Shown: positions 1 through 64,000 of the stretch, piece after piece
How positions within the stretch are numbered: position 1 is the stretch's first letter
Layout of the letters: each line of letters begins with the position of its first letter
Source of the DNA: Acetobacter orientalis
GTDB taxonomy: Bacteria > Pseudomonadota > Alphaproteobacteria > Acetobacterales > Acetobacteraceae
NCBI RefSeq assembly: GCF_000963965.1
Contig: NZ_BAMX01000017.1
Span: 62,001 to 126,000, forward strand
Direction: 5' to 3'
DNA length: 64,000 nt
Made by a program: the position numbers and the translations under genes
The notes under the pieces: model-generated
What the model was told of the DNA's origin: nothing
Seen by the model: the letters and a program-made list of their open reading frames with translations, nothing else
Database searches by the model: none

Positions 1-658
1 GGGCAGCATGAATGGTGTCATTAAGCACCACCATCACCCCCCGCCCCTGCGCCTGCTCAGACGTTGCAACCTTGACGGCCTCGTACATATTTGCAGGGCC
101 ATCTGCACTTATTGCTGTGCTAGGCCGCATGGCGCCAGTCAGCACAACGGGGAGCTTACTCTTAATAACATTTTGCAGAAAAAACGCTGTTTCTTCCATG
201 GTGTCTGTACCATGGGTTACCACAACGGCATCAGCCTCGTGCGTTTCAAAGGCATGCTGGATACGGTGCGCCAAAGCAAACCACACAGCATCATTCATAT
301 TCTGCGAGCCAATATTAGCCACTTGCTCAACAGTAATGTCAGCAAGCTGCTCTATACCGGGCACCCCATCAATAAGCTGCTTGCCCCCCACGCCGCCCGC
401 ATCGTAGCCAATAGCCGAGCGTTGGTCTGCCTTACCCGCAATAGTACCACCGGTTGCCAAAACCAAAACATGCGGCAAATGGTGTGGTGCTGTTTGGGGC
501 ATAGAAACCTCTGGCTTGGTGGAATGAGCAAAAACTGGTGCCACAAACCCAGACACCAGACACAACGTGGCCAAAGCAGCCCCTAGCAAGGCATGCCGCT
601 TAACAGAACGGTGCAAGTTGGCCGAAGTAAATGGCACGACTTTAGCTTTAAATTGCAT
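1..658 (-). CDS. Type II (periplasmic) L-asparaginase, 3' end cut by window edge
   Basis: Hydrolyses L-asparagine to aspartate and ammonia, probably in the periplasm. The visible 219 residues begin with a basic N-terminus and a hydrophobic stretch (about residues 23-44) ending in VFA, which looks like a signal peptide. The first catalytic threonine is Thr72 in GGTIAGK; the second site is Thr151-Asp152 in HGTDTMEET, followed by Lys168 before TGAMRPST. All fit the bacterial asparaginase family. The ATG at 658 lies inside the end of the upstream symporter gene (11-base overlap), so the two are probably translated together: a hydrolase that makes aspartate and a carrier that can take it up. The C-terminal third lies beyond the left edge. 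Confidence 0.93.
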   Translation of the reverse strand, partial: MQFKAKVVPFTSANLHRSVKRHALLGAALATLCLVSGFVAPVFAHSTKPEVSMPQTAPHHLPHVLVLATGGTIAGKADQRSAIGYDAGGVGGKQLIDGVPGIEQLADITVEQVANIGSQNMNDAVWFALAHRIQHAFETHEADAVVVTHGTDTMEETAFFLQNVIKSKLPVVLTGAMRPSTAISADGPANMYEAVKVATSEQAQGRGVMVVLNDTIHAA

Positions 659-1907
659 CTTCTGCTGGCCCGTCTTCAAGCACGCCTTCCCACTTGGCAG
701 AAACCGCGGCAGCATACCCATTGCCCAGCACGTTTGTTGCCGTACGGGCCATGTCCAGAAAATGGTCAATGCCCAGAATAAGCGCCATACCGGCTTCTGG
801 CAGGCCAAATTGCGGCAAAACCGCAACCAGCGTCACCAAAGACGCACGGGGCACACCGGCAATACCTTTGCTGCTCAGCATCATAACCAGCACCATGAGC
901 ATTTGCTGGCTCCACTCAAGGTGAATACCGTAGGCTTGTGCAATAAACATGGCCCCAAAAGACTGGAACAAGATAGAGCCATCTAGGTTAAAGCTATAGC
1001 CTAATGGCAGCACAAACCCACCAATACGCGCAGGCACGCCAAATTCTTCTAGCTTTTCTAGCAAAAGCGGGTATGCGGCCTCGCTACTGGCAGTTGAAAA
1101 CCCAAGCAATACCGGCTGCACAAGCGCCTTAATCAGCGCTCTTACCCGCCCAAAGCCCAACATAAAAATGGTAGCACCGGTAAGTACGCCCCACTGAAAC
1201 AGAATGGTGCCGTAAAATTCGGCCAAAAACCGCCCATACTGCAACAGCATGCCCAAGCCACTATGGGCCAGGCTGCCCATAATAGAGCCAAAAACAGCCA
1301 ATGGGGCCGTAACCATCACCAAGTCGGTCATGCGGAGCATAATTTTGGCCAGTTCTTCCGACCATGCCAGCATGGTTTTACCGGCATCTCCTGCTGCGGG
1401 CAGAGCAACCCCAAACAAGACCGAAAAAACAACAATTTGCAAAATGTCGTTACGGCCCATCGCATCCAGCACGCTGGTCGGAACAATATGCAAAATAAAA
1501 TCAATGGGTTGAAAAGGGTGCTTAAGAGAAGAAACATCCGCCACTTGTGGTGGTGTAAAACCAACCCCCGGCTGCAACAGGTTTGCCCCTAAAAGCCCAA
1601 TACTGAGCGACAAAAAGGACATACCAATAAACCAGAGCAGTACCTTGCCGCCCACCCGTACAACAAGGCTTTGGTCGCCCATTTTGCCAATACCGCACAC
1701 CAGCGTGGCAAAAACCAAAGGCGCTATCACCATACGAATAAGGCGTAAAAACAGCCCCGTCAGCAAAGAGGCAAACTGCTCAGCCGCATGAATATACGCC
1801 GGAAAAAACGAATGAACCGCAAGGCCAACCACAATACCCAAAACCAGCCCTGTAAGAATAGCCATGGTTCTTTTGCGTGTATTGCCGGGGTGTATCGCAG
1901 CGCCCAT
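648..1907 (-). CDS. Dicarboxylate/amino acid:cation symporter (DAACS family)
   Basis: Inner-membrane secondary transporter of the GltP/DctA family (419 aa, normal length), expected to import glutamate/aspartate or C4-dicarboxylates with H+ or Na+. Family marks are visible: the serine-rich re-entrant loop STASSEAAYPLL, the NLDG motif in GYSFNLDGS, and IDHFLDMARTATNVLGN near the C-terminus with its Asp/Arg/Asn binding residues. The ATG at 1907 is preceded by GAGGA at good spacing. The 3' end overlaps the asparaginase start, which favours aspartate as a substrate, but sequence alone does not separate amino acid from dicarboxylate carriers. Confidence 0.9.
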   Translation of the reverse strand: MGAAIHPGNTRKRTMAILTGLVLGIVVGLAVHSFFPAYIHAAEQFASLLTGLFLRLIRMVIAPLVFATLVCGIGKMGDQSLVVRVGGKVLLWFIGMSFLSLSIGLLGANLLQPGVGFTPPQVADVSSLKHPFQPIDFILHIVPTSVLDAMGRNDILQIVVFSVLFGVALPAAGDAGKTMLAWSEELAKIMLRMTDLVMVTAPLAVFGSIMGSLAHSGLGMLLQYGRFLAEFYGTILFQWGVLTGATIFMLGFGRVRALIKALVQPVLLGFSTASSEAAYPLLLEKLEEFGVPARIGGFVLPLGYSFNLDGSILFQSFGAMFIAQAYGIHLEWSQQMLMVLVMMLSSKGIAGVPRASLVTLVAVLPQFGLPEAGMALILGIDHFLDMARTATNVLGNGYAAAVSAKWEGVLEDGPAEDAI

Positions 1908-2278
1908 ACGCAGTTCCTCTTGCCGATCAGTGCGGAATGTTCCGAATATACATCGAGCGTATAGAGTGAAATATCTAGCAGGTCAAAATTGAAAGAGTTT
2001 TACCCTTAATATGCCGTAATCTTTGCATACAGCCACAAAACAATGCCCTCCGCTCACACACTCAGCTAACCGTAGCCTCCGGCTCGCCAGCCAAAAGCGC
2101 CTATTTGCGCTATAAGCCATACATAGACGCAACATGCCTTTAGGTTTTTCTGCACTCGCGCAAAAAATACCTTGCCCCTTTAGCGCTCTATTTTTACGAG
2201 ACTGCAACAAGTTCGGGCACACAACTTTCTTTCTATGCCCTATTTTGCACTATCTACACCACCAAGGTTGGGGAGCTT
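1908..2278. other. Divergent intergenic region without recognisable gene
   Basis: This 371-base gap separates the minus-strand symporter/asparaginase pair from the plus-strand nucleoside permease gene and must hold both promoters. Its only visible structure is a short inverted repeat (AGCGC ... GCGCT) around 2096-2113. I see no convincing coding frame, RNA gene or operator. Confidence 0.4.
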
Positions 2279-3376
2279 ATGCTGTCTTTTTTCAAACACT
2301 CAGTTTTCGGTCTAGCACTTGTTTTAAGTGTCGCCAGCACGCACACCGCACAGGCCGCTTCTCCCCAAACACCGCCGGCTAAAATAGAGCCAAAAGTGAT
2401 TATTGTAACCGGTTGGGAAAATGGGGCCGATATGGGTGATGCCCCCGGAGAATATCAATTCTGGGTTGAACGCCTGCATCTTAACCAAACCGTACCGCTG
2501 GCAGGTATTAAAACACAGGTGCTACGCCGCAACACAGATGGCATTTACGGTATTGTGCTTAAAGATGGTGTAACAGACCTGATTGCACTCGCCCTAGACC
2601 CGGCGTTTGACTTACACCACACTTATTGGCTGTTTACCGGCATTTCTGGCGTAAACCCCAATGTTGCCTCAGCCGGTAGCGTTGCCTGGGCCAGATGGGT
2701 GGTCGATGCAGACGCCCTGCGTGAAATTGATGACCGCACTATACCCAGTCATTGGCCCTACGGCCTTTACGCCATTGGTGCCAATGCTCCCAACACGCTC
2801 CCCAGCGACCCCAACCATTATGGCTCTGTTACAGATGTAGCCGAACTCACAAAAGCCTACCCCCTTAATCAACAGTTAGAACACTGGGCCTACACCCTAA
2901 GCCGCACCGTAACCCTGCACGACGCCCCCGCCATTGCCGCACAACGGCAAAACTGGAAAGGCTACCCCAATGCACAAAAAAAGCCTTTTATTCTTGAAGG
3001 CGAAACATTGGGCGCTTACCGCTACTGGCATGGGGCCCAACGTAACCAATGGGCAGAAGACTGGGTTAAACTTTGGACCAAAAACCGTGGTGTCTTTGTT
3101 ATGACCAACGAAGAAAGCCAGATTAACCAGCGTGAAATGCGCGTTCTGGCCCAGCAAGGCTATATTGACCCAGACCGCATTATGGTTCTGCGTTCTGGTA
3201 GCAACTTTAGCATGCCCCCGCGTAACCAAGACATAACCCATTCAATCGGCGATGAAGAGCCGGGCCAAGTTGTTGCTTTTGACAATAACGAGCGCGCAGG
3301 AGAACCCGTAGTCAAGGCGCTCGTCAAACAGTGGCCCCTTTACCGCGAGCATATTCCCGGCACACAGGCGCCCTAA
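2279..3376 (+). CDS. Purine nucleoside permease (NUP) family periplasmic protein
   Basis: 365 aa with an N-terminal signal peptide (hydrophobic residues 8-22, then TAQAA). The mature part begins with IEPKVIIVTGWENGADMGDAPGEY and contains WLFTGISGVNPNVASAGSVAWARW, matching the purine nucleoside permease (NUP) family, which is related to nucleoside phosphorylase folds. The family is known from fungal NUP transporters and secreted bacterial homologues; the substrate here is inferred only. GGGGAG lies just upstream of the ATG. It stands alone, followed by a possible terminator, with no tie to the flagellar island. Confidence 0.8.
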   Translation: MLSFFKHSVFGLALVLSVASTHTAQAASPQTPPAKIEPKVIIVTGWENGADMGDAPGEYQFWVERLHLNQTVPLAGIKTQVLRRNTDGIYGIVLKDGVTDLIALALDPAFDLHHTYWLFTGISGVNPNVASAGSVAWARWVVDADALREIDDRTIPSHWPYGLYAIGANAPNTLPSDPNHYGSVTDVAELTKAYPLNQQLEHWAYTLSRTVTLHDAPAIAAQRQNWKGYPNAQKKPFILEGETLGAYRYWHGAQRNQWAEDWVKLWTKNRGVFVMTNEESQINQREMRVLAQQGYIDPDRIMVLRSGSNFSMPPRNQDITHSIGDEEPGQVVAFDNNERAGEPVVKALVKQWPLYREHIPGTQAP

Positions 3377-3410
3377 GCAGCCTTTTTAATAACCGTCTAA
3401 GCGCAAACCT

Positions 3411-3450
3411 AGGCCGCACCGTAAAAAAGCACACGCCACGTGTGCGGCCT
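3411..3450 (+). terminator. Probable terminator after the nucleoside permease gene
   Basis: Inverted repeat AGGCCGCAC (3411-3419) / GTGCGGCCT (3442-3450) with a competing inner GCACAC/GTGTGC pairing, followed by a pyrimidine-rich TTTCCTCTCTT. It lies 35 bases after the stop codon. The loop is large and the T-run imperfect. Confidence 0.45.
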
Positions 3451-3567
3451 TTCCTCTCTTACCGCTTTTATCAGTGCAAAATCAGCGTCATTTTTTACGT
3501 TATCTTTTCACTACACTGTGCATGATCGCTTATTGCATATCAGGGCAGGATACCCTCTAGTATCATA

Positions 3568-4947
3568 ATGCCAGACCCTGCACCCACGCACCCTACCACC
3601 CCACCGCTGCCCCAAAAACAGAGTGCTTGGCGCTTTACACGCCCCACCCAAGATGGGGCACACAGCCTGCCAGAAGTATTTGCAAGCGTACGCCTACCGG
3701 CAGCTAACGCAGCATGGTGGCGGCGTTTTTTAGCCTTTGTTGGGCCGGGTTATATGGTGTCTGTTGGGTATATGGACCCCGGCAATTGGGCAACAGACCT
3801 ACAAGGCGGGGCTCAGTTTGGCTATACGCTTTTGTCAGTCATTATGCTGTCCAACCTTATGGCTATTTTGCTACAAGCGCTTTCCGCACGGTTGGGCATT
3901 GCAACCGGCCGAGACCTCGCCCAAGCCTGCCGAGACCACTTCCCCCCCATCGTTAACATACTGCTTTGGTTAGCCTGCGAGTTAGCCATTATAGCCTGCG
4001 ACCTTGCCGAGGTTATTGGCACCGCTGTTGCCCTGCAATTGCTATTTGGCTTACCGCTTATTCTGGGTGCCGCTTTATCCGTGCTAGACGCATTTGTTGT
4101 CTTGTTTCTCATGAACCGAGGCTTCCGTTACCTTGAGGCCTTTATTATTGGCCTACTCAGCATTATTGCCGCCTGTTTTGCCATTCAGGTCGTTGCCGCG
4201 GCTCCTCCGGTAGGGGCTGTCCTAAAAGGCTTTATACCTGCCCCACAAATTCTTACGCATAACCAAATGCTCTATATTGCTATTGGCATTATTGGGGCCA
4301 CGGTTATGCCGCATAATTTGTACCTTCATTCTTCTATCGTACAAACCCGCGCCTTTGACCGCACACCTAATGGCAAAAAAGAAGCCATTCGCTGGGCAAC
4401 ATGGGACAGTAGCATAGCGCTGATGCTGGCCTTATTTATTAACGCGGCCATTCTTATTGTTGCGGCAGCGGCCTTCCATACTACCGGCCATCAAGATGTT
4501 GCCGAAATTGAAGATGCCTACCGCCTTCTCTCCCCCATTTTGGGGCTGGGCGTTGCGTCTACTCTTTTTGCTGTGGCGTTATTAGCTGCTGGCACCAACT
4601 CCACCGTTACCGGCACACTCGCTGGCCAAATTATTATGGAAGGCTTCCTGCACCTTCATATTCCCCATTGGGCCAGAAGGCTCCTCACCCGTGGGTTGGC
4701 CATTTTACCCGTTATTTTTGTCACCGCACTCTATGGCAGCGCTGGCGTTGGTAAATTACTGCTTTTTAGTCAGGTTATTTTATCAATGCAGTTGCCGTTT
4801 GCGGTCGTGCCTCTGGTGCTTTTTGTTTCTGACCGCAAAAAAATGGGAGAATTCGTTATTTCCCGCAAAACGACAGTGCTTGCATGGAGTGTTGCGGGCA
4901 TTATCTTGCTCCTCAACTTTAAACTGCTTTTTGATACACTATCCTAA
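3568..4947 (+). CDS. mntH: Nramp family divalent metal transporter
   Basis: Proton-coupled Mn2+/Fe2+ importer of the inner membrane (459 aa). The TM1 metal-binding motif appears as MDPGNWATD and the TM6 motif as [10 protein letters not shown]; both supply the Asp, Asn and Met ligands known for Nramp. About eleven hydrophobic segments follow an N-terminal proline-rich cytosolic stretch of some 45 residues. The ribosome site is weak (GCAGGA about 17 bases upstream), so the exact start is less sure than the identity. A near-palindrome around 3519-3540 (TGCAT ... TTGCA) could be a metal-regulator site, but the match is poor. Confidence 0.92.
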
Positions 4948-5072
4948 TTTGCCAATCTCTTCATGCAGGTAAGGCAATAAGTTTCACCCCCTTACGCACA
5001 ATAGCCATAGCTATACTTACAAAAGCAGATAAAAACGCATCAAAAAACAGGCTCAACAACAGCGCTTTCTGC

Positions 5073-5110
5073 CAATAAAAAAGCCATAAGCAGTATCTGC
5101 CTATGGCTTC
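5073..5110 (-). terminator. Rho-independent terminator closing the flgD operon
   Basis: On the minus strand a stem of about 11 pairs (GCCATAGGCAG / CTGCTTATGGC, one mismatch) with a short ATA-type loop is followed by TTTTTTATT. It sits 26 bases downstream of the flgD stop codon and is a classic intrinsic terminator for the eight-gene minus-strand run starting near 13475. Confidence 0.85.
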
Positions 5111-5135
5111 GTCATAATATATTTTTTCTAAACAG

Positions 5136-5891
5136 TTATGACCCAGTCGTACTGCTACCCGTGCTGGTATTAGACACTTTATTAATAGCAGACATCGGGA
5201 TGCTGGTACTCCCCATCTCGGCCTCAAGGCCAGAGGTTGTCTTTTTAATGCCCGTAATAGTGCCTCTAACCGTAAAGGCTTGGTCAGAAATGGTACCAGA
5301 AGAAGAGAGTGTTTTAACGGCAACGTTATAACCACCATCAGAAAGCTGGTTACCGCTGCTGTCTTTACCGTCCCATGTCCACGTATTTGTGCCGCTATCC
5401 GCAGTCACAAGGTCATCTTTCACAACTGTCCCGGCCGAGTTCGTAACAGAAATAGCAACCGTCTGCCCCGAAGAGCCAGTAAAGTTCAGAGACGCGGAGC
5501 CATTCTGCAAGGGCAAGATAGATGTTGTTGCCGTTGCTGTCTGCCCCACCATAGACATATCCGAGCTCATCTGCCCTTCCTCATTCAAGGAAATAAGGGA
5601 GGAAAGCTTGGTATTCGTTTCAACCTGCTGCTCAACACCTGCAAACTGCGCCAGTTCAGAAGTAAAGGTATCCGTGCTCATTGGGCTGCTCGGATCCTGA
5701 TTTTTTAACTGCGTAGTCAGCAATGTCAGAAACGTGGTGTAATTTTGCGCCAAGGAAGACAGGGCAGAAGCCGAGGTCGAGCTAGAACTTGTGCCAGATG
5801 TGCCAGCCGCATTGGTATTAGCGGCAGTTTTAGCAGACGTTTCAGCAGCCTGAAGAAGAGAGCTTTCTGAGCTAACAGATGAGACCGCCAT
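5136..5891 (-). CDS. flgD: FlgD, hook cap / hook assembly scaffold
   Basis: Caps the growing hook and is needed for FlgE polymerisation; it is exported and later discarded. 251 aa. After a Ser/Ala-rich N-terminus comes the conserved FlgD segment (residues about 45-90: FLTLLTTQLKNQDPSSPMSTDTF with ELAQFAGVEQQ). Next is the Ig-like/FLG_b domain (SGQTVAISVTNSAGTVV ... WDGKDSSGNQLSDGGYNVAV). It lies 39 bases downstream of fliK, as in many flagellar operons, and is the last gene before a strong terminator. Confidence 0.95.
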   Translation of the reverse strand: MAVSSVSSESSLLQAAETSAKTAANTNAAGTSGTSSSSTSASALSSLAQNYTTFLTLLTTQLKNQDPSSPMSTDTFTSELAQFAGVEQQVETNTKLSSLISLNEEGQMSSDMSMVGQTATATTSILPLQNGSASLNFTGSSGQTVAISVTNSAGTVVKDDLVTADSGTNTWTWDGKDSSGNQLSDGGYNVAVKTLSSSGTISDQAFTVRGTITGIKKTTSGLEAEMGSTSIPMSAINKVSNTSTGSSTTGS

Positions 5892-5930
5892 AACTTGCCT
5901 TCCTTACACTTACACGACACACGCCAAAGT

Positions 5931-7772
5931 TTAGGCGGTAATATTAACCACTCGTCCATCACGGTTCGAGCGTGAGCGCTGCGTGCCGCTTTCAGTTGTG
6001 TCTGTTTCTTTTACATCATGCGCTGCAAAAACACTACCCGTTTGCCACGTCTGCCCGTTGCCATTTTGGCCGCCCCCATGCTCGGCCATGCCTCCAAACA
6101 TACCGCCTGCATTATTACCGCCAAAGGCTGTATTCTGGCTACTGTTCTCTAAATTTTGGTTACCACTATTATCTGCGCTTTGCGTTGGGGCCACCACATC
6201 AATTTTCATGGTGCTTGTATCCAGCCCGGCAGCCCCCAAAGCCTGTATTAAATCATGTTTATTATTAGAAAGATGCTTCAAAACATCAGCATTACCAGAT
6301 TCAAGCACAATACTGGTTGTTATCCCAGCACTATTGCCAAAGCGTACCGTTACAGGTGTTGAATCCGCCATGGTGACAGTCATGGCAAGGCTATCATTGC
6401 TTCCACTTGGCTGTGTAATTGCCGCCTTAACCGCTGCACCCGCACTTCCTGCCTGCAAAGTATTGGTCGCTTGCTGTTGCTCGGCATTGTCCACTTGCTC
6501 TGTGTGTGCCTCCAGCAAAGACGAAAACTGCCCAACAACAGCTTGCGCAGTCACAGCAAGTATATTTTGTGCATTTTCCTGCGCCATACCATTCTGTGGC
6601 GTATCCTCAGACTGCTCGCCCATTTGGCCCGCATTTTGTCCTAGGTGCGCTTGAGCATGTTCCAACGCTGCGGTTCCGGCAGCAAGCGCCGCCTCTGTAG
6701 AGCCTTGGCTTGTACCCCCCTGCCCCAGAGTTGGTGTATTTTGGCCAGCCTCAAAGTGCTGTAAATTTAAGGTAATGCTACTCACCTCAGCAGTAGCCGA
6801 GGCCACGGGCACTGTAGCATTGCTCTGCTGGCTATCTTGCTCTTGTGCCGCACGGGAAAATTGAACACGCGCACCATCAACCGTAACAGGTATAACAGCA
6901 GTCCCTTTTAACACTTGCACCGCAGCATTTTTTACGGTGCTTTCAGCAGCCTGCGTCTGCACGCCCGGCTCTGTAAGAGCGGTAGTATCTATTGGGCTTT
7001 GGGTAGATTTATCCTCTGCCGCCAGCGCATTAGAGAATGCGGCAAGCACCGTATTATCCTTTGCAGCACCCTCCCCCTTAGTGCCCCCCACTGCCATTGC
7101 GGCAGAAGCCCCTTGGCCTATTGCCGCTGATACCGCAGCCTTGCCTCCAATATCGGCAGAGGCTGTAGCACCAGACACAGCAACACCAGTGGTTGAAGGT
7201 TCACCCGTAGCCGCAGCAGAAACTGTCTGCGCCTGTTGCTGCCCCTCCATTTGCCCAAGCAACATGGCCAGCACAGCGTCGAGAGAGGCCGCACTAACAC
7301 CCACGGCACTCTCAGTGCCTGCCACGTCAGCATCTTGGGCTGAACTGCTATTTTCTTGGTTCTTTACTTTAGCTGTGGTGTCTGGCTCAGTTTTTTGCAC
7401 GGCCACAGACTTGGGCTGGGCAGTGTGAGCTAAGTCTTCAGCTTGGACGCTTTGTGCCTCCTGCCCCTGCGCGCTGTTTGTCTGAGCACTTGGCTCATCT
7501 CCCTGCGCAGTTTGCGGCACCTCTCCAGTCTGGCTCGCCGTCTTATCTGTATCGTCTGTTTTTTCTTGTGCTGTCTCGTTCGTCTCTGAGGTTTCTTGCT
7601 TTAAAGCTTGTTTCTGCTTGGCAAGTTTTTCCAGAGTTTTTCTAAAAGACGTACCCCCACTCACCCCATTCGTCTTTTGCGTACCATTTGGGCTAGAAAG
7701 CGATGAAATCAGACTCGATGAAACACTGGCCGTGCCCGATGCCGTATTCCCGGCTTCCGTTCTGAGTTTCAT
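5931..7772 (-). CDS. fliK: FliK, hook-length control protein
   Basis: Secreted molecular ruler that makes FlhB switch export specificity once the hook is long enough. 613 aa, at the long end for the family. A long low-complexity Ala/Gln/Thr/Ser-rich region (about residues 10-450) precedes the C-terminal Flg_hook domain, visible as TPVTVRFGNSAGITTSIVLESGNADVL and the LIQALGAAGLDTSTMKIDV stretch that follows. The tail is Asn/Gly-rich and ends RSRSNRDGRVVNITA. Its place between motA and flgD supports the call. Low sequence conservation is normal for FliK. Confidence 0.88.
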   Translation of the reverse strand: MKLRTEAGNTASGTASVSSSLISSLSSPNGTQKTNGVSGGTSFRKTLEKLAKQKQALKQETSETNETAQEKTDDTDKTASQTGEVPQTAQGDEPSAQTNSAQGQEAQSVQAEDLAHTAQPKSVAVQKTEPDTTAKVKNQENSSSAQDADVAGTESAVGVSAASLDAVLAMLLGQMEGQQQAQTVSAAATGEPSTTGVAVSGATASADIGGKAAVSAAIGQGASAAMAVGGTKGEGAAKDNTVLAAFSNALAAEDKSTQSPIDTTALTEPGVQTQAAESTVKNAAVQVLKGTAVIPVTVDGARVQFSRAAQEQDSQQSNATVPVASATAEVSSITLNLQHFEAGQNTPTLGQGGTSQGSTEAALAAGTAALEHAQAHLGQNAGQMGEQSEDTPQNGMAQENAQNILAVTAQAVVGQFSSLLEAHTEQVDNAEQQQATNTLQAGSAGAAVKAAITQPSGSNDSLAMTVTMADSTPVTVRFGNSAGITTSIVLESGNADVLKHLSNNKHDLIQALGAAGLDTSTMKIDVVAPTQSADNSGNQNLENSSQNTAFGGNNAGGMFGGMAEHGGGQNGNGQTWQTGSVFAAHDVKETDTTESGTQRSRSNRDGRVVNITA

Positions 7773-7820
7773 CGCGTCTCGCCTTTTCTATAAGGGGTCT
7801 GGCTTAGGTATAAACGCTCA

Positions 7821-8693
7821 TCAGGCCGTTGGTACAGAAACATCAGACAACGCTGTGTCCAGTTCAGCAAAAGACGGCATAAACGGCAGCGGAATATCTT
7901 TACGCCCAATTTCTGCACACACCTGCGGTGCATTGCCCTGCAAATGGGCAACCAACACAATTCTTATAATATCTTGGTAGCGCGCATCTTGCATTACCAC
8001 ATCGCGCATTTTAGCCGCCAATGGGGCCACAACACCATAAGATAACAAAACCCCAAGAAAGGTACCAACAAGTGCGCCTGCAATCATTTCGCCCAAAATG
8101 ACCGGGGGCTTACTAATAGAGGCCATTGTTTTAATAACACCAAGCACCGCAGCAACAATACCCAGAGCAGGCAACGCATCTGCTGTGGTTTGTAAGCCCT
8201 CAGAAATATGCAATTCTTCGGTCAAATTTTTCTTCAACTCACGAGACATAACGTCATCGAGTTGATAGGCATCGTCCATATTCAAACTTACAAGACGCAA
8301 ATAGTCACAAATCATGTTGCGCGTCACCAGATCGTCTTTCACAATCGGGGCCTGCGCAAAAATGCTGCTATCTTGCGGGTTTTCGATATGCTCCTCCAAC
8401 GCCATATTGCCTTTAGCATGGGCCAGACGCAAAAAACGGAACAACGTTAAAAGCAGTTCAAGGTACGCTGCTTTATTATAACGTGGCCCCTTAAGGGCAC
8501 GCATTAAATAGCCTACAAAATGTTTCAGGTCGTCTTTGCTATGAGACATAACAAAAATGCCAATAGCAGCACCCAAAATAGTCACAAGCTCAAAGGGCAT
8601 TGAGGCAATCAGTGGTGCTAGCGCGCCGCCAGATGCAGCAAATGCGCCAAAAACGCAGAGCAGTGAAAAGACAAGCCCCCCGAGGAAAAGCAT
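7821..8693 (-). CDS. motA: MotA, stator proton-channel subunit
   Basis: With MotB it forms the proton-driven stator around the rotor. 290 aa, typical length. Four membrane segments are visible: two near the N-terminus (residues about 1-55) and two in the second half (ALGIVAAVLGVIKTMASI and MIAGALVGTFLGVLLSYGVVAPLA). The proline of SKPPVILGEM lies in the conserved stretch between TM3 and TM4, and a charged cytosolic loop with many Arg/Glu residues lies between. GGAG lies 8 bases before the ATG. The order motB-motA is reversed relative to enteric bacteria. Confidence 0.95.
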   Translation of the reverse strand: MLFLGGLVFSLLCVFGAFAASGGALAPLIASMPFELVTILGAAIGIFVMSHSKDDLKHFVGYLMRALKGPRYNKAAYLELLLTLFRFLRLAHAKGNMALEEHIENPQDSSIFAQAPIVKDDLVTRNMICDYLRLVSLNMDDAYQLDDVMSRELKKNLTEELHISEGLQTTADALPALGIVAAVLGVIKTMASISKPPVILGEMIAGALVGTFLGVLLSYGVVAPLAAKMRDVVMQDARYQDIIRIVLVAHLQGNAPQVCAEIGRKDIPLPFMPSFAELDTALSDVSVPTA

Positions 8694-8767
8694 CCGATAT
8701 TCTCCACTTTCATCGGCTTATGTCGCACAACCTCGCAGTTGCGTGACCTATCATTGGTAGTCTTTTG

Positions 8768-9859
8768 TCACTTTGAGGGCTGCGTGTCACGGCCCTTTTC
8801 GCTGCTTAGGGGCACCAACGCAGTTGTTTGGTCGGGCGCTGGTGCATTGGCAGCCTCTGCCGGGGGCTGCGTATCAGGGTAGCGCCTGTGCAATACCAAC
8901 ACCACACGCCGGTTGCCTGCGGCAGATGGCGCATCAGGCAGCGCCAAATCTCTATCTGCACACCCTTTTACGTCCAGTATTTTACCATCAGGGTAACCCG
9001 CTTTTACCAACACCTCTCGCGCGCGGTCTGCACGCATGGTTGAGAGTGTCCAGTTAGACATGCCCCATTTTTTGGTATTTTTATATGGTGCTGCATCGGT
9101 ATAGCCAACAATGGAGAGTTTTTCAGGCATTGGGGCAAGCCATGCTGCAATTTCTGTCAGCATTTTACGGCCCATCGCATTTGGCACGGCAGAGGCTGAG
9201 TCAAACATCGGTTTGTTTTCAGCATCGCGCAGTTCAATACGAATATCATCACGCTCTGCCCGCACAGACATATTGCCTGCGGCACCACTCAGTTGCGGAT
9301 TTTGTTGAATGGCAGTTTTCATATCATCCAACATTTGAGAGAGCTGAGCCGTTTCTTTGGCCCGTGGCGTGCCTACATAACCAAGGTTTTGCGTTCCACC
9401 ACTTTCTGCCCCCCCTATGGGAATAATGGCCGGTGCGGCAGACAACTTATGCGCACGCAACCCTTCTGTAATATCGCTATCAGGCTGCGGCTCGTTATTA
9501 TTGCGAGGGTAAAGCTTTTTTCCGCCCGGATTACCCTGAGAGGTATCTTCCTCATGCTCACCATCTTTAACGCGCTGCACCGAAGTGCCACCTGTTAAAG
9601 GAGAGGGCTCCGTTTCAAGCAAGGAGTTGGTAGGCCCGGGCCGCGTTTCTTTTTCCGCCATAGGGTTAAAGAACTGCGCAATACCCTTACGCTGTTCTTC
9701 TGTTGTCGCATTCAGCAGCCACATAACCAGAAAGAACGCCATCATGGCGGTCATAAAGTCAGCGTACGCAATTTTCCATGCGCCACCGTGATGACCGCCT
9801 TCGCCTGAATCGCCCCCACGTTTTATAATGATAGGGCGATTTTTTTCATTCTTTGGCAT
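8768..9859 (-). CDS. motB: MotB, peptidoglycan-anchored stator subunit
   Basis: 363 aa. A Gly/Lys-rich cytosolic start is followed by one membrane helix, AYADFMTAMMAFFLVMWLL, in which Asp34 is the proton-carrying residue. After a Pro/Thr-rich linker comes the OmpA-like peptidoglycan-binding domain (residues about 225-345: KLSIVGYTDAAPYK, NWTLSTMRADRAREVLVKAGY, NRRVVLVLHRR). The gene lies just downstream of a glycosyltransferase gene and 74 bases before motA. The C-terminus is Pro/Ala-rich and probably unstructured. Confidence 0.95.
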   Translation of the reverse strand: MPKNEKNRPIIIKRGGDSGEGGHHGGAWKIAYADFMTAMMAFFLVMWLLNATTEEQRKGIAQFFNPMAEKETRPGPTNSLLETEPSPLTGGTSVQRVKDGEHEEDTSQGNPGGKKLYPRNNNEPQPDSDITEGLRAHKLSAAPAIIPIGGAESGGTQNLGYVGTPRAKETAQLSQMLDDMKTAIQQNPQLSGAAGNMSVRAERDDIRIELRDAENKPMFDSASAVPNAMGRKMLTEIAAWLAPMPEKLSIVGYTDAAPYKNTKKWGMSNWTLSTMRADRAREVLVKAGYPDGKILDVKGCADRDLALPDAPSAAGNRRVVLVLHRRYPDTQPPAEAANAPAPDQTTALVPLSSEKGRDTQPSK

Positions 9860-9881
9860 GAGCTACTACTATGGCCTGCGC

Positions 9882-10646
9882 TTATAAGGTTTTGCTATGC
9901 GCCATACCAACACGGCAAGCCGGGTTACCCGGGAAAGACGCCCTGCCAACATGGGCTAACTCAATAGACGTATCCAGCCAGACTTCGCCGCCAATCTCGC
10001 GCCAGCGGCGGCAAAAGGTAAAGTCTTCGCTTAAATATGTGCCGGTTTCTGGGTCAATGCTGCTATCAAACAAAGCGTAGCTTGGCTCGGCCTCTTCGCC
10101 GCCAGCAACGTCAATACGGCGGTATTTGGTTTCTGGGTAGCTTTTAACCATACGCTGCACAGCTTTACGGCTTATCATCATAAACCCTGTGCCTGCATAA
10201 TGGGTTTTAACTAATGGCCCTTTTTCCCATGTTTCGTGCATTGCATCAGTTTCGCCAACATACCGTAAAGAGGCCGTTTCCTGCGGCTCTCCTCTTAATA
10301 CGTTTTGCTGCGTTTGCTTGTCCCAAAAACGGTCACGGATCGGATACATGCCCGCAATAACATCTTTGCCCGAAGCCAGAAGCTGTGCCGGTGCCTCACT
10401 TGGAAAACCGATGTCTGCATCAATAAAAAGTAAATGGGATGCATCTGATAAATTTAAAAACTTGTTCAATAAAGTATTGCGTGCACGGCACACCAGAGCG
10501 TCATCTCCCAAAAGGGAGAGAGTCATGGGCACTTGCAACACCCCAGCGCATGCCACCACAGATTCCATGTATTCCTGAGTTACCAAACCACCATAGCAGG
10601 GTGTAGCAACGAATATTTTTGTAGGTAACTGCTCAGTTTGCTGCAT
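9882..10646 (-). CDS. GT-A type glycosyltransferase in the flagellar operon
   Basis: 254 aa, no signal or membrane segment. It starts like a GT-A Rossmann fold (KIFVATPCYGG), has a DxD-type metal site at Asp76-Ala-Asp78 in FIDADIGFPSE, and a late acceptor-side motif YLSEDFTFCRRW with a following Leu-Ala-His, as in family-2-like enzymes. Sugar and acceptor are unknown. Its location between fliJ and motB, in the same direction with short gaps, suggests it modifies a motility protein or supplies a sugar for flagellin. The ATG at 10646 is preferred to an upstream GTG at 10688 because a GGGAA site precedes it and the longer N-terminus lacks homology-like features. Confidence 0.75.
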   Translation of the reverse strand: MQQTEQLPTKIFVATPCYGGLVTQEYMESVVACAGVLQVPMTLSLLGDDALVCRARNTLLNKFLNLSDASHLLFIDADIGFPSEAPAQLLASGKDVIAGMYPIRDRFWDKQTQQNVLRGEPQETASLRYVGETDAMHETWEKGPLVKTHYAGTGFMMISRKAVQRMVKSYPETKYRRIDVAGGEEAEPSYALFDSSIDPETGTYLSEDFTFCRRWREIGGEVWLDTSIELAHVGRASFPGNPACRVGMAHSKTL

Positions 10647-10748
10647 AAGTATTCCCAACTTCTCAAACGCAGAAAAACAAGTACGCACACAAAAACTCAG
10701 TGCTTTTGTTTTCCACTCTCACTGCGATACCCCTCAGAGGCAACTTTC

Positions 10749-11186
10749 TCAAGGGCCAAGCTCTAAAAAGGCAGACCGACACCGCACTGAAAGATCGTCC
10801 ATTTCAGCTTGCGTGCGCCGGTCAGCTTCTATTTTTTCTTGCTCTAGCTGTTTCTCAAGCAATTTTTCTGCGGCCTGTAATGCAGCTTTTGCATGCACAA
10901 CAAATGCTCCCGCCTGCTCCGAAACCAAATGCGCATCATGCAAGTCCTGACAGGCTTTTTCCAAAATATTTTCAGCCAAAGGCAGCCAATTTCTAAAAGC
11001 TTCCGCACTAGCTGGGCTTACATCAAGCTGTTCTCGCTCCTGTTGCATTTCTGTGCGCAGTCTTTGCACCTCCTGCTGCGCCGCAGTTTCCTGCGCCATC
11101 GCATAAGACAGCCTACTCCGCGCTTCGTCCAAATCCATTTTACGCAAACGGATCAACGCCTGCAAAGCACGCAGCCTCGCATTCAT
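10749..11186 (-). CDS. fliJ: FliJ-like export chaperone/ATPase stalk
   Basis: 145 aa, nearly all predicted coiled coil with heptads rich in Leu/Ala/Gln/Glu. It begins RLRALQALIRLRKMDLDEARSRL, as FliJ does. FliJ sits in the centre of the FliI ring and contacts FlhA to couple ATP hydrolysis to export. It lies 9 bases downstream of fliI, the standard position. FliJ has little sequence conservation, so the call rests on shape, length and neighbour. Confidence 0.8.
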   Translation of the reverse strand: MNARLRALQALIRLRKMDLDEARSRLSYAMAQETAAQQEVQRLRTEMQQEREQLDVSPASAEAFRNWLPLAENILEKACQDLHDAHLVSEQAGAFVVHAKAALQAAEKLLEKQLEQEKIEADRRTQAEMDDLSVRCRSAFLELGP

Positions 11187-11195
11187 AAAACTGTC

Positions 11196-12620
11196 TTACC
11201 CGGCTGCAAAAACAGCTCGCAATGCTTGAAAACTTTCCGCCAGCGTGGCTGCCTCGTTACGAGATTGCTTAAGAACCTCCTCCAACGCTGGCGCAAGGCG
11301 TACCGCTTCATCTACTTTGGGGTCACTCCCGGCACGGTAGGCGCCCAAACGCACCATATCTTGCATATCTTCCCATGTTGAAAGAATAGCTCTGGCACGG
11401 CGTACCAACTGGTTTTCTTCATCAGAATTACACCCCGGCACCGTTCTCGATAAAGACCGCAGCACATTAATAGCGGGGTAACGCCCTGCTTCCGCAATAC
11501 GGCGCTCCAGCACAACATGCCCATCTAAAATGCCTCGCACGGCATCTGCTATCGGCTCGTTCTGGTCATCCCCTTCTACCAAAACCGAGAACATGGCGGT
11601 AATTTGCCCAGCATTCCCCTGTGCATCAGGCACCCCAGGCCCGGCACGCTCAAGCAAACGGGGTAATTCAGCAAATACACTCGGCGGGTAACCTCGCGTT
11701 GCTGGCGGCTCCCCCGAAGATAAGCCAATTTCCCGCAAGGCTTGGCAAAAGCGCGTGACACTATCCATCAGCAACAGCACGGACTTACCTTGGTCACGAA
11801 AATACTCAGCAACACTCATAGCCGCATACGCGGCCTCTCGGCGCATAAGGGGTGATGTGTCTGAGGTAGCAACAACAAGCACCGACTTGGCCAGACCTTC
11901 CGGCCCCAAGTCATCTTCCACAAACTCACGCACTTCGCGCCCTCGTTCACCAACAAGGGCAATTACGGCCACATCACACGCTGTATTGCGTGCAAGCATA
12001 CCAATAAGGGTAGATTTCCCAACACCAGAGCCTGCAAACAGCCCCAACCGTTGCCCTTCTCGGCAGGTTGTAAACAGGTTAAGGGCGCGCACTCCTAAAT
12101 CTATGCGCGGGCCAAGGCGCGCTCTCAAAGCCGCATCCGGCGGCGTTGCGTGAATTTTTTGTGGCAGCCCGCCAGATGGTAGTAAGCCTTTACCGTCCAT
12201 AGGTTGGCCCATAGGGTCTATAACCCGGCCCTGCCAGCCCGCATTAACTGCCAAAGCACCGCCTGCCATCATTTTACGGCGCTCTTTATCAAACAGCTTA
12301 AAAATAACCCGGCAGCCAGAACCTATGCCTTCAAGCGAATTAAACGGCATTGCAATGGCAATATCCTGCCGGAACGCCACAATCTCAGCATCAGTTTCGC
12401 GGCCATCAAGGCCAAAAATGACCACCCGGTCTCCAAGACCGGTAAAATCTTTCATGCCACTAATAGAAACAGACAATCCCGACAGGCCAGTTACACGCCC
12501 TTCAAGCATACCCACAGGCACATCATGGCGAGGGGCGGCAACAGCCTGCCCCAAAGCACGCAAAACCTGCGGTACACGCGCCGCAAAAGTTAGGCTGTCT
12601 TGCCCATCGGTCTCAGGCAC
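11196..12620 (-). CDS. fliI: FliI, flagellar export ATPase
   Basis: F1-beta-like hexameric ATPase of the flagellar type III export apparatus; 474 aa. The Walker A motif is GLFAGSGVGKSTLIG (residues about 168-182) and Walker B is SVLLLMDSVTRF. GYPPSVFAELPRLLERAG is the family signature region. The start is GTG at 12620 with GGGGG just upstream. It is followed by fliJ and preceded by the DUF1217 gene. Confidence 0.96.
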   Translation of the reverse strand: MPETDGQDSLTFAARVPQVLRALGQAVAAPRHDVPVGMLEGRVTGLSGLSVSISGMKDFTGLGDRVVIFGLDGRETDAEIVAFRQDIAIAMPFNSLEGIGSGCRVIFKLFDKERRKMMAGGALAVNAGWQGRVIDPMGQPMDGKGLLPSGGLPQKIHATPPDAALRARLGPRIDLGVRALNLFTTCREGQRLGLFAGSGVGKSTLIGMLARNTACDVAVIALVGERGREVREFVEDDLGPEGLAKSVLVVATSDTSPLMRREAAYAAMSVAEYFRDQGKSVLLLMDSVTRFCQALREIGLSSGEPPATRGYPPSVFAELPRLLERAGPGVPDAQGNAGQITAMFSVLVEGDDQNEPIADAVRGILDGHVVLERRIAEAGRYPAINVLRSLSRTVPGCNSDEENQLVRRARAILSTWEDMQDMVRLGAYRAGSDPKVDEAVRLAPALEEVLKQSRNEAATLAESFQALRAVFAAG

Positions 12621-12656
12621 ATTGCCCCCGCAGTAACCACACTAAATAAGCAGGCA

Positions 12657-13475
12657 TCAAAACAGGCTAGACGTACTTGTATCGCTGCTGCCGCCAAATA
12701 GTGCCAAGATCCCATCATCGCTATCATCACCCCCAAACAGGTCAAGCAGGCTTGCTGGCTCATCTGGTGTTTGCGGGTTAATTTGCAGCATAAGCAGGTA
12801 TTTTTCTGCGTATTTCTGAATTTTTTCTGGAGAGGAGAAATCTTTTAGATCAATTTTTGCACCCAGCATACGTACCTGCTGGTCGTAATCCAACGCTCCA
12901 AAAGTGTCTGGGTCAAACCCTTCAACAGTTTCAACAACGTTCAAGAGTTTAGAGTTAGACATAATGCCAGAAAGTGTTGTGTCGCTGGTCATGCTACGAA
13001 CAAAATAGAGCGCGTTTCCAACGCCAGACTTAGTGTTGGCTTTCGATTCCTCGTATTGTGTTTCCTGAAATTTGGTCACAACCGAACTAATAACGTCAGA
13101 GGTAAAAGGCGTGGTCGTTGCTGTGCCACCATTTTCACCCATGGTTTTAAATGCATCAGCAAATGCAAGCCATTGCGCATTACCAGATGATTTTGCCAAA
13201 GAGGTAGAAGAAGACGGGTCTTGTGTCAGCAGCTTTTTAATAAGGGCGGTCTGGTTACCAATCGAGCCCAAGCCATACGCACCCAGTACCACCTGCAAGG
13301 CAGAATAATTTTTCATTAAACCATCGGCAGAGGTAATAGAGGCCGCATCTTGCTCAAAAGAGGTAACTTCACGCCGGGTAAGCGTATCTGTTTTGGCATA
13401 AGTGGCAGCAGATGTTGCTTCATCTTTCTGCGCTTGTAGAAACTGCGTCACTGGGGAAATACCACTGATGCTCAT
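12657..13475 (-). CDS. DUF1217 flagellar-locus protein
   Basis: 272 aa matching the alphaproteobacterial DUF1217 family, which is found in flagellar clusters and is likely secreted or export-associated; its role is not settled. Visible pattern: ATYAKTDTLTRREVTSFEQDAASITSADGLMKNYSAL, then WLAFADAF and VETVEGFDPDTFGALDYDQQVRMLG. It ends with a helical segment and an Asp/Ser-rich tail. No signal peptide. The ATG at 13475 has GGAGAAGG about 10 bases upstream, better than the GTG at 13493. It is the first gene of the long operon running to flgD. Confidence 0.8.
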   Translation of the reverse strand: MSISGISPVTQFLQAQKDEATSAATYAKTDTLTRREVTSFEQDAASITSADGLMKNYSALQVVLGAYGLGSIGNQTALIKKLLTQDPSSSTSLAKSSGNAQWLAFADAFKTMGENGGTATTTPFTSDVISSVVTKFQETQYEESKANTKSGVGNALYFVRSMTSDTTLSGIMSNSKLLNVVETVEGFDPDTFGALDYDQQVRMLGAKIDLKDFSSPEKIQKYAEKYLLMLQINPQTPDEPASLLDLFGGDDSDDGILALFGGSSDTSTSSLF

Positions 13476-13732
13476 CTCTTTCACCTTCTCCACATAGCCG
13501 TCATGGTTTACAGCACTTAAGCCCTATTGTTGCACAAGCATATACAGTTCGGTGTTGCATTGCCACAAACAATTCTGCCGCCAACACCAAGAGCGGAGAG
13601 GCACAAAAAGCTTTGCTCTCCACCTTGGCAAGCACACCCAGCACGCGTATCCATACACATGGTTTTTTGTCTGCTACCGGCACACAGCTCTTGCTGCCCT
13701 GTGCAGACCACAGTCAAAGCAGGAAGTCACTG

Positions 13733-14233
13733 ATGGTGCAGCATCGCAAGCCACGCACAGCAACAGTACGGGGCCACGCCATAAAACTGGCAGCCCTTGC
13801 TGTAACCGGCTTTACGCTCACGGCCTGCACACAACCTGCTGAGCCCTATTTAAACAAGGGCATTCTGCTCTCTCAAGCTGGCTTTATTGCTCGCCCGGCA
13901 GATACCACAGCCCGTTACGCTATGATGAATACCCTCCCTCCTGGGCAACTTACCTTTCGCCCCTCAACCTCTGGCCCGGTCTATCTATATGCAGACCCTA
14001 TAGGGTGTGGCTGTGTTTATATGGGGTCAGAGGCAGCTTACCAGAACTTGCGTGAAACCAATAATGCGCGGGCCCAAAACAAGAAAAAACAGCCCGTCTC
14101 TGCGCTAGATGAGCTCCACAGCATGGAAGCCGAAAACAGGCGCGATACAGCATGGTGGGACTGGAGCGCTTGGTCTGCAAATGCAGACCCCGGCGGCAAC
14201 CAGCCAAGACACGTTATTGGCGCTGAATGGTAA
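13733..14233 (+). CDS. Small outer-membrane-type lipoprotein, function unknown
   Basis: 166 aa. A basic N-terminus (MVQHRKPR) and hydrophobic helix end in the lipobox LTAC, so Cys is probably lipidated. The mature part contains a GCGCVYMGSEAAYQNL segment with two nearby cysteines and a Gln/Lys-rich then Trp-rich end (WWDWSAWSANADPGG). I do not recognise the family. The ATG at 13733 has AGGA 9 bases upstream; a longer reading frame to 13613 lacks a ribosome site. It is convergent with flgN and divergent from the DUF1217 gene. Confidence 0.7.
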   Translation: MVQHRKPRTATVRGHAIKLAALAVTGFTLTACTQPAEPYLNKGILLSQAGFIARPADTTARYAMMNTLPPGQLTFRPSTSGPVYLYADPIGCGCVYMGSEAAYQNLRETNNARAQNKKKQPVSALDELHSMEAENRRDTAWWDWSAWSANADPGGNQPRHVIGAEW

Positions 14234-14277
14234 AATAATGCTCTGCACCCGCACGTTAAAGCGGGCGCACTGCCCTA

Positions 14278-14676
14278 TCAAACGTCACTAGAGAGCGTAA
14301 ACGCCCCAGATACATCTTTATTTACGGCATAATGCCCAGACGCGCCGTAACCAGAACGCTGGTCTTGCGCAACATTTTCCAAAATAAGCGATACAATTTC
14401 AGACTGCACTTCCACCGCTTTTTTTAGCAATTGATGGTTAATCTGGGCCAGAGCATTAAACTGGCTTACAGCTTGCTCAACCTCTGCATTTTGCAATATT
14501 TCGGGGGTTTCTCGCGCTGCTACAAGCCGTTCTTCAAGCTCTTGCATAGCCACCTGCTTACGCGGCACAACCTCAACAACGCGCGTCAGGTCATCGGCCT
14601 GCAAAAAGCTGTTCTCTTCTTTCAGGCAACTGCACACTTTTTCAAAGCACGCCAAAAGCTGGGCAGCCTGCGTCAT
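14278..14676 (-). CDS. flgN: FlgN-like chaperone for hook-filament junction proteins
   Basis: 132 aa, mainly helical, with a Leu/Glu/Gln-rich middle (VEVVPRKQVAMQELEERLVAAR ... FNALAQINHQLLKKAVEVQSEIVSLILENV) and a C-terminus containing GYGASGHYA, as in alphaproteobacterial FlgN. FlgN binds the C-termini of FlgK and FlgL before export. Its ATG overlaps the flgJ stop codon (ATGA), and flgI-flgJ-flgN is a common order. Confidence 0.75.
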   Translation of the reverse strand: MTQAAQLLACFEKVCSCLKEENSFLQADDLTRVVEVVPRKQVAMQELEERLVAARETPEILQNAEVEQAVSQFNALAQINHQLLKKAVEVQSEIVSLILENVAQDQRSGYGASGHYAVNKDVSGAFTLSSDV

Positions 14677-15035
14677 GACTGTGCCTTTTCCTGCATTTTA
14701 AGCATCTGCTTATAGACACTATCTGCAATACCAATACCGCCTGAGTTCGCAATCTGCTTACCCATTTCCAGCACTTGCAAAGAGCGAAACTGCGTCTCGG
14801 CTGCGCCACCACCAAACATGCCTTCAGAAGTGTCAATGGTATCAAACATAGGTTGCAGCAACTCACCTATGGTTACACCCTCAAACTCAACGGCAGCTTG
14901 GCGAGTTTTATCTGCCAAATTGCCATCAACTTCAGACTGAAAGCTCTTGGTCGTCGCGGCCTTACTCTGCACCTGCGCCTCACGCGTCATTTGCGTAAAA
15001 GAAGAAGAGGAACTCGTTACACCCGTTACACTCAT
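14673..15035 (-). CDS. flgJ: FlgJ rod-binding protein, single-domain form
   Basis: 120 aa holding only the N-terminal rod-binding domain: AVEFEGVTIGELLQPMF and EGMFGGGAAETQFRSLQVLEMGKQIANSGGIGIADSVYKQM. The muramidase domain of enteric FlgJ is absent, as usual in alphaproteobacteria; the separate SLT enzyme at 16536 is the likely wall cutter. It sits 10 bases downstream of flgI. Confidence 0.92.
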   Translation of the reverse strand: MSVTGVTSSSSSFTQMTREAQVQSKAATTKSFQSEVDGNLADKTRQAAVEFEGVTIGELLQPMFDTIDTSEGMFGGGAAETQFRSLQVLEMGKQIANSGGIGIADSVYKQMLKMQEKAQS

Positions 15036-15045
15036 GTCGCGCTCC

Positions 15046-16284
15046 TCACCTTACTTCCAAATCTGCCTGTAAAGCACCGTCTGCTTTAATGGCCTGCAAA
15101 ATGCCAATCATATCACGCGGCCCCATACCCAGTGCGTTCATACCCGCCACAAGGCTGGCAAGCGTTGGCCCCTCGCGCAGCATGCCCAAACGTTTATTGT
15201 TGTCGGTTGAAACACCAATATCCGTTCGTGGCGCCACAGCAGTCGTGCCATTTGAAAACGGCCCGGGCTGAGAAATCTGGGGGGTTTCGGTTACCTGAAT
15301 GGTCAAGTTACCCTGCGCTACGGCCACCGTACTAATGCGCACATTATCACCCATAACAATTGTGCCGCTTGCTTCGTCCACAATCACTTTGGCCATAGTA
15401 TCAGGCTGCACAGTCAGGTCACCAATGCGGTATAATGTGCTGGCCGCATCTCGTCCTGTCAGGTCAACCATAATGGTACGCGGGTCATCTACACGCGCCA
15501 AATTACGGCCCAAATGCCGGTTAATAGCGTCAGCTATACGGTTAGCCGTTGTAAAATTAGGGTTATGCAAAGACAGGTGTACTGCCCCTTTCATACCCAA
15601 CACAACCGGCACTTCACGCTCAACCACCGCACCATTGGCAATATGCGCACTGGTAGGGATATTACGGGTTACCGAAGCCGCTGCCCCACCTGCCGTAAAC
15701 GCGTTGGTTACCAGCGCCCCTTGCGCAACCGCATAGACCTCACCATCAGCAGCTTGCAAAGGCGTTACCAGTAGCGTGCCACCGGTCAGGTCTTGCGCGT
15801 CACCCACAGCAGAGACTGTTACGTCAATACGCCCCCCGCCATGAGAGAACGGAGGCAAAGTGGCCGTTACCATAACAGCAGCTACGTCATGTGTTTGAAG
15901 CTGAATTTCGCGGTCTCGAATATTAACGCCCAACCGGTTTAGCATGCCAATCAGCGTTTCACGGGTAAAGATCGTATTTGTCAGACGATCCCCAGTACCA
16001 TGCAACCCTACAACCAGCCCGTAACCGACCAATTGGTTGTCTCGCACGCCTTCGTAGTCCACAATATCTTTAATACGGACAGAAATGGCATGCGCCGGGC
16101 GCGCAAGCGGAATACTCGTCAGCAGTACCACAAAGGCAAGCACCCCACGCACAACACGCCCTGCCCATAAGGCGGCACTCCCCTTACGCACAGAGCAGAC
16201 TTGACGTTTAGGGAAATTACCATCAGCAGGTACACAAGAGCCTGAAATGGTCGCCTGAAGGCGGTGTGCCATGAATTCACTCAT
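15046..16284 (-). CDS. flgI: FlgI, P-ring protein
   Basis: 412 aa. An extended basic N-terminus of about 45 residues is followed by a signal-type hydrophobic stretch (GVLAFVVLLTSIPLARPAHA). Then comes the conserved start RIKDIVDYEGVRDNQLVGYGLVVGLHGTGD and NMLNRLG-type motifs. FlgI polymerises in the peptidoglycan layer as the bushing for the rod. The ATG at 16284 overlaps the stop of a small membrane ORF (ATGAGTGA), suggesting coupled translation; another ATG at 16272 is possible. The N-terminus before the signal segment is unusually long. Confidence 0.95.
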   Translation of the reverse strand: MSEFMAHRLQATISGSCVPADGNFPKRQVCSVRKGSAALWAGRVVRGVLAFVVLLTSIPLARPAHAISVRIKDIVDYEGVRDNQLVGYGLVVGLHGTGDRLTNTIFTRETLIGMLNRLGVNIRDREIQLQTHDVAAVMVTATLPPFSHGGGRIDVTVSAVGDAQDLTGGTLLVTPLQAADGEVYAVAQGALVTNAFTAGGAAASVTRNIPTSAHIANGAVVEREVPVVLGMKGAVHLSLHNPNFTTANRIADAINRHLGRNLARVDDPRTIMVDLTGRDAASTLYRIGDLTVQPDTMAKVIVDEASGTIVMGDNVRISTVAVAQGNLTIQVTETPQISQPGPFSNGTTAVAPRTDIGVSTDNNKRLGMLREGPTLASLVAGMNALGMGPRDMIGILQAIKADGALQADLEVR

Positions 16285-16498
16285 CTTCCACGTTTGCCAC
16301 ACCTTTTACCACAGAGGTAGAGCTGTAACGTTGCAGGTGTGTAGAATAACAAAACACCCCGCCTAATTGCAATGCCAGCGCAATAATGGGCGGCACATAA
16401 GCACACACAGCTTGCGTTACAGCAAAAGCCAGAATAAATGCTACCAGAAACCTTACAAAAGAAAGAGCAACCCTTAGGCAAATCATAGCGCCTATCAT
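16277..16498 (-). CDS. Small membrane protein upstream of flgI, unknown
   Basis: 73 aa with one long hydrophobic region (residues about 7-50: ALSFVRFLVAFILAFAVTQAV ... PPIIALALQLGGVF), enough for two membrane helices, and a polar acidic end. The stop codon overlaps the flgI start, which is the main reason to believe it is translated. There is no clear ribosome site before the ATG at 16498; an inner ATG at 16486 is also possible. Family not recognised. Confidence 0.45.
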   Translation of the reverse strand: MIGAMICLRVALSFVRFLVAFILAFAVTQAVCAYVPPIIALALQLGGVFCYSTHLQRYSSTSVVKGVANVEDE

Positions 16499-16535
16499 GG
16501 GTTTATTTTACAACGAAACCAGAGGGTTACCACTC

Positions 16536-17441
16536 ATGACCGAGGCAGCACGGATGAAACAGCCCGCCCCTCCGCCATGCCTTACGCCGCTCTTAAAAAC
16601 GACTCTTTGTTTCTGTTTTTTCAGCCTTGCTTTAAGTCTGGTTACTGCCCCTACAGCCTTCGCTCACTCTCCCGAAAGCGACTTATGCATCAGTGCCACG
16701 CAGCAGGTTGAGCGTGGCCAACATATTCCCGAAGGCTTTCTTTCTGCCATGAGCCGTGTTGAAAGCGGCAAAATAGACACTGACGGCTCCATTCTCGCAT
16801 GGCCATGGACTGTGAACGCCGCTGGCATTGGCCACCATTACGCCAGCAAAGCAGAAGCCATTGAAGCAGTAGGACTGTTTCGCCAACAAGGCATTGTTTC
16901 CATTGATGTAGGCTGCATGCAGGTTAACCTGCAACAACACCCAGATGCCTTTGCAAACCTAGAAATGGCCTTCGACCCCGTGCGCAATGCATACTATGCA
17001 GGACAATTTTTATTACAGCTTTATACAAAAACTGGCAGTTGGCCGCATGCCGCAGCAGCCTACCATTCCCAAACACCGGGTATTGGCACCCCCTACCAGT
17101 GGAAAGTGCTAGAAGCTTGGGCCACTCCACAAGATGGGCGGCAAGACGCCAGCGGCCTTAACGCACACGCCCCTTTCGGGCAGACCAGTCAACTCCACAC
17201 CGTTATTCCGCAGGTAAGGCACACCCCCATCTTGGTCGCATCACCAAGCAACCCAGATGGCACAACGCCCTCTGGGTCACCACATATCTTCCACCCTTTT
17301 GAAGGCGGGAGACATTTTACAGAACCCACCCCAACGCGGCGCATGAACAGCAATGTCAGAGGCCGCTCCTTAGCCTCCTACCGCGCCTCTCCTATCGCAC
17401 GGGCTAATGCCCTTAACAGCATCGCTCCCACACTAGACTAA
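16536..17441 (+). CDS. SLT-type lytic transglycosylase, probably flagellar (SltF-like)
   Basis: 301 aa with a signal peptide (residues about 18-44, ending AFA). The SLT fold carries the catalytic glutamate Glu76 in LSAMSRVESGK, then DVGCMQVNLQQHPDAF and ACAYHSQ-like AAAYHSQTPG. The last 100 residues are low-complexity Pro/Ser/Thr. In Rhodobacter, SltF, a separate soluble SLT enzyme, opens peptidoglycan for the rod; the single-domain FlgJ encoded nearby fits that division of labour. AGAGGG precedes the ATG at 16536 at good spacing. The gene is divergent from the flgI operon. Confidence 0.85.
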   Translation: MTEAARMKQPAPPPCLTPLLKTTLCFCFFSLALSLVTAPTAFAHSPESDLCISATQQVERGQHIPEGFLSAMSRVESGKIDTDGSILAWPWTVNAAGIGHHYASKAEAIEAVGLFRQQGIVSIDVGCMQVNLQQHPDAFANLEMAFDPVRNAYYAGQFLLQLYTKTGSWPHAAAAYHSQTPGIGTPYQWKVLEAWATPQDGRQDASGLNAHAPFGQTSQLHTVIPQVRHTPILVASPSNPDGTTPSGSPHIFHPFEGGRHFTEPTPTRRMNSNVRGRSLASYRASPIARANALNSIAPTLD

Positions 17442-17465
17442 CCCGCCCTTAGCAAGAGCAGACAC

Positions 17466-17493
17466 AAAAGCCACCTTAAACGGTCAGGCTTTT
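17466..17493. terminator. Possible bidirectional terminator
   Basis: AAAAGCC (17466-17472) / GGCTTTT (17487-17493) stem between the convergent transglycosylase gene and TPR-glycosyltransferase gene. A/T runs flank both arms, so it could work in either direction. The stem is only 7 pairs. Confidence 0.4.
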
Positions 17494-17612
17494 GCTATAC
17501 TGCCCACTAACGTTTCTGCGCACCACACTAGAAACAAAGCTACGCCACCACCCATTAGGCGGCAAAACCAGCCTTAACCCTAAGTTTAAAAAAGCGTCCA
17601 AGCCCCAACAAC

Positions 17613-19217
17613 TTAAGCACGCCAGTTTTTACACCACTCACGCAAAGCTGCTCCAACCTGCGCCAACACAGGCTTAAACGACCGCTCTTGCGACCGAAAA
17701 ATGCGCATTGTTGGGTACCACGGTGTGCTTTCACCGTCATCGCCCCACCGCCAGCACGCATCCCACCGGCTTACCATCCACACAGGCCGCGCCAACCCAC
17801 CAGCAAGATGCGCAGTTGATGTATCAACCGAAATAATCAGATCAAGGTTTTCCATAATGGCTGCGGTATCAGCCATATCATGCACCTCACCCATCGGGTC
17901 AAAAATAGGCTGCCCCTGCCATGCGGCCAGCTCCTCGCGCGGCTTTCCTAGCTGCAAAGACACCAATGTCGCATCTATAGGCCCAAAGGCTTCTTCTATC
18001 TCTTTTAATTTTGTAGAGCGCCGTTGGTCAGCCAAATAATCCGCAACATTAGCACGACACTCGCCAGCCCAAATTAGCCCCACCCTCGGTCTGCGCGCAG
18101 GCAAAAGGGCACCAAATTTCTCGACCTCTCCTGGGTCAGCTTTTAAATACGGGCTAGCGACCAACAGGTCAGCAGCATTTTTAACACCAGCAAGCCCCGG
18201 CAGGTCGGGAATGGGCGAGCTATAATCAAATCCCTCAAGCGCAATCTCACCAAGTGTCGAGAAAAACGTGATACCCGGAAAAGAACGCTCAAATAAACGG
18301 ATTAACGCAGGCGGAACCGCCAACGCAACATCCGCCCCACGCTCGCGCAGCACAAGAGCAAAGCGGCAAAAATTGAGCGTATCGCCCATACCTTGCTCTT
18401 GGTAGCAAATAATTTTTTTGCCCGCCACATTCTGCCCGGGCATCAGGCGTGGCAAGTCTGCTATTTTTTTTGTTGCTGGCGTAATTTTCAGAGAGCGGCC
18501 TGCATATTCCACAAACCCTGTCGCGTACTGACCATTTTTCAGCGCAGTTGCGGCATGCCCAAATTTACTGGCTGCACAATTAGGGTCAAGCTCTAGCGCC
18601 TGTTTATAAACTGAAAGAGCCGTGTCGGAGTGGTTAAGGCGCTGCATTGCACACGCAATGTCGTTTAACAAAGTAGAGGTTGGCCCATCTTCAGTCAGCA
18701 CTGTATTGGCTATATCCAGCGCCTCTCTTGGGTAGCCACAATCAACCAAATGCACAATTAGATTACGGTTGGTTTCTTTTTTGTGCTCGGGAAATAATTT
18801 AAGCGTTTTTGCAAATTGCTCACATGCCGCATTCACATCGTCTTTTACAAGCAGGGCATCTGCCAGCATTAATTGTGCCGGGTAAATCTCTGGCCGCAGC
18901 AACACTGCCTTCCGAAGGAGGGTTACCACTATATCGTAACGTGTCGTCCGATGAAAGAGCAGGATCGCGGCTGCCATCGTCAGTACAAAATCATTGGGGT
19001 TGGCAGAAACGGTCTCAAGCACCAGCTTAATCCCTTCTATTTCCTGCCATTTATCAAAGAACGCCTCTCCCACTTTAGCCAAATTTTCTGGGGTTAGGTC
19101 TTGCTGTAATGCAGCACGCCACACAGCATAATTCATTGGCGCAAAAGCGTCTCCGTGCTCCTCTTGTGCGGCAATCAGGTCTGCTAAGCTTGTGCTTTTA
19201 ATCTCTACGCCCTGCAT
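17613..19217 (-). CDS. TPR-glycosyltransferase, FlmG-like (copy 1)
   Basis: 534 aa, cytosolic. The N-terminal two fifths are helical TPR-like repeats (for example NHSDTALSVYKQALELDPNCAASKFGHAATAL). A GT-B/GT9-like C-terminal domain follows: RPRVGLIWAGE, LVSLQLGKPREELAAW, and the nucleotide-sugar region MENLDLIISVDTSTAHLAGGLARPVWMVSRWDACWRWG. In Caulobacter, FlmG has this TPR plus glycosyltransferase layout and moves nonulosonic acid onto flagellin. The same role is inferred here. It is divergent from flhA. A paralogue lies at 45459, sharing the VDTSTAHLA and WDACWRW/YDQCWRW signatures. Confidence 0.8.
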   Translation of the reverse strand: MQGVEIKSTSLADLIAAQEEHGDAFAPMNYAVWRAALQQDLTPENLAKVGEAFFDKWQEIEGIKLVLETVSANPNDFVLTMAAAILLFHRTTRYDIVVTLLRKAVLLRPEIYPAQLMLADALLVKDDVNAACEQFAKTLKLFPEHKKETNRNLIVHLVDCGYPREALDIANTVLTEDGPTSTLLNDIACAMQRLNHSDTALSVYKQALELDPNCAASKFGHAATALKNGQYATGFVEYAGRSLKITPATKKIADLPRLMPGQNVAGKKIICYQEQGMGDTLNFCRFALVLRERGADVALAVPPALIRLFERSFPGITFFSTLGEIALEGFDYSSPIPDLPGLAGVKNAADLLVASPYLKADPGEVEKFGALLPARRPRVGLIWAGECRANVADYLADQRRSTKLKEIEEAFGPIDATLVSLQLGKPREELAAWQGQPIFDPMGEVHDMADTAAIMENLDLIISVDTSTAHLAGGLARPVWMVSRWDACWRWGDDGESTPWYPTMRIFRSQERSFKPVLAQVGAALREWCKNWRA

Positions 19218-19447
19218 TTTAACGTCTTCCTAACTTACCCCGGCTTCAAACCATTACCCGAGAGCATTGTACCTTTATCGCCAGCAATTACGCCTACACA
19301 CGCGCGAAACACGACTATGACCTTGCGCTTGCCAAATGATAACATTACTTTCGCGCCCAGCATACCAAGGTTGGCAGCAGAACCAACCTCTGCCGTTAGA
19401 AAAATTACTTCTCTTTAATAAAAGAGAGAGCACAGGAAACGCTTTTT

Positions 19448-21642
19448 TTGGACAACGCTGACGGCAAGACAGGTAACAAGACCACCGGTGGCACTTTAGC
19501 CAACCGCGTTGCTCTTGCACGACAGAAATTTGCTTCCACTTCGCGCAATTTAACTCTTTCTGCGTCTATGCTCCGCCAAGGTGGCTGGAAAGAACTCCCT
19601 TGGCGCACCCTCATACCCGGCACAGACATTGGGCTGGCCTTGGGGGTTGTGCTCCTGCTGTCTATTCTTATTATTCCGCTTCCCACATTTATTCTCGATA
19701 TTGGTCTCTCACTTTCTATTACCTCCTCCGTGCTTATTCTCATGGTGGCACTCTTTCTTGAGCGCCCGCTAGATTTTACGTCGTTTCCAACCCTGCTTTT
19801 GCTCACAACGCTTTTGCGTCTTTCGCTCGAAATTGCCACAACCCGTCTTATTTTAAGCCACGGGAGCGAGGGTACCTACGCCGCAGGGCATGTCGTTGCT
19901 GCCTTTGGTGGTTTCTTGATGGGAGGAGACGTCGTTATTGGCGGTATCGTCTTCTCCATTTTGCTTGTCGTCAATTTTATGGTCATCACCAAAGGGTCTG
20001 GCCGTATTGCCGAAGTTGCGGCTCGCTTCTTTCTCGACTCAATGCCCGGCAAACAAATGGCAATTGATGCCGACCTCTCATCCGGCGCTATTAATGACCG
20101 CATTGCCCGCAAAAAACGGAGCGAATTAGAAGAAGAAAGCGCCTTCTATGGCTCCATGGACGGTGCTGCAAAATTTGTCCGAGGCGATGCCATAGCAGGC
20201 ATTATTATTACCGCCATTAATATTGTTGGCGGCTTGGCTATTGGTGTTTTACGCCATGGCATGCCTATTAACGAAGCCGCCAGTACCTTTACCACCCTCA
20301 CTGTGGGTGATGGTCTGGTATCACAAATTCCCGCGCTTCTTGTCTCTACTGCTGCCGGTATTGTGGTAACCAAAGGCGGCACTGCTGGCTCGGCAGACGT
20401 AGCACTGGTACGTCAGCTTGGCGGCAACCCTAAACCCCTAGCTGTGGCCGCAGTACTCTCTGCCCTTTTTGCCATTATGCCGGGTTTGCCTGCTTTTCCG
20501 TTTCTCGCAATTTCAGCCGCCGCGGGTTTTGGAGCTTGGATACGCCACAAAACCCCAATTCAAGATAGCGATGGCGATATCACTGAAGCTCCTCCCAAAC
20601 CCGCAAGTGCTCCTATTTCTGACATTTTGCGCCTCGACCTGCTACGGCTCGAACTCGGCTTTGGCCTGCTTTCTCTCACCAGTGAGGACAACCCACAACT
20701 CGCTGAGCAAATCAAAGCACTCAGGCGGAATGTTGCTACAGAAATGGGCTTTATCACGCCACCAGTCCGTATTCAGGACAATATTCACCTTCCGTCTGAA
20801 ACCTACGTTATTAAAATTAAAGAAATTGAGATTGGCTCCGGTCAGGTAAAACCGGGCAAACTACTTGCCATGAGCCCCTCTGGCGGTGCCCCTGCATTGC
20901 AAGGTGATGCCACAACAGAGCCAGCCTTTGGCCTACCCGCTGTCTGGATAACTCCTGCACAGAAAAACCGGGCCACAGCACTCAAATGCACCGTGGTAGA
21001 CCCTGCAAGCGTCATTATTACGCATTTAAGCGAATGTATCCGCCAGAACCTACCAGATCTGCTGACTTACGTTGCCACGCAGTCACTGCTTGATGACCTA
21101 CCGCGTGAGCAACAGAAACTGGTTAACGACCTTATTCCCTCTCAGGTCTCGCTCATACTGTGCAGCGTGTACTGCAAGCCCTGCTCAGCGAGCGTGTTTC
21201 CATCAGAGACCTGCCAACCATTCTTGAAAGTATTCAGGAAGCGAACAGTCTGGGCCTTAAAGGCATACCCGCCATAACAGGGCATGTGCGGGTACGCTTG
21301 GCCCGCCAAATTTGTAATGCGCTTACCGGGCAAGATGGCAGCATTCCCATCATCACCCTGTCTTCAGAATGGGAGGCTGATTTTATTAAACATATAGTTG
21401 GCCCCGCAGAAGAGAAACGTCTTGCCATGCCCCCTTCAATGCTCAACAGTTTTGTGGGTAAACTGCGCGATACATTTAACGCGTTATCCAGCAATGGCGA
21501 AATTCCGGTCATTGTTGTGTCCACACCAGTACGGGATTCCATGCGCGCTATTGTAGAACGTGTTCGCCCTTCCATTTCGGTTCTGTCTCAATCTGAGATA
21601 TACCCACGCGCACGTATTAAAACCGTAGCGACAATCAGCTAA
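19448..21642 (+). pseudogene. flhA: FlhA, export-gate protein, split by a frameshift
   Basis: FlhA forms the ring of the flagellar export gate, with eight membrane helices and a large cytosolic domain. The first frame (19448 to a stop at 21277) starts with TTG after AGGAAA and encodes a normal N-terminal part: DIGLALGVVLLLSILIIPLPTF, the FHIPEP region (KGSGRIAEVAARFFLDSMPGKQMAIDADL), and most of the cytosolic domain through KLVNDLIPSQVSL. From about 21150 the matching continuation, TVQRVLQALLSERVSIRDLPTILE to VATIS at 21642, is in the -1 frame. One base seems to be missing within 21148-21160. There is no slippery heptamer or long homopolymer there, so a mutation or a sequence error is more likely than programmed shifting. 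Confidence 0.9.
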
Positions 21643-22472
21643 TGCAGGACAAGAGCCAGAACGGGAACCCTACTCCGATGCAAGATATGCCACACGACCT
21701 TACGGCTTCATCGGCACCTCAAGAAACAGAGAGCGCTCCTGCTCATGGCATAGATCTTCCTGTTGCTCACCTAACAGTAGAAGACATTTTGCGCTGGCAC
21801 TCTGTCCCTTACCCTTTGATAGACGCTTTAGCTGGTGCATCTTTAGCAGAAGGTCTGGAGCAAGTTCTTAATTTTACTCCATTGCAAGATGCTGTTTCTG
21901 CACCTTTGGCTTTTGGCGGTGCCTCTGGTTCTGGCAAAACGTTAGTTTTAGCAAAACTTGCTGCGCAAAACGCCCTTAATGGCACCCCCCCCCTTATTAT
22001 AGCCTGTGACCATAACGCAGGCAGCTTGGCCAAACTCAGCGCGTTGGTGCAACCCTTTAACATTGAGGTTGTCGTAGCCAGAACGCCAGAAAACGTAGCA
22101 GCCGCCCTTAATGCACGCCCCGAAGGCCAACCCGTACTGTGTGACCTACCCGGCATTTGCGTTTATTCTGCGCTCAGCATGTCTAAAATGATGCAAATGG
22201 TCGATATATTAGGGGCTGACCTTTCTCTGGTGCTGCCCGCTGGGCTAGATGCTGAAGAATCAGCTGATATTGGTGAAATGTTTGCCGAATGCGGTGCCAC
22301 AACTATGGTGGCCAGCAAAATGGATCAAGCAGGTCGTGTTGGCGGCATTATTGCTGCAGCAGCATGCGGGCTAAGCCTAACCTACGGCAGCTGCTCGTCT
22401 AATATTGTGGGCGGGCTTGTCTCTCTTAACCCTACAGTGTTGGCACGGCGGTTACTGACCTTACCAACGTAA
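21642..22472 (+). CDS. flhF: Divergent FlhF-like SRP-type GTPase
   Basis: 276 aa, shorter than typical FlhF (over 380 aa): the basic N-terminal domain is missing or replaced by a short acidic stretch. P-loop GGASGSGKTLVLAKLA (residues about 91-106), DLPG at the G3 position and ASKMDQAGRVGG at G4 match SRP GTPases. The 'DTYRIGA' segment is altered to CDHNAGSLAKL. FlhF sets flagellar position and number; its usual partner FlhG was not seen. The ATG overlaps the flhA stop (TAATG). A run of nine C at 21985-21993 lies in the coding region. Confidence 0.75.
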   Translation: MQDKSQNGNPTPMQDMPHDLTASSAPQETESAPAHGIDLPVAHLTVEDILRWHSVPYPLIDALAGASLAEGLEQVLNFTPLQDAVSAPLAFGGASGSGKTLVLAKLAAQNALNGTPPLIIACDHNAGSLAKLSALVQPFNIEVVVARTPENVAAALNARPEGQPVLCDLPGICVYSALSMSKMMQMVDILGADLSLVLPAGLDAEESADIGEMFAECGATTMVASKMDQAGRVGGIIAAAACGLSLTYGSCSSNIVGGLVSLNPTVLARRLLTLPT

Positions 22473-22481
22473 CAACACGTT

Positions 22482-22847
22482 TTAAAAGAGCTCAACGTCT
22501 CCGGCTGCTTCTGTTTCAGAGCGAGCGGCCCCATTATGCAAAACCTGCACCACATGCCCAAGTGCAGCAGAGCCATAGAGCTCTTTCAGCGTTATTGTAC
22601 CCGCTGCGTTCAGTTGAGTATGGGCCGCTAAGTCTTTTAAAATACCACTCGCCGCCTGCACAGTTTGCGTTGCAATATCAAGCTTTTGCAGGCCTTGTAC
22701 ATCCACCTCTTGCGCTTTGCCGGGGTTGCTTATGCAAACAGAAACAACCTGCTGCGCCTCAGATAAATCAGCAAAAACCGTATCCAGCAAAGCGGCAACT
22801 CTTACAACCACATCCTGGACTGCTATCGTTTCATCGCTATGCTTCAT
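22482..22847 (-). CDS. Small helical protein ending the che operon, CheZ/CheT-like candidate
   Basis: 121 aa, predicted mostly helical, no signal or membrane segment. The helix VDVQGLQKLDIATQTVQAASGIL holds Asp57 and Gln61 as DxxxQ, preceded by a Gln-rich turn, reminiscent of the catalytic helix of CheZ (DxxxQ) and of small CheZ-like proteins at the ends of alphaproteobacterial che operons. The link is inference from motif, size and place. It is the last gene of the chemotaxis operon, only 9 bases from the convergent flhF end. No other CheY phosphatase (CheZ, CheC, CheX) was seen. Confidence 0.55.
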   Translation of the reverse strand: MKHSDETIAVQDVVVRVAALLDTVFADLSEAQQVVSVCISNPGKAQEVDVQGLQKLDIATQTVQAASGILKDLAAHTQLNAAGTITLKELYGSAALGHVVQVLHNGAARSETEAAGDVELF

Positions 22848-22873
22848 GTCATATTCTTTCCATTAAAGAGATC

Positions 22874-23401
22874 TTAAAATTTTACAGCGCCAGACACAGC
22901 AGAAATTGACTTTTCTGTTTCCAGAATATCCTTCATTTCAACATGGTCTGTTATAAAACTATGCTGCACACGCCCTGTCGCAGGCCAAAAACGAATACGC
23001 CGTGCAGACTGGCCCCCTAAGCTTTTTGCCACGCACGCAATACCTGCATCCGCAAGATACTGCATAACATAGCGGCTATTGGCCTCGCCTATTTGGTCAA
23101 GCAGCGGCACCACTGCACCACCCCCAAACACTTTGCAAACCAAATTTCTCTGCTGCCCACCGGCTTGTAAAACAGCCTTAACAAGGGCTGGCATAGCTTG
23201 CTCACCAAATTGCAAACCTGCGCCCTTTTTTGCCGTGCCAGACGGTAACAAAAAATGGTTCATGCCCCCTACACGGGCTATGGGGTCATAAAGGCACGCC
23301 GCAACACAAGACCCCAAGCCCGTTACCAGCACGGTCTGTGGGGCTGCCGTTACCACAACCTCACTTAGTAATACTGGCCTTATGTCAGACGGCTCAATCA
23401 C
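22874..23401 (-). CDS. cheD: CheD, receptor glutamine deamidase
   Basis: 175 aa. The catalytic cysteine motif GLGSCVAACLYDP (residues about 30-42) and the histidine in GGMNHFLLPSG are present, followed by the VFGGGAVVP motif. CheD deamidates glutamines in chemoreceptors. The start is GTG at 23401, overlapping the stop of the preceding cheY (GTGA). Confidence 0.95.
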   Translation of the reverse strand: MIEPSDIRPVLLSEVVVTAAPQTVLVTGLGSCVAACLYDPIARVGGMNHFLLPSGTAKKGAGLQFGEQAMPALVKAVLQAGGQQRNLVCKVFGGGAVVPLLDQIGEANSRYVMQYLADAGIACVAKSLGGQSARRIRFWPATGRVQHSFITDHVEMKDILETEKSISAVSGAVKF

Positions 23402-23787
23402 TTGATAGGGCCAAAAACCTTTTCAAGCACCTCTCTCAATTTGGCAACAGTATAAGGTTTGGCCAGAAAATTATTAACGCCAGACTTAATCGCTTCCTGT
23501 ACCAAATCTTTGCTGGCTTCACTTGTTAAAATAATAAACGCAACTTTCTGCGTTGCAGCGTTAGCGCGCACTGCCTTTAAAAGCTGCAAGCCGTCCATTT
23601 CTGGCATGTTAAAGTCTGAAATAACCAAATGCGTCGGGTTCTGTGCCAAATATTGCAGGGCTTCTTTACCGTCTTTACGCTGGGCAACATTAACAAACCC
23701 AATTTCAGCCATACTGTTTGCCAAAATCTGCCGGATAGAAGACTGGTCATCAACAATAAGAGCCCTAATCTGAGAGGCTGCGGGCAT
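23398..23787 (-). CDS. cheY: CheY response regulator (second copy)
   Basis: 129 aa single receiver domain with acidic pair Asp13-Asp14, phospho-acceptor Asp58 in VISDFNMPEMDG and the lysine of FLAKPY. It either signals to FliM or acts as a phosphate sink for the other CheY encoded at 28603. It lies 86 bases downstream of cheB and overlaps cheD. Confidence 0.93.
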   Translation of the reverse strand: MPAASQIRALIVDDQSSIRQILANSMAEIGFVNVAQRKDGKEALQYLAQNPTHLVISDFNMPEMDGLQLLKAVRANAATQKVAFIILTSEASKDLVQEAIKSGVNNFLAKPYTVAKLREVLEKVFGPIK

Positions 23788-23873
23788 GGTCTTTCTTCTC
23801 TTTCCCTATGTGGCCCGTAGGGGCCAAGTCAAAACGCTTTTAAACGACAACCGGCTTTTCTGTTAAGCCGCAG

Positions 23874-24905
23874 TTATTTCTTGCAGGCAGACAAAGCGGC
23901 TCGGCTTATCTGGTTAAGTGGTACAATTTGGCAGGCAGCCCCAATTTCGGCTGCTACGCGCGGCATACCGTAAACAACCGAGCTATCATGGTCTTGCGCA
24001 ATGGTCATAGCGCCAGCCTGCCGCATAGCCAACAAGCCTTTGGCACCATCTTGGCCCATGCCAGTTAACAAAATACCCAAAGCATTAGGCCCCACTTGGG
24101 CTGCAACTGAGTCAAACAACACATCAACAGAAGGCGAATGCCCATTGACCGGTGGTGCTTTTACCAAGCGGGTGCGCAACCCATCAGCATAACGCTCAAC
24201 AACAGTATGCTGCTCCCCTCCGGCGGCAATACGCACCATACCGGGGGCCAACCTCTCACCATTTTCAGATTCCGCAACCGAAAGTGCGCTAAGCGTGTGG
24301 TCAAGCCTTTTCGCAAAACTCGCGGTAAAGAGCTTGGGCATATGTTGGCATATAACAATAGGCGGCCCACCCGCCGGAAAACCAGAAAGAACTTTTTCTA
24401 TTGCCTCTACCCCACCCGTAGAAGCACCAATAGCAACCAGAGCAAAGTCGTTACCCCATGCAGAAGGCGGGTGTGGCGCGGCCGTACAGTGCGCCTGTGC
24501 ACGGCTAGGGCGTGACTGTGCGGCCTGCTTTACCAGCCGTGCCAGCCCAGCAAAGGCCTCTCCGCCAAAGCTGCATTCTGGTTTGGGAAAACAGTCAAAA
24601 GCCCCCATCTGCAAAGCAGCAATCGCAGTTTCTGCCCCTTTAGTGGTTAAGCTAGAAACCATAACAACCGGTATGGGCCGCAGGCGCATAATTTTATCAA
24701 GAAATTGCAACCCGTTCATACACGGCATTTCAACATCAAGGGTAATAACATCAGGCTGGTCGCGTATAATCAGGTCACGCGCTTCAATCGGGTTTGCGGC
24801 TTCTGCACACACCACAAGCCCCGGCTCTTTCTCAAGCGTGCGCCGAATAAGAGCGCGCATGGTACGAGAGTCATCAACAATTAAAACTTTAACCGGGCGC
24901 TCCAT
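23874..24905 (-). CDS. cheB: CheB, receptor methylesterase
   Basis: 343 aa. N-terminal receiver with Asp11-Asp12 and Asp57 in TLDVEMPCMNG, then the esterase domain with Ser in IGASTGGVEA, His in CQHMPKLFT and Asp in LTGMGQDGAKG (the catalytic triad). It removes methyl groups from chemoreceptors for adaptation. It lies 3 bases downstream of cheR. Confidence 0.96.
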   Translation of the reverse strand: MERPVKVLIVDDSRTMRALIRRTLEKEPGLVVCAEAANPIEARDLIIRDQPDVITLDVEMPCMNGLQFLDKIMRLRPIPVVMVSSLTTKGAETAIAALQMGAFDCFPKPECSFGGEAFAGLARLVKQAAQSRPSRAQAHCTAAPHPPSAWGNDFALVAIGASTGGVEAIEKVLSGFPAGGPPIVICQHMPKLFTASFAKRLDHTLSALSVAESENGERLAPGMVRIAAGGEQHTVVERYADGLRTRLVKAPPVNGHSPSVDVLFDSVAAQVGPNALGILLTGMGQDGAKGLLAMRQAGAMTIAQDHDSSVVYGMPRVAAEIGAACQIVPLNQISRAALSACKK

Positions 24906-24908
24906 CCC

Positions 24909-25751
24909 TTAATGCCTTTTTTCGTAAATTGTGGGCAGTACTTGCTCCAAACCGCATTGCCGCGCACACGCTATTTTTTCTGAATGGCCAATATATAAAA
25001 AGCCGCCATATTCCAGCTTATCTGCCAACCTCTGCCACAACCTGTTCCGGGTTTGCTCGTCAAAATAGATCACAACGTTACGGCAAAAAATAGCATCAAA
25101 CAGGCCCCGCATTGGCCACTCAGCATTCAAATTGAGCACCTTAAAGACGGGTAGCCGTGTAATAGGCCCGGCAAACTGCACAGAAGCAGCACCTTCAGTG
25201 CGCATAAACCGGGCTTTTTGCGCTGCAGAAATAGCCGATGTTTCTTCGTCTGGGTAAACACCTGCACGGGCTTGCGCCACCACCTGAGAGTTTATGTCTG
25301 TTGCCAGAATACGCACATCATGCTGCGGTGCCTCAGGAAAAACAGAGAGCACAGACATAGCAATGCTCCAAGGTTCCTGCCCGGTTGAGCACGCAGCCGA
25401 CCATATACGCCCCCGCCTGCCCTGCCTTACACCCTCAGCAAGGCGTGGCAGCACCTCCTCTTCCAGGTGCACAAAATGTTTTCGTTCTCTAAAAAAGCCT
25501 GTCACGTTGGTTGTAAGCGCGCATATCATTTCATCCATTGCAACAAGCCCAGCCGGGCTTTGCACAAAATCCAGATAAGCAGAAAACGACACTAAGCCAC
25601 TCTCACGCACCAAACGTGAAAGACGTGAAAAAACAAGCGTACTGCGTGATTCCGGAAAATAAATTCCAGCTTTTTCATGCGCTATCCGTCTTACAACTTC
25701 AAAATCAGCCGTCGTAAAGTTTTCTTCTAGCAGTGCATCTGTCGCGCTCAT
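24909..25751 (-). CDS. cheR: CheR, receptor methyltransferase
   Basis: 280 aa. The N-terminal helical domain is followed by the SAM-binding region IWSAACSTGQEPWSIAM and the FDAIFCRNVVIYFDEQTR block, then GGFLYIGHSEK. It methylates receptor glutamates. The ATG overlaps the cheW stop codon (ATGA). Confidence 0.96.
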   Translation of the reverse strand: MSATDALLEENFTTADFEVVRRIAHEKAGIYFPESRSTLVFSRLSRLVRESGLVSFSAYLDFVQSPAGLVAMDEMICALTTNVTGFFRERKHFVHLEEEVLPRLAEGVRQGRRGRIWSAACSTGQEPWSIAMSVLSVFPEAPQHDVRILATDINSQVVAQARAGVYPDEETSAISAAQKARFMRTEGAASVQFAGPITRLPVFKVLNLNAEWPMRGLFDAIFCRNVVIYFDEQTRNRLWQRLADKLEYGGFLYIGHSEKIACARQCGLEQVLPTIYEKRH

Positions 25752-26209
25752 TCTGCTTGCATGCCGTTAATGAGTTCGTGCGCAATAACGTCTAGCTTCA
25801 AAACGCCAATCATGCGCTCACCAATCATGACAAGGCCGCTCAGGCTATGGCCTTTTTCAGCAACAACCTGAATATCACTGGGTTTAATGTCTGCCATATC
25901 AATAACCCTATCAACCAGCAGGCCGCATACGGTACCGTCACTGGCTTCAATAATAACCACAACACGCCGCGGGTTTTCTGGCTCTGGGGCTACATTAAGG
26001 TAAGTCGCAAGGTTAATAACGGTCAGAATAATACCGCGTAAATTAATGGCACCACACACATAAGGGGGCGCAAATGGCAGGGGGGTTGTTTTCTCCAAGC
26101 CCCTAATTTCACGTACACTTAAAATAGGAATGCAATATTCCTGCTCACCTACGGCAAAAACAATCATTTTTACCAGTTGAGTCTCACCTGTATTCACGTC
26201 TTTATCCAT
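25748..26209 (-). CDS. cheW: CheW, receptor-kinase coupling protein
   Basis: 153 aa with the CheW beta-barrel pattern: VFAVGEQEYCIPILSVREIRG, YVCGAINLRGIILTVINL and VCGLLVDRVIDM. It bridges chemoreceptors and CheA. It lies 50 bases downstream of cheA and overlaps cheR. Confidence 0.96.
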   Translation of the reverse strand: MDKDVNTGETQLVKMIVFAVGEQEYCIPILSVREIRGLEKTTPLPFAPPYVCGAINLRGIILTVINLATYLNVAPEPENPRRVVVIIEASDGTVCGLLVDRVIDMADIKPSDIQVVAEKGHSLSGLVMIGERMIGVLKLDVIAHELINGMQAE

Positions 26210-26259
26210 GCTGCAACTGGCCTGTCTGGTTTGTTTTTTGAATGCGTGTTGTGCGTAAG

Positions 26260-28587
26260 TTAAGCCGCGATACCTGAAGCAGGCTCCGCCAAGCGCCCAT
26301 CTGCCCGTTCTGTGGTTGAGGCCACCAAGGCAGGCACATCTAAAATGAGAGACACACTACCATCCCCCAAAATAGTCGCGGCAGAAACACCGGGTATCTG
26401 GCGGTAATTTTTTTCCATGCTTTTTATAACAACTTGCGCTTGGTCTTTTATGTCTTCAACAACCAAAGCAACCCGTGCGCCGGTTTCACTTTCAACAACA
26501 AGAATAACGGCTTTTTCGGGAATGCTGTAACCTTTGGCCTCTTGCAAACCAAGCTCTGTTGCCAGCACCAGCAATGGCATGCATACACCGCGTATAGAAA
26601 TAACAACACGCCCATCTGGCATGGTGTACATATCGCGCTTATGCACCATCAGCGTTTCCACAACCGAGGAAACCGGCACCACCATAGTTGTACCCGCAAC
26701 CATAACCAGCATGCCGTCCAGCACGGCTAGGGTAAGGGGCAAACTCAAGCAAAACGTGGTGCCCTTTCCGGGCACACTTGTAATGCTAATACGCCCACCA
26801 AGGCCCAATATGGCCTGCTTAACCACGTCCATGCCCACCCCACGGCCAGAAAGGTCAGACACGCTAGACGCGGTTGAGAAACCAGGGGCAAAAATCAGAT
26901 TGTTAATTTCATCTTCGCTCAAAGTGGCATCTGGGGCCACTATGCCACGCTTAACCGCAATTTCGAGCACTCGGGCTTGGTTAATGCCAGCGCCATCATC
27001 TTGTATTGTTATTAAAATACGGCCAGACCGATGGCTGGCTGAAAGTAAAATACGCCCCTGCTCTAGCTTACCTGCTGCCAAACGCGCTTCTGGCGCTTCT
27101 ACACCATGGTCAACCGCATTACGCAGCATGTGCGTAAGGGGGTCAGAAAGTTTTTCGACCAAGGTACGGTCAACCTCGGTATCCTCCCCTTCCACCACCA
27201 ATGCCACATCTTTATGCGCTAAAGAACAGGCCTCTCGCACCACCCGCTGCATGCGTTGAAACACGCTGCCAACCGGCTGCGCACGCACCGCCATAACTGC
27301 ATTTTGAATATCCCGCGTCAGCGTTCGCATGCTGTTAATACGGCGTGCCATTTCCTGCTCGCTGTTGGCATCATGTTGCAAGCCGACAGTTTCGAGCGTG
27401 GCCTGCGCAATAACCAGTTCCCCCACCAAGTCCATCAGTTCGTCAACGCGCTGCAAATCAACACGAATAGAAGCTTGCTCAACCCGCTTTTTAACCGCTC
27501 CCCGCTCCCCTTTCTGGCCCGAGACCGCAGGAGGGGCAGCCAGATTAACCTTAACACCAGCAGGCTCAATTTTTGGGGGCTGCACCTCTGTAACGACCAG
27601 AGGTGCACTAAAAGACGCAGGGCTTCCTACCGCCGCAACAGGCTCAACCTCTGGAGCAACAACGCCGTTAACGTCAGTTTCAGGTTCGACCGCATCTTCT
27701 GGTGTGCTGTGTTCTGGTTGCGGTTTACCTGCCCCGCCCCCATCATCTGGGCCAGAGCCTGTGCCACGGCTTATGGTAATGTCACAAACATCACTCACCC
27801 AATCAAACACAGCATGAATACTGTCTTCACTTACCGTTGCGGGTAAAACCACACACCAAGACAGGCAAGGCTCACTGGCCTCTATCTCTGTTAATACCGG
27901 AAGGTGCGAGACATCACACCTGATCTCAGCCTCGCCTTGGGCATCAGCCGCAAGGTCTCTTAGGCCAATAAGCAGGTTTCTTGCATCATCACCCCGCTCA
28001 TAAAGTGCTTTATGGGGGCAAAACGTTACCTGTATGGGCAGCGCGGTATCAGCACCATCGCCTCCCTCTGTCGTCGGCTCATCACCAAAGTCAAAACTGA
28101 CTGGTACTGGCTCAAAATCGATCGGCACAGGGGTAAAATCAAACGCTACAGGCTCAAAATCAGCGGGTATCAGGCTGTCCGCGCTGTCTGGTGCGTCTTC
28201 TTTGGCATGCAATGTTTCAAGCGATGTCTGACTTTCCGCCACACGCGCGGCGTCAACACCAGCACCCCCTTTAGCCTCTGTCACCAAGTCACTCAAAACG
28301 TCCATCGCTTTAAGTAAAATCTTGATCACATCATGCGTGGGTTGCACACGACCAGAGCGCAGTGCATCAAGAGACGTTTCAAAAATATGTGCAAACCGTA
28401 CAAGGTTTTCTAAGCCGAATGAGGCCGCACCGCCTTTGATCGAATGCACCGCACGGAAAATAGCATTAATCGTGTCATGGTCTGTCTCGCCCCCTTCAAG
28501 GGCAGAAAGGCCACGCTCTAACTCCTGAAGCTGTTCGTCACATTCCTGAAAAAAGACGAGAAGAATTTCGTCCATACTATCGCTCAT
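26260..28587 (-). CDS. cheA: CheA, chemotaxis histidine kinase
   Basis: 775 aa. HPt domain with phosphorylated His48 in FRAVHSIKGGAASFG; a middle Asp/Glu/Pro-rich region with a P2-like domain (about 185-275); dimerisation segment (about 375-430); HATPase with N-box HMLRNAVDHGVE, G1 IQDDGAGIN and G2 SGRGVGMDVV; C-terminal CheW-like domain (about 620-760). It phosphorylates both CheY proteins and CheB. Repeated Phe-Asp-Phe/Val-Pro-Val motifs near residues 140-170 form a low-complexity linker. Confidence 0.97.
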   Translation of the reverse strand: MSDSMDEILLVFFQECDEQLQELERGLSALEGGETDHDTINAIFRAVHSIKGGAASFGLENLVRFAHIFETSLDALRSGRVQPTHDVIKILLKAMDVLSDLVTEAKGGAGVDAARVAESQTSLETLHAKEDAPDSADSLIPADFEPVAFDFTPVPIDFEPVPVSFDFGDEPTTEGGDGADTALPIQVTFCPHKALYERGDDARNLLIGLRDLAADAQGEAEIRCDVSHLPVLTEIEASEPCLSWCVVLPATVSEDSIHAVFDWVSDVCDITISRGTGSGPDDGGGAGKPQPEHSTPEDAVEPETDVNGVVAPEVEPVAAVGSPASFSAPLVVTEVQPPKIEPAGVKVNLAAPPAVSGQKGERGAVKKRVEQASIRVDLQRVDELMDLVGELVIAQATLETVGLQHDANSEQEMARRINSMRTLTRDIQNAVMAVRAQPVGSVFQRMQRVVREACSLAHKDVALVVEGEDTEVDRTLVEKLSDPLTHMLRNAVDHGVEAPEARLAAGKLEQGRILLSASHRSGRILITIQDDGAGINQARVLEIAVKRGIVAPDATLSEDEINNLIFAPGFSTASSVSDLSGRGVGMDVVKQAILGLGGRISITSVPGKGTTFCLSLPLTLAVLDGMLVMVAGTTMVVPVSSVVETLMVHKRDMYTMPDGRVVISIRGVCMPLLVLATELGLQEAKGYSIPEKAVILVVESETGARVALVVEDIKDQAQVVIKSMEKNYRQIPGVSAATILGDGSVSLILDVPALVASTTERADGRLAEPASGIAA

Positions 28588-28602
28588 CCCGCCCCTCCCG
28601 GT

Positions 28603-28986
28603 TCAGGCTGTTACACGGCGGATAGCAGCAACCAATGCCTCAGCACTAAATGGTTTTACAATCCACCCTGTTGCCCCAGCTTGCCTTGCCCGCTGTTTTT
28701 TCTCTGGGTCGCTTTCTGTTGTTAATACCAAAATAGGAATATGCTTATAGGCTTCTTGCTTGCGCACAGCTTCAATAAGGCCAAAGCCATCAAGGCGTGG
28801 CATATTAATATCTGTAATAATAACCGCTGGTGGGGGGGCCGCTTCTTGCAGCTTTTCCAAGCCCTCTACCCCGTCACAGCCTTGAATGACATTATACCCC
28901 GCCTCTTCAAGCGCTTTACGCAGCATAATCTGGATTGTGGGGGAGTCATCTACAGTAAGAACACGAATTTCCTGTTGGGTGGTCAT
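28603..28986 (-). CDS. cheY: CheY response regulator (first copy)
   Basis: 127 aa receiver from the ATG at 28986: Asp13-Asp14, phospho-acceptor Asp59 in IITDINMPRLDGFG and Lys in GWIVKPFS. It lies between the STAS gene and cheA. The start is 1 base from the STAS stop; a longer reading frame to 29013 is not needed. It is probably the CheY that binds FliM, but the two CheYs cannot be told apart here. Confidence 0.93.
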   Translation of the reverse strand: MTTQQEIRVLTVDDSPTIQIMLRKALEEAGYNVIQGCDGVEGLEKLQEAAPPPAVIITDINMPRLDGFGLIEAVRKQEAYKHIPILVLTTESDPEKKQRARQAGATGWIVKPFSAEALVAAIRRVTA

Positions 28987-28987
28987 T

Positions 28988-29290
28988 TTAGGCTTTCTTC
29001 TCCAACACGGCACAAGGGGCAGTCAAATAGGCATTAACACCAAAAAGACCATAAGCCTCCCGCACTGCCTCAGAAACCCCAACAAAAGAACACTGGCTGG
29101 CCAGTAATATTTGCAAACACAAGCCGCCTACATAGGTTACCTGCGTTGCATCAAGCTGTAACACCCCCCCCTCGGCTTGAGCCTTACTTTGCTCTAGCAA
29201 GGCTTTAAGCGCAGGCGCGGCAGCAGTATCTAACCTTTCAGGCAGCAGGCAAAGACTTGCCCCTTCAATGGCAGAAAAATCTCCCGCCAT
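28988..29290 (-). CDS. STAS-domain protein of the che operon
   Basis: 100 aa. Pattern LDTAAAPALKALLEQSK, then VLQLDATQVTYVGGLCLQILLAS fits the STAS (anti-sigma-antagonist-like) fold; the usual phospho-serine position (D-S-S/T-G) reads Y-V-G-G, so regulation by phosphorylation is doubtful. The ATG at 29290 overlaps the mcp stop (TAATG) and follows GGAGGAG. Known STAS proteins in che clusters may tune kinase complexes; that role here is inference. A run of eight C (29164-29171) lies inside. Confidence 0.75.
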   Translation of the reverse strand: MAGDFSAIEGASLCLLPERLDTAAAPALKALLEQSKAQAEGGVLQLDATQVTYVGGLCLQILLASQCSFVGVSEAVREAYGLFGVNAYLTAPCAVLEKKA

Positions 29291-30798
29291 TAGAACTCCT
29301 CCCACCCTTCATCAGAAGAACTGGTGGGTAAAGCTGCGGCCAAGGCAGGCATAACAGGGTGTTTTTGTGGTTTTGCCAATGGCGCAAAATCATAAGGCGC
29401 AGGTTGGCTCATAGTACGCTGCGACATACCACCAATTCTAAACGTGCTCAGAGTTTGCGCCAGCGTTCTGGTCTCAATTGTCAGATTGTGGCTGGCCGCC
29501 GTTGTTTGCTCAACCATGGCTGCATTTTGCTGTGTCACTTGGTCCATATCACTGATGGAAGACGACATTTCAGACAAACGCTTAGCTTGCTCTTGTGTAG
29601 AAACCGAAATTTCAGACACACGGCGTGCAATATTTTGGGTGCTCCCGGCTACTTCGTGCAAATAATGGTCGGTCTGAATAACCAGATCCACCCCTTTGCG
29701 CACCTGCTCGGCAGAAACAGAAATAAGGCGTTTAATTTCGTTAGCAGATTTAGCTGACTGCTCAGCAAGCGAGCGTACCTCTTGCGCCACAACCGCAAAG
29801 CCCCGCCCAGCATCACCTGCACGTGCGGCCTCTACGCCAGCATTCAGAGCCAGAACGTTGGTTTGGAACGCAATCCCATCAATAACAGAAATAATTTCGC
29901 CAATTGCATCAGAGGAATGTTTAATTCCGTCCATAGCTTTGGTTGTGTCAGCCATAACCCCAGTCGCGGCTGAGGCTTTCTCTAACGCTTGCTGCGTTTC
30001 TACCGAGGCCTCACCACACGCTTTCGCATTACGCTGCACGCCTTCTGTAATCGTACGCACCGTGGCTGTTGCCTGCCCCAAATTAGCGGCCTGCTTTTCT
30101 GTACGTTTTGCCAAGTCGTCAGACGCTGTCGAAATTTCGCTGGCACCTGTCGCAATTAATTGCGAGTTACTGGTAACCGCCTGCAAAGCCTCGCTCAAAC
30201 GCGTAACGGACTCATTAAAGGCTTCACGCAAGGGCGCAAACTCGCCATCAAACATGGGGGAATCAATGCGCTGCCGCAAATCACCCTGCGCCATTTCAGA
30301 AAGAGAATTACGCAAAACATCAATAACAGCATGTGTTTGCTTATCGCGTTCTTGGCTGCGCTCCAATGACTGCTGAATTTCTCCTGCCATTGTTTGCAAA
30401 CGTGCCTGCGCTTCCATCTGCTCACGCAGACCTTCAGCAAATTTGAGCATAACACGGGACAAGCGGCCAACGCAGTCTTTGCTTTCCAGAAATGGCACTG
30501 TCGCCAGCAGCTTTTGCTGCTCTATGCGCTCACCTCGGGCAAGCTGGTCACCAACATCGGCCAACCTTTCAACCGGAGCGGCCAAAACGCTAGTCAACAT
30601 TCGCCATATAAAAAAGACAACAATCTGCCCAAACCCAAGCGCACCCATATTCATAAGGAACATGTGCTGTATGGGTTCGTGCACCCAATACCCAATGGCT
30701 TCGATAACAATCTGGAGCATCAGATAGATCTCCAGAAACATCATCACAAACCTAATTTTTACGCGAAATGGTGCGTCTCTATACAGCCACTTAAGCAT
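29290..30798 (-). CDS. Methyl-accepting chemotaxis protein, minimal periplasmic loop
   Basis: 502 aa from the ATG at 30798 (an upstream GTG at 30840 has no ribosome site). Two membrane helices (about residues 16-36 and 47-70) are separated by only some ten residues, so there is no real external sensor domain. HAMP-like and coiled-coil segments follow, then the signalling hairpin [41 protein letters not shown]. The last residues GWEEF match the xWxxF tether that binds CheR/CheB. It is first in the chemotaxis operon, so it is likely the main receptor working with this CheA. Confidence 0.93.
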
Positions 30799-31029
30799 GT
30801 GAAGTGCGATGTCCCTTCGTTGTCCAAGACCGCGAGCCACGCAATGACACTGGCTGCTATTATGCAGCCTTTAATACTCCTCAAAATACAATCCGTCTCT
30901 TAACTAAATTTAAAATTAGGATAGTTCATGTAAATATTTTGAAGTTTTACAGCGCAATCTAAAATCAAACTCAAATTATACAGCAATATTCATAAAAATT
31001 ATGAATGAAACAGACCTTACCTGCTTCCG

Positions 31030-31806
31030 CTAACTGCCAAAACTGCGCACCAAACCACCGGCCACCATTTGCCACCCATCAACCATAACAAAGAAAATAA
31101 GTTTGAAAGGCAGAGAAATAGTCGCAGGCGGCAACATCATCATACCCAAGCTCATCAAAACGCTTGAGGTCACAATATCTATCACCAAAAAGGGCAAATA
31201 CAGCAAAAAGCCCATTTCAAAACCACGGCTCAACTCACCAATCATAAACGCAGGCATTAGAACGCGCCACGGCGTTTCAGCGGGCACAGTCGCAGGCTGC
31301 AAGTTAGCAAGGTGGTAAAACGTCGTTAAATCAACAGGGCGCACATTAGCCAACATAAACCCTCTAAATGGCTCAATCGCTGCCTTTATGCCTTCCATTT
31401 CGTCCACACGGCCATCAAGCATGGGGGCAATACCCTGCACCCAAGACATCTCAAACGTGGGCTGCATCACAAAAAAGGTCAAAAACAACGCCAGACCAAT
31501 AAGCACCGTATTAGGGGGGGTACCTTGCGCCCCCAAAGCCCCACGCAACAAAGACAACACCACAATAATACGGGTAAAGGCCGTTACCATAACCAACAGG
31601 CTAGGCGCCAAAGACAAAACGGTAATAAGCGCCGTTAACTGAATTAAGTGACTTGTTGTACCAACATCCGTTGCCCCTTTCCCCATATCCAAGGTAAGAG
31701 ACTGCGCATAACCACATTCTGGCAAGAGCAAAGCGGCTAGTGCCAGCACAAAAACCAAAGCCGCATGCTTGCGCCAGCTTGAGCATATGTCACGCGCTAT
31801 TATCAT
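31030..31806 (-). CDS. fliP: FliP, export-gate protein
   Basis: 258 aa from the ATG at 31806. Signal peptide (LVFVLALAALLLPECGYA), then FliP marks: MVTAFTRIIVVLSLLRGALGAQGTPPN, FLTFFVMQP, MPAFMIGELSRGFEMGFLLYLPFLVIDIVTSSVLMSLGMMMLPP, FKLIFFVMVDGW. Part of the FliPQR pore. An in-frame GTG at about 31824 that overlaps the fliO stop could be the true start. The remaining pore genes fliQ and fliR are far away at 59278. Confidence 0.95.
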   Translation of the reverse strand: MIIARDICSSWRKHAALVFVLALAALLLPECGYAQSLTLDMGKGATDVGTTSHLIQLTALITVLSLAPSLLVMVTAFTRIIVVLSLLRGALGAQGTPPNTVLIGLALFLTFFVMQPTFEMSWVQGIAPMLDGRVDEMEGIKAAIEPFRGFMLANVRPVDLTTFYHLANLQPATVPAETPWRVLMPAFMIGELSRGFEMGFLLYLPFLVIDIVTSSVLMSLGMMMLPPATISLPFKLIFFVMVDGWQMVAGGLVRSFGS

Positions 31807-31819
31807 ATTAATTTTTGGC

Positions 31820-32173
31820 TCACTCACTACGCACCAGCTCTGCGGTTTGGCTACTTTCAGCGCAGGGCGGAGCGAATACGTCCCCCTCACCCAACCACCC
31901 CAAAAAGAGGTCATTACCCCCACCGGTTAAAATAACACCGCGCTTACTCCCACAGCGTACAAGGCTTAAACGCCGCCGCTGGTCGAGCATAATGCTTTCC
32001 ACCACCGCCAAATCTTGCGTTTTATGGCCCCGCTGTAGGTAAGATTGGGCAAATTTTAAACCGTGGCGGCTTAGTAAAATCAGCACCACAACAATAACGA
32101 GAGAGGCAAGAGAGAGCAGAACCGAAACAAAGCTCCCTGCCCCATACGCCATACCTGCCGTATGTGCTGACAC
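31820..32173 (-). CDS. fliO: FliO-like export-gate assembly protein
   Basis: 117 aa. One membrane helix (about residues 15-36) then the FliO core LAVVESIMLDQRRRLSLVRCGSKRGVILTGG. FliO helps FliP assemble. The start is GTG at 32173 with AAGGGG 8 bases upstream. Position between fliN and fliP is standard. Confidence 0.85.
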   Translation of the reverse strand: MSAHTAGMAYGAGSFVSVLLSLASLVIVVVLILLSRHGLKFAQSYLQRGHKTQDLAVVESIMLDQRRRLSLVRCGSKRGVILTGGGNDLFLGWLGEGDVFAPPCAESSQTAELVRSE

Positions 32174-32184
32174 GCGCTAACCCC

Positions 32185-32559
32185 TTAGCTAGCTGCCGGA
32201 GAAGAAGACAGAATTTCGGTCATGGTCACGCCAATATGGTTGTCATCAACCACCACAACCTCACCACGCGCAATCAAACGGTTATTAGCGTAAATATCAA
32301 CCGCTTCACCCAATTTCCGGTCAAGCTCCACCACCGCGCCACGGCCGAGTTTGAGCAACTGGTTAACAGGCATCGTAGCTGTACCGATAATAGCGGTAAT
32401 TTTCACCGGTATTTCATACATCGCTTCCATTTGCTCGCTGGCAGCATTTACTTTTGCGTCCTGCTCACCCGCCTCTGCACTCGGGGCGGCAGGGGCAGCC
32501 TGCTCCGCAGCACTTGTCGCAAAATCTTCTAAACCAATACCGTTATTCTCTGTGCTCAT
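32185..32559 (-). CDS. fliN: FliN, C-ring switch protein
   Basis: 124 aa. A Glu/Ala-rich start leads to the SpoA domain: MYEIPVKITAIIGTATMPVNQLLKLGRGAVVELDRKLGEAVDIYANNRLIARGEVVVVDDNHIGVTMTEI. Forms the lower C-ring with FliM and docks FliH. Its ATG overlaps the fliH stop (ATGA). Confidence 0.95.
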   Translation of the reverse strand: MSTENNGIGLEDFATSAAEQAAPAAPSAEAGEQDAKVNAASEQMEAMYEIPVKITAIIGTATMPVNQLLKLGRGAVVELDRKLGEAVDIYANNRLIARGEVVVVDDNHIGVTMTEILSSSPAAS

Positions 32560-33260
32560 GGTTCTACTCGCCTGCTTTCTTCTTTGCTCATACCTTGCTG
32601 AGCAAGAGCCGTAACTGTCTTAACCAATTTTTCTAAAACCGCGTGCTGCCACTGCTGCGTATCAATCAAAATAGAATTCCCTGCGGTGACAATATGGATA
32701 TTACCCGCCGCAACGTCCTCTTGCACGTCTATCTCACTCTCCGCATCCTCGCCAAGAATACCTTTTAGCAAAGGGGCATCGTGCGCACTACACACAACCC
32801 TAACGCGCCCTTCACATTCTCTGACAAAGTCTGCCGCATCAGCAACTAAATTACGTTGCACCCCTTGCAACACTTCAGGGGGTAATTGGGTGAGTTGGGT
32901 AACACTCTCAACAACAGTTTGCACAAAGGCATCGGCCGCTTGCTCAACCACGGCATAACGGCGCTGGTTTTCTTGGCGCAACCCATCAACCAGTGTGGCC
33001 ACATATGCCTCGTACTGCGCACGCAAAGCCTCTTCTGTCTCTGCTCTGCCTTGCGCTATCCCTTCCTGCCGCGCGGCGGCAATGTGGGCATCAAACTCAA
33101 TCTGTAATAGAGAAACCCGGTCTGGTTCGGGCTCTTTTTCCTCTGGTGCCTCTTCAGTCTCAACTACCGGCGCAACAGGCTTGGGTGGCGGCGCACCAAA
33201 GTCTTCCAACTCATAAAACAATCTGGAAAGCCGCTGCGCAGAAGACAAAGGTTCAGCCAC
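32556..33260 (-). CDS. fliH: FliH-like export ATPase regulator
   Basis: 234 aa. Proline/Glu-rich N-terminus (PPPKPVAPVVETEEAPEEKEPE), long helix with AAARQEGIAQGRAETEEALRAQYEAYVATLV, and a C-terminal V-ATPase E-subunit-like part ending VTAGNSILIDTQQWQHAVLEKLV. FliH links FliI to the FliN ring. Lies 3 bases downstream of fliF. FliH is weakly conserved; context makes the call firm. Confidence 0.88.
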   Translation of the reverse strand: MAEPLSSAQRLSRLFYELEDFGAPPPKPVAPVVETEEAPEEKEPEPDRVSLLQIEFDAHIAAARQEGIAQGRAETEEALRAQYEAYVATLVDGLRQENQRRYAVVEQAADAFVQTVVESVTQLTQLPPEVLQGVQRNLVADAADFVRECEGRVRVVCSAHDAPLLKGILGEDAESEIDVQEDVAAGNIHIVTAGNSILIDTQQWQHAVLEKLVKTVTALAQQGMSKEESRRVEP

Positions 33261-33263
33261 AAC

Positions 33264-34916
33264 CTACGCCTCTTTCTTCTTTGTTGGCACAGCTTCAAGC
33301 CAACTGCGAATAATCAGCACACTCTCATCAGGGTTATCTTCAAAGCGGTCTGCAACTTTCTTCACAGCTTCGCGCCGCAGTTTACCTTCAATACCGTCCA
33401 CGTTCACTGTGGCATTATCATCAGCCAGCAAACCGGCATTACCACCAGCACCGGCCAATTGGCCATTTGCGCCAGACACCGTACCACCCGCACCGGCAAC
33501 CAACTGCGCAGATGCCTGCTGGCCGGCTTGTACCAAAGCCTGCACCCCACCACGGCGCAACATTGGCCGCAAACCAATAAAGATAGCGCCAAGAGCCAGC
33601 ACAATCGGCACAACCCATTCAGCCAGATAAATGAGAGTATCACGGCTAAAGAGGCTGTCATGGTCAGAAGCCAAGCTCATGCCGCCATCAGCCATAAACC
33701 GCATAGAGACAACCTGCACTTCGTCGCCACGCGTTTTATCATAACCAATAGCAGTTTTAGCTAAGGTGCTAATGCGCTCTATTTCAGCTGCATCTAAGGG
33801 GTGCCAAACTTGTTTGCCGTTTTTATCGGGCGCCATGGCTCCATCAACCATCACCGCCAAACTCACACGAGAAACACGGGGCCGTGTCTGGCTTACAACG
33901 CGCGTGCGCTTTCCTATCTCGTAGTTATTGGTTTCCTCTTCCCGGTCGTTGGTCGAGCCAGTTTTATTGTCTTGGTTCGCATTAGCATTAGGCAGGTTAT
34001 TGCCAACAGAGGTATTGGTGTTTGCCTCTGTATTCACACTCTTGTCTGATGTGGTTTGCTGAGACCGTAAAACCTGCTCGTTCGGGTCGTAACTTTCCTG
34101 CGTTTCATGAATTTCATCCGTATTCATTGTAACCGCAGCGCGGGCGCGCACATGCCCCATCCCCAAAGTCGGGATCAGCATATCTTCCACAGCCTGAGAC
34201 AATCGGGCTTCTTCAGCAATACGCGTTTTCTCTAGCGTGTTTTCTTGCCCGGCAGCACTATCTGGGTCACCGGGTTTAGCCAGCACATCGCCGCGTGTAT
34301 CAACAATAGAGATATTTTGGCTTTTCAAGCCGGGCACTGCGGCAGAAACCAGATTTTGAATAGCCAGCACGCCATCTGGCCCCATGCGCCCAGACCGCCC
34401 GATATCCAGTATAACGCTTGCCTGAGAGGGGCTGGTTTGGCTCGAGAACAGGTCACGGCGCGGCAAAACCAAATGCACACGCACATTACGTACACCATGC
34501 AGCAGGCGAATAGAGCGCTCAAGCTCGCCTTCCATAGCACGGGTTTCGTTAATAGACTGTTCAAATTGCGTACTTGTCAGCGTGCCGCTTTTATCAAACA
34601 ATTCGTACCCGACTGCACCACCACTTGGCAGGCCGTCTTTGGCAAGCAACAACCGTGCACTGGCAACTTTATCGCGCGGTACGTAAATGCTTGTTCCATC
34701 CTGCCCTGTTGTCGCAGAAATATGCGACTTAGCAAGATGATCCATCATCTCGGCAGATTCATTTAACTCAAGGTCACTATACAGCAAAGCATTGGGCTGT
34801 GTGCTGCCACGAAACACAAACAGAGCAAGCATAGCCATAAGGGCCACACCAGCGCCCCCCAAAGCAAGTAAGCGCGTGCGTCCGAGACCTTTAAGACCTG
34901 CCAGCAAATTTTGCAT
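33264..34916 (-). CDS. fliF: FliF, MS-ring protein
   Basis: 550 aa. Membrane helix 1 near residues 17-36, then the YscJ/ring-building motifs (ALLYSDLELNESAEMMDHLAKSHI, ARLLLAKDGLPSGGAVGYELFDKSG, RAMEGELERSIRLLHGVRNVRVHLVLPRRDLFS). The second helix is near residue 435-455 (IYLAEWVVPIVLALGAIFIG), and the C-terminal FliG-binding tail reads VKKVADRFEDNPDESVLIIRSWL. It forms the membrane ring on which the flagellum is built. First gene of the fliF-H-N-O-P operon. Confidence 0.97.
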   Translation of the reverse strand: MQNLLAGLKGLGRTRLLALGGAGVALMAMLALFVFRGSTQPNALLYSDLELNESAEMMDHLAKSHISATTGQDGTSIYVPRDKVASARLLLAKDGLPSGGAVGYELFDKSGTLTSTQFEQSINETRAMEGELERSIRLLHGVRNVRVHLVLPRRDLFSSQTSPSQASVILDIGRSGRMGPDGVLAIQNLVSAAVPGLKSQNISIVDTRGDVLAKPGDPDSAAGQENTLEKTRIAEEARLSQAVEDMLIPTLGMGHVRARAAVTMNTDEIHETQESYDPNEQVLRSQQTTSDKSVNTEANTNTSVGNNLPNANANQDNKTGSTNDREEETNNYEIGKRTRVVSQTRPRVSRVSLAVMVDGAMAPDKNGKQVWHPLDAAEIERISTLAKTAIGYDKTRGDEVQVVSMRFMADGGMSLASDHDSLFSRDTLIYLAEWVVPIVLALGAIFIGLRPMLRRGGVQALVQAGQQASAQLVAGAGGTVSGANGQLAGAGGNAGLLADDNATVNVDGIEGKLRREAVKKVADRFEDNPDESVLIIRSWLEAVPTKKKEA

Positions 34917-35114
34917 CAGACTATAAACACTTTTTCACAGTAAAAAGCCGGGCAACCTCTGGAGTATTCTGACATCTGCCCTCCTCATCCGGCCATACTA
35001 CACGTTCGCTCTCGACCTATCATACAGAGCCTCTTACGCCTACCGCTAACCCGCTTCTTTAACAGAAACATTTTTCTAAAACGGCGGCTTTGCCCTAAAT
35101 TTTCTTAATCAGCC

Positions 35115-35447
35115 TCAAGGCTGGTAAGAATTGGTCGGCGGAATTTTATTAATCGGCATATTCAGGCGTTGTGCGTTCTGATCTTGCGTCAAGCCACTCG
35201 GCCCTTCCGCCACATTGCGCGCAACATTAGGCATAAGGTCTGGGCGTGCCCAGCAATCTACCCCATTCCAGCTTTGCGTACAGTAAGGCTGCGGTGCGGG
35301 CGGGCGTTCTGGCGGCGCACACCAATCTTCGCCCTCTTGAATATAGCCTGCATTACATTCACGCCCCGTCAGCTGACGCATAACATGGTCAGGCGAGCAC
35401 GCAGCCACACCCAAAAGCAGGAAGATTGCAAGCGCACGACTAGTCAT
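35115..35447 (-). CDS. Small Cys/Pro-rich lipoprotein
   Basis: 110 aa. Lipobox LLLGVAAC after a short basic start, so it is probably a lipoprotein. The mature part has five further cysteines (ECNAGY, DWCAPP, YCTQSW, VDCWAR) and many prolines, ending in Asn/Gln-rich sequence. No family recognised. The ATG at 35447 has GTGGAG 7 bases upstream. It lies 26 bases downstream of the MotE-like gene, likely co-transcribed. Confidence 0.7.
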   Translation of the reverse strand: MTSRALAIFLLLGVAACSPDHVMRQLTGRECNAGYIQEGEDWCAPPERPPAPQPYCTQSWNGVDCWARPDLMPNVARNVAEGPSGLTQDQNAQRLNMPINKIPPTNSYQP

Positions 35448-35473
35448 CACCATTCTCCACACCCCATTACGCT

Positions 35474-36463
35474 TTATTGGCGCGATGGCTTGGCTGGCAC
35501 AAAAGCAGGCATGAGCACTGGCTTACCATCAGCCAGTGTTGGTGCCCCCACTTTATGCGCAGGTTGAGCAGGTACAACAGGTGCTGGTTGGCCGTTCCAC
35601 CACCCTTGCTCCGTTGATGCAGTCTGTTTTACCTCAGTCTCTGGCGCTGTATTTTTAAAGCTTCTAATACCCGCCATATACTGCGAGATCAGGTTTACGC
35701 GTTCAGGCGACATATTGCCCATAATGGCAGAGATTTTTCTGGTATTCATGCGAGAAGAGACCGCAACCAGAACATGCAAATCCATAATATTAAAAACAGC
35801 GGCGGCTTCTTTGGGTGGCATGTCTTCGTAAATTTTCACCAACCGGTCTGTTTCGCCGTCCAGCACAGCACGCTGCGCCTCCTGCTTTTGCTTTAGCTGC
35901 GCAAGAGATGCATCAAGGTCGTTCATCCGCACATCAAGCGCCGCTTTCGCGGCATCAAGCACCTTTTGCTGCGCGGCAATTTCTTTCTGCTGCCCACCCA
36001 TTTCAGACTGATGCGCCAAAATGTCTTTTATCAGGTCTGCTTCTGCCCGCTTAACCGCCGGGTCAACCTCACCTGTGGCAGAAACCACAGCATGACCACA
36101 CCCCAAATTATTAGCACAGTCTTCTGGGGCGGCTGGAGCAGATGCTGCATTTTCAGCGCTTACTGAGCCTGCCTTGCTATCGCCAAGATCTGGCGTTGGT
36201 ACAGACATCCAGCCTTCCGCTGCGTTTTTATCCACTTGGGAGCTGGCATTTGTTGAATCTGGCGCAGCCGCCGGCGGTGGCGCCACATCATGCGCCGTGG
36301 CCGACGCAGCTTTTGCAGGTGACACCAACCCCGGCGACACCGCACTGGCATCATCACTCCACAAGGCGCTAACGATAGAGTGCACGTTAATGGCCAGCAA
36401 GAGCACCATAAGGCTGGAAGACATATTCACAAGTTTGCCAAAGGACAAACGGGGTATCAGCAT
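35474..36463 (-). CDS. MotE-like periplasmic protein (MgtE_N/FliG-like C-terminal domain)
   Basis: 329 aa. Membrane anchor or signal segment (MSSSLMVLLLAINVHSIVSALW), Ala/Pro-rich linker (about residues 40-140), coiled coil (about 150-215: QQKEIAAQQKVLDAAKAALDVRMNDLDASLAQLKQKQEAQ). Then a MgtE_N-type helical unit: LVKIYEDMPPKEAAAVFNIMDLHVLVAVSSRMNTRKISAIMGNMSPERVN. This layout matches MotE, a periplasmic chaperone of the stator-associated MotC in rhizobia. No motC was found in the window. The ATG at 36463 is chosen over an upstream start whose extra residues look non-coding. Confidence 0.72.
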   Translation of the reverse strand: MLIPRLSFGKLVNMSSSLMVLLLAINVHSIVSALWSDDASAVSPGLVSPAKAASATAHDVAPPPAAAPDSTNASSQVDKNAAEGWMSVPTPDLGDSKAGSVSAENAASAPAAPEDCANNLGCGHAVVSATGEVDPAVKRAEADLIKDILAHQSEMGGQQKEIAAQQKVLDAAKAALDVRMNDLDASLAQLKQKQEAQRAVLDGETDRLVKIYEDMPPKEAAAVFNIMDLHVLVAVSSRMNTRKISAIMGNMSPERVNLISQYMAGIRSFKNTAPETEVKQTASTEQGWWNGQPAPVVPAQPAHKVGAPTLADGKPVLMPAFVPAKPSRQ

Positions 36464-36592
36464 CACCACCCACACCGAAGACGAAAAGAAAAAAACGTCA
36501 AAAAAGCAAACTCCTGCCCCCACTCGTTACACACAAACAGGGGCAGCGCAGCCTAGCTGTACCCACACAGTGCGGGCATAGCCTCTTTACCT

Positions 36593-37201
36593 TCAGGGCA
36601 GTCTTTCTGCTGTGTCTGTCAGCACTGCGTGCCCATCAGCCGTAGCAGCAGAGCTCAATGCCTCGTCCATATGATCCCACACGGAAGAAGGTGCACCCAC
36701 AGTGGTGGAGGTTACAGCCGCGGCCTGAGGCGCGCTTTTTTGAGCCACAGGTGCTGTCGCTGCTTTAGGAGCTTCCGTGCGGGGCTTGCTTGGGGTGTTA
36801 GCCGCAGCAATTTTAATCTCGCCGGTAAATTCTGCATCCTTATGAATGCCGCACCCATTGCGACCCTCCATAAAAATTGTGCAGTTCTGCAACTTTGCCG
36901 TAGCTGAAGCGTAGAAACGTTTAGCGTGTACCGTAAGAGAATCTGCGCGGCCGCGAATAATGACATCGTCGGCTGTAATTTCGCCAGACAACATGCCGGT
37001 TTCAAGAATATCAACCACAGGCGCTGTCAGCTGCACATTGCGTACCGTACCACCCACAATAATAGGCGTTGCAGTTTCGCACTCCAGATTCATAATGGTC
37101 AGACCAGGCGCAAGAATGGTCTGCGTGGGCTCTGCCCCTTTACCGAACACGTTATCGCCGTCGTTCACACTTATCTCCTTGGGCAATTCAAACCCTGCCA
37201 T
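36593..37201 (-). CDS. Bactofilin-like polymer-forming protein in the flagellar locus
   Basis: 202 aa. The central part (about residues 30-125) has regular short beta strands with alternating small/hydrophobic residues (IIVGGTVRNVQLTAPVVDIL, MLSGEITADDVIIRGRADSLTV, LQNCTIFMEGRNGCGIHKDAEFTGEIKI), like the right-handed beta-helix of bactofilins. The C-terminal 75 residues are Ala/Pro/Lys-rich and probably unstructured. No signal peptide. Bactofilins form cytoskeletal filaments, often tied to wall enzymes. The fold call is by pattern only. The ATG at 37201 has AAGG 10 bases upstream. Confidence 0.55.
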   Translation of the reverse strand: MAGFELPKEISVNDGDNVFGKGAEPTQTILAPGLTIMNLECETATPIIVGGTVRNVQLTAPVVDILETGMLSGEITADDVIIRGRADSLTVHAKRFYASATAKLQNCTIFMEGRNGCGIHKDAEFTGEIKIAAANTPSKPRTEAPKAATAPVAQKSAPQAAAVTSTTVGAPSSVWDHMDEALSSAATADGHAVLTDTAERLP

Positions 37202-37382
37202 AGCTGCCACGCCTTATGCCATAAGAGCTATTTCGCCTTTGCCTTCATCGCAAAAGTAAAGAACCCTAAACCGTCAAATTCACAGCAGAAAAAGTTTAAT
37301 TATTCTACACTGCATGCTGCCAACATGACAACACTGTCAAGTTAAACCACAACCACATTGCGAGAAGGCAAGCACCCCAGAG

Positions 37383-38117
37383 TTAGAAAGGCAAAACACT
37401 TTCCAAAATCTGCTGCCCATAACGAGGGGTTTGCAGCTTGGTCAACTGACCACGCCCACCGTAAGAAATGCGCGCCTCAGCAATCCTATCGTGCGTAACG
37501 GTGTTATCTTCCGTGATATCTTGCGGGCGCACAACGCCAGTCACCATAAGCTGGCGCAACTCACCGTTAATGCGCACCTCTTGCCTTGCCACAACAACAA
37601 AATTACCATTTGGCAAGACTTGCGTAATAGTACCTGCCAACGTTAACGCAACAGCTTCAACACGCCTGATATTACCCGTAGCAGCATTGGCACTCGCACT
37701 ACTGGTGTTTAAAGCGTCTGAGCCTGTAACATGAGAAAGCGCCTTCCCTTTAAAACCAAAAAGGCTTGGTATCCCAAAATCCTCAGAACCACTCCCAACG
37801 GCAGTAGTGTTGTTCGTCAGGCTGGCATTATCGGCAATTTCAACCTTAACGGTCAACAAATCACCCACCTGAGAGGCACGCTGGTCTTTAAAGAAAGCGC
37901 GGCTACCCGGCCGCCACAAACTACCCACTTCTGTGGGGGGCGGCTGCAAAGGCGGCATAGGCATTGTTACAGGCCTATATTCAGGCGCCAAAGTTGGGTC
38001 TGATGTATGCGTCATGCGGGGCGGGTGCCCTGTTTCGCTCAACTCCGCCAAGCCAGAGCAATTTGCTAACCCTATAAGACTAAGCAGAACCAAGCCTGAT
38101 GCTCGACACTTCACCAC
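37383..38117 (-). CDS. flgH: FlgH, L-ring lipoprotein
   Basis: 244 aa. Lipobox GLANC, then SLWRPGSRAFFKDQRASQVGDLLTVKVEIADNASLTN and the C-terminal block VEAVALTLAGTITQVLPNGNFVVVARQEVRINGELRQLMVTGVVRPQDI, which are FlgH hallmarks. Forms the outer-membrane ring. The start is GTG with AAGGTGAG close upstream (a second GTG follows directly). Last in the flgG-flgA-flgH run. Confidence 0.96.
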   Translation of the reverse strand: MVKCRASGLVLLSLIGLANCSGLAELSETGHPPRMTHTSDPTLAPEYRPVTMPMPPLQPPPTEVGSLWRPGSRAFFKDQRASQVGDLLTVKVEIADNASLTNNTTAVGSGSEDFGIPSLFGFKGKALSHVTGSDALNTSSASANAATGNIRRVEAVALTLAGTITQVLPNGNFVVVARQEVRINGELRQLMVTGVVRPQDITEDNTVTHDRIAEARISYGGRGQLTKLQTPRYGQQILESVLPF

Positions 38118-38138
38118 AACTCACCTTTTACCATAGCC

Positions 38139-39158
38139 TTACCACCCGGCAGAACGACGCTGGCTACCCAAAGCCGCATTAGATGAAGACGTTAAACGCC
38201 GCAAAGTCGCTGAATCAGACGGCACCGGGCCAGATGTCGCGTCCACATCCAATTCTGAGCCATTAACCACTCGGCCAGTTACAATCATTTTGCTCGCGAG
38301 GTTTAAAGCCCGTACATACTGCCCATCATAACCATCTTCTAACGCACGCCCCGTTACCGCCAAATGTAAGCCAGGCGAGCGGAAAGACAACAAAATAGGG
38401 TCACCCTTGTGCATAACCACCGTTTTCTGCAAATCCCGATCCAAAACAACTTGGTCGACCACAACACTATGCAACAACGTCATGCCCGCAATAGCTGCTG
38501 CATTTGAAAACATCTGGTTTGTAACATGGCCAGTATAAGAATCATTCACCCGCACATCAGCAGTGGAGAGCGTTGCCCCAGCGGGCATCATATGCGTAAA
38601 GACCAAAATAGACTGGGCAGCACGAATACTTCCGCGCAGCAAAAAGGTGTCAAGCTCTCCCTCTCCCAAAGGGTGCGCCCGATACACAGTTGCTGTAAAC
38701 CGTCCGCTTTTTTGGTCCCAGTTCACATCAGACAAAACCACAGGCGCCGCATCATCAGCTGCCACAGTCATGGGTACAAAATCGTCTAATTCCACCACTA
38801 TGGAATCATTATCTGCCGCACCCGACACACTACGCCGCACCAGATCAGCAAAAAAAACTTTATCGAGCACTCGCCCTGCCCGCGTAATGCGTGCCAGCGC
38901 AGCAGAGGACTGGTCTGTCCAGTCCACACCATATTGGTCAGCAATAGCAATTAATTGACGGCCACCAACCTGAATGGTTTTGCCGGGCGCTGGCGCAACA
39001 CCCAACACTCTATCCTGCCCCGGCTCTAAACCAATAAACAGGTCTGACAACCTTACCGTGTCAGAAACAACAACAGTAGCCGGGCGCAAAGTGGCCGCAA
39101 ACGCGGGCTGGGCGGCAGCGAGTGCAACCGCCAGCATGCTGGCCACATAATGCTTCAT
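38139..39158 (-). CDS. flgA: FlgA, P-ring assembly chaperone
   Basis: 339 aa with signal peptide (ASMLAVALAAAQPAFA). The C-terminal SAF-type domain shows LVFTHMMPAGATLSTADVRV, AAIAGMTLLHSVVVDQVVLDRDLQ and GDPILLSFRSPGLHLAVTGRALEDGYDGQYVRALNLASKMIVTGRV. It helps FlgI assemble in the periplasm. It lies 6 bases downstream of flgG. Confidence 0.93.
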   Translation of the reverse strand: MKHYVASMLAVALAAAQPAFAATLRPATVVVSDTVRLSDLFIGLEPGQDRVLGVAPAPGKTIQVGGRQLIAIADQYGVDWTDQSSAALARITRAGRVLDKVFFADLVRRSVSGAADNDSIVVELDDFVPMTVAADDAAPVVLSDVNWDQKSGRFTATVYRAHPLGEGELDTFLLRGSIRAAQSILVFTHMMPAGATLSTADVRVNDSYTGHVTNQMFSNAAAIAGMTLLHSVVVDQVVLDRDLQKTVVMHKGDPILLSFRSPGLHLAVTGRALEDGYDGQYVRALNLASKMIVTGRVVNGSELDVDATSGPVPSDSATLRRLTSSSNAALGSQRRSAGW

Positions 39159-39164
39159 GGCAGG

Positions 39165-39953
39165 TTATTTCAGATTAGTAAGCGTCTGCAGCATTTCATC
39201 AGATGCAGTAATAACCTTACTGTTCATTTCATACGCACGCTGCGCTGTAATAAGATCGGTAATTTCCGTCACCACGTTCACTGAAGACTCTTCAACAAAC
39301 CCTTGCCGGATAGACCCAAAACCCGTGCTTTGTGGCGTACCAACAATCGGGTCACCAGAAGATGTGGTTGAGGTAAAAAGGTTCTGCCCCATAGCGGCCA
39401 AACCATTTTCGTTTTGGAAGGTTACAAGCTGAATTTGCCCGGCAACCTGCGCATTGGTCTGCCCAGAAACCGTGTATTGCACCTGCCCACTTTGGTCGAT
39501 GGTAATATTTTCAGCGTTATTAGGCAGAGAAATGCTGGGGTTAAGAATATACCCGTCGGCCGTCACAATCGTGCCATCCTCAGACAGCGAAAAAGTACCA
39601 TCACGGGTGTAAGCATATTCGCCAGAAGGCAGCGTGACACGAAAATAACCACGCCCTTCAACAGCCATATCAAGCGCGTTATTGGTCTGCTCTAGCGTGC
39701 CCTGCTCATTAATGCGGTAAATACCTGCTGTACGCACGCCCAAACCGATTTGCGCACCAGATGGCACCAGATCACCAGTGTCTGAACTCATGGTACCAGC
39801 TCTACGCAAGTCCTGATAAACCAGATCCTGAAACTCTGCCCGGCGCCGCTTATACCCGGTGGTCGTCATGTTGGCGATATTGTGAGAAATCGTTTCCACG
39901 TTCGTGGTCTGCGCCTGCATGCCCGTACCAGCGATATCAAGGGAACGCATCAT
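39165..39953 (-). CDS. flgG: FlgG, distal rod protein
   Basis: 262 aa, the normal length. N-terminal rod motif MRSLDIAGTGMQAQTTNVETISHNIANMTTTGYKRRRAEFQDLVYQ and C-terminal VEESSVNVVTEITDLITAQRAYEMNSKVITASDEMLQTLTNLK. It builds the distal rod through the P and L rings. The gene is divergent from flgF, an unusual split of a pair normally in one operon. Confidence 0.97.
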   Translation of the reverse strand: MMRSLDIAGTGMQAQTTNVETISHNIANMTTTGYKRRRAEFQDLVYQDLRRAGTMSSDTGDLVPSGAQIGLGVRTAGIYRINEQGTLEQTNNALDMAVEGRGYFRVTLPSGEYAYTRDGTFSLSEDGTIVTADGYILNPSISLPNNAENITIDQSGQVQYTVSGQTNAQVAGQIQLVTFQNENGLAAMGQNLFTSTTSSGDPIVGTPQSTGFGSIRQGFVEESSVNVVTEITDLITAQRAYEMNSKVITASDEMLQTLTNLK

Positions 39954-40224
39954 AGGGGAATTTCCTCCGGGTGAGCCTTTAGTCTTCGCGCCACAAAGAA
40001 TTTTCCCTTATGGCTCAGAATCTTATGCGCAGAACAGACAACCAGCCCCACACATCACTTAATCGCTAGCAACAGGGAGTAAATTTTTGTTAGAGAAAAT
40101 GCAAGAATAATCTCACGCACAAACCGCCCCAAACAAACCACCATCACACAAATGGTTGCTGAAATAAAAAACTCAGATTATGCACTGTTTTGGTCTTTAA
40201 TTTGAGCCACCGGAGCACACTGCT

Positions 40225-40968
40225 ATGGATAACACGACCTACATCGCCTTATCCCGCATTGACGCCCTTACCCGCTCGCTTGATGTTACAGCCAACAACC
40301 TTGCCAACACAAACACCGCAGGGTTCAAAGCATCGCGTGAAGTATTTTCAGATTATATTGTAAAACAAAAAGATATTCACCAACTGCCCGGCGGTAAAAC
40401 TGAAACCTACACCCAAGACCGCGCCACTTATCAAGACCATATGCAAGGCCCCTTGCGTGAGACCGGCAACACAACAGATTTCGCCATTAATGGTGAGGGG
40501 TATTTTACCGTCCTCACCACCCAAGGCATACGCCTAACCCGCAATGGTCAGTTTCAACGCAGGGCAGACGGCGTGCTGGTTGACATGGCAGGCAACCCCC
40601 TGCTTGACCGCTACCGCCGCCCCATTACCATTCGGCAGAATGATGACATTCTCTCCGTGTCATCTGATGGCACAATATCAACGCAGGAAGGCGCAATCGG
40701 CACCATTAATCTGGTTACAGTCGACAATCTCAATACCTTAAAACCTGAAGGAAATTACCTCCTTCAACCCACCACACTGACGCATAACGTCGCCCACAAA
40801 GAAATTCGTCAAGGCATGCTGGAATCAAGCAACGTCAATGCCGTAACAGAAGCCACGCGCATGGTCGAAATTCAACGCGACTACGACCTGAACTTCCAGC
40901 TCATACAAACCGAATCAACACGTCGCACAAGCGCGATAGATAAAATAACCGCTGAGCCAGAAGCGTGA
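40225..40968 (+). CDS. flgF: FlgF, proximal rod protein
   Basis: 247 aa. Rod-family N-terminus ALSRIDALTRSLDVTANNLANTNTAGFKASREVFSDYIV, middle INGEGYFTVLTTQGIRLTRNGQFQ, and C-terminal MLESSNVNAVTEATRMVEIQRDYDLNFQLIQ. CGGAG lies 10 bases upstream of the ATG. It stands alone on the plus strand, 271 bases from the divergent flgG start. Confidence 0.95.
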   Translation: MDNTTYIALSRIDALTRSLDVTANNLANTNTAGFKASREVFSDYIVKQKDIHQLPGGKTETYTQDRATYQDHMQGPLRETGNTTDFAINGEGYFTVLTTQGIRLTRNGQFQRRADGVLVDMAGNPLLDRYRRPITIRQNDDILSVSSDGTISTQEGAIGTINLVTVDNLNTLKPEGNYLLQPTTLTHNVAHKEIRQGMLESSNVNAVTEATRMVEIQRDYDLNFQLIQTESTRRTSAIDKITAEPEA

Positions 40969-41118
40969 GGAAAAATACGTCTCCCCCTTCATGACTTTTT
41001 GGACATTTTAACTTTTCGTAAACCGATGTTCCCTTAACCGGGTAAACACTAAACGATTTTCGATTGAGCACGCGCACTACTGGGCGTTGGTCAGCCGTCA
41101 AGACGCATGAGGACACAG

Positions 41119-42684
41119 ATGGATCTTTCATCATCGCTTTCTATCGCTACCAGCGGGCTGCATGCTATTGACTACCAACTCTCTGTTGTATCGCAAAATG
41201 TTGCCAACCAGAGCGTGTCTGGCTACGTCAGTGAAAGTGCAACTGTTGTCTCCAGAACACCAGGCGGCCTGCGGGCAGGTGTTGTTGCGGGTTCTACCGT
41301 TTTAAATGTCAACAAAGCGCTTCAAGCCTCTTTGTATAACCAAAATGCAAAAGTGGCGGAATCTGACGCACTTAGTAATTCCCTCTCCGCCATTACTTCC
41401 ATTCAAGGCTCTACAGACACAGATACCACTACAAGCACTGGCAGCAGCAACTCACTGCCTGATAGCTTGGGCAATATCCAGTCTACCTTAACGTCTTTGG
41501 CGGCAACACCGCTGGAAAGCTCCGCGCAGACGGCTGTGATTTCTGCCGCAAAAACGCTCACAAGCAACATCCATACGCTCTCAGATGCCTACACAGCACA
41601 ACGGCAGACTGCGCAAGACAATATTGTCAGCACGGTTTCAACCGTAAACTCGCAGTTGACCCAAATCGGCAGCCTCTCTGCGCAAATCATGTCTCTCAAG
41701 GCATCTGGTGCAGATTCAGCGGATCTGGAAAACCAACGCCTAGAAGCAATGAACAGCCTATCTTCCAACCTTTCTGTCACTTTCTCAGAAAGCTCAAACG
41801 GAGACATGGTTGTACGTACAGAAGATGGTACAGAGCTACCAACTCGCCCCGACCAAATGGGCAAACCGTATAACTCTATCAAATTACCAACAAGCACGTG
41901 GCCACTTTCAGCCAGCAACACCACGCTGTCTGCCTCTACGGTATATTCAAGCGACACATCAACCGCCAACCCAGACCTGTTTATTAGCCTTGATGGTACA
42001 GGTGATATCAAGTCCCACCTCACTGGCGGCACACTGGGTGCTAACATTACATTGCGGGACACAACTTACCCCAAAATGCAGGCCCAGCTTGATTCGTTTT
42101 CTTACACGCTCATAAGTCGCTTTAGTAACGCTGGCGTCTCTTTGTTTACAAATGGTAGCACGTCAACCCCATCCAGCAACCCCACAGGCACCACCCCTAA
42201 TGGGTTAGTTGGCCTGTCCAGCGCTTTGAGCGTTGATTCAGAATATACCGCTGACCCGTCCAAACTCTCTTCTGGTGGAGACACATCAACCACCAAAGGA
42301 GATATCAGCGCCATTACAAATGTGTTGAACGAAACTTTTGGTACCTCCAGCGCTGACACAACAGGCTCCCTAGCGGCCCCTTCCTCTGGCTTAGGCCCAG
42401 ATGGCTCCATTTCTCTTGGGTTTTCAGGCTCACAAGGTATTCTTGCCCTTGCAACGTCTCTCACATCAGACCAAGCATCGGTTGCAAGCGAAGCAAGCAA
42501 TGGCTTCACGTACGCCTCGTCTGTGCAAACAACACTCCAAACTGCGGTTAGTAGTGTTTCCGGCGTTAACGTAAACAACGAGATGGCAAAAGTTGTTGCG
42601 CTGCAAAATGCATATACAGCCAATGCAAAAGTTATTTCGACCGTACAAACCATGTTTTCAGCACTGCTTAACGCAATCAATTAG
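41119..42684 (+). CDS. flgK: FlgK, hook-filament junction protein 1
   Basis: 521 aa. N-terminus LSSSLSIATSGLHAIDYQLSVVSQNVANQSVSGYV and C-terminus GVNVNNEMAKVVALQNAYTANAKVISTVQTMFSALLNAI are typical. It joins hook to filament. The ATG at 41119 has AGGA 6 bases upstream, better than the ATG at 41107. Paired with flgL, 21 bases downstream. Confidence 0.95.
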   Translation: MDLSSSLSIATSGLHAIDYQLSVVSQNVANQSVSGYVSESATVVSRTPGGLRAGVVAGSTVLNVNKALQASLYNQNAKVAESDALSNSLSAITSIQGSTDTDTTTSTGSSNSLPDSLGNIQSTLTSLAATPLESSAQTAVISAAKTLTSNIHTLSDAYTAQRQTAQDNIVSTVSTVNSQLTQIGSLSAQIMSLKASGADSADLENQRLEAMNSLSSNLSVTFSESSNGDMVVRTEDGTELPTRPDQMGKPYNSIKLPTSTWPLSASNTTLSASTVYSSDTSTANPDLFISLDGTGDIKSHLTGGTLGANITLRDTTYPKMQAQLDSFSYTLISRFSNAGVSLFTNGSTSTPSSNPTGTTPNGLVGLSSALSVDSEYTADPSKLSSGGDTSTTKGDISAITNVLNETFGTSSADTTGSLAAPSSGLGPDGSISLGFSGSQGILALATSLTSDQASVASEASNGFTYASSVQTTLQTAVSSVSGVNVNNEMAKVVALQNAYTANAKVISTVQTMFSALLNAIN

Positions 42685-42705
42685 GAATGAGGGGAAGGTT
42701 CTGTC

Positions 42706-43812
42706 ATGAGCACATCTGTTGGCCAATTCGGAAGTAGCGGCGCCTCCGTCATTCTGAATGCAAGCATTCAAAAATTAACGCAGGCCCAATCTCAGATTGC
42801 ATGGCAAACCTCAACCCAGACTATTGGCGAGACCTTTGCCGACCTCGGAACAAACCGCGCCACAGCATTAAGTCTTGCACCAAAAATTTCGCAGGTTACG
42901 TCATGGCAAAACAATATTACACAGGCGCAAAGCAGCCTTAAAATTACGGCCAGTGCGTTACAGCAAATTGCCTCTCTTGCACAAAACATGGCCACAAATC
43001 TGCTGAGCATGTCAGGCACATCGGGTTCGTCTGCTACCGCGACCGATGCCTACGCAGCACAGGCGCAAAGCGCTTTAACTGAGCTTACCTCAGCCCTAAA
43101 CACATCCGATGGCACAAGCTACGTTTTTGCTGGCAACGCCTCAAACGAAAAACCCCTGCAAGGTAACGCCTCTCTCTCTGACAGCACATTAGCGTCTACC
43201 ATTGCTTCAACAGTAAAGTCTCTCACGTCCTCTAATGCTTCCAGCATTATGGAAAGTGTGACGTCTGCCACCAACGATGACAAAAGCATTTTTGCCAGCA
43301 CGCTGTACGCTTCAGGCAACCCAGCCACAACAACGCAAAACCTTCAACAAGCAGCAAGTAGCCAAAGATATACTGTCATAAGTTCTGGCGAAACGATGCA
43401 AATTGGCGCCGTTGCTACCCAAGGTAATGCGTCAGACGTGTCCTCCACGTCTACCGGCTCCCCGATTAAAGACTTAATGCGTGACCTCATGGTAGTGTCT
43501 TCCATGAGCGGTATGTCGTCTGACACCAGCGGTTATGCTGACCTCGTCAAACAACTGCATGCATCTCTCACCACAACAGTTTCCCAGATCACCAATATGG
43601 AAACCACAATTGGTACCCAACAAAACACATTAACGGCACGCGCCAGCCTGCTTGCAAGCATGCAAACCTCTTTGCAAACACAGCTTTCAAACGCACGCTC
43701 GGTAGATGTGGCTCAGGTTGCCATACATTCTCAAGACGTTAACACGAGCCTAAAAGCCTCTTTCATTCTCATTTCCGACATGAAAGACATGTCTTTAGCT
43801 AATTACATCTGA
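42706..43812 (+). CDS. flgL: FlgL-type hook-filament junction protein 3
   Basis: 368 aa. Flagellin-like helical ends: LTQAQSQIAWQTSTQTIGETFADLGTNRATALSLAPKISQVTSWQNNITQAQSSLKITASAL, and C-terminal LTARASLLASMQTSLQTQLSNARSVDVAQVAIHSQDVNTSLKASFILISDM. A middle segment reads TSYVFAGNASNEKPL, as in FlgL. Right after flgK. AGGGGAAGG precedes the ATG. Confidence 0.9.
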   Translation: MSTSVGQFGSSGASVILNASIQKLTQAQSQIAWQTSTQTIGETFADLGTNRATALSLAPKISQVTSWQNNITQAQSSLKITASALQQIASLAQNMATNLLSMSGTSGSSATATDAYAAQAQSALTELTSALNTSDGTSYVFAGNASNEKPLQGNASLSDSTLASTIASTVKSLTSSNASSIMESVTSATNDDKSIFASTLYASGNPATTTQNLQQAASSQRYTVISSGETMQIGAVATQGNASDVSSTSTGSPIKDLMRDLMVVSSMSGMSSDTSGYADLVKQLHASLTTTVSQITNMETTIGTQQNTLTARASLLASMQTSLQTQLSNARSVDVAQVAIHSQDVNTSLKASFILISDMKDMSLANYI

Positions 43813-43929
43813 GCATAAACACGCAGTACAGTACTAAAGTTGCCAGCTACTGTGCTGCCGCTCGTTTACCATATGACCACGTTGCATGTTGAGCATGTGA
43901 GAGACCAATACGCAAAAAGGAGCCTTATT

Positions 43930-44286
43930 ATGCAACGCTTCCTCCTGCTCACATTGCTCGTCTCTTGCGCCTTATTCAGTACAGCACACGCTCAGCCCGG
44001 CAACTCACTGCCTAGCGCGCCAAGCACGCTTTCTCATCATAACCATCCACACCACAGACCTCCGCAACCCCCACCGCAGCCAGACTATAATGGGTACCCA
44101 CCGCCTTACCCAGTCACTCCCTACCCTTACGATTACGGGTGGTCTGCTATGGGCGGAGCCTACATGCAACAGCCAGCCCCTATGCAAGACCCCGGCAGCC
44201 ATGTCACAATCAATGGCAAAACCTTCCCGTCCAAAAACGCTGCTCAACAAGGGGCGCGTAGCTCTGTGCAGGTAGATGGTCAGTAA
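43930..44286 (+). CDS. Small secreted His/Pro/Tyr-rich protein
   Basis: 118 aa with a clear signal peptide (FLLLTLLVSCALFSTAHA). The mature part is low-complexity: HHNHPHHRPPQPPPQ, then GYPPPYPVTPYPYDYGW and a short polar end. The His cluster could bind metal. No family recognised. The ATG at 43930 has AAGGAG 9 bases upstream; a longer frame to 43840 is less likely. It lies between flgL and the L,D-transpeptidase gene, 32 bases from the latter. Confidence 0.6.
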   Translation: MQRFLLLTLLVSCALFSTAHAQPGNSLPSAPSTLSHHNHPHHRPPQPPPQPDYNGYPPPYPVTPYPYDYGWSAMGGAYMQQPAPMQDPGSHVTINGKTFPSKNAAQQGARSSVQVDGQ

Positions 44287-44318
44287 GCTTCTTTCCCTCG
44301 CTCTAACTCTATCAAATC

Positions 44319-45365
44319 ATGGTTAATTTTACCTGTAGTCATAGTAAACGCTGGCTGCCCTATAGTGCTGGCCTTTATATTTTCACCCTTTTAAGTGCAT
44401 TTTCATGTGCGGCCTCAGCACAAAGTAACGCACCCTCCCCCTCCTTCTTTCCTGATGGAGATGTCGGGAGCACAGCTCTTTTATCGCGCACCAATCCACC
44501 AGCTACAATTTTGCCGCCTCCCACCCAACCAACCGCAACACTGCCAGCAAAGCCGCTTGCCACGCCACCCTCAGCACTGCCGCTTCCTGCTCCAATTACT
44601 AACGCGCCTGCACTTTCTAACGCTTTAGTCGATCAAGAAAGTCAGAACCTGCATGCAGCATTTCAACAAGAGGTTTCTCACGCTCCGCCACCACCGGCCG
44701 AACTCCAAGCGTTATGGATTAGCCTTGCCCGTCAACAATTAGAAAGCAGTCAATACCGCCCTGGCAACAGTCAGGTCGTTGTTCTTGTTGACCGCAACCC
44801 AAAAGTGCAAAGGCTTTCCCTTGTCGTTATTAATTTAAACGACCAAACATGGCGCATAATCGGCAGCACACGTGTTTCAACCGGCAAAAAGGGCCGCAAA
44901 GACTACTACATTACCCCCGTAGGTGTTTTTACAAACACAGCTAATCGCTTGGGGTACAGAGCTCTCGGCACCAAAAACGAACACGGCATTATGGGTAATG
45001 GCACCCACGGTATGCGCGTATGGGACTTTGGCTGGCAGCAAGGTACAAAAGGGTGGCTAGCTAACCACGAGCAAGGCCCTATGCGCCTGGAAATGCATGC
45101 TACAGACCCCTATATTCTGGAAAAAAGGCTAGGCCATACAGCCTCTGCTGGGTGCATCCGTATTCCTGCACCTCTTAATATTTTTCTAGACCGACACGGC
45201 TTGCTTGATGCTGATTACGAACAAAAAAGCCACACAGATAAGCGGTTTCTGGCGCTCCTACGCAAAGATCGCACCCCCTCCCCGCTTTCGGGTGTCGCTG
45301 TTATCGTTATAGACACCAGCAATACCGTCAAAACATCTCCCTTTACACACACGCACCATTTTTAA
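44319..45365 (+). CDS. L,D-transpeptidase (YkuD domain), secreted
   Basis: 348 aa. Signal peptide (residues about 15-34), a Pro-rich linker (about 55-105), then the YkuD catalytic domain with RLSLVVINLNDQTWRIIGSTRVSTGKKGRKDYYITPVGVF and the active-site block His260 ... GHTASAGCIRIP with Cys279. It crosslinks peptidoglycan (3-3 links) or attaches proteins to the wall. Such an enzyme inside a flagellar island is unusual; it may reinforce the wall around the rod. The ribosome site before the ATG is weak. Confidence 0.85.
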   Translation: MVNFTCSHSKRWLPYSAGLYIFTLLSAFSCAASAQSNAPSPSFFPDGDVGSTALLSRTNPPATILPPPTQPTATLPAKPLATPPSALPLPAPITNAPALSNALVDQESQNLHAAFQQEVSHAPPPPAELQALWISLARQQLESSQYRPGNSQVVVLVDRNPKVQRLSLVVINLNDQTWRIIGSTRVSTGKKGRKDYYITPVGVFTNTANRLGYRALGTKNEHGIMGNGTHGMRVWDFGWQQGTKGWLANHEQGPMRLEMHATDPYILEKRLGHTASAGCIRIPAPLNIFLDRHGLLDADYEQKSHTDKRFLALLRKDRTPSPLSGVAVIVIDTSNTVKTSPFTHTHHF

Positions 45366-45458
45366 AGCTGTATAAACTTCTTTCCTCCAGCGGCGCGATC
45401 GGGCAAAAACACAGTTTAGCCGGGTAATGTGACGCTTTTTACGCAGGTTTCTAAATTT

Positions 45459-46934
45459 ATGCAGCATGATCGCTCCCCTTTTTGCTCAACCGAGACAAGG
45501 GACGCTACGCCACCCCAAAATGCACATGATGATGCAACGGCGCTGCATCGTGCAGGAAATTTTGCTCAAGCTGCTGATGCTTACATGCGCGAACTGGCGC
45601 TCACCCCCAACGATGCAAGGTTACTCAGTAATTTTGGTGGTTTGCTTTGTTCAATGGCACAATTTGACGCCTCAAAAGCGCTCCTCACCAAAGCAGTCAG
45701 CCTTGCTCCAGATATGCCGGATGCTTGGAACAATTTAGGCAACACACTTGTTGAACTACAAGACTATGCAAACGCAATAACCGCTTACAAACAGTGCCTT
45801 GGCCTTACCCCCAATCATCCACTTGCTCTTAGCAGCCTTGGGGTTGCGCTAGACCGGCAGGGCCACCATGCCATAGCAGAAAAAGGCCACCGCTTTGCTT
45901 TGCGCCTTGATCCAGACAACCCAATGAGCCACCTTAACCTCGCGGTTTCACTATTGGCACAAGGCAAATACCCCGAAGGGTTTGCCGAGTTTGAATGGCG
46001 CTGGAAAACAACCATGACCAGCCATCATGGTATGGATGGCCCCCTCTGGAACGGGCAACCACTTGAAGGCAAAACGCTCTTCATTCATACCGAAGGCGGG
46101 TTTGGAGACATGCTCCAATTCTCGCGCTTTATTCCGTTTGCCGCAGCACGGGGGGGGCATACTGTTACACTCGTCCGTAAAGAGCTTTTACGGCTTATGC
46201 AGGTGTCTTTTCCCGATCTGCACTTTGTAACAGTAGAAGACGATATTCCCCGCTATCATTTTCAGTGCCCCATCATGAGCCTTCCCTTGGCTTTGGGCAC
46301 TACTTTGGACACAATTCCATTAGCTGAGGGCTATCTCAAAACCACTCCAGCGCAGGATAGCTTCTGGCAAAACCTTCTTTCGCAAGACTTAAGCCTAAGC
46401 CCATTAGCCGCCACTAAACCTTTCAAAATTGGGTTGGTCTGGGCTGGCTCGCCTCATACAGGCCTAAGATTTGCCGAGGTCGTTGATGGGCGCCGCTCGC
46501 TCTCTTTGGCCACCCTTGCCCCCTTAGCTCAAGCTGCCCCAAATGCGCTATTTTACAGCCTGCAAGTCGGTGAGCAAAGCGCTCAAGCTCAGCACCCACC
46601 AACCGGCATGACGCTAATAGACCACACAAAACACCTAAAAGACTTCAGTGACACAGCAGCCCTCGCCAAACAGCTTGACCTTATCATTGCGGTAGATACA
46701 TCAACCGCGCATCTTGCTGCTGGGCTAGGGCAGCCAACATGGGTCTTGTCGCGTTACGACCAATGCTGGCGCTGGCTGTCACAGCGCACAGACTCACCGT
46801 GGTATAAAAGCCTAAAACTCTACCAGCAGGCTCAACCGCTTGACTGGACATTGCCCCTTGAACAGCTCACCGCTGATCTGGCAAAATTAAACACCACTGC
46901 CCATTCTGTAGAAAGAAACCACTCTAATGCTTAA
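45459..46934 (+). CDS. TPR-glycosyltransferase, FlmG-like (copy 2), coupled to fliG
   Basis: 491 aa from the ATG at 45459. TPR repeats (about residues 25-165: DAWNNLGNTLVELQDYANAITAYKQCLGLTPNHPLALSSLGVALDRQGHHAIAEKGHRFALRLDPDN), then GT-B-like domain with FIHTEGGFGDMLQFSRFIPFAAARGG, IGLVWAGSP, FYSLQVG and LDLIIAVDTSTAHLAAGLGQPTWVLSRYDQCWRW. Its stop overlaps the fliG start by 8 bases, tying flagellin modification to rotor synthesis. A run of eight G (46150-46157) lies within the coding region. Confidence 0.8.
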   Translation: MQHDRSPFCSTETRDATPPQNAHDDATALHRAGNFAQAADAYMRELALTPNDARLLSNFGGLLCSMAQFDASKALLTKAVSLAPDMPDAWNNLGNTLVELQDYANAITAYKQCLGLTPNHPLALSSLGVALDRQGHHAIAEKGHRFALRLDPDNPMSHLNLAVSLLAQGKYPEGFAEFEWRWKTTMTSHHGMDGPLWNGQPLEGKTLFIHTEGGFGDMLQFSRFIPFAAARGGHTVTLVRKELLRLMQVSFPDLHFVTVEDDIPRYHFQCPIMSLPLALGTTLDTIPLAEGYLKTTPAQDSFWQNLLSQDLSLSPLAATKPFKIGLVWAGSPHTGLRFAEVVDGRRSLSLATLAPLAQAAPNALFYSLQVGEQSAQAQHPPTGMTLIDHTKHLKDFSDTAALAKQLDLIIAVDTSTAHLAAGLGQPTWVLSRYDQCWRWLSQRTDSPWYKSLKLYQQAQPLDWTLPLEQLTADLAKLNTTAHSVERNHSNA

Positions 46935-47973
46935 TGCCATGCTCACAAACCCAGACATGCCAGTAGAAAGCATTGTGGCCAGCCTGAATGGGCGGCAGAA
47001 AGTTGCCATTTTGATGTTGGCGGCAGGGCGTGAAAAATCATCTAAAATTCTTAAACAATTACATGAAGATGAAGTACGCGATATCTCTTTAGCCATGAGC
47101 GGCCTAGGGCTTATACGCGCCCAGATTGTAGAAGCTGTCTGCTACGAATTTTCTAGAAATTTTGAAGCTGCCGAGGGGCTTATTGGTAACTACGAAACCA
47201 CAGAAACCTTCCTACGCAAGGCACTGCCTACAGAACTAGCCGATAAAATTATCGAAGAAATCCGTGGCCCCAACCATACCAGTATGTGGGATAAACTGGT
47301 CAATATTCCTGAAGGTGTGCTGGCCAACTATCTCCGCAACGAGTATCCACAAACGTCTGCTGTTATTCTCAGCCACCTCCAGCCCGCTTATGCAGCCCGC
47401 ATATTTGTGCTCTTGCCTGAAGACTACGCGACAGAGGTCATGACGCGTATTCTACACATGGAAACCGTACAGCAAAGCGTTATAGACAGCGTAGAAGCCA
47501 CCTTGCGCACAGAGTTTATGACGTCCGTCGGCCGCTCTTCCGGGCGCAACAGTTACCAATTGCTGGCAGATATTTTCAACAATTTCGACCGCAACACAGA
47601 AGCGCGCCTGTCTGAAGCCATGGATCATATGAACCATGATGACATGGAAAAAGTAAAAGCCCTGATGTTTACCTTTGAAGACATCAAGCGCCTGCAACAT
47701 GAAGACCTGATGAAAATCATCAGAGAAATCGACATGGAAAAACTGCCCCTTGCTCTCAAAGGTGCGTCTCAAACTGTGCGCGAAATGTTCCTTGAGTGCA
47801 TGTCAAAACGTGCGGGTAAAATTCTCATTGAAGAAATTTCTGCCCTCGGCCCTGTACGCGTAAGAGATGCAGACGCGGCTCAAATGGAAATTGTTATTAC
47901 CATTAAAAATATGGCGAATGCAGGCGAAATTGACCTTGGCCCAAGCGACAACGATGATGAAATGATTATGTAG
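46927..47973 (+). CDS. fliG: FliG, rotor switch protein
   Basis: 348 aa. Domains N, M and C are visible: GRQKVAILMLAAGREKSSKILKQLHEDEVRDIS (N), LSHLQPAYAARIFVLLPEDYATEVMTRI (M, with the EHPQ-like patch changed to NEYPQT), and FTFEDIKRLQHEDLMKIIREIDMEKLPLALKGASQTVREMFLECMSKRAGKILIEEISALGPVRVRDADAAQMEI (C, the torque helix with charged residues). FliG binds FliF and MotA. It overlaps the glycosyltransferase gene before it. Confidence 0.97.
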   Translation: MLNAMLTNPDMPVESIVASLNGRQKVAILMLAAGREKSSKILKQLHEDEVRDISLAMSGLGLIRAQIVEAVCYEFSRNFEAAEGLIGNYETTETFLRKALPTELADKIIEEIRGPNHTSMWDKLVNIPEGVLANYLRNEYPQTSAVILSHLQPAYAARIFVLLPEDYATEVMTRILHMETVQQSVIDSVEATLRTEFMTSVGRSSGRNSYQLLADIFNNFDRNTEARLSEAMDHMNHDDMEKVKALMFTFEDIKRLQHEDLMKIIREIDMEKLPLALKGASQTVREMFLECMSKRAGKILIEEISALGPVRVRDADAAQMEIVITIKNMANAGEIDLGPSDNDDEMIM

Positions 47974-47981
47974 CACTGTTA

Positions 47982-48006
47982 GTGCCTCTCACAAGCTGAG
48001 AGGCAC
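47982..48006 (+). terminator. Terminator-like hairpin after fliG
   Basis: Perfect 9-pair stem GTGCCTCTC (47982-47990) / GAGAGGCAC (47998-48006), loop of 7, starting 9 bases after the stop codon. The T-run that follows is weak, so it may protect the mRNA 3' end rather than terminate on its own. Confidence 0.5.
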
Positions 48007-48129
48007 GCCTCCACTTTCATGACACCACCACAACCCAGCCAATCAATTACGCTATAGTTAAATATTGTGCATATTTTATTTTTTCTGTATTTTTTGCACA
48101 TGTATAAATAACGAGATTTTTCCATCACT

Positions 48130-48516
48130 ATGTCTTTTTTTCGCAAACTTCTTGTTTTCAGCCTTTTGGTTGCACCACTCACTACAGCGCATGCCTCAGA
48201 GATTATCGGCCAAGGCACCACGCGCTGTGAGAAATTTCTAAAATTAACCGAATTAAACGACCAAGTTGAAGACACCTTCATGAACTGGGCCGAAGGATAT
48301 GTCAGCGGCTTAGCCTTTGATCGCTCTGCCCACGGTGTAGAGGTCGATGCTAGCATTTTCTTATTCCATTATTCATACGACAAAGAAAAAATTCGCCAAT
48401 TCTGCCAGCGCTCACCGCAATCTTCTTACAAAGACGCCGTGCACCACACATTGCTAGAATTATTACAAGACCAAGGAGCAGATATTGGTAAAGATGAGCA
48501 GTTTAAACTGCACTGA
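48130..48516 (+). CDS. Small periplasmic protein, Rap1a/HdeA-like pattern
   Basis: 128 aa with signal peptide (LLVFSLLVAPLTTAHA). Two cysteines, Cys33 (TTRCEKFL) and one near residue 97 (IRQFCQRSP), could form a disulfide. The pattern C-x-x-F ... NWAEGYVSGLAFD ... FCQRSP ... AVHHTLLELL resembles Rap1a/Tai-type and HdeA-like helical periplasmic proteins. The match is by eye. Weak ribosome site. It lies alone between fliG and fliL. Confidence 0.55.
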   Translation: MSFFRKLLVFSLLVAPLTTAHASEIIGQGTTRCEKFLKLTELNDQVEDTFMNWAEGYVSGLAFDRSAHGVEVDASIFLFHYSYDKEKIRQFCQRSPQSSYKDAVHHTLLELLQDQGADIGKDEQFKLH

Positions 48517-48658
48517 ACACCTTTTCTGCCTTCATTCCTACCCACCTAACCTCCAGCAGCTGTACCTCTAACAGAACAAGGTTCGCGCAAGGCATTGAGA
48601 AACCGATGCCCACAAGGTAGAGTGCGCAAAATACCAACCACTCTGGAGCTATTCAGAT

Positions 48659-49207
48659 ATGAGTGAAACTGCCAACGGTAGAGTACCGCTTTCCGCACCT
48701 GAGAGCGAAGACTATGAATCTGCCGAGCATACGTCAGTTTCTCCTGACAGCACCAAAAAGAGTAAGAAGAAACTACTTATTATTGTGGCAGCAGCTCTCG
48801 TGTTGCTCGCAGGTGGTGGTTTTGTGGCATGGAAAAAAAGCTCGCTATTCCAGACGACAGTCAAAAGCCACCTCGACACAAAAGGTAAATTTTCTGCGCT
48901 CAACACCCCTATCCTTCTTGGTATCCCTACCATCATCTCCAACCTAGACAGTGGAGACGGCCACCCTGTTTACGTCAAACTGACAGCAAAGGTTGAGGTT
49001 CTAGGGGCTTCAAACGAGGCATCGTTGCAAGATAAAGTGCCAGAAATACAAGATATGTTCCAAACATACCTGCACGAAACCCGGGCGCAAGACATTCGTG
49101 GCAATGGCATATACAGACTAAGAGAAGCCATGTTGCGCCGATTAAGAGCCAACATGGCCCCTCTACAGGTTACTAATCTGTATCTTGTCGAGTTTCTCGT
49201 CCAATAA
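48659..49207 (+). CDS. fliL: FliL, stator-associated membrane protein
   Basis: 182 aa. Polar N-terminus, single membrane helix (about residues 39-57, LLIIVAAALVLLAGGGFVAW), then the periplasmic FliL domain ending IYRLREAMLRRLRANMAPLQVTNLYLVEFLVQ. FliL rings surround the stator. First in the fliL-fliM-DUF6468 run. Confidence 0.93.
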   Translation: MSETANGRVPLSAPESEDYESAEHTSVSPDSTKKSKKKLLIIVAAALVLLAGGGFVAWKKSSLFQTTVKSHLDTKGKFSALNTPILLGIPTIISNLDSGDGHPVYVKLTAKVEVLGASNEASLQDKVPEIQDMFQTYLHETRAQDIRGNGIYRLREAMLRRLRANMAPLQVTNLYLVEFLVQ

Positions 49208-49253
49208 TTTGCCAACCTCAGCGTAGTATTCCATTCGCTCCCCCTACGGGATC

Positions 49254-50573
49254 ATGGCAAGAGAGAGCATGCAGGACACGAACAACACAGCCGACGACTC
49301 CTCAGAACCTCAGGACACCGCCCCCCCCTCTGCCCCAGAGCACGGCCAGCCTGAAGAGAGCACACCTGCGCCCAGCACAGAGCCAACAGATACAGAAGTT
49401 GAGCCACCTGCCAAGCCTGAGGCTCAGCCACAGTCTGAAGACAGCGCACCAGAAAATGCATTTGGTAAAACGCTGGATCAGTCTGAAATAGATAGCTTAC
49501 TGGGCAATACCTTTGCGCCTCCTCCCCCACGGGAGGAAACAGGCATGGAGCGCGTTATTAAAGCAGGGTTTGTGGCGTATGAACGCCTGCCCATGCTCGA
49601 GATCATTTTCGATCGACTTGTTCGGCTGCTCTCAACGACACTGCGTAGCTTCACCAACGACAACGTTGAAATTACCATAGAAGATATTCGCTCAGTACGC
49701 TTTGGCGACTACATGAGCACTAGCCCGTCCTCCACTCTGTTTGCCGTATTTAAGGCAACACAGTGGGAAAATTACGGGCTTATCGCCATTGATCCCTCTC
49801 TTTCTTATTCCATCATTGATATCTTGATGGGGGGGCAGCGCGGTCATGGCCATTCCGGCACAGAGACGCGGCCGCACACCGCCATTGAGCGCGCGCTCAT
49901 AGAAAAAATGATCACGCTTACGCTGAACGACCTTTCCTCTGCGTTCAGCCCCGTTTGCGCCATCGACTTCGTCTTCGAGCGCCTAGAGGTCAGTTCGCGC
50001 TTTGCTGCCATTGCTCGTGCCTCCAATGCCGTTGTAGCCACCAAGCTGCATATCGATATGGAAGATAGAAATGGTAGTATGGTACTTGTTATACCCTACG
50101 CTACGCTAGAGCCTGTCAGAGACCAATTATCTCAGCAGTTTATGGGTGAACATTTTGGCCGTGACTCGATTTGGGAAGACCATCTGATTTCTGAAATTTT
50201 AGAAACAGATGCTCAGGTTTCCGCCATTTTGGAAGAGAAAGTGGTTCCCCTCTCCTGCCTTCTCGACCTACGCCCCGGTAGCCAGATCCTGTTTCCACAT
50301 ACCAGCGGCACGCCTTTTCACGTCAAAATCCAATGCGGGCAAACCCCTCTTTTTGAGGGCCGCCTGGGTAGATTGCGCGATAGAACTGCTGTTAAAATAG
50401 AACGACGTTTGGTACCCCCAGCAGACCCGCACACCCATTACCTCTTTACCCCTGAAACAGTGGGGGATGAGGCTCACGCCCCTTCTTCTTCCCAACAACC
50501 GCCCGCACCCTCTCAACCGGGCCAGACTGGAGGCCATCTAACAGATGCTGACACAGGTCCAACTCATCATTGA
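49254..50573 (+). CDS. fliM: FliM, C-ring switch protein and CheY target
   Basis: 439 aa. N-terminal Pro/Glu-rich stretch of about 70 residues, then LDQSEIDSLLGN (CheY-binding type segment, normally at the very N-terminus), FliM core (ERLPMLEIIFDRLVRLLSTTLRSFTNDNVEI ... YSIIDILMGGQRG) and C-terminal SpoA domain (VVPLSCLLDLRPGSQILF). The CheY-binding motif is thus internal, which is odd. Start could be 49254 or 49269; both ribosome sites are weak. A C8 run (49321-49328) lies in the extension. Confidence 0.93.
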   Translation: MARESMQDTNNTADDSSEPQDTAPPSAPEHGQPEESTPAPSTEPTDTEVEPPAKPEAQPQSEDSAPENAFGKTLDQSEIDSLLGNTFAPPPPREETGMERVIKAGFVAYERLPMLEIIFDRLVRLLSTTLRSFTNDNVEITIEDIRSVRFGDYMSTSPSSTLFAVFKATQWENYGLIAIDPSLSYSIIDILMGGQRGHGHSGTETRPHTAIERALIEKMITLTLNDLSSAFSPVCAIDFVFERLEVSSRFAAIARASNAVVATKLHIDMEDRNGSMVLVIPYATLEPVRDQLSQQFMGEHFGRDSIWEDHLISEILETDAQVSAILEEKVVPLSCLLDLRPGSQILFPHTSGTPFHVKIQCGQTPLFEGRLGRLRDRTAVKIERRLVPPADPHTHYLFTPETVGDEAHAPSSSQQPPAPSQPGQTGGHLTDADTGPTHH

Positions 50574-51195
50574 GATCATTCTCTCTTTCTTTCTTTTTCT
50601 GGGCATTATTTACAGCTTCTACCTCAGCCGTGTGCTGTCACACCTTAAGCGCGACCGTGCCAGTTTGCTTTCTTTGGTAGAAAAGCTGCAAAGCAGCGTT
50701 ACCAGCGCAGAAGAGGGGGTTGAGAAGCTCCGTGTAGCAGGTGAAGTAAGCGGGCGGCCTTTAAGCAGAATGATTGAGCAGGCCAAAGCGAGCGGCTCTG
50801 AACTAGATAGCATGGCCAGCAAAGCAGATAGCGTTGCCGACCGCCTGCAAGAAGTCCTTACCCGCGTGCCTAATCAAGAAAGAAGGCTTGAACGCCTTCT
50901 GCTTGAAGTTGAAGACGCACAAGAAGAACTCGCCAAAGACTTGGCAACCTTGCAGTCTTATAATCTGCACTCCACACCCGAAGTGCATCAGATATCGGAG
51001 GAAACTCCTCCTCCAGAAAGCATAGACAGTACAGAACACGGTCTTTCCGATTCATGGATTGCACCAGAAGCCGAAGCTTCCACCTTACCGCATCTACAAA
51101 CCCACCTGCGCCAACCCCCGCAAAACGCAGTAAATTTGCAGACCATGTTGAAGCCCCACCACCAGGCTCTCTCACACGCGCACGCCCGTATTTAA
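50545..51195 (+). CDS. DUF6468-type coiled-coil membrane protein
   Basis: 216 aa. N-terminal membrane helix (residues about 7-27), then a long coiled coil (about 33-135: HLKRDRASLLSLVEKLQSSVTSAEEGVEKL ... RRLERLLLEVEDAQEELAKDLATL) and a polar Pro/His-rich tail. Alphaproteobacterial flagellar loci often carry such a DUF6468 gene next to fliM; function unknown. It overlaps the fliM end by 29 bases. Confidence 0.75.
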   Translation: MLTQVQLIIEIILSFFLFLGIIYSFYLSRVLSHLKRDRASLLSLVEKLQSSVTSAEEGVEKLRVAGEVSGRPLSRMIEQAKASGSELDSMASKADSVADRLQEVLTRVPNQERRLERLLLEVEDAQEELAKDLATLQSYNLHSTPEVHQISEETPPPESIDSTEHGLSDSWIAPEAEASTLPHLQTHLRQPPQNAVNLQTMLKPHHQALSHAHARI

Positions 51196-51272
51196 AGGCG
51201 CTCAACAGAACCTTTCTAAAAGAGCCATAAATAGTCAGATTTTTTAAGAATTTTTGAACAGTCCTAAAAGCG

Positions 51273-51309
51273 ACCTTTCCCACCCTCAAACAGTCGGAAA
51301 GGTTTTTTT
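51273..51309 (+). terminator. Intrinsic terminator upstream of the flagellin gene
   Basis: ACCTTTCC (51273-51280) / GGAAAGGT (51296-51303) with seven T following. Ends the fliL-fliM-DUF6468 transcript and insulates the flagellin promoter that must lie between here and 51437. Confidence 0.8.
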
Positions 51310-51436
51310 CTGTCCTGAATGTAACTTTAAAAACAAAAAAAAGAGAGCGCGTTAACTTTCTCTTAGCCGTTGGCGCGTTTAGTAAGCCCTGCAAGGAGCG
51401 CTGCTCCTACAGAATTTAAAAGTGGAGATAAGACCA

Positions 51437-52381
51437 ATGAGTCTTTCAATTAACACCAACACCTCTTCAATGGTTGCTCTGGAAACTCTGAACGCAACCC
51501 AGACCGCTCTGAGCGCCACCGAAAACGCTGTCTCCACCGGCAAAAAAGTTGCCACCGCTGAAGATAGCCCAGCAACTTTTGGTATTGCTGCTCAAATGCA
51601 AGGCAACATCGCTGGCCAATCAGCCGTTAACGATGGTCTGACTTTTGCAGCTAAAGTTGTAAGCAACGCTGACTCCGCTGCAAACAACATCCTTAGCGTG
51701 CTTAATAATATCCAGCAGGCCGTCACGTCTCTTGGCAACAACTCCAGCAGCAGCACATCAGTTTCTCAGATCAATGACGAGCTTAAAGGCTTTTTTGATC
51801 AGATCGACTCTATTGCAGGTGGCGCGACCATCAATGGCGTAAACTTACTTACAGGCGCAGGCTCCGCTGCCAACACGACAACATACGCTGGTCTAAGTGC
51901 AAGCGGCACAAGCATGGTTTATGTTACCGGTCTTGCTGGCCAAACTTCCACCCTAAACGGTTTTGGAAGTATGGACAACCTTAGTACACAGTCAAAAACA
52001 ACAGCGAAAACGGGCACTACATTCTCTGAAATGCTCGGTATCGCTGCAACAACCTTTATTTCAGCTGACGGTACACAATCTAGTATTAGCCCAACCATGA
52101 CTTTGGCCAGCATGATCAGCGATGTTCAGACAGCCATTCAGGATGTAACACGTTTCACCTCAAAACTTGGCGCCAGCGCAAAAACTATTGCTAGCTTGTC
52201 CTCTTTCGGTTCAACACTGTCCGACAACCTGACCGCTGGCGTTGGCGCCCTGACGGATGCCGATATGTCTGCTGAAAGCGCAAAACTGACATCTCTGCAG
52301 ACCAAACAGTCTCTGGCAATTAAATCTCTGACCATTGCTAACGGCCAGTCTCAGAACATTCTGTCTCTGTTCCAAGGTTAA
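51437..52381 (+). CDS. fliC: Flagellin
   Basis: 314 aa, short with a small Ser/Thr-rich central part. The N-terminal D0/D1 part is LSINTNTSSMVALETLNATQTALSATENAVSTGKKVATAEDSPATFGIAAQMQ; C-terminal D0 reads LTSLQTKQSLAIKSLTIANGQSQNILSLFQG. The ATG at 51437 has GGAGATAAG about 6 bases upstream. Many Ser/Thr residues could be O-glycosylated by the FlmG-like enzymes encoded nearby. It is the only flagellin gene in the window and is framed by strong terminators; CTG-rich codon use suggests high expression. Confidence 0.96.
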   Translation: MSLSINTNTSSMVALETLNATQTALSATENAVSTGKKVATAEDSPATFGIAAQMQGNIAGQSAVNDGLTFAAKVVSNADSAANNILSVLNNIQQAVTSLGNNSSSSTSVSQINDELKGFFDQIDSIAGGATINGVNLLTGAGSAANTTTYAGLSASGTSMVYVTGLAGQTSTLNGFGSMDNLSTQSKTTAKTGTTFSEMLGIAATTFISADGTQSSISPTMTLASMISDVQTAIQDVTRFTSKLGASAKTIASLSSFGSTLSDNLTAGVGALTDADMSAESAKLTSLQTKQSLAIKSLTIANGQSQNILSLFQG

Positions 52382-52405
52382 TTAGCTAAATATATTTAGC
52401 TAATT
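52380..52405 (+). repeat. Perfect 26-base palindrome overlapping the flagellin stop codon
   Basis: Two arms of 13 bases (AATTAGCTAAATA and its complement) with no loop. It includes part of the TAA stop. It could form an mRNA hairpin before the terminator or be a protein-binding site; nothing else in the window resembles it. Confidence 0.85.
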
Positions 52406-52411
52406 GTGTAG

Positions 52412-52446
52412 AGCTCCCCTTGCTTCATTCAAGGGGAGCTTTTTGT
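52412..52446 (+). terminator. Strong intrinsic terminator of the flagellin gene
   Basis: Perfect 11-pair stem AGCTCCCCTTG (52412-52422) / CAAGGGGAGCT (52430-52440), loop of 7, followed by TTTTTGTTTT. Starts 31 bases after the stop codon. Confidence 0.95.
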
Positions 52447-52779
52447 TTTAGTGCCTTCAAACTATCTTGTAGCCTTAGATAAAAGTTATAAATTTATCTG
52501 GCACATAAAAGAAAAATTCCGCAAAGTCTTCTATTCTTGCAATTACAAATCATAGAATTAGAGGCTTCAGCATCGGTTAATAAAATAGCTTTTATCGAGC
52601 ATATAAAAAAATCGATAGAAATTATATAATTCACTAGAGAAATATGATTACAAACATATTGTTTGCGGAATCAATATTATCGCATTCCACAAAAATGATA
52701 AAATTTACGACCTATCTGCCTAAATCTAGTTTTTTCTATACCTATTTAATAGTTACCCAAATCAAAAAATACAGGCAAT
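52447..52779. other. AT-rich intergenic region without recognisable gene
   Basis: About 330 bases between the flagellin terminator and the convergent flgC end, clearly richer in A+T than its surroundings. No open frame of note, no clear hairpin and no RNA gene seen. It could be a transferred or decayed segment. Confidence 0.5.
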
Positions 52780-53187
52780 CTACTTCATCAAATTAATTGT
52801 CCGCGTCATCATGGAGCGGGTAATTTGCATTGTGTTTAAATTGGCATCGTAAGAGTGCTGTGCCTCATGCGTGTCCATAATTTCTACCATAGAGTTCACG
52901 TTGGGCATTTTTACATACCCTTTAGCATCTGCTGCCGGGTTGGATGGGTCATAGCGGGTTTCAAACTGGCTATGATCTTGCCCTATCTCCTTTACTTTTA
53001 CGCCTGCAACGCCAGTTGTGCGGTCTAGAGCTTCTTTAAAAGTAATAGTCTTGCGGCGGTATGGGTCAGCATCAGGGGTAGAGCCCGTTGTTTCTTTATT
53101 CGCAAGGTTTTCAGCTGCCACACGCAGGCGCTGTGCTTGCGCTTCCATTCCCGCTGCGGAAACACCGATGGTATTTGTAAAATCCAT
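52780..53187 (-). CDS. flgC: FlgC, proximal rod protein
   Basis: 135 aa. DFTNTIGVSAAGMEAQAQRLRVAAENLANKETTGS and GYVKMPNVNSMVEIMDTHEAQHSYDANLNTMQITRSMMTRTINLMK are standard FlgC ends. It lies 15 bases downstream of flgB. Confidence 0.97.
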   Translation of the reverse strand: MDFTNTIGVSAAGMEAQAQRLRVAAENLANKETTGSTPDADPYRRKTITFKEALDRTTGVAGVKVKEIGQDHSQFETRYDPSNPAADAKGYVKMPNVNSMVEIMDTHEAQHSYDANLNTMQITRSMMTRTINLMK

Positions 53188-53202
53188 AACTCTACGCTGC
53201 CT

Positions 53203-53616
53203 TTAAGAACCGCTGCCTAGTACGGTGGAAATCATGCTGGTATAGCGGCTATAAAGCGTGGTAGCCAAGCGTTGCTGGTCATTTGTATCAGCCACTTTTT
53301 CAAGCTGGTCTTCCAACTTTACTTCATTCCCAGAAATAGAAATATTGCCGCCTGTTGCCGCAGCGTGCGCAGTACCATTGTTACCAGACAAATGCCCGGG
53401 TTCTGTTTGCGCAAGGGTAACAGCCATTTGGTTTTGCAATACCCCCTGAAAAGGGGAGACATCTTTTGCCACATAACCGGGGGTGTCCGCATTCGCTACA
53501 TTGCCCGCCAAAACAGACTGCCGCTTTTCCAGCCATGTTAGCCGGCGCTCAGCCAACCCAAGCAGGTCTGTGCCGTTAGAACTCGACATTGCGTGAGATG
53601 ACAAGGCTTCCAACAT
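53203..53616 (-). CDS. flgB: FlgB, proximal rod protein
   Basis: 137 aa. LGLAERRLTWLEKRQSVLAGNVANADTPGYVAKDVSPFQGVLQ and C-terminal NGNEVKLEDQLEKV-like segment VKLEDQLEKVADTNDQQRLATTLYSRYTSMI are typical of FlgB. The start may be the ATG at 53616 or at 53589. fliE, often next to flgC, is instead at 58933. Confidence 0.95.
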   Translation of the reverse strand: MLEALSSHAMSSSNGTDLLGLAERRLTWLEKRQSVLAGNVANADTPGYVAKDVSPFQGVLQNQMAVTLAQTEPGHLSGNNGTAHAAATGGNISISGNEVKLEDQLEKVADTNDQQRLATTLYSRYTSMISTVLGSGS

Positions 53617-53857
53617 TCACTGCGGCCCTTTGCTACTATGGTCTGCGAGGCGTTGGTAAGCTTGTTGCAAGCGGCCAACCTCCCAAAACTGTGACTACTT
53701 TGGCTGATAACTCTTCCTCAACACATAACACAAGGAATTTTTCGGGTTTTCTTATATCCAGCATGACAGACGCTTACCGCACAGCTATGGTTTGCGCTCA
53801 CAATTTTATCTTGGCATTAACCGCAAACATGCGGCGTTAGGATGCAGTACCCTATAA

Positions 53858-54064
53858 ATGAGCGACCGAATTCTTCTTACCGCTGCCACAACCGTTATTC
53901 TTGTCTGGAGCCTGCTTGCACAAAATGCACACGCTACCTTTGCAGCTATCGGTGTAGCGCTCTGGTTCCCGGCCGGCCTCTGTGCTTTCTTATACGGCTT
54001 TGTTACGCTGGCTACCTGTTATTGGCGGCATGCACCCCTTCCCTACCGATCTCCCTACTATTGA
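53858..54064 (+). CDS. Small membrane protein, unknown (doubtful)
   Basis: 68 aa with two hydrophobic segments (about residues 5-22 and 28-50). It overlaps the start of the next gene by 35 bases in another frame. ATG without a clear ribosome site. Could be a coupled small protein or a chance frame. Confidence 0.35.
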   Translation: MSDRILLTAATTVILVWSLLAQNAHATFAAIGVALWFPAGLCAFLYGFVTLATCYWRHAPLPYRSPYY

Positions 54065-54653
54065 AAGGCGGCGCATACTCGCATTGTGTCTTCTTATTGC
54101 CTCTTTTTCTATTACGTTGCTTATTTTTACCCCTGCGCCGCAAGCAATTGGGCAAATTGTAGCCCTCAATTTTGCCTGCCTTCTTGCCTTATTTGATTGG
54201 AAAGAGAACTGGCTACCCAGCTATATTCTTTTCCCAATGTTCTTGGCCGCTCTTATTTTTGGTATTTTTCTGGGTTCAAGCCAAACTGTTATTCTGGGCG
54301 CAGCCATTGCGTGGCTTATTACAGCCGCAGGGCTTGTATGCCTCTCCATTACATTAAGACGCAATTTTGTATCTGGAGATTATATGGCACTTGTGGGCGC
54401 TTGCGGTGCCAGCGTAGGGCTTGGCAGCGTCTGGACTTTTCTTCTCACAGGAGCATTTCTGTTGTGGGTAGGAAGCATGTTTCGCCGTTATACACGCGCT
54501 GCCTCCCACCATTTACCCTTCACTAATACATGCGTGCTGGCCTTGGCTTTTACATTCCTCTTTCAACACTTACCTAACCTGACCAATGCTTTCCCAGAAC
54601 TCACGCAACAGATTGCGCAAAAAGTCAGGTCTTCTTCTCTCTCTGAGCATTAA
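54030..54653 (+). CDS. Prepilin peptidase-like (A24 family) membrane protein
   Basis: 207 aa, six or more hydrophobic segments. Two aspartates at the A24 positions: LLALFDWKENWLPSYILFPMF and FVSGDYMALVGACGASVGL (the GD motif). A24 enzymes of the CpaA/TadV type process pilins. No pilin or Tad gene is in the window, so its substrate and reason for being here are open. ATG at 54030 chosen; a GTG at 53982 would add 16 residues. Confidence 0.65.
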   Translation: MHPFPTDLPTIERRRILALCLLIASFSITLLIFTPAPQAIGQIVALNFACLLALFDWKENWLPSYILFPMFLAALIFGIFLGSSQTVILGAAIAWLITAAGLVCLSITLRRNFVSGDYMALVGACGASVGLGSVWTFLLTGAFLLWVGSMFRRYTRAASHHLPFTNTCVLALAFTFLFQHLPNLTNAFPELTQQIAQKVRSSSLSEH

Positions 54654-54659
54654 AGCGTT

Positions 54660-57308
54660 TTACGGCTCTACTTTAGCCGCACTCTCTTGCGCCGTCAGCA
54701 AACCAAAAACACGCCCAGTATCTCCATCAAGAGACCGGCTGCCAATGCGGGCCAACAACCAGCTTAACGTTTCTTTATCCCCAGCTTGAGACGCATCAGA
54801 GGCAATGCGCAAAGCCAAGAATTGCTGCGCGGGAGTTAAGACCCCTTTGGGGGGAAGATCTGTTTCCGCCATGCGCCGCAAATCTGCTACAGCCGCCGCC
54901 CACTCGCCTTTATTTTCATGAATATGCGCACTCATATCCAACGAGACCGCTGCTTGGTCTGCCCCAAGAAGGCCCAGCGCTGTTGTCTGATCTCCACTCT
55001 CAAGCGCCACCCTGGCCTGTATGTGGTGCCTCGCAGCTCTTACATCATCAGACAGAGCGGGATCATCTGTACGCGTAAGGATATTAGCCGCCAATGCCGG
55101 CTGTTTCTGGTCTAAGTACGCCGTAGCCAGAGCGTTCCCCGCCAAAGCGCGTAAATCTGGCTTATCAAACATCGGAATCGCATCAGAAAACGCCTGCTGC
55201 GCTTGGTCTGGCAGGTCAAGCGACATCAGCAATTTGCCATAGGCCAAAACAACTTCTGCTTTTTGCGGTCCAGTCGGTAGTTCCGCCATATGCGCGCGCA
55301 GCATTGCGGCATCATGCAGCAGGGCATCATGGTTGCTCTCACCCGTTGAATCGCGCGCAATATTCAACAAAATCTGGGAGAGCATAGACGACATAACCGT
55401 ATCCATGCCTTTAGGGGCGTAAGCTTTGGCTTGGGCAAGTGCCGTAAGGGCATCGCTCCATTTACGGGCACGAATATACGCATCAGCTTGCAACAAGCGC
55501 AGCATAGCCTCACGCCCAGCTAGGCGCGCATCAAGCAAAAGGCTTTCAAATTTATCTGCAGCTTTCTCAGGTGTAATTTTTCCATCAGAAAGCTGAAGAG
55601 CCGTTGTCTGCTCAAGCGCTTTTTCAGCAATAACCGGGTCACGGTTGGTTTCAAGTTTTTGGAAAGTATCAATGGCCTCTTTACGCTTGCCAGTACGGAG
55701 CGCTTTAAAAGCCTTGGCTAAATCATACACTGGTTCGGCTGGCAAACCGTCTAACGCCGCCATATCTTGCGGGGTGCCATAGCGGCCAATATGCTCAGCC
55801 GCAAAGGGCAATAACACCGCACGAATATTAGAGGGGTAGCTCTCTATGCGTTTAAAATCGAGCGCAAGCGTGTGTGCTGCATCAGCATTTTGGCCCCCAA
55901 TAGAGGCATCATAAAGGCCGCGCCAAAGCTGCGTTGCACGCCGCTCGGCCTCTGGCCATGGCTCATCCAGCAAAGAAGCCCCATCCATATTGCCACACAG
56001 CAATTCTGCTGCTGCCAGCAAAAAGCGCACATCAGGCCGAGCAGATTCTTCGGGGTCATCTTGTAACGCAACGGTCAAGATTGCGCGGGCCTGCAATGCA
56101 TCACCGTTGCTAAAAGCCGCACGAGCTGCGTCTAACCTACGCGCAAACCTATCGGCAGGGCTGGAATCTGCTGCCGCTAACTGAGCCGCCTGAAACCGTT
56201 TTTCCATAGCAAGGTCAGAAAGGTTATTCAGACCCAACCATTCTGAATCGACATCGTTTGCGTAAATAGCAACGCCTTCATCCAATAAAGGCTTGCCTTC
56301 ACGCATAAGCAATGCCCCTCGTGCCGTTGCTTTCATCGTGATGTCTGGGGCATTGGGAGAGACGACAACCCCCTCAACCGAGGGCCAAACATCATACCCC
56401 TGCCCTTTGCGGAAAGACAGAACACCACCATCATCAAAAGCTGATGTGCCTACTAGCAGCTTCTGGCCCGAAACCGGGTCTTTAATGGCAAGCACACGCC
56501 CCGGCTTACGCATGGGGTACAGTACACCGGCATCATCGGTCTGCGGTATTAAAATACGGCGGTTACCGTAAGCATTGCCGGGCGGGGGTTTATCGCCCAA
56601 CACCCAACCCTCTGCTTGTTGCGACAAGTATAAGTTACGCGTGTCTGGCAAATAGACCTGGATAAGCGTGGCATCTGGCAGCGTATCAACTGTTAAGGTT
56701 GAAAACAGACCATCACCACGCAATGCGCTTGTATCAAGGGGCTCTACGTTATCAACAACAATTAAAAACCTGTTACCACTGCGAAAAGCAGCCAACCCTA
56801 CCCGCGCAGAAATAGGAATAAGAACGCGGCTTACAGAAACCGGTGTTTGTGGTGCCACACTGGCAGCGGCTGCCACCTGCTCAGCCGTAAGTGGTTGTAG
56901 TGGTACGCCCGGGGCCAGTTTACCCGCTCCAGCCTTCGCACTCGGCGCAACAGGCGGTGGCGGGGCGGGCGGGCGGTCAAGCACTGTAGCCTGCCACGAC
57001 CCCGGCAACCCGTGAATAACCACGTTGCCATCTTTCCCTATGTCCAGCGGGTCTGCCTTGACCTGTGTATCTGCTGGCAACGGCTTGCCGTCGGCGGCCG
57101 CCTGCCCCTCTGTTCCATCTTGGGCTGGGGTTTTCTTGTGCTTATGCTTATTTTTATGTTTTTTGTGGTGCTTGGGCTTATCTGGCTGAGTTGTTGCGGC
57201 CCCATCGGCAGGAGGCTCTGCCATAACTGGCGTTATAGCCGTGCATGCAAGAAGAAACGCGAACGGCAAAACCAAACGGTGCGCGCGAAAAAGAGAACTG
57301 AAATGCAC
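54660..57308 (-). CDS. Large periplasmic AMIN-like/TPR-like protein in flagellar locus
   Basis: 882 aa. Signal peptide (LVLPFAFLLACTAITPVMA), then a Lys/His-rich tract (KPKHHKKHKNKHKHKK, residues about 44-59) and Pro-rich linker. The next part (about 160-240) reads ISARVGLAAFRSGNRFLIVVDNVEPLD ... NLYLSQQAEGWVLG, like an AMIN-type beta domain. From about 400 on it is helical with TPR-like repeats (ARRLDAARAAFSNGDALQARAILTVALQDDP). Start is GTG. AMIN domains bind peptidoglycan or secretin-type partners. Function unknown; location suggests a flagellar or envelope role. Divergent from nothing nearby: the 82-residue gene precedes it on the same strand, with a terminator between. Confidence 0.65.
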   Translation of the reverse strand: MHFSSLFRAHRLVLPFAFLLACTAITPVMAEPPADGAATTQPDKPKHHKKHKNKHKHKKTPAQDGTEGQAAADGKPLPADTQVKADPLDIGKDGNVVIHGLPGSWQATVLDRPPAPPPPVAPSAKAGAGKLAPGVPLQPLTAEQVAAAASVAPQTPVSVSRVLIPISARVGLAAFRSGNRFLIVVDNVEPLDTSALRGDGLFSTLTVDTLPDATLIQVYLPDTRNLYLSQQAEGWVLGDKPPPGNAYGNRRILIPQTDDAGVLYPMRKPGRVLAIKDPVSGQKLLVGTSAFDDGGVLSFRKGQGYDVWPSVEGVVVSPNAPDITMKATARGALLMREGKPLLDEGVAIYANDVDSEWLGLNNLSDLAMEKRFQAAQLAAADSSPADRFARRLDAARAAFSNGDALQARAILTVALQDDPEESARPDVRFLLAAAELLCGNMDGASLLDEPWPEAERRATQLWRGLYDASIGGQNADAAHTLALDFKRIESYPSNIRAVLLPFAAEHIGRYGTPQDMAALDGLPAEPVYDLAKAFKALRTGKRKEAIDTFQKLETNRDPVIAEKALEQTTALQLSDGKITPEKAADKFESLLLDARLAGREAMLRLLQADAYIRARKWSDALTALAQAKAYAPKGMDTVMSSMLSQILLNIARDSTGESNHDALLHDAAMLRAHMAELPTGPQKAEVVLAYGKLLMSLDLPDQAQQAFSDAIPMFDKPDLRALAGNALATAYLDQKQPALAANILTRTDDPALSDDVRAARHHIQARVALESGDQTTALGLLGADQAAVSLDMSAHIHENKGEWAAAVADLRRMAETDLPPKGVLTPAQQFLALRIASDASQAGDKETLSWLLARIGSRSLDGDTGRVFGLLTAQESAAKVEP

Positions 57309-57432
57309 GTATCATCAACCCTGAAAAACAGCACCCTCATCACATGAGGCCCTGCCACACCCTAAAGCCTCACTCAAACAGTTCCAAACCACACGCAACC
57401 CCAAGACGTAAGCCTTGGCCACCTGAAAAACC

Positions 57433-57471
57433 AAAACGCTGCCTGCCAAAACAGGCACCTAGCAGCGTTTT
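57433..57471 (-). terminator. Terminator after the small minus-strand gene
   Basis: Stem AAAACGCTGC (57433-57442) / GCAGCGTTTT (57462-57471) with an inner GCCTG/CAGGC hairpin. On the minus strand it ends GCAGCGTTTTGGTTTTT. It may also act for plus-strand transcription (GTTTTTAAG). Confidence 0.7.
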
Positions 57472-57515
57472 TAAGTTAACAAGGCATAACGTGTCGTTTG
57501 GTCAGCCGTTAAAAT

Positions 57516-57764
57516 TTAGGCCAGCAGATTTACCAGACTTGATGTGGCGGAATTCTTTTTCTCGCCATGAGCTGAAGGCACAATCTGGCCAGACGCATCA
57601 AACTGGACAGAAGAAGATGAGCCATCAACACCAGATGAAATAACATTGAAGCCAGATGCGGCAACGTTTTCTGGCTTAAGCGCACGGTGCACACTACTGC
57701 TAAGGTTGGTGGTTGCCACACGCATGCTGGAGGCAAGAGAAGCTGCGGCTGTTGTGTCTGCCAT
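57516..57764 (-). CDS. Small protein, possibly rod-protein-related, unknown
   Basis: 82 aa from the ATG at 57764 (GGA about 10 bases upstream; an ATG at 57776 is also possible). It begins ADTTAAASLASSMRVATTNLSSSVHRAL, somewhat like the N-terminal helix of rod/hook proteins, followed by Ser/Gly-rich GFNVISSGVDGSSSSVQFDASG and ends SSLVNLLA. No signal peptide. The family is not recognised. Confidence 0.5.
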   Translation of the reverse strand: MADTTAAASLASSMRVATTNLSSSVHRALKPENVAASGFNVISSGVDGSSSSVQFDASGQIVPSAHGEKKNSATSSLVNLLA

Positions 57765-57971
57765 ATTTTTCACCATTCCAAGAGACGTAGAAATTATCAC
57801 ACCACTCCGAAAAACAGAGCCAGAATAGTTCCAACACCGCTTCATCGCTGTGCGCAGAGTATGAGATGGCGCGCACTTAGCCAAGATTTTTTTTACATTT
57901 GCTCTTGCCCTTGGGTTTTAGGGAGTGGCAACAAAGAGCAACAGGCAAACATTTAGCCAAGAAACGGAAGC

Positions 57972-58772
57972 ATGCGCATACTTTGTATAGGCAGCAATAC
58001 TGCACACGATCTTGGCCGCCCTTGCACCGCCCTTACCAAAGCCGCAGCCGATGGCACGGTTGCCATTACGCTTTCCGAGCCAGATGGTGTTGTTGAAACA
58101 TTACGGCGCTCGCAATATGACCTTGTTGTCATTCAAGCCCCAACACCAGAAACGCGCTTGCTACGCCATATCCGCAACAGCCGCCTTTCAACACCTATTT
58201 GTTTTATCGTAAGCACGACCACCCCACACCAAACAGCAGATGCTTTAGTGCTGGGCGCAGATGAATGCGTACTCACCTCGATAGAGCCAGTAGAACTCCT
58301 CGCCCGCTTGCGCGCAGTGGTACGCCGCTCAGGAGGGCACGATAGCCAAACTCTGCATATAGGCCGCCTTACGGTAGATGTTGCCACCCGCCAAGCTTGC
58401 GTAGACCAAAAACTAGTGCCACTTACCCCAAAAGAGTACGACCTTGTTGAACTGCTTGCGCTCCGTAAAAACCAATTTTTAAACAAAGAAGCCGTACTAG
58501 ATAGCCTTTATACCGGTGAAGATGAGCCGCATGGCAAGGTCATTGATGTCATGGTCTGCAAAATCCGTAAAAAAATGCGGGTTTTTGAGATAAGCGACCC
58601 CTTCTTAACCTTATGGCGCACAGGCTACCGCCTTAATGAAGAAGCCTTTACCCCTACCGCAGCAATTATGAACGCAAGCCAAGGAACCCACGCCTCTCGC
58701 GAGAGTAGTATACCTATCCGCTCGGGTATTAATATTATTACCCCCCAGAAAAAGCTGATAGAAACGCTCTAA
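57972..58772 (+). CDS. CtrA/OmpR-type regulator with degenerate receiver
   Basis: 266 aa. N-terminal receiver fold without its active site: the acidic pair region reads CIGSN, the phosphorylation site in YDLVVIQAP is Gln55, and the late lysine region reads VLTSIEP. C-terminal winged helix (about 125-225) is CtrA-like: VPLTPKEYDLVELLALRKNQFLNKEAVLDSLYTGEDEP then KVIDVMVCKIRKKM, and the wing LWRTGYRLNE. A 40-residue tail follows. It probably binds DNA without phosphorylation and may control the flagellar genes, like FtcR in Brucella. It is upstream of fliE. GGAAG lies just before the ATG. Confidence 0.85.
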   Translation: MRILCIGSNTAHDLGRPCTALTKAAADGTVAITLSEPDGVVETLRRSQYDLVVIQAPTPETRLLRHIRNSRLSTPICFIVSTTTPHQTADALVLGADECVLTSIEPVELLARLRAVVRRSGGHDSQTLHIGRLTVDVATRQACVDQKLVPLTPKEYDLVELLALRKNQFLNKEAVLDSLYTGEDEPHGKVIDVMVCKIRKKMRVFEISDPFLTLWRTGYRLNEEAFTPTAAIMNASQGTHASRESSIPIRSGINIITPQKKLIETL

Positions 58773-58932
58773 AGCCTCGCGTTGCTTTTCTGGCACAAAC
58801 CTCTTGCCCTCATTAAAGGCTAACAAAAAGATACTGGCTTTGTGCGGGCCAATAGAGTTAATAAGAACCTACTTTCAAGGCTAACCCTTCAGATCTCCTC
58901 AGCGCAGGATCTCTGAGGGGGAATGGACAAAG

Positions 58933-59268
58933 ATGATAAACGACATCACCACACGCTCCTTCGATGCGATGAACGCTTACCAGCAGTTGCAAAAAACAAC
59001 GGCTGGCGCAAACAGCCAAGACAGCGCAACTGGAGCCTCATCTGACGCTGTGTCAGATTTCAGCACTGCTCTCGAAAGTGCTCTGCAAGGTGCTATTGGC
59101 ACGGGTAAAAAAGCTGAAAAGCAAAGTGCGCTCGGCCTTTCAGGCTCTGGTGATGTCACCAGCATTGCTACGTCTGTTGAAGAAGCAAAAATTACGCTGC
59201 AAACCGTCACCACCATCAGAGACCGTGTTGTGCAGGCGTACCAAGAAGTCATGAAAATGTCGATCTAA
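58933..59268 (+). CDS. fliE: FliE, MS-ring/rod adaptor
   Basis: 111 aa. C-terminal pattern VEEAKITLQTVTTIRDRVVQAYQEVMKMSI is characteristic. First gene of fliE-fliQ-fliR-flhB, with GAGGGG before the ATG. FliE starts rod assembly and touches FliP/FliR. Confidence 0.93.
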   Translation: MINDITTRSFDAMNAYQQLQKTTAGANSQDSATGASSDAVSDFSTALESALQGAIGTGKKAEKQSALGLSGSGDVTSIATSVEEAKITLQTVTTIRDRVVQAYQEVMKMSI

Positions 59269-59277
59269 GTCGGCCCC

Positions 59278-59553
59278 ATGAACCACGCTGTCGATATTCA
59301 GGATATTTTACGCCAAACCCTGATTGTTACAGTGAAAATGGGCGCACCATCGCTTCTGGCCTCGCTTCTTGTTGGGGTATTGGTCTCTCTTTTTCAGGCC
59401 ATGACCCAGATAAGCGAAGCAACATTGTCTTTCGTGCCAAAATTTGTGGCAACCATGGCGGCCCTTTTACTGACTGGGTCGTTTATGTATTCCACTCTGC
59501 ACACCTACGCTCAGACCATTTTTGACCAAATGATTGTCGCTGGTGGCTCATGA
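59278..59553 (+). CDS. fliQ: FliQ, export-gate protein
   Basis: 91 aa with two membrane helices: LIVTVKMGAPSLLASLLVGVLVSLFQAMTQISEATLSFVPKF and the second TMAALLLTGSFMYSTL. Standard length and motif QAMTQI. 9 bases after fliE. Confidence 0.96.
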   Translation: MNHAVDIQDILRQTLIVTVKMGAPSLLASLLVGVLVSLFQAMTQISEATLSFVPKFVATMAALLLTGSFMYSTLHTYAQTIFDQMIVAGGS

Positions 59554-59584
59554 GCCACGCATCTGCTCTCTCTTTTGCTCTAAA

Positions 59585-60394
59585 ATGAACGACTTTACGT
59601 TCTCCATCACCTCGCTCCCCACTCTAGCCGCCATGTTCCTTATCGTCATGTGCAGGGTAAGCGCCGTTGTTATGGTCTCACCGGGGTTAGGTGAAACCAC
59701 TTCCCCCATGATGATACGCGCAGGTATTGCCCTGTGTATGTCTGTTACAATTTTACCTGTCGTGCAGCCCTATGTGCTCCCCATTACAAAAGCAGCCCTT
59801 AACTCTCCCGCGCAAACGCTTGGCATTATTGCCATAGAGTTGCTATGCGGCATTTTTCTTGGCTGGCTCGCCCGCTTGGTCGCATTAAGCTTTGCTATTG
59901 CCATGCAAATGATTGCTGTCTTTACCGGCTTAGCCAGCGTACTCCAGCCCGATACAGAGCTTGGGGCTTCAAGCACAGCACTTAGCCACATGGCCACAAT
60001 GCTTATTCCCGTTATATTTCTCTCTACGGGGCTTTATATTTTACCGTTAACTGCTGTCACCGGCTCTTATAACCTGTTTCCACCCGGCCATATGCCCATG
60101 ATAGGCGATATGGCTAAAAGCATTACGCAAACATCATCGCATGTTTTTATGCTGGCGTTGCAGTTGTCCGCCCCTTTTGTGCTTATTGGTACATTATGGC
60201 CTGCCATGTTGGGGGTTTTAAACCGGCTCCTTCCGTCTATCCAAGTTTACTCCATTGCCATGCCAGCCCAAATTCTTGGGGGTGTTTTACTATTGGCCAT
60301 TCTCATTCAAGTTCTCACGGGTATCTGGCAGGAACGCGCGCAAGATATGCTCCTCAATATGCCCGGCATAAACCGCCTGCACGCGCACCCCTAG
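59585..60394 (+). CDS. fliR: FliR, export-gate protein
   Basis: 269 aa from the ATG at 59585. Multiple membrane helices: TLAAMFLIVMCRVSAVVMVSPGLGETTSPMMIRAGIALCMSV, ELLCGIFLGWLARLVALSFAIAMQM, SAPFVLIGTLWPAMLGVLNRLLPSIQVYSIAMPAQILGGVLLLAI. A TTG at 59534 would overlap fliQ; the ATG is more likely. Fits the FliPQR pore. Confidence 0.94.
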   Translation: MNDFTFSITSLPTLAAMFLIVMCRVSAVVMVSPGLGETTSPMMIRAGIALCMSVTILPVVQPYVLPITKAALNSPAQTLGIIAIELLCGIFLGWLARLVALSFAIAMQMIAVFTGLASVLQPDTELGASSTALSHMATMLIPVIFLSTGLYILPLTAVTGSYNLFPPGHMPMIGDMAKSITQTSSHVFMLALQLSAPFVLIGTLWPAMLGVLNRLLPSIQVYSIAMPAQILGGVLLLAILIQVLTGIWQERAQDMLLNMPGINRLHAHP

Positions 60395-60409
60395 CCTAAG
60401 CGAGCAACC

Positions 60410-61489
60410 ATGGCAGAAGATGGGTCAGGCGGGGGAGAGCGGAGTCAAGCCCCAACAGAGAAGCGCCTTCAAACCGCGCGTGAAGAAGGGAATATTGCTC
60501 AGTCCAGAGAACTGGGCATGCTCTTAATTCTGGGTATTTTTCTACTCGTTTTTTCAACCACAACGGGCGTTTCTGCTAAACGATTTTTGCTGCATATGCG
60601 CGGCATTATGGAGCATTTTGGCAGCACCCCGTACGACATGACCGTTGTGTACGACCTTGCTAAACAAGCCTTTATTGAAGGCTTGTTTTTGGCCGCCCCC
60701 TTGGCCTGCACAAGCTTTACCGTCATTCTTACTATCGGTTTTTTACAAACCTCTTTTTTGTTTCGTCCTGAATCTTTAGCACCAGACATCTCACGTCTTT
60801 CCCCCATGCGGGGCATTAAGCGTATGTTCAGCGTGAACAACTTGGTCGAAACACTCAAAAGCCTTGTTAAATTTACGGCCTTCGGCACCCTGCTTTATGG
60901 TGTCGCTAAAAAAACGCTCGCCATTGCCCCACTCACTGAGCGCTGGACTATCCCCTATCTCACCTCTCAAATTGCTGGCTGGTTTATCTATGCCACACTG
61001 GTTATTTTGGCCCTGCAAGCACTCATTGCAGTACTGGACGACCTCTGGACACGCTACAACCGACTACGCGGCTTACGTATGAGCTTTCAAGACATTAAGG
61101 AAGAAACCAAACAAACAGACGGTGACCCCCACATTAAGAGCAGACAGCGCCAAATCCGCCTAAAACGCTCCCGCCAACGCATGATGCATGATGTTCGCAA
61201 AGCCACGGTGGTTATTACCAACCCCACACATTACGCAGTCGCCTTGGTTTACGACGCCGCAACAGATGCTGCCCCAAAAATTGTTGGCAAAGGCACAGAC
61301 GAACTCGCGGCCCGCATACGTGAGGCAGCAACCGAGGCCAAAGTGCCGGTCGTCCCCAACCCACCCTTAGCGCGCGCCCTCTACACTCTCCCCTTAGAAA
61401 GTGAAATTCCTGCTGAGTATTTCCAACCCGTTGCCGCTGTCATCGCTTATATCATGAAACTCAAAACACCCGGCTCACGTGCCTCATAA
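60410..61489 (+). CDS. flhB: FlhB, export-gate switch protein
   Basis: 359 aa. N-terminus GGERSQAPTEKRLQTAREEGNIAQSRELG, four membrane helices, and the self-cleavage motif NPTH in VVITNPTHYAVALVYD. C-terminal domain ends VPVVPNPPLARALYTLPLESEIPAEYFQPVAAVIAYI. FlhB switches from hook to filament export together with FliK. Starts 15 bases after fliR. Confidence 0.97.
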   Translation: MAEDGSGGGERSQAPTEKRLQTAREEGNIAQSRELGMLLILGIFLLVFSTTTGVSAKRFLLHMRGIMEHFGSTPYDMTVVYDLAKQAFIEGLFLAAPLACTSFTVILTIGFLQTSFLFRPESLAPDISRLSPMRGIKRMFSVNNLVETLKSLVKFTAFGTLLYGVAKKTLAIAPLTERWTIPYLTSQIAGWFIYATLVILALQALIAVLDDLWTRYNRLRGLRMSFQDIKEETKQTDGDPHIKSRQRQIRLKRSRQRMMHDVRKATVVITNPTHYAVALVYDAATDAAPKIVGKGTDELAARIREAATEAKVPVVPNPPLARALYTLPLESEIPAEYFQPVAAVIAYIMKLKTPGSRAS

Positions 61490-61732
61490 AGTCTTAAATA
61501 TACCCTACCATATCAGTGCTTTATTACTCCTTTTTAATTAAGCCAAAGTTTCCTATTCTCGGTAAAATCTTGTATTTTAGAGCACGCATGCTACTCAAGA
61601 CAGCAAGCATAGGTGCGCCCGTACGTCATAGTACACGCACCACCAACCCTGACGGCTGTTCGCTTTTCCGCACTCTCATGCGGGCCTTCACGAACACGCC
61701 CTTCAAACGCGTAGGCAAGACAGGAACCCTTC

Positions 61733-63079
61733 ATGTCGGTTTTTAATGCGATTTCAACAGCCGTTAGCGGGATTAACGCCCAATCCACCGCTTTTTCAAA
61801 CCTGAGTAACAACATCGCCAACAGTCAGACCGTTGGTTATAAAGCCGACTCAACCGCATTTCAGGACTTTGTTTCAGGCCAACTGATCAACAGCAGCCGC
61901 AACGAAGGAAATTCCGACTCAGTTGCCGCCGTCACCATCCAGCACGTTGACAAGCAAGGCACAGCCACAGTCAGTAACGACAGCTTAGCCATGTCCATTG
62001 ATGGCTCAGGTCTATTTAACGTAACAAAATCGCCTTCAGACACATCGTCAAGCGCCAGCCTAAACCAGACCCGGTATTACACCCGTAATGGCGAATTTTA
62101 TGAAGATAAAAATGGCTATCTGGTTAACACTAGCGGGTACTATTTGAGCGGGTATAAAGTAACAGACCAAAGCACTGGCACTCTGAGCAACCAACTCACG
62201 TCGGTCAATGTTGCTAACGTACAGTATTCTCCTATTAGTAACCCTACTATTTCGGTTAAAGGTTACGTTGGCAGTTCTGTCGACAAAACGACATCAACTG
62301 CCACTAACTCACAAACAACAACCATCTACGATTCAAATAATGACGCCCACAATGTAAAGCTTGATTGGTCATATGTGTCTGACTCGACAACAACCAACAA
62401 CCTACAAACATGGAAACTAGACGTTAGTACACCCGATACTAACAGCTCAGTTTCCGGCACCTATTACGTTCAGTTTGATTCCACAACAGGTGCAATTCAA
62501 ACCGTTTCCAAAAGCGAAGACGGAACAAATAGCCTTATTTCAACCACCAATTCGTCAATCCCTCTCACTTTCAACTATACAGATTTACAGTCTCAATCTG
62601 CATCAATGCCTTTCCAACTTAATTTAGGGTTACAAGGCAGCACCTCGGGGGCCACTCTTTCTTCCTCTACCGGCCCCGTAATCACAACACCCACAACAGA
62701 TAGCAAAAGCAGCTCTCAGGTTGGGTCTTACACTGGTGTTGAAATTCAGAGCGACGGCACCATTATGGCAAAGTTCAGCTTGGGTGATACGCAAGCAATT
62801 GGTCAGGTCGCTTTAACCAACTTTGCCTCGGTTAATAATCTACAAGAAGTCAGCGGTCAGGCTTACCTCGCAACCCCTTCTGCAGGCACCCCCCAGACAG
62901 GTCTTGTTGGCGAAAATGGTACAGGCTCACTCACTGTCGGTTATACGGAATCCTCTACAACAGACCTTACCAGCGACCTTTCCGCTCTTATTATTGCTCA
63001 GCAGGCCTACACAGCGAATACAAAAATTGTGACAACAGCAAGCGAACTGTTGCAGACAACAATCGCAATGAAACAGTAA
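61733..63079 (+). CDS. flgE: FlgE, hook protein
   Basis: 448 aa. N-terminus FNAISTAVSGINAQSTAFSNLSNNIANSQTVGYKADSTAFQDFVSG; C-terminus STTDLTSDLSALIIAQQAYTANTKIVTTASELLQTTIAMKQ. Central part is Ser/Thr-rich. AGGAA lies before the ATG. It stands alone, 240 bases after flhB, ending at a hairpin. Confidence 0.95.
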   Translation: MSVFNAISTAVSGINAQSTAFSNLSNNIANSQTVGYKADSTAFQDFVSGQLINSSRNEGNSDSVAAVTIQHVDKQGTATVSNDSLAMSIDGSGLFNVTKSPSDTSSSASLNQTRYYTRNGEFYEDKNGYLVNTSGYYLSGYKVTDQSTGTLSNQLTSVNVANVQYSPISNPTISVKGYVGSSVDKTTSTATNSQTTTIYDSNNDAHNVKLDWSYVSDSTTTNNLQTWKLDVSTPDTNSSVSGTYYVQFDSTTGAIQTVSKSEDGTNSLISTTNSSIPLTFNYTDLQSQSASMPFQLNLGLQGSTSGATLSSSTGPVITTPTTDSKSSSQVGSYTGVEIQSDGTIMAKFSLGDTQAIGQVALTNFASVNNLQEVSGQAYLATPSAGTPQTGLVGENGTGSLTVGYTESSTTDLTSDLSALIIAQQAYTANTKIVTTASELLQTTIAMKQ

Positions 63080-63087
63080 TAATTTTA

Positions 63088-63120
63088 AGAGGTCAGGATC
63101 CTTTTTAAGGCCTGACCTCT
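63088..63120. terminator. Hairpin between convergent flgE and mcp
   Basis: Perfect 10-pair stem AGAGGTCAGG (63088-63097) / CCTGACCTCT (63111-63120), loop of 13, starting 8 bases after flgE. The T-run is weak on the plus strand; it may serve both convergent genes. Confidence 0.6.
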
Positions 63121-63167
63121 CACTTACTTTAACAGTAAAATAAAAAATCTTTATTACAGAAAGTATC

Positions 63168-64000
63168 TTACGAAAGCGTAAAATTACTCACTAAGCCAAC
63201 CATCTTATCTGACCTCTCAGTCAAATCTTTACAATCTAACGATGTAGAACGGGTCATATTGGATGTTTTTTCAGTCAGATCTCGCAAGGCTTCAGCCTCA
63301 CCGTGCGTTTCTTTTACACTGATTTCTTGCTTACCCATTTCTACATTAATTTTAGAAATAGCATCACTTACTATAGTAATACCCGAGCCAATTTCTTTTA
63401 AATCAGACATCATGAAATTAACGGCTCTATCTCCGTTACAAATCATGGTTTCACTCTGCCGCGCACAACTTGCAATTTGACGTGCCGCCTCTGTGGTTTT
63501 TACCGACAAATCTCTAATAGCCGTTGCCACAACAGAAAAACCACGCCCCATTTCTGCTGCGCGAGTAGCTTCAACATTTGCATTCAATGCTAAAAAATTT
63601 GTCTGAGCTGCAATGTTTTGTATTGTATCAACGAGTTCAGAAATAGTGTTCCATGCTGCTCTAATTTCAACCATGGTTTCTTGAACATGGCCAATATTAG
63701 TACTTCCTCTGGTTGCCGCAACAACACACTGCCTTACAGCGTTTTCAGCCGCGCCAGTTTCTCCGGCCACATCAGAAATAGACGTCTCAAGTGCTGCAGT
63801 TGCATCTGTAATTTTACGAATAGAACCAACCTGCTCTTCGCTTTGATAAAGAATGCTACTACTACCCTTATTGATAGATGCCGCAGACTCACGCACAAGC
63901 CCAGAAGCTTGGCGTATTTCTGAAACAATACCACCAAAACCATTTTTAAGATTATGAAACGCCTTGGCTAAAAGCGGAGATTTCTCAGAAACATCTGCAC
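63168..64000 (-). CDS. Methyl-accepting chemotaxis protein, 5' part beyond the window
   Basis: The frame stays open to the right edge, so the N-terminal sensor and membrane part lie outside. Visible: about 277 C-terminal residues with the signalling hairpin IAAQTNFLALNANVEATRAAEMGRGFSVVATAIRDLSVKT. The hairpin has E-to-T/A changes relative to the canonical EAARAGE. It ends LVSNFTLS without a CheR-binding pentapeptide. Convergent with flgE. Confidence 0.9.
   Translation of the reverse strand, partial: ADVSEKSPLLAKAFHNLKNGFGGIVSEIRQASGLVRESAASINKGSSSILYQSEEQVGSIRKITDATAALETSISDVAGETGAAENAVRQCVVAATRGSTNIGHVQETMVEIRAAWNTISELVDTIQNIAAQTNFLALNANVEATRAAEMGRGFSVVATAIRDLSVKTTEAARQIASCARQSETMICNGDRAVNFMMSDLKEIGSGITIVSDAISKINVEMGKQEISVKETHGEAEALRDLTEKTSNMTRSTSLDCKDLTERSDKMVGLVSNFTLS

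Follow-up and report, generated by a model that had tools for sequence, protein, structure and literature searches.

The flhA gene of Acetobacter orientalis (RefSeq assembly GCF_000963965.1) is probably disrupted by a recent, real frameshift, with a net loss of one base in the sole flhA of the sequenced strain. The window (the whole 64,000-nt stretch of DNA that was analysed) lies inside a 159-kb contig, so the break is away from the contig ends. The three features at the break are listed below in window coordinates; P0001 is the top match in the protein search.

19448-21277, + strand: flhA frame as it stands (609 aa), coding for the first 569 or so FlhA residues and then about 40 unrelated out-of-frame residues
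21152-21159, + strand: junction at which the conserved FlhA frame passes to the -1 frame, net one base short compared with intact copies
21157-21642, + strand: 161 residues encoded in the -1 frame by the 3' end of flhA (the rest of the cytoplasmic domain), all identical to P0001

No single ORF encodes a complete FlhA. The N-terminal part is in the normal FlhA frame from 19448 up to about 21154, the frame changes at 21152-21159 and the frame as written ends at the stop codon at 21275-21277; the remainder of FlhA is carried by an ORF of 160 aa in the -1 frame (21160-21642, + strand). A search of the genome with the family profile PF00771 (FlhA/FHIPEP) hit exactly two adjoining stretches, which cover 2-503 and 504-655 of the 657 profile positions; the profile is matched over its whole length but across two frames. 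A full-length FlhA of a relative was likewise aligned in two pieces (residues 1-570 and 570-731). The original prediction of a one-base shift in flhA, and of its place, is thus borne out by the ORFs, the profile pieces and the position of the frame change. No second FHIPEP locus was found in the strain's own genome (2.9 Mb, 66 contigs) by the PF00771 profile and full-length protein searches, and rescue by a second flhA copy was therefore rejected. The two frames are both free of stop codons only in 21127-21275 (148 bases). Neither the X-XXY-YYZ heptamer (21127-21275, any phase checked) nor a homopolymer of at least 4 bases (21060 to 21290) is present, in agreement with the prediction of no slippery site and no homopolymer at the junction. 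The only in-frame base triplets in the overlap, at 21259 and 21268, come some 100 bases beyond the frame change.

P0001 is a 731-aa FlhA in one frame with 99% sequence identity (cluster of 44 sequences, 5 contigs), and it provides the intact copy expected for a strain-specific pseudogene. It shares 565 of 569 residues with the N-terminal part, where the four differences include the start residue. With the C-terminal part, the conserved continuation that the original prediction placed in the -1 frame as far as 21642, it shares all 161 residues. Since the two halves match one 731-aa protein, a chance resemblance is ruled out. P0002 shares 530/569 and 153/161 residues with the two parts, respectively. 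In the protein search with the C-terminal part, a fragment with the same break could sit within the cluster of a longer protein. P0001 and P0241 (an intact protein matching a second broken gene, see below) are given with no source, a label that proteins encoded by the window itself can also bear, and they could come from another strain or from the same strain sequenced again. We infer another strain because of the amino acid differences. Both are protein sequences only, and the break is therefore undatable from them.

We compared 106 other loci by tblastn using both flhA halves. Both halves were matched in 99 loci and one frame was kept in 96 of these, although several loci represent the same genome taken twice and the counts are not independent. 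The three exceptions (L023, L028, and L032) represent a single A. okinawensis JCM 25146 contig, in which flhA is broken at other places; a split conserved among relatives was therefore not found. The C-terminal part was unmatched in seven loci: L020, which matches the N-terminal part only (43%), L024 to L026, and L027, L059 and L080, which are located at or near contig ends. A junction motif that requires one continuous frame was matched in 22 of 28 loci, with no motif match in the other six. The comparison with relatives at the same position, as suggested with the prediction, showed a continuous frame there in the relatives matched. The best reading of these results is a recent indel confined to this strain or to this assembly.

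L024, L025, and L026, from the same genus, each carry a single divergent FlhA with 38 to 39% identity over about 390 residues. From sequence comparison, this suggests that Acetobacter has a second type of flagellar locus. A near-match search of phage sequences gave nothing. Among plasmids, four records were partly matched and none reached 80% query coverage. A Komagataeibacter saccharivorans plasmid record (NZ_CP036407.1, 2-961) has a stretch 71% identical to flhA at the start of the record, with no listed gene.

The flhA gene of A. okinawensis JCM 25146 (L032 5200-5760) is continuous at the present junction, broken about 30 codons later and broken again near the 3' end. P0122, a 130-aa C-terminal piece of FlhA from another source, has its first 118 residues in one L032 frame and its last 12 in another. 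The second JCM 25146 break is missing from P0122. The first break may be common to P0122, because P0122 begins just past that break.

Frameshifts elsewhere in the sequence were examined by comparative scans. In the window scan against three relatives, which was less strict than the wider one, 54/94, 55/93, and 21/88 ORFs had matches, and two, three, and two splits were flagged. The flhA split was flagged with all three relatives, as was an antisense ORF over flgG, and 53858-54653 was flagged with one. The antisense ORF is considered an artefact, flgG itself being on the other strand. In a wider scan, 320,747 bases of the strain's genome were compared with the ORFs of a relative; for three relatives the comparable ORFs were 58/463, 38/90, and 11/86 and the splits flagged were four, two, and one. 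Among the four splits from the 463-ORF relative, flhA was accepted and two were ORF artefacts. The split at C12 4166-2758 was rejected as an antisense ORF that, in the relative, is joined to the adjacent gene. A 312-aa ORF on the opposite strand overlaps another of the splits, at C12 74008-74525. When the strain's own ORFs were in turn compared with the relative (80/278 comparable), two splits were flagged, both in this 312-aa ORF.

The gene at 53858-54653 (+ strand) is also frameshifted, with the shift near 53974 relative to P0241 (263 aa, intact), the closest protein known. P0241 is matched by the first 39 residues in one frame and, in another, by 223 of the final 226. The two frames are offset by four bases at a GGCC repeat, which suggests a short tandem duplication more than a base-calling error. 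The sole named functional hint for this gene is an A24 family (prepilin) peptidase with 47% identity, and its longer ORF had no Pfam match. Confirmed frameshifts are few, yet flhA is not unique in this sequence, because 53858-54653 is frameshifted as well.

We consider it somewhat more probable that the base is missing from the organism than from the assembly only. A sequencing or assembly error, with the strain's flhA being intact, is a serious possibility that falls short of an even chance. In favour of an error, the C-terminal part is 161/161 identical to P0001, and open frames are kept by the export genes fliP, fliR, and flhB. The draft assembly consists of 66 contigs (among C1-C29, 14 are shorter than 200 bases), and the draft flhA of A. 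okinawensis JCM 25146 has two breaks, the second of which is missing from P0122 as a draft error would be, although the first is possibly common to P0122. Against an error, the A. orientalis site has no homopolymer of at least 4 bases, and frameshifts appear to be few: in the 58 of 463 relative ORFs that were comparable (24,815 aa), only flhA was accepted among the four flagged, in a scan that skips genes below 55% identity and that missed the second broken gene. The four-base offset of that gene at its GGCC repeat also does not resemble a base-calling error. By sequence, no decay is visible beyond the single shift, a picture that would suit a very recent mutation as much as an error.

FlhA could function as two polypeptides, the C-terminal part being made by reinitiation at GTG 21160 or at a later start. 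There is a GTG at 21160 in the C-terminal frame, later possible starts are present too, and the C-terminal part is undecayed. We regard this as very unlikely: no strong ribosome-binding site was seen by eye upstream of 21160, the split falls inside a folded cytoplasmic domain by alignment, and 0 of the 99 loci with both halves are split at this place. Programmed -1 ribosomal frameshifting to yield full-length FlhA is next to negligible. The flhA shift is in the -1 direction, the common one for programmed frameshifts. The 148-base overlap, however, lacks the heptamer and has its in-frame triplets about 100 bases past the frame change, and the flhA genes of relatives are read in one frame across the site; the argument made against a programmed shift in the original prediction therefore holds. 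In the literature available for searching, no report of a programmed frameshift in FlhA was found. A strain that is motile with a split export-gate protein, its FlhA being full-length or in two pieces by reinitiation or an unrecognised recoding signal, is extremely unlikely.

The preferred explanation is a recent inactivating mutation, and the change is more probably present in the organism, not merely in the assembly. Translation would leave the FlhA frame near codon 569 and end at 21275-21277. The product would retain the membrane part together with the first subdomains of the cytoplasmic domain and would be without the last 160 residues or so (the greater part of D3 and the entire D4). The junction corresponds to about residue 535 on alignment to the solved FlhA 36hw (692 aa). 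In the available text on Salmonella FlhA, Gln-498 is placed in D1 and Lys-548 and Pro-550 in D3 (PMC9431611). If the 36hw numbering equals that of Salmonella, the truncated FlhA would keep the membrane part, D1, and D2, but most of D3 and the whole of D4 would be missing. The flagellar export gate would fail and the strain is predicted to be non-motile; a loss of motility from the flhA shift is a reasonable expectation. One further gene could be affected:

21642-22472, + strand: FlhF/SRP-GTPase-like gene (TIGR03499 match 32 of 174 bits, far below cut-off)

Because its ATG overlaps the flhA stop codon by one base, this gene may lose translational coupling and its expression may be lowered by the early flhA stop.

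A general decay of the flagellar cluster was another reading that was weighed and rejected. Among the 66 non-overlapping ORFs of the window, 35 were scanned against family libraries (fliQ, flgB, flgC, fliE, and flgE are outside the families looked for). Matches above the curated cut-off were obtained for motA, fliI, flgI, fliP, fliN, fliF, flgH, flgA, flgG, flgF, flgK, flagellin, fliM, a rod-binding protein, fliO, flhB, and fliR. The motB, cheA, fliG, fliL, and flgN genes had their best match to the family yet below the cut-off. The full-length status of the flagellar genes is judged by comparative scans only.

Inactivation of a flagellar gene by a frameshift in a single strain is a well-known occurrence. 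The flhA shift is ordinary in this respect, and no new mechanism is indicated. If the mutation is real, the strain is predicted to be non-motile while its closest known relatives retain flhA, and the main relevance is in the interpretation of strain phenotypes. In A. fabarum, the available text reports that the tested flagellar mutants were non-motile and that insertions in four flagellar genes altered persistence in flies (PMC10269862).

The closest parallel is Pseudoalteromonas lipolytica variant V3, in which a spontaneous flhA frameshift abolished swimming (PMC8919034); in the available text, flhA mutations of this sort are described by the authors as rare in other species. The two cases share a single-base flhA frameshift, and loss of swimming was shown in V3. 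The V3 change is an insertion, found by resequencing and followed by complementation (PMC8919034), whereas in A. orientalis there is a one-base deficit in one assembly only. Asaia ADar (PMC6317953) and A. indonesiensis UNPADCC 01-5 (PMC13238706) are described in the available text as having lost flagellar function that their relatives keep, which resembles the situation here. These two strains lack most or all of their flagellar genes; in A. orientalis one gene is broken and the others examined are present.
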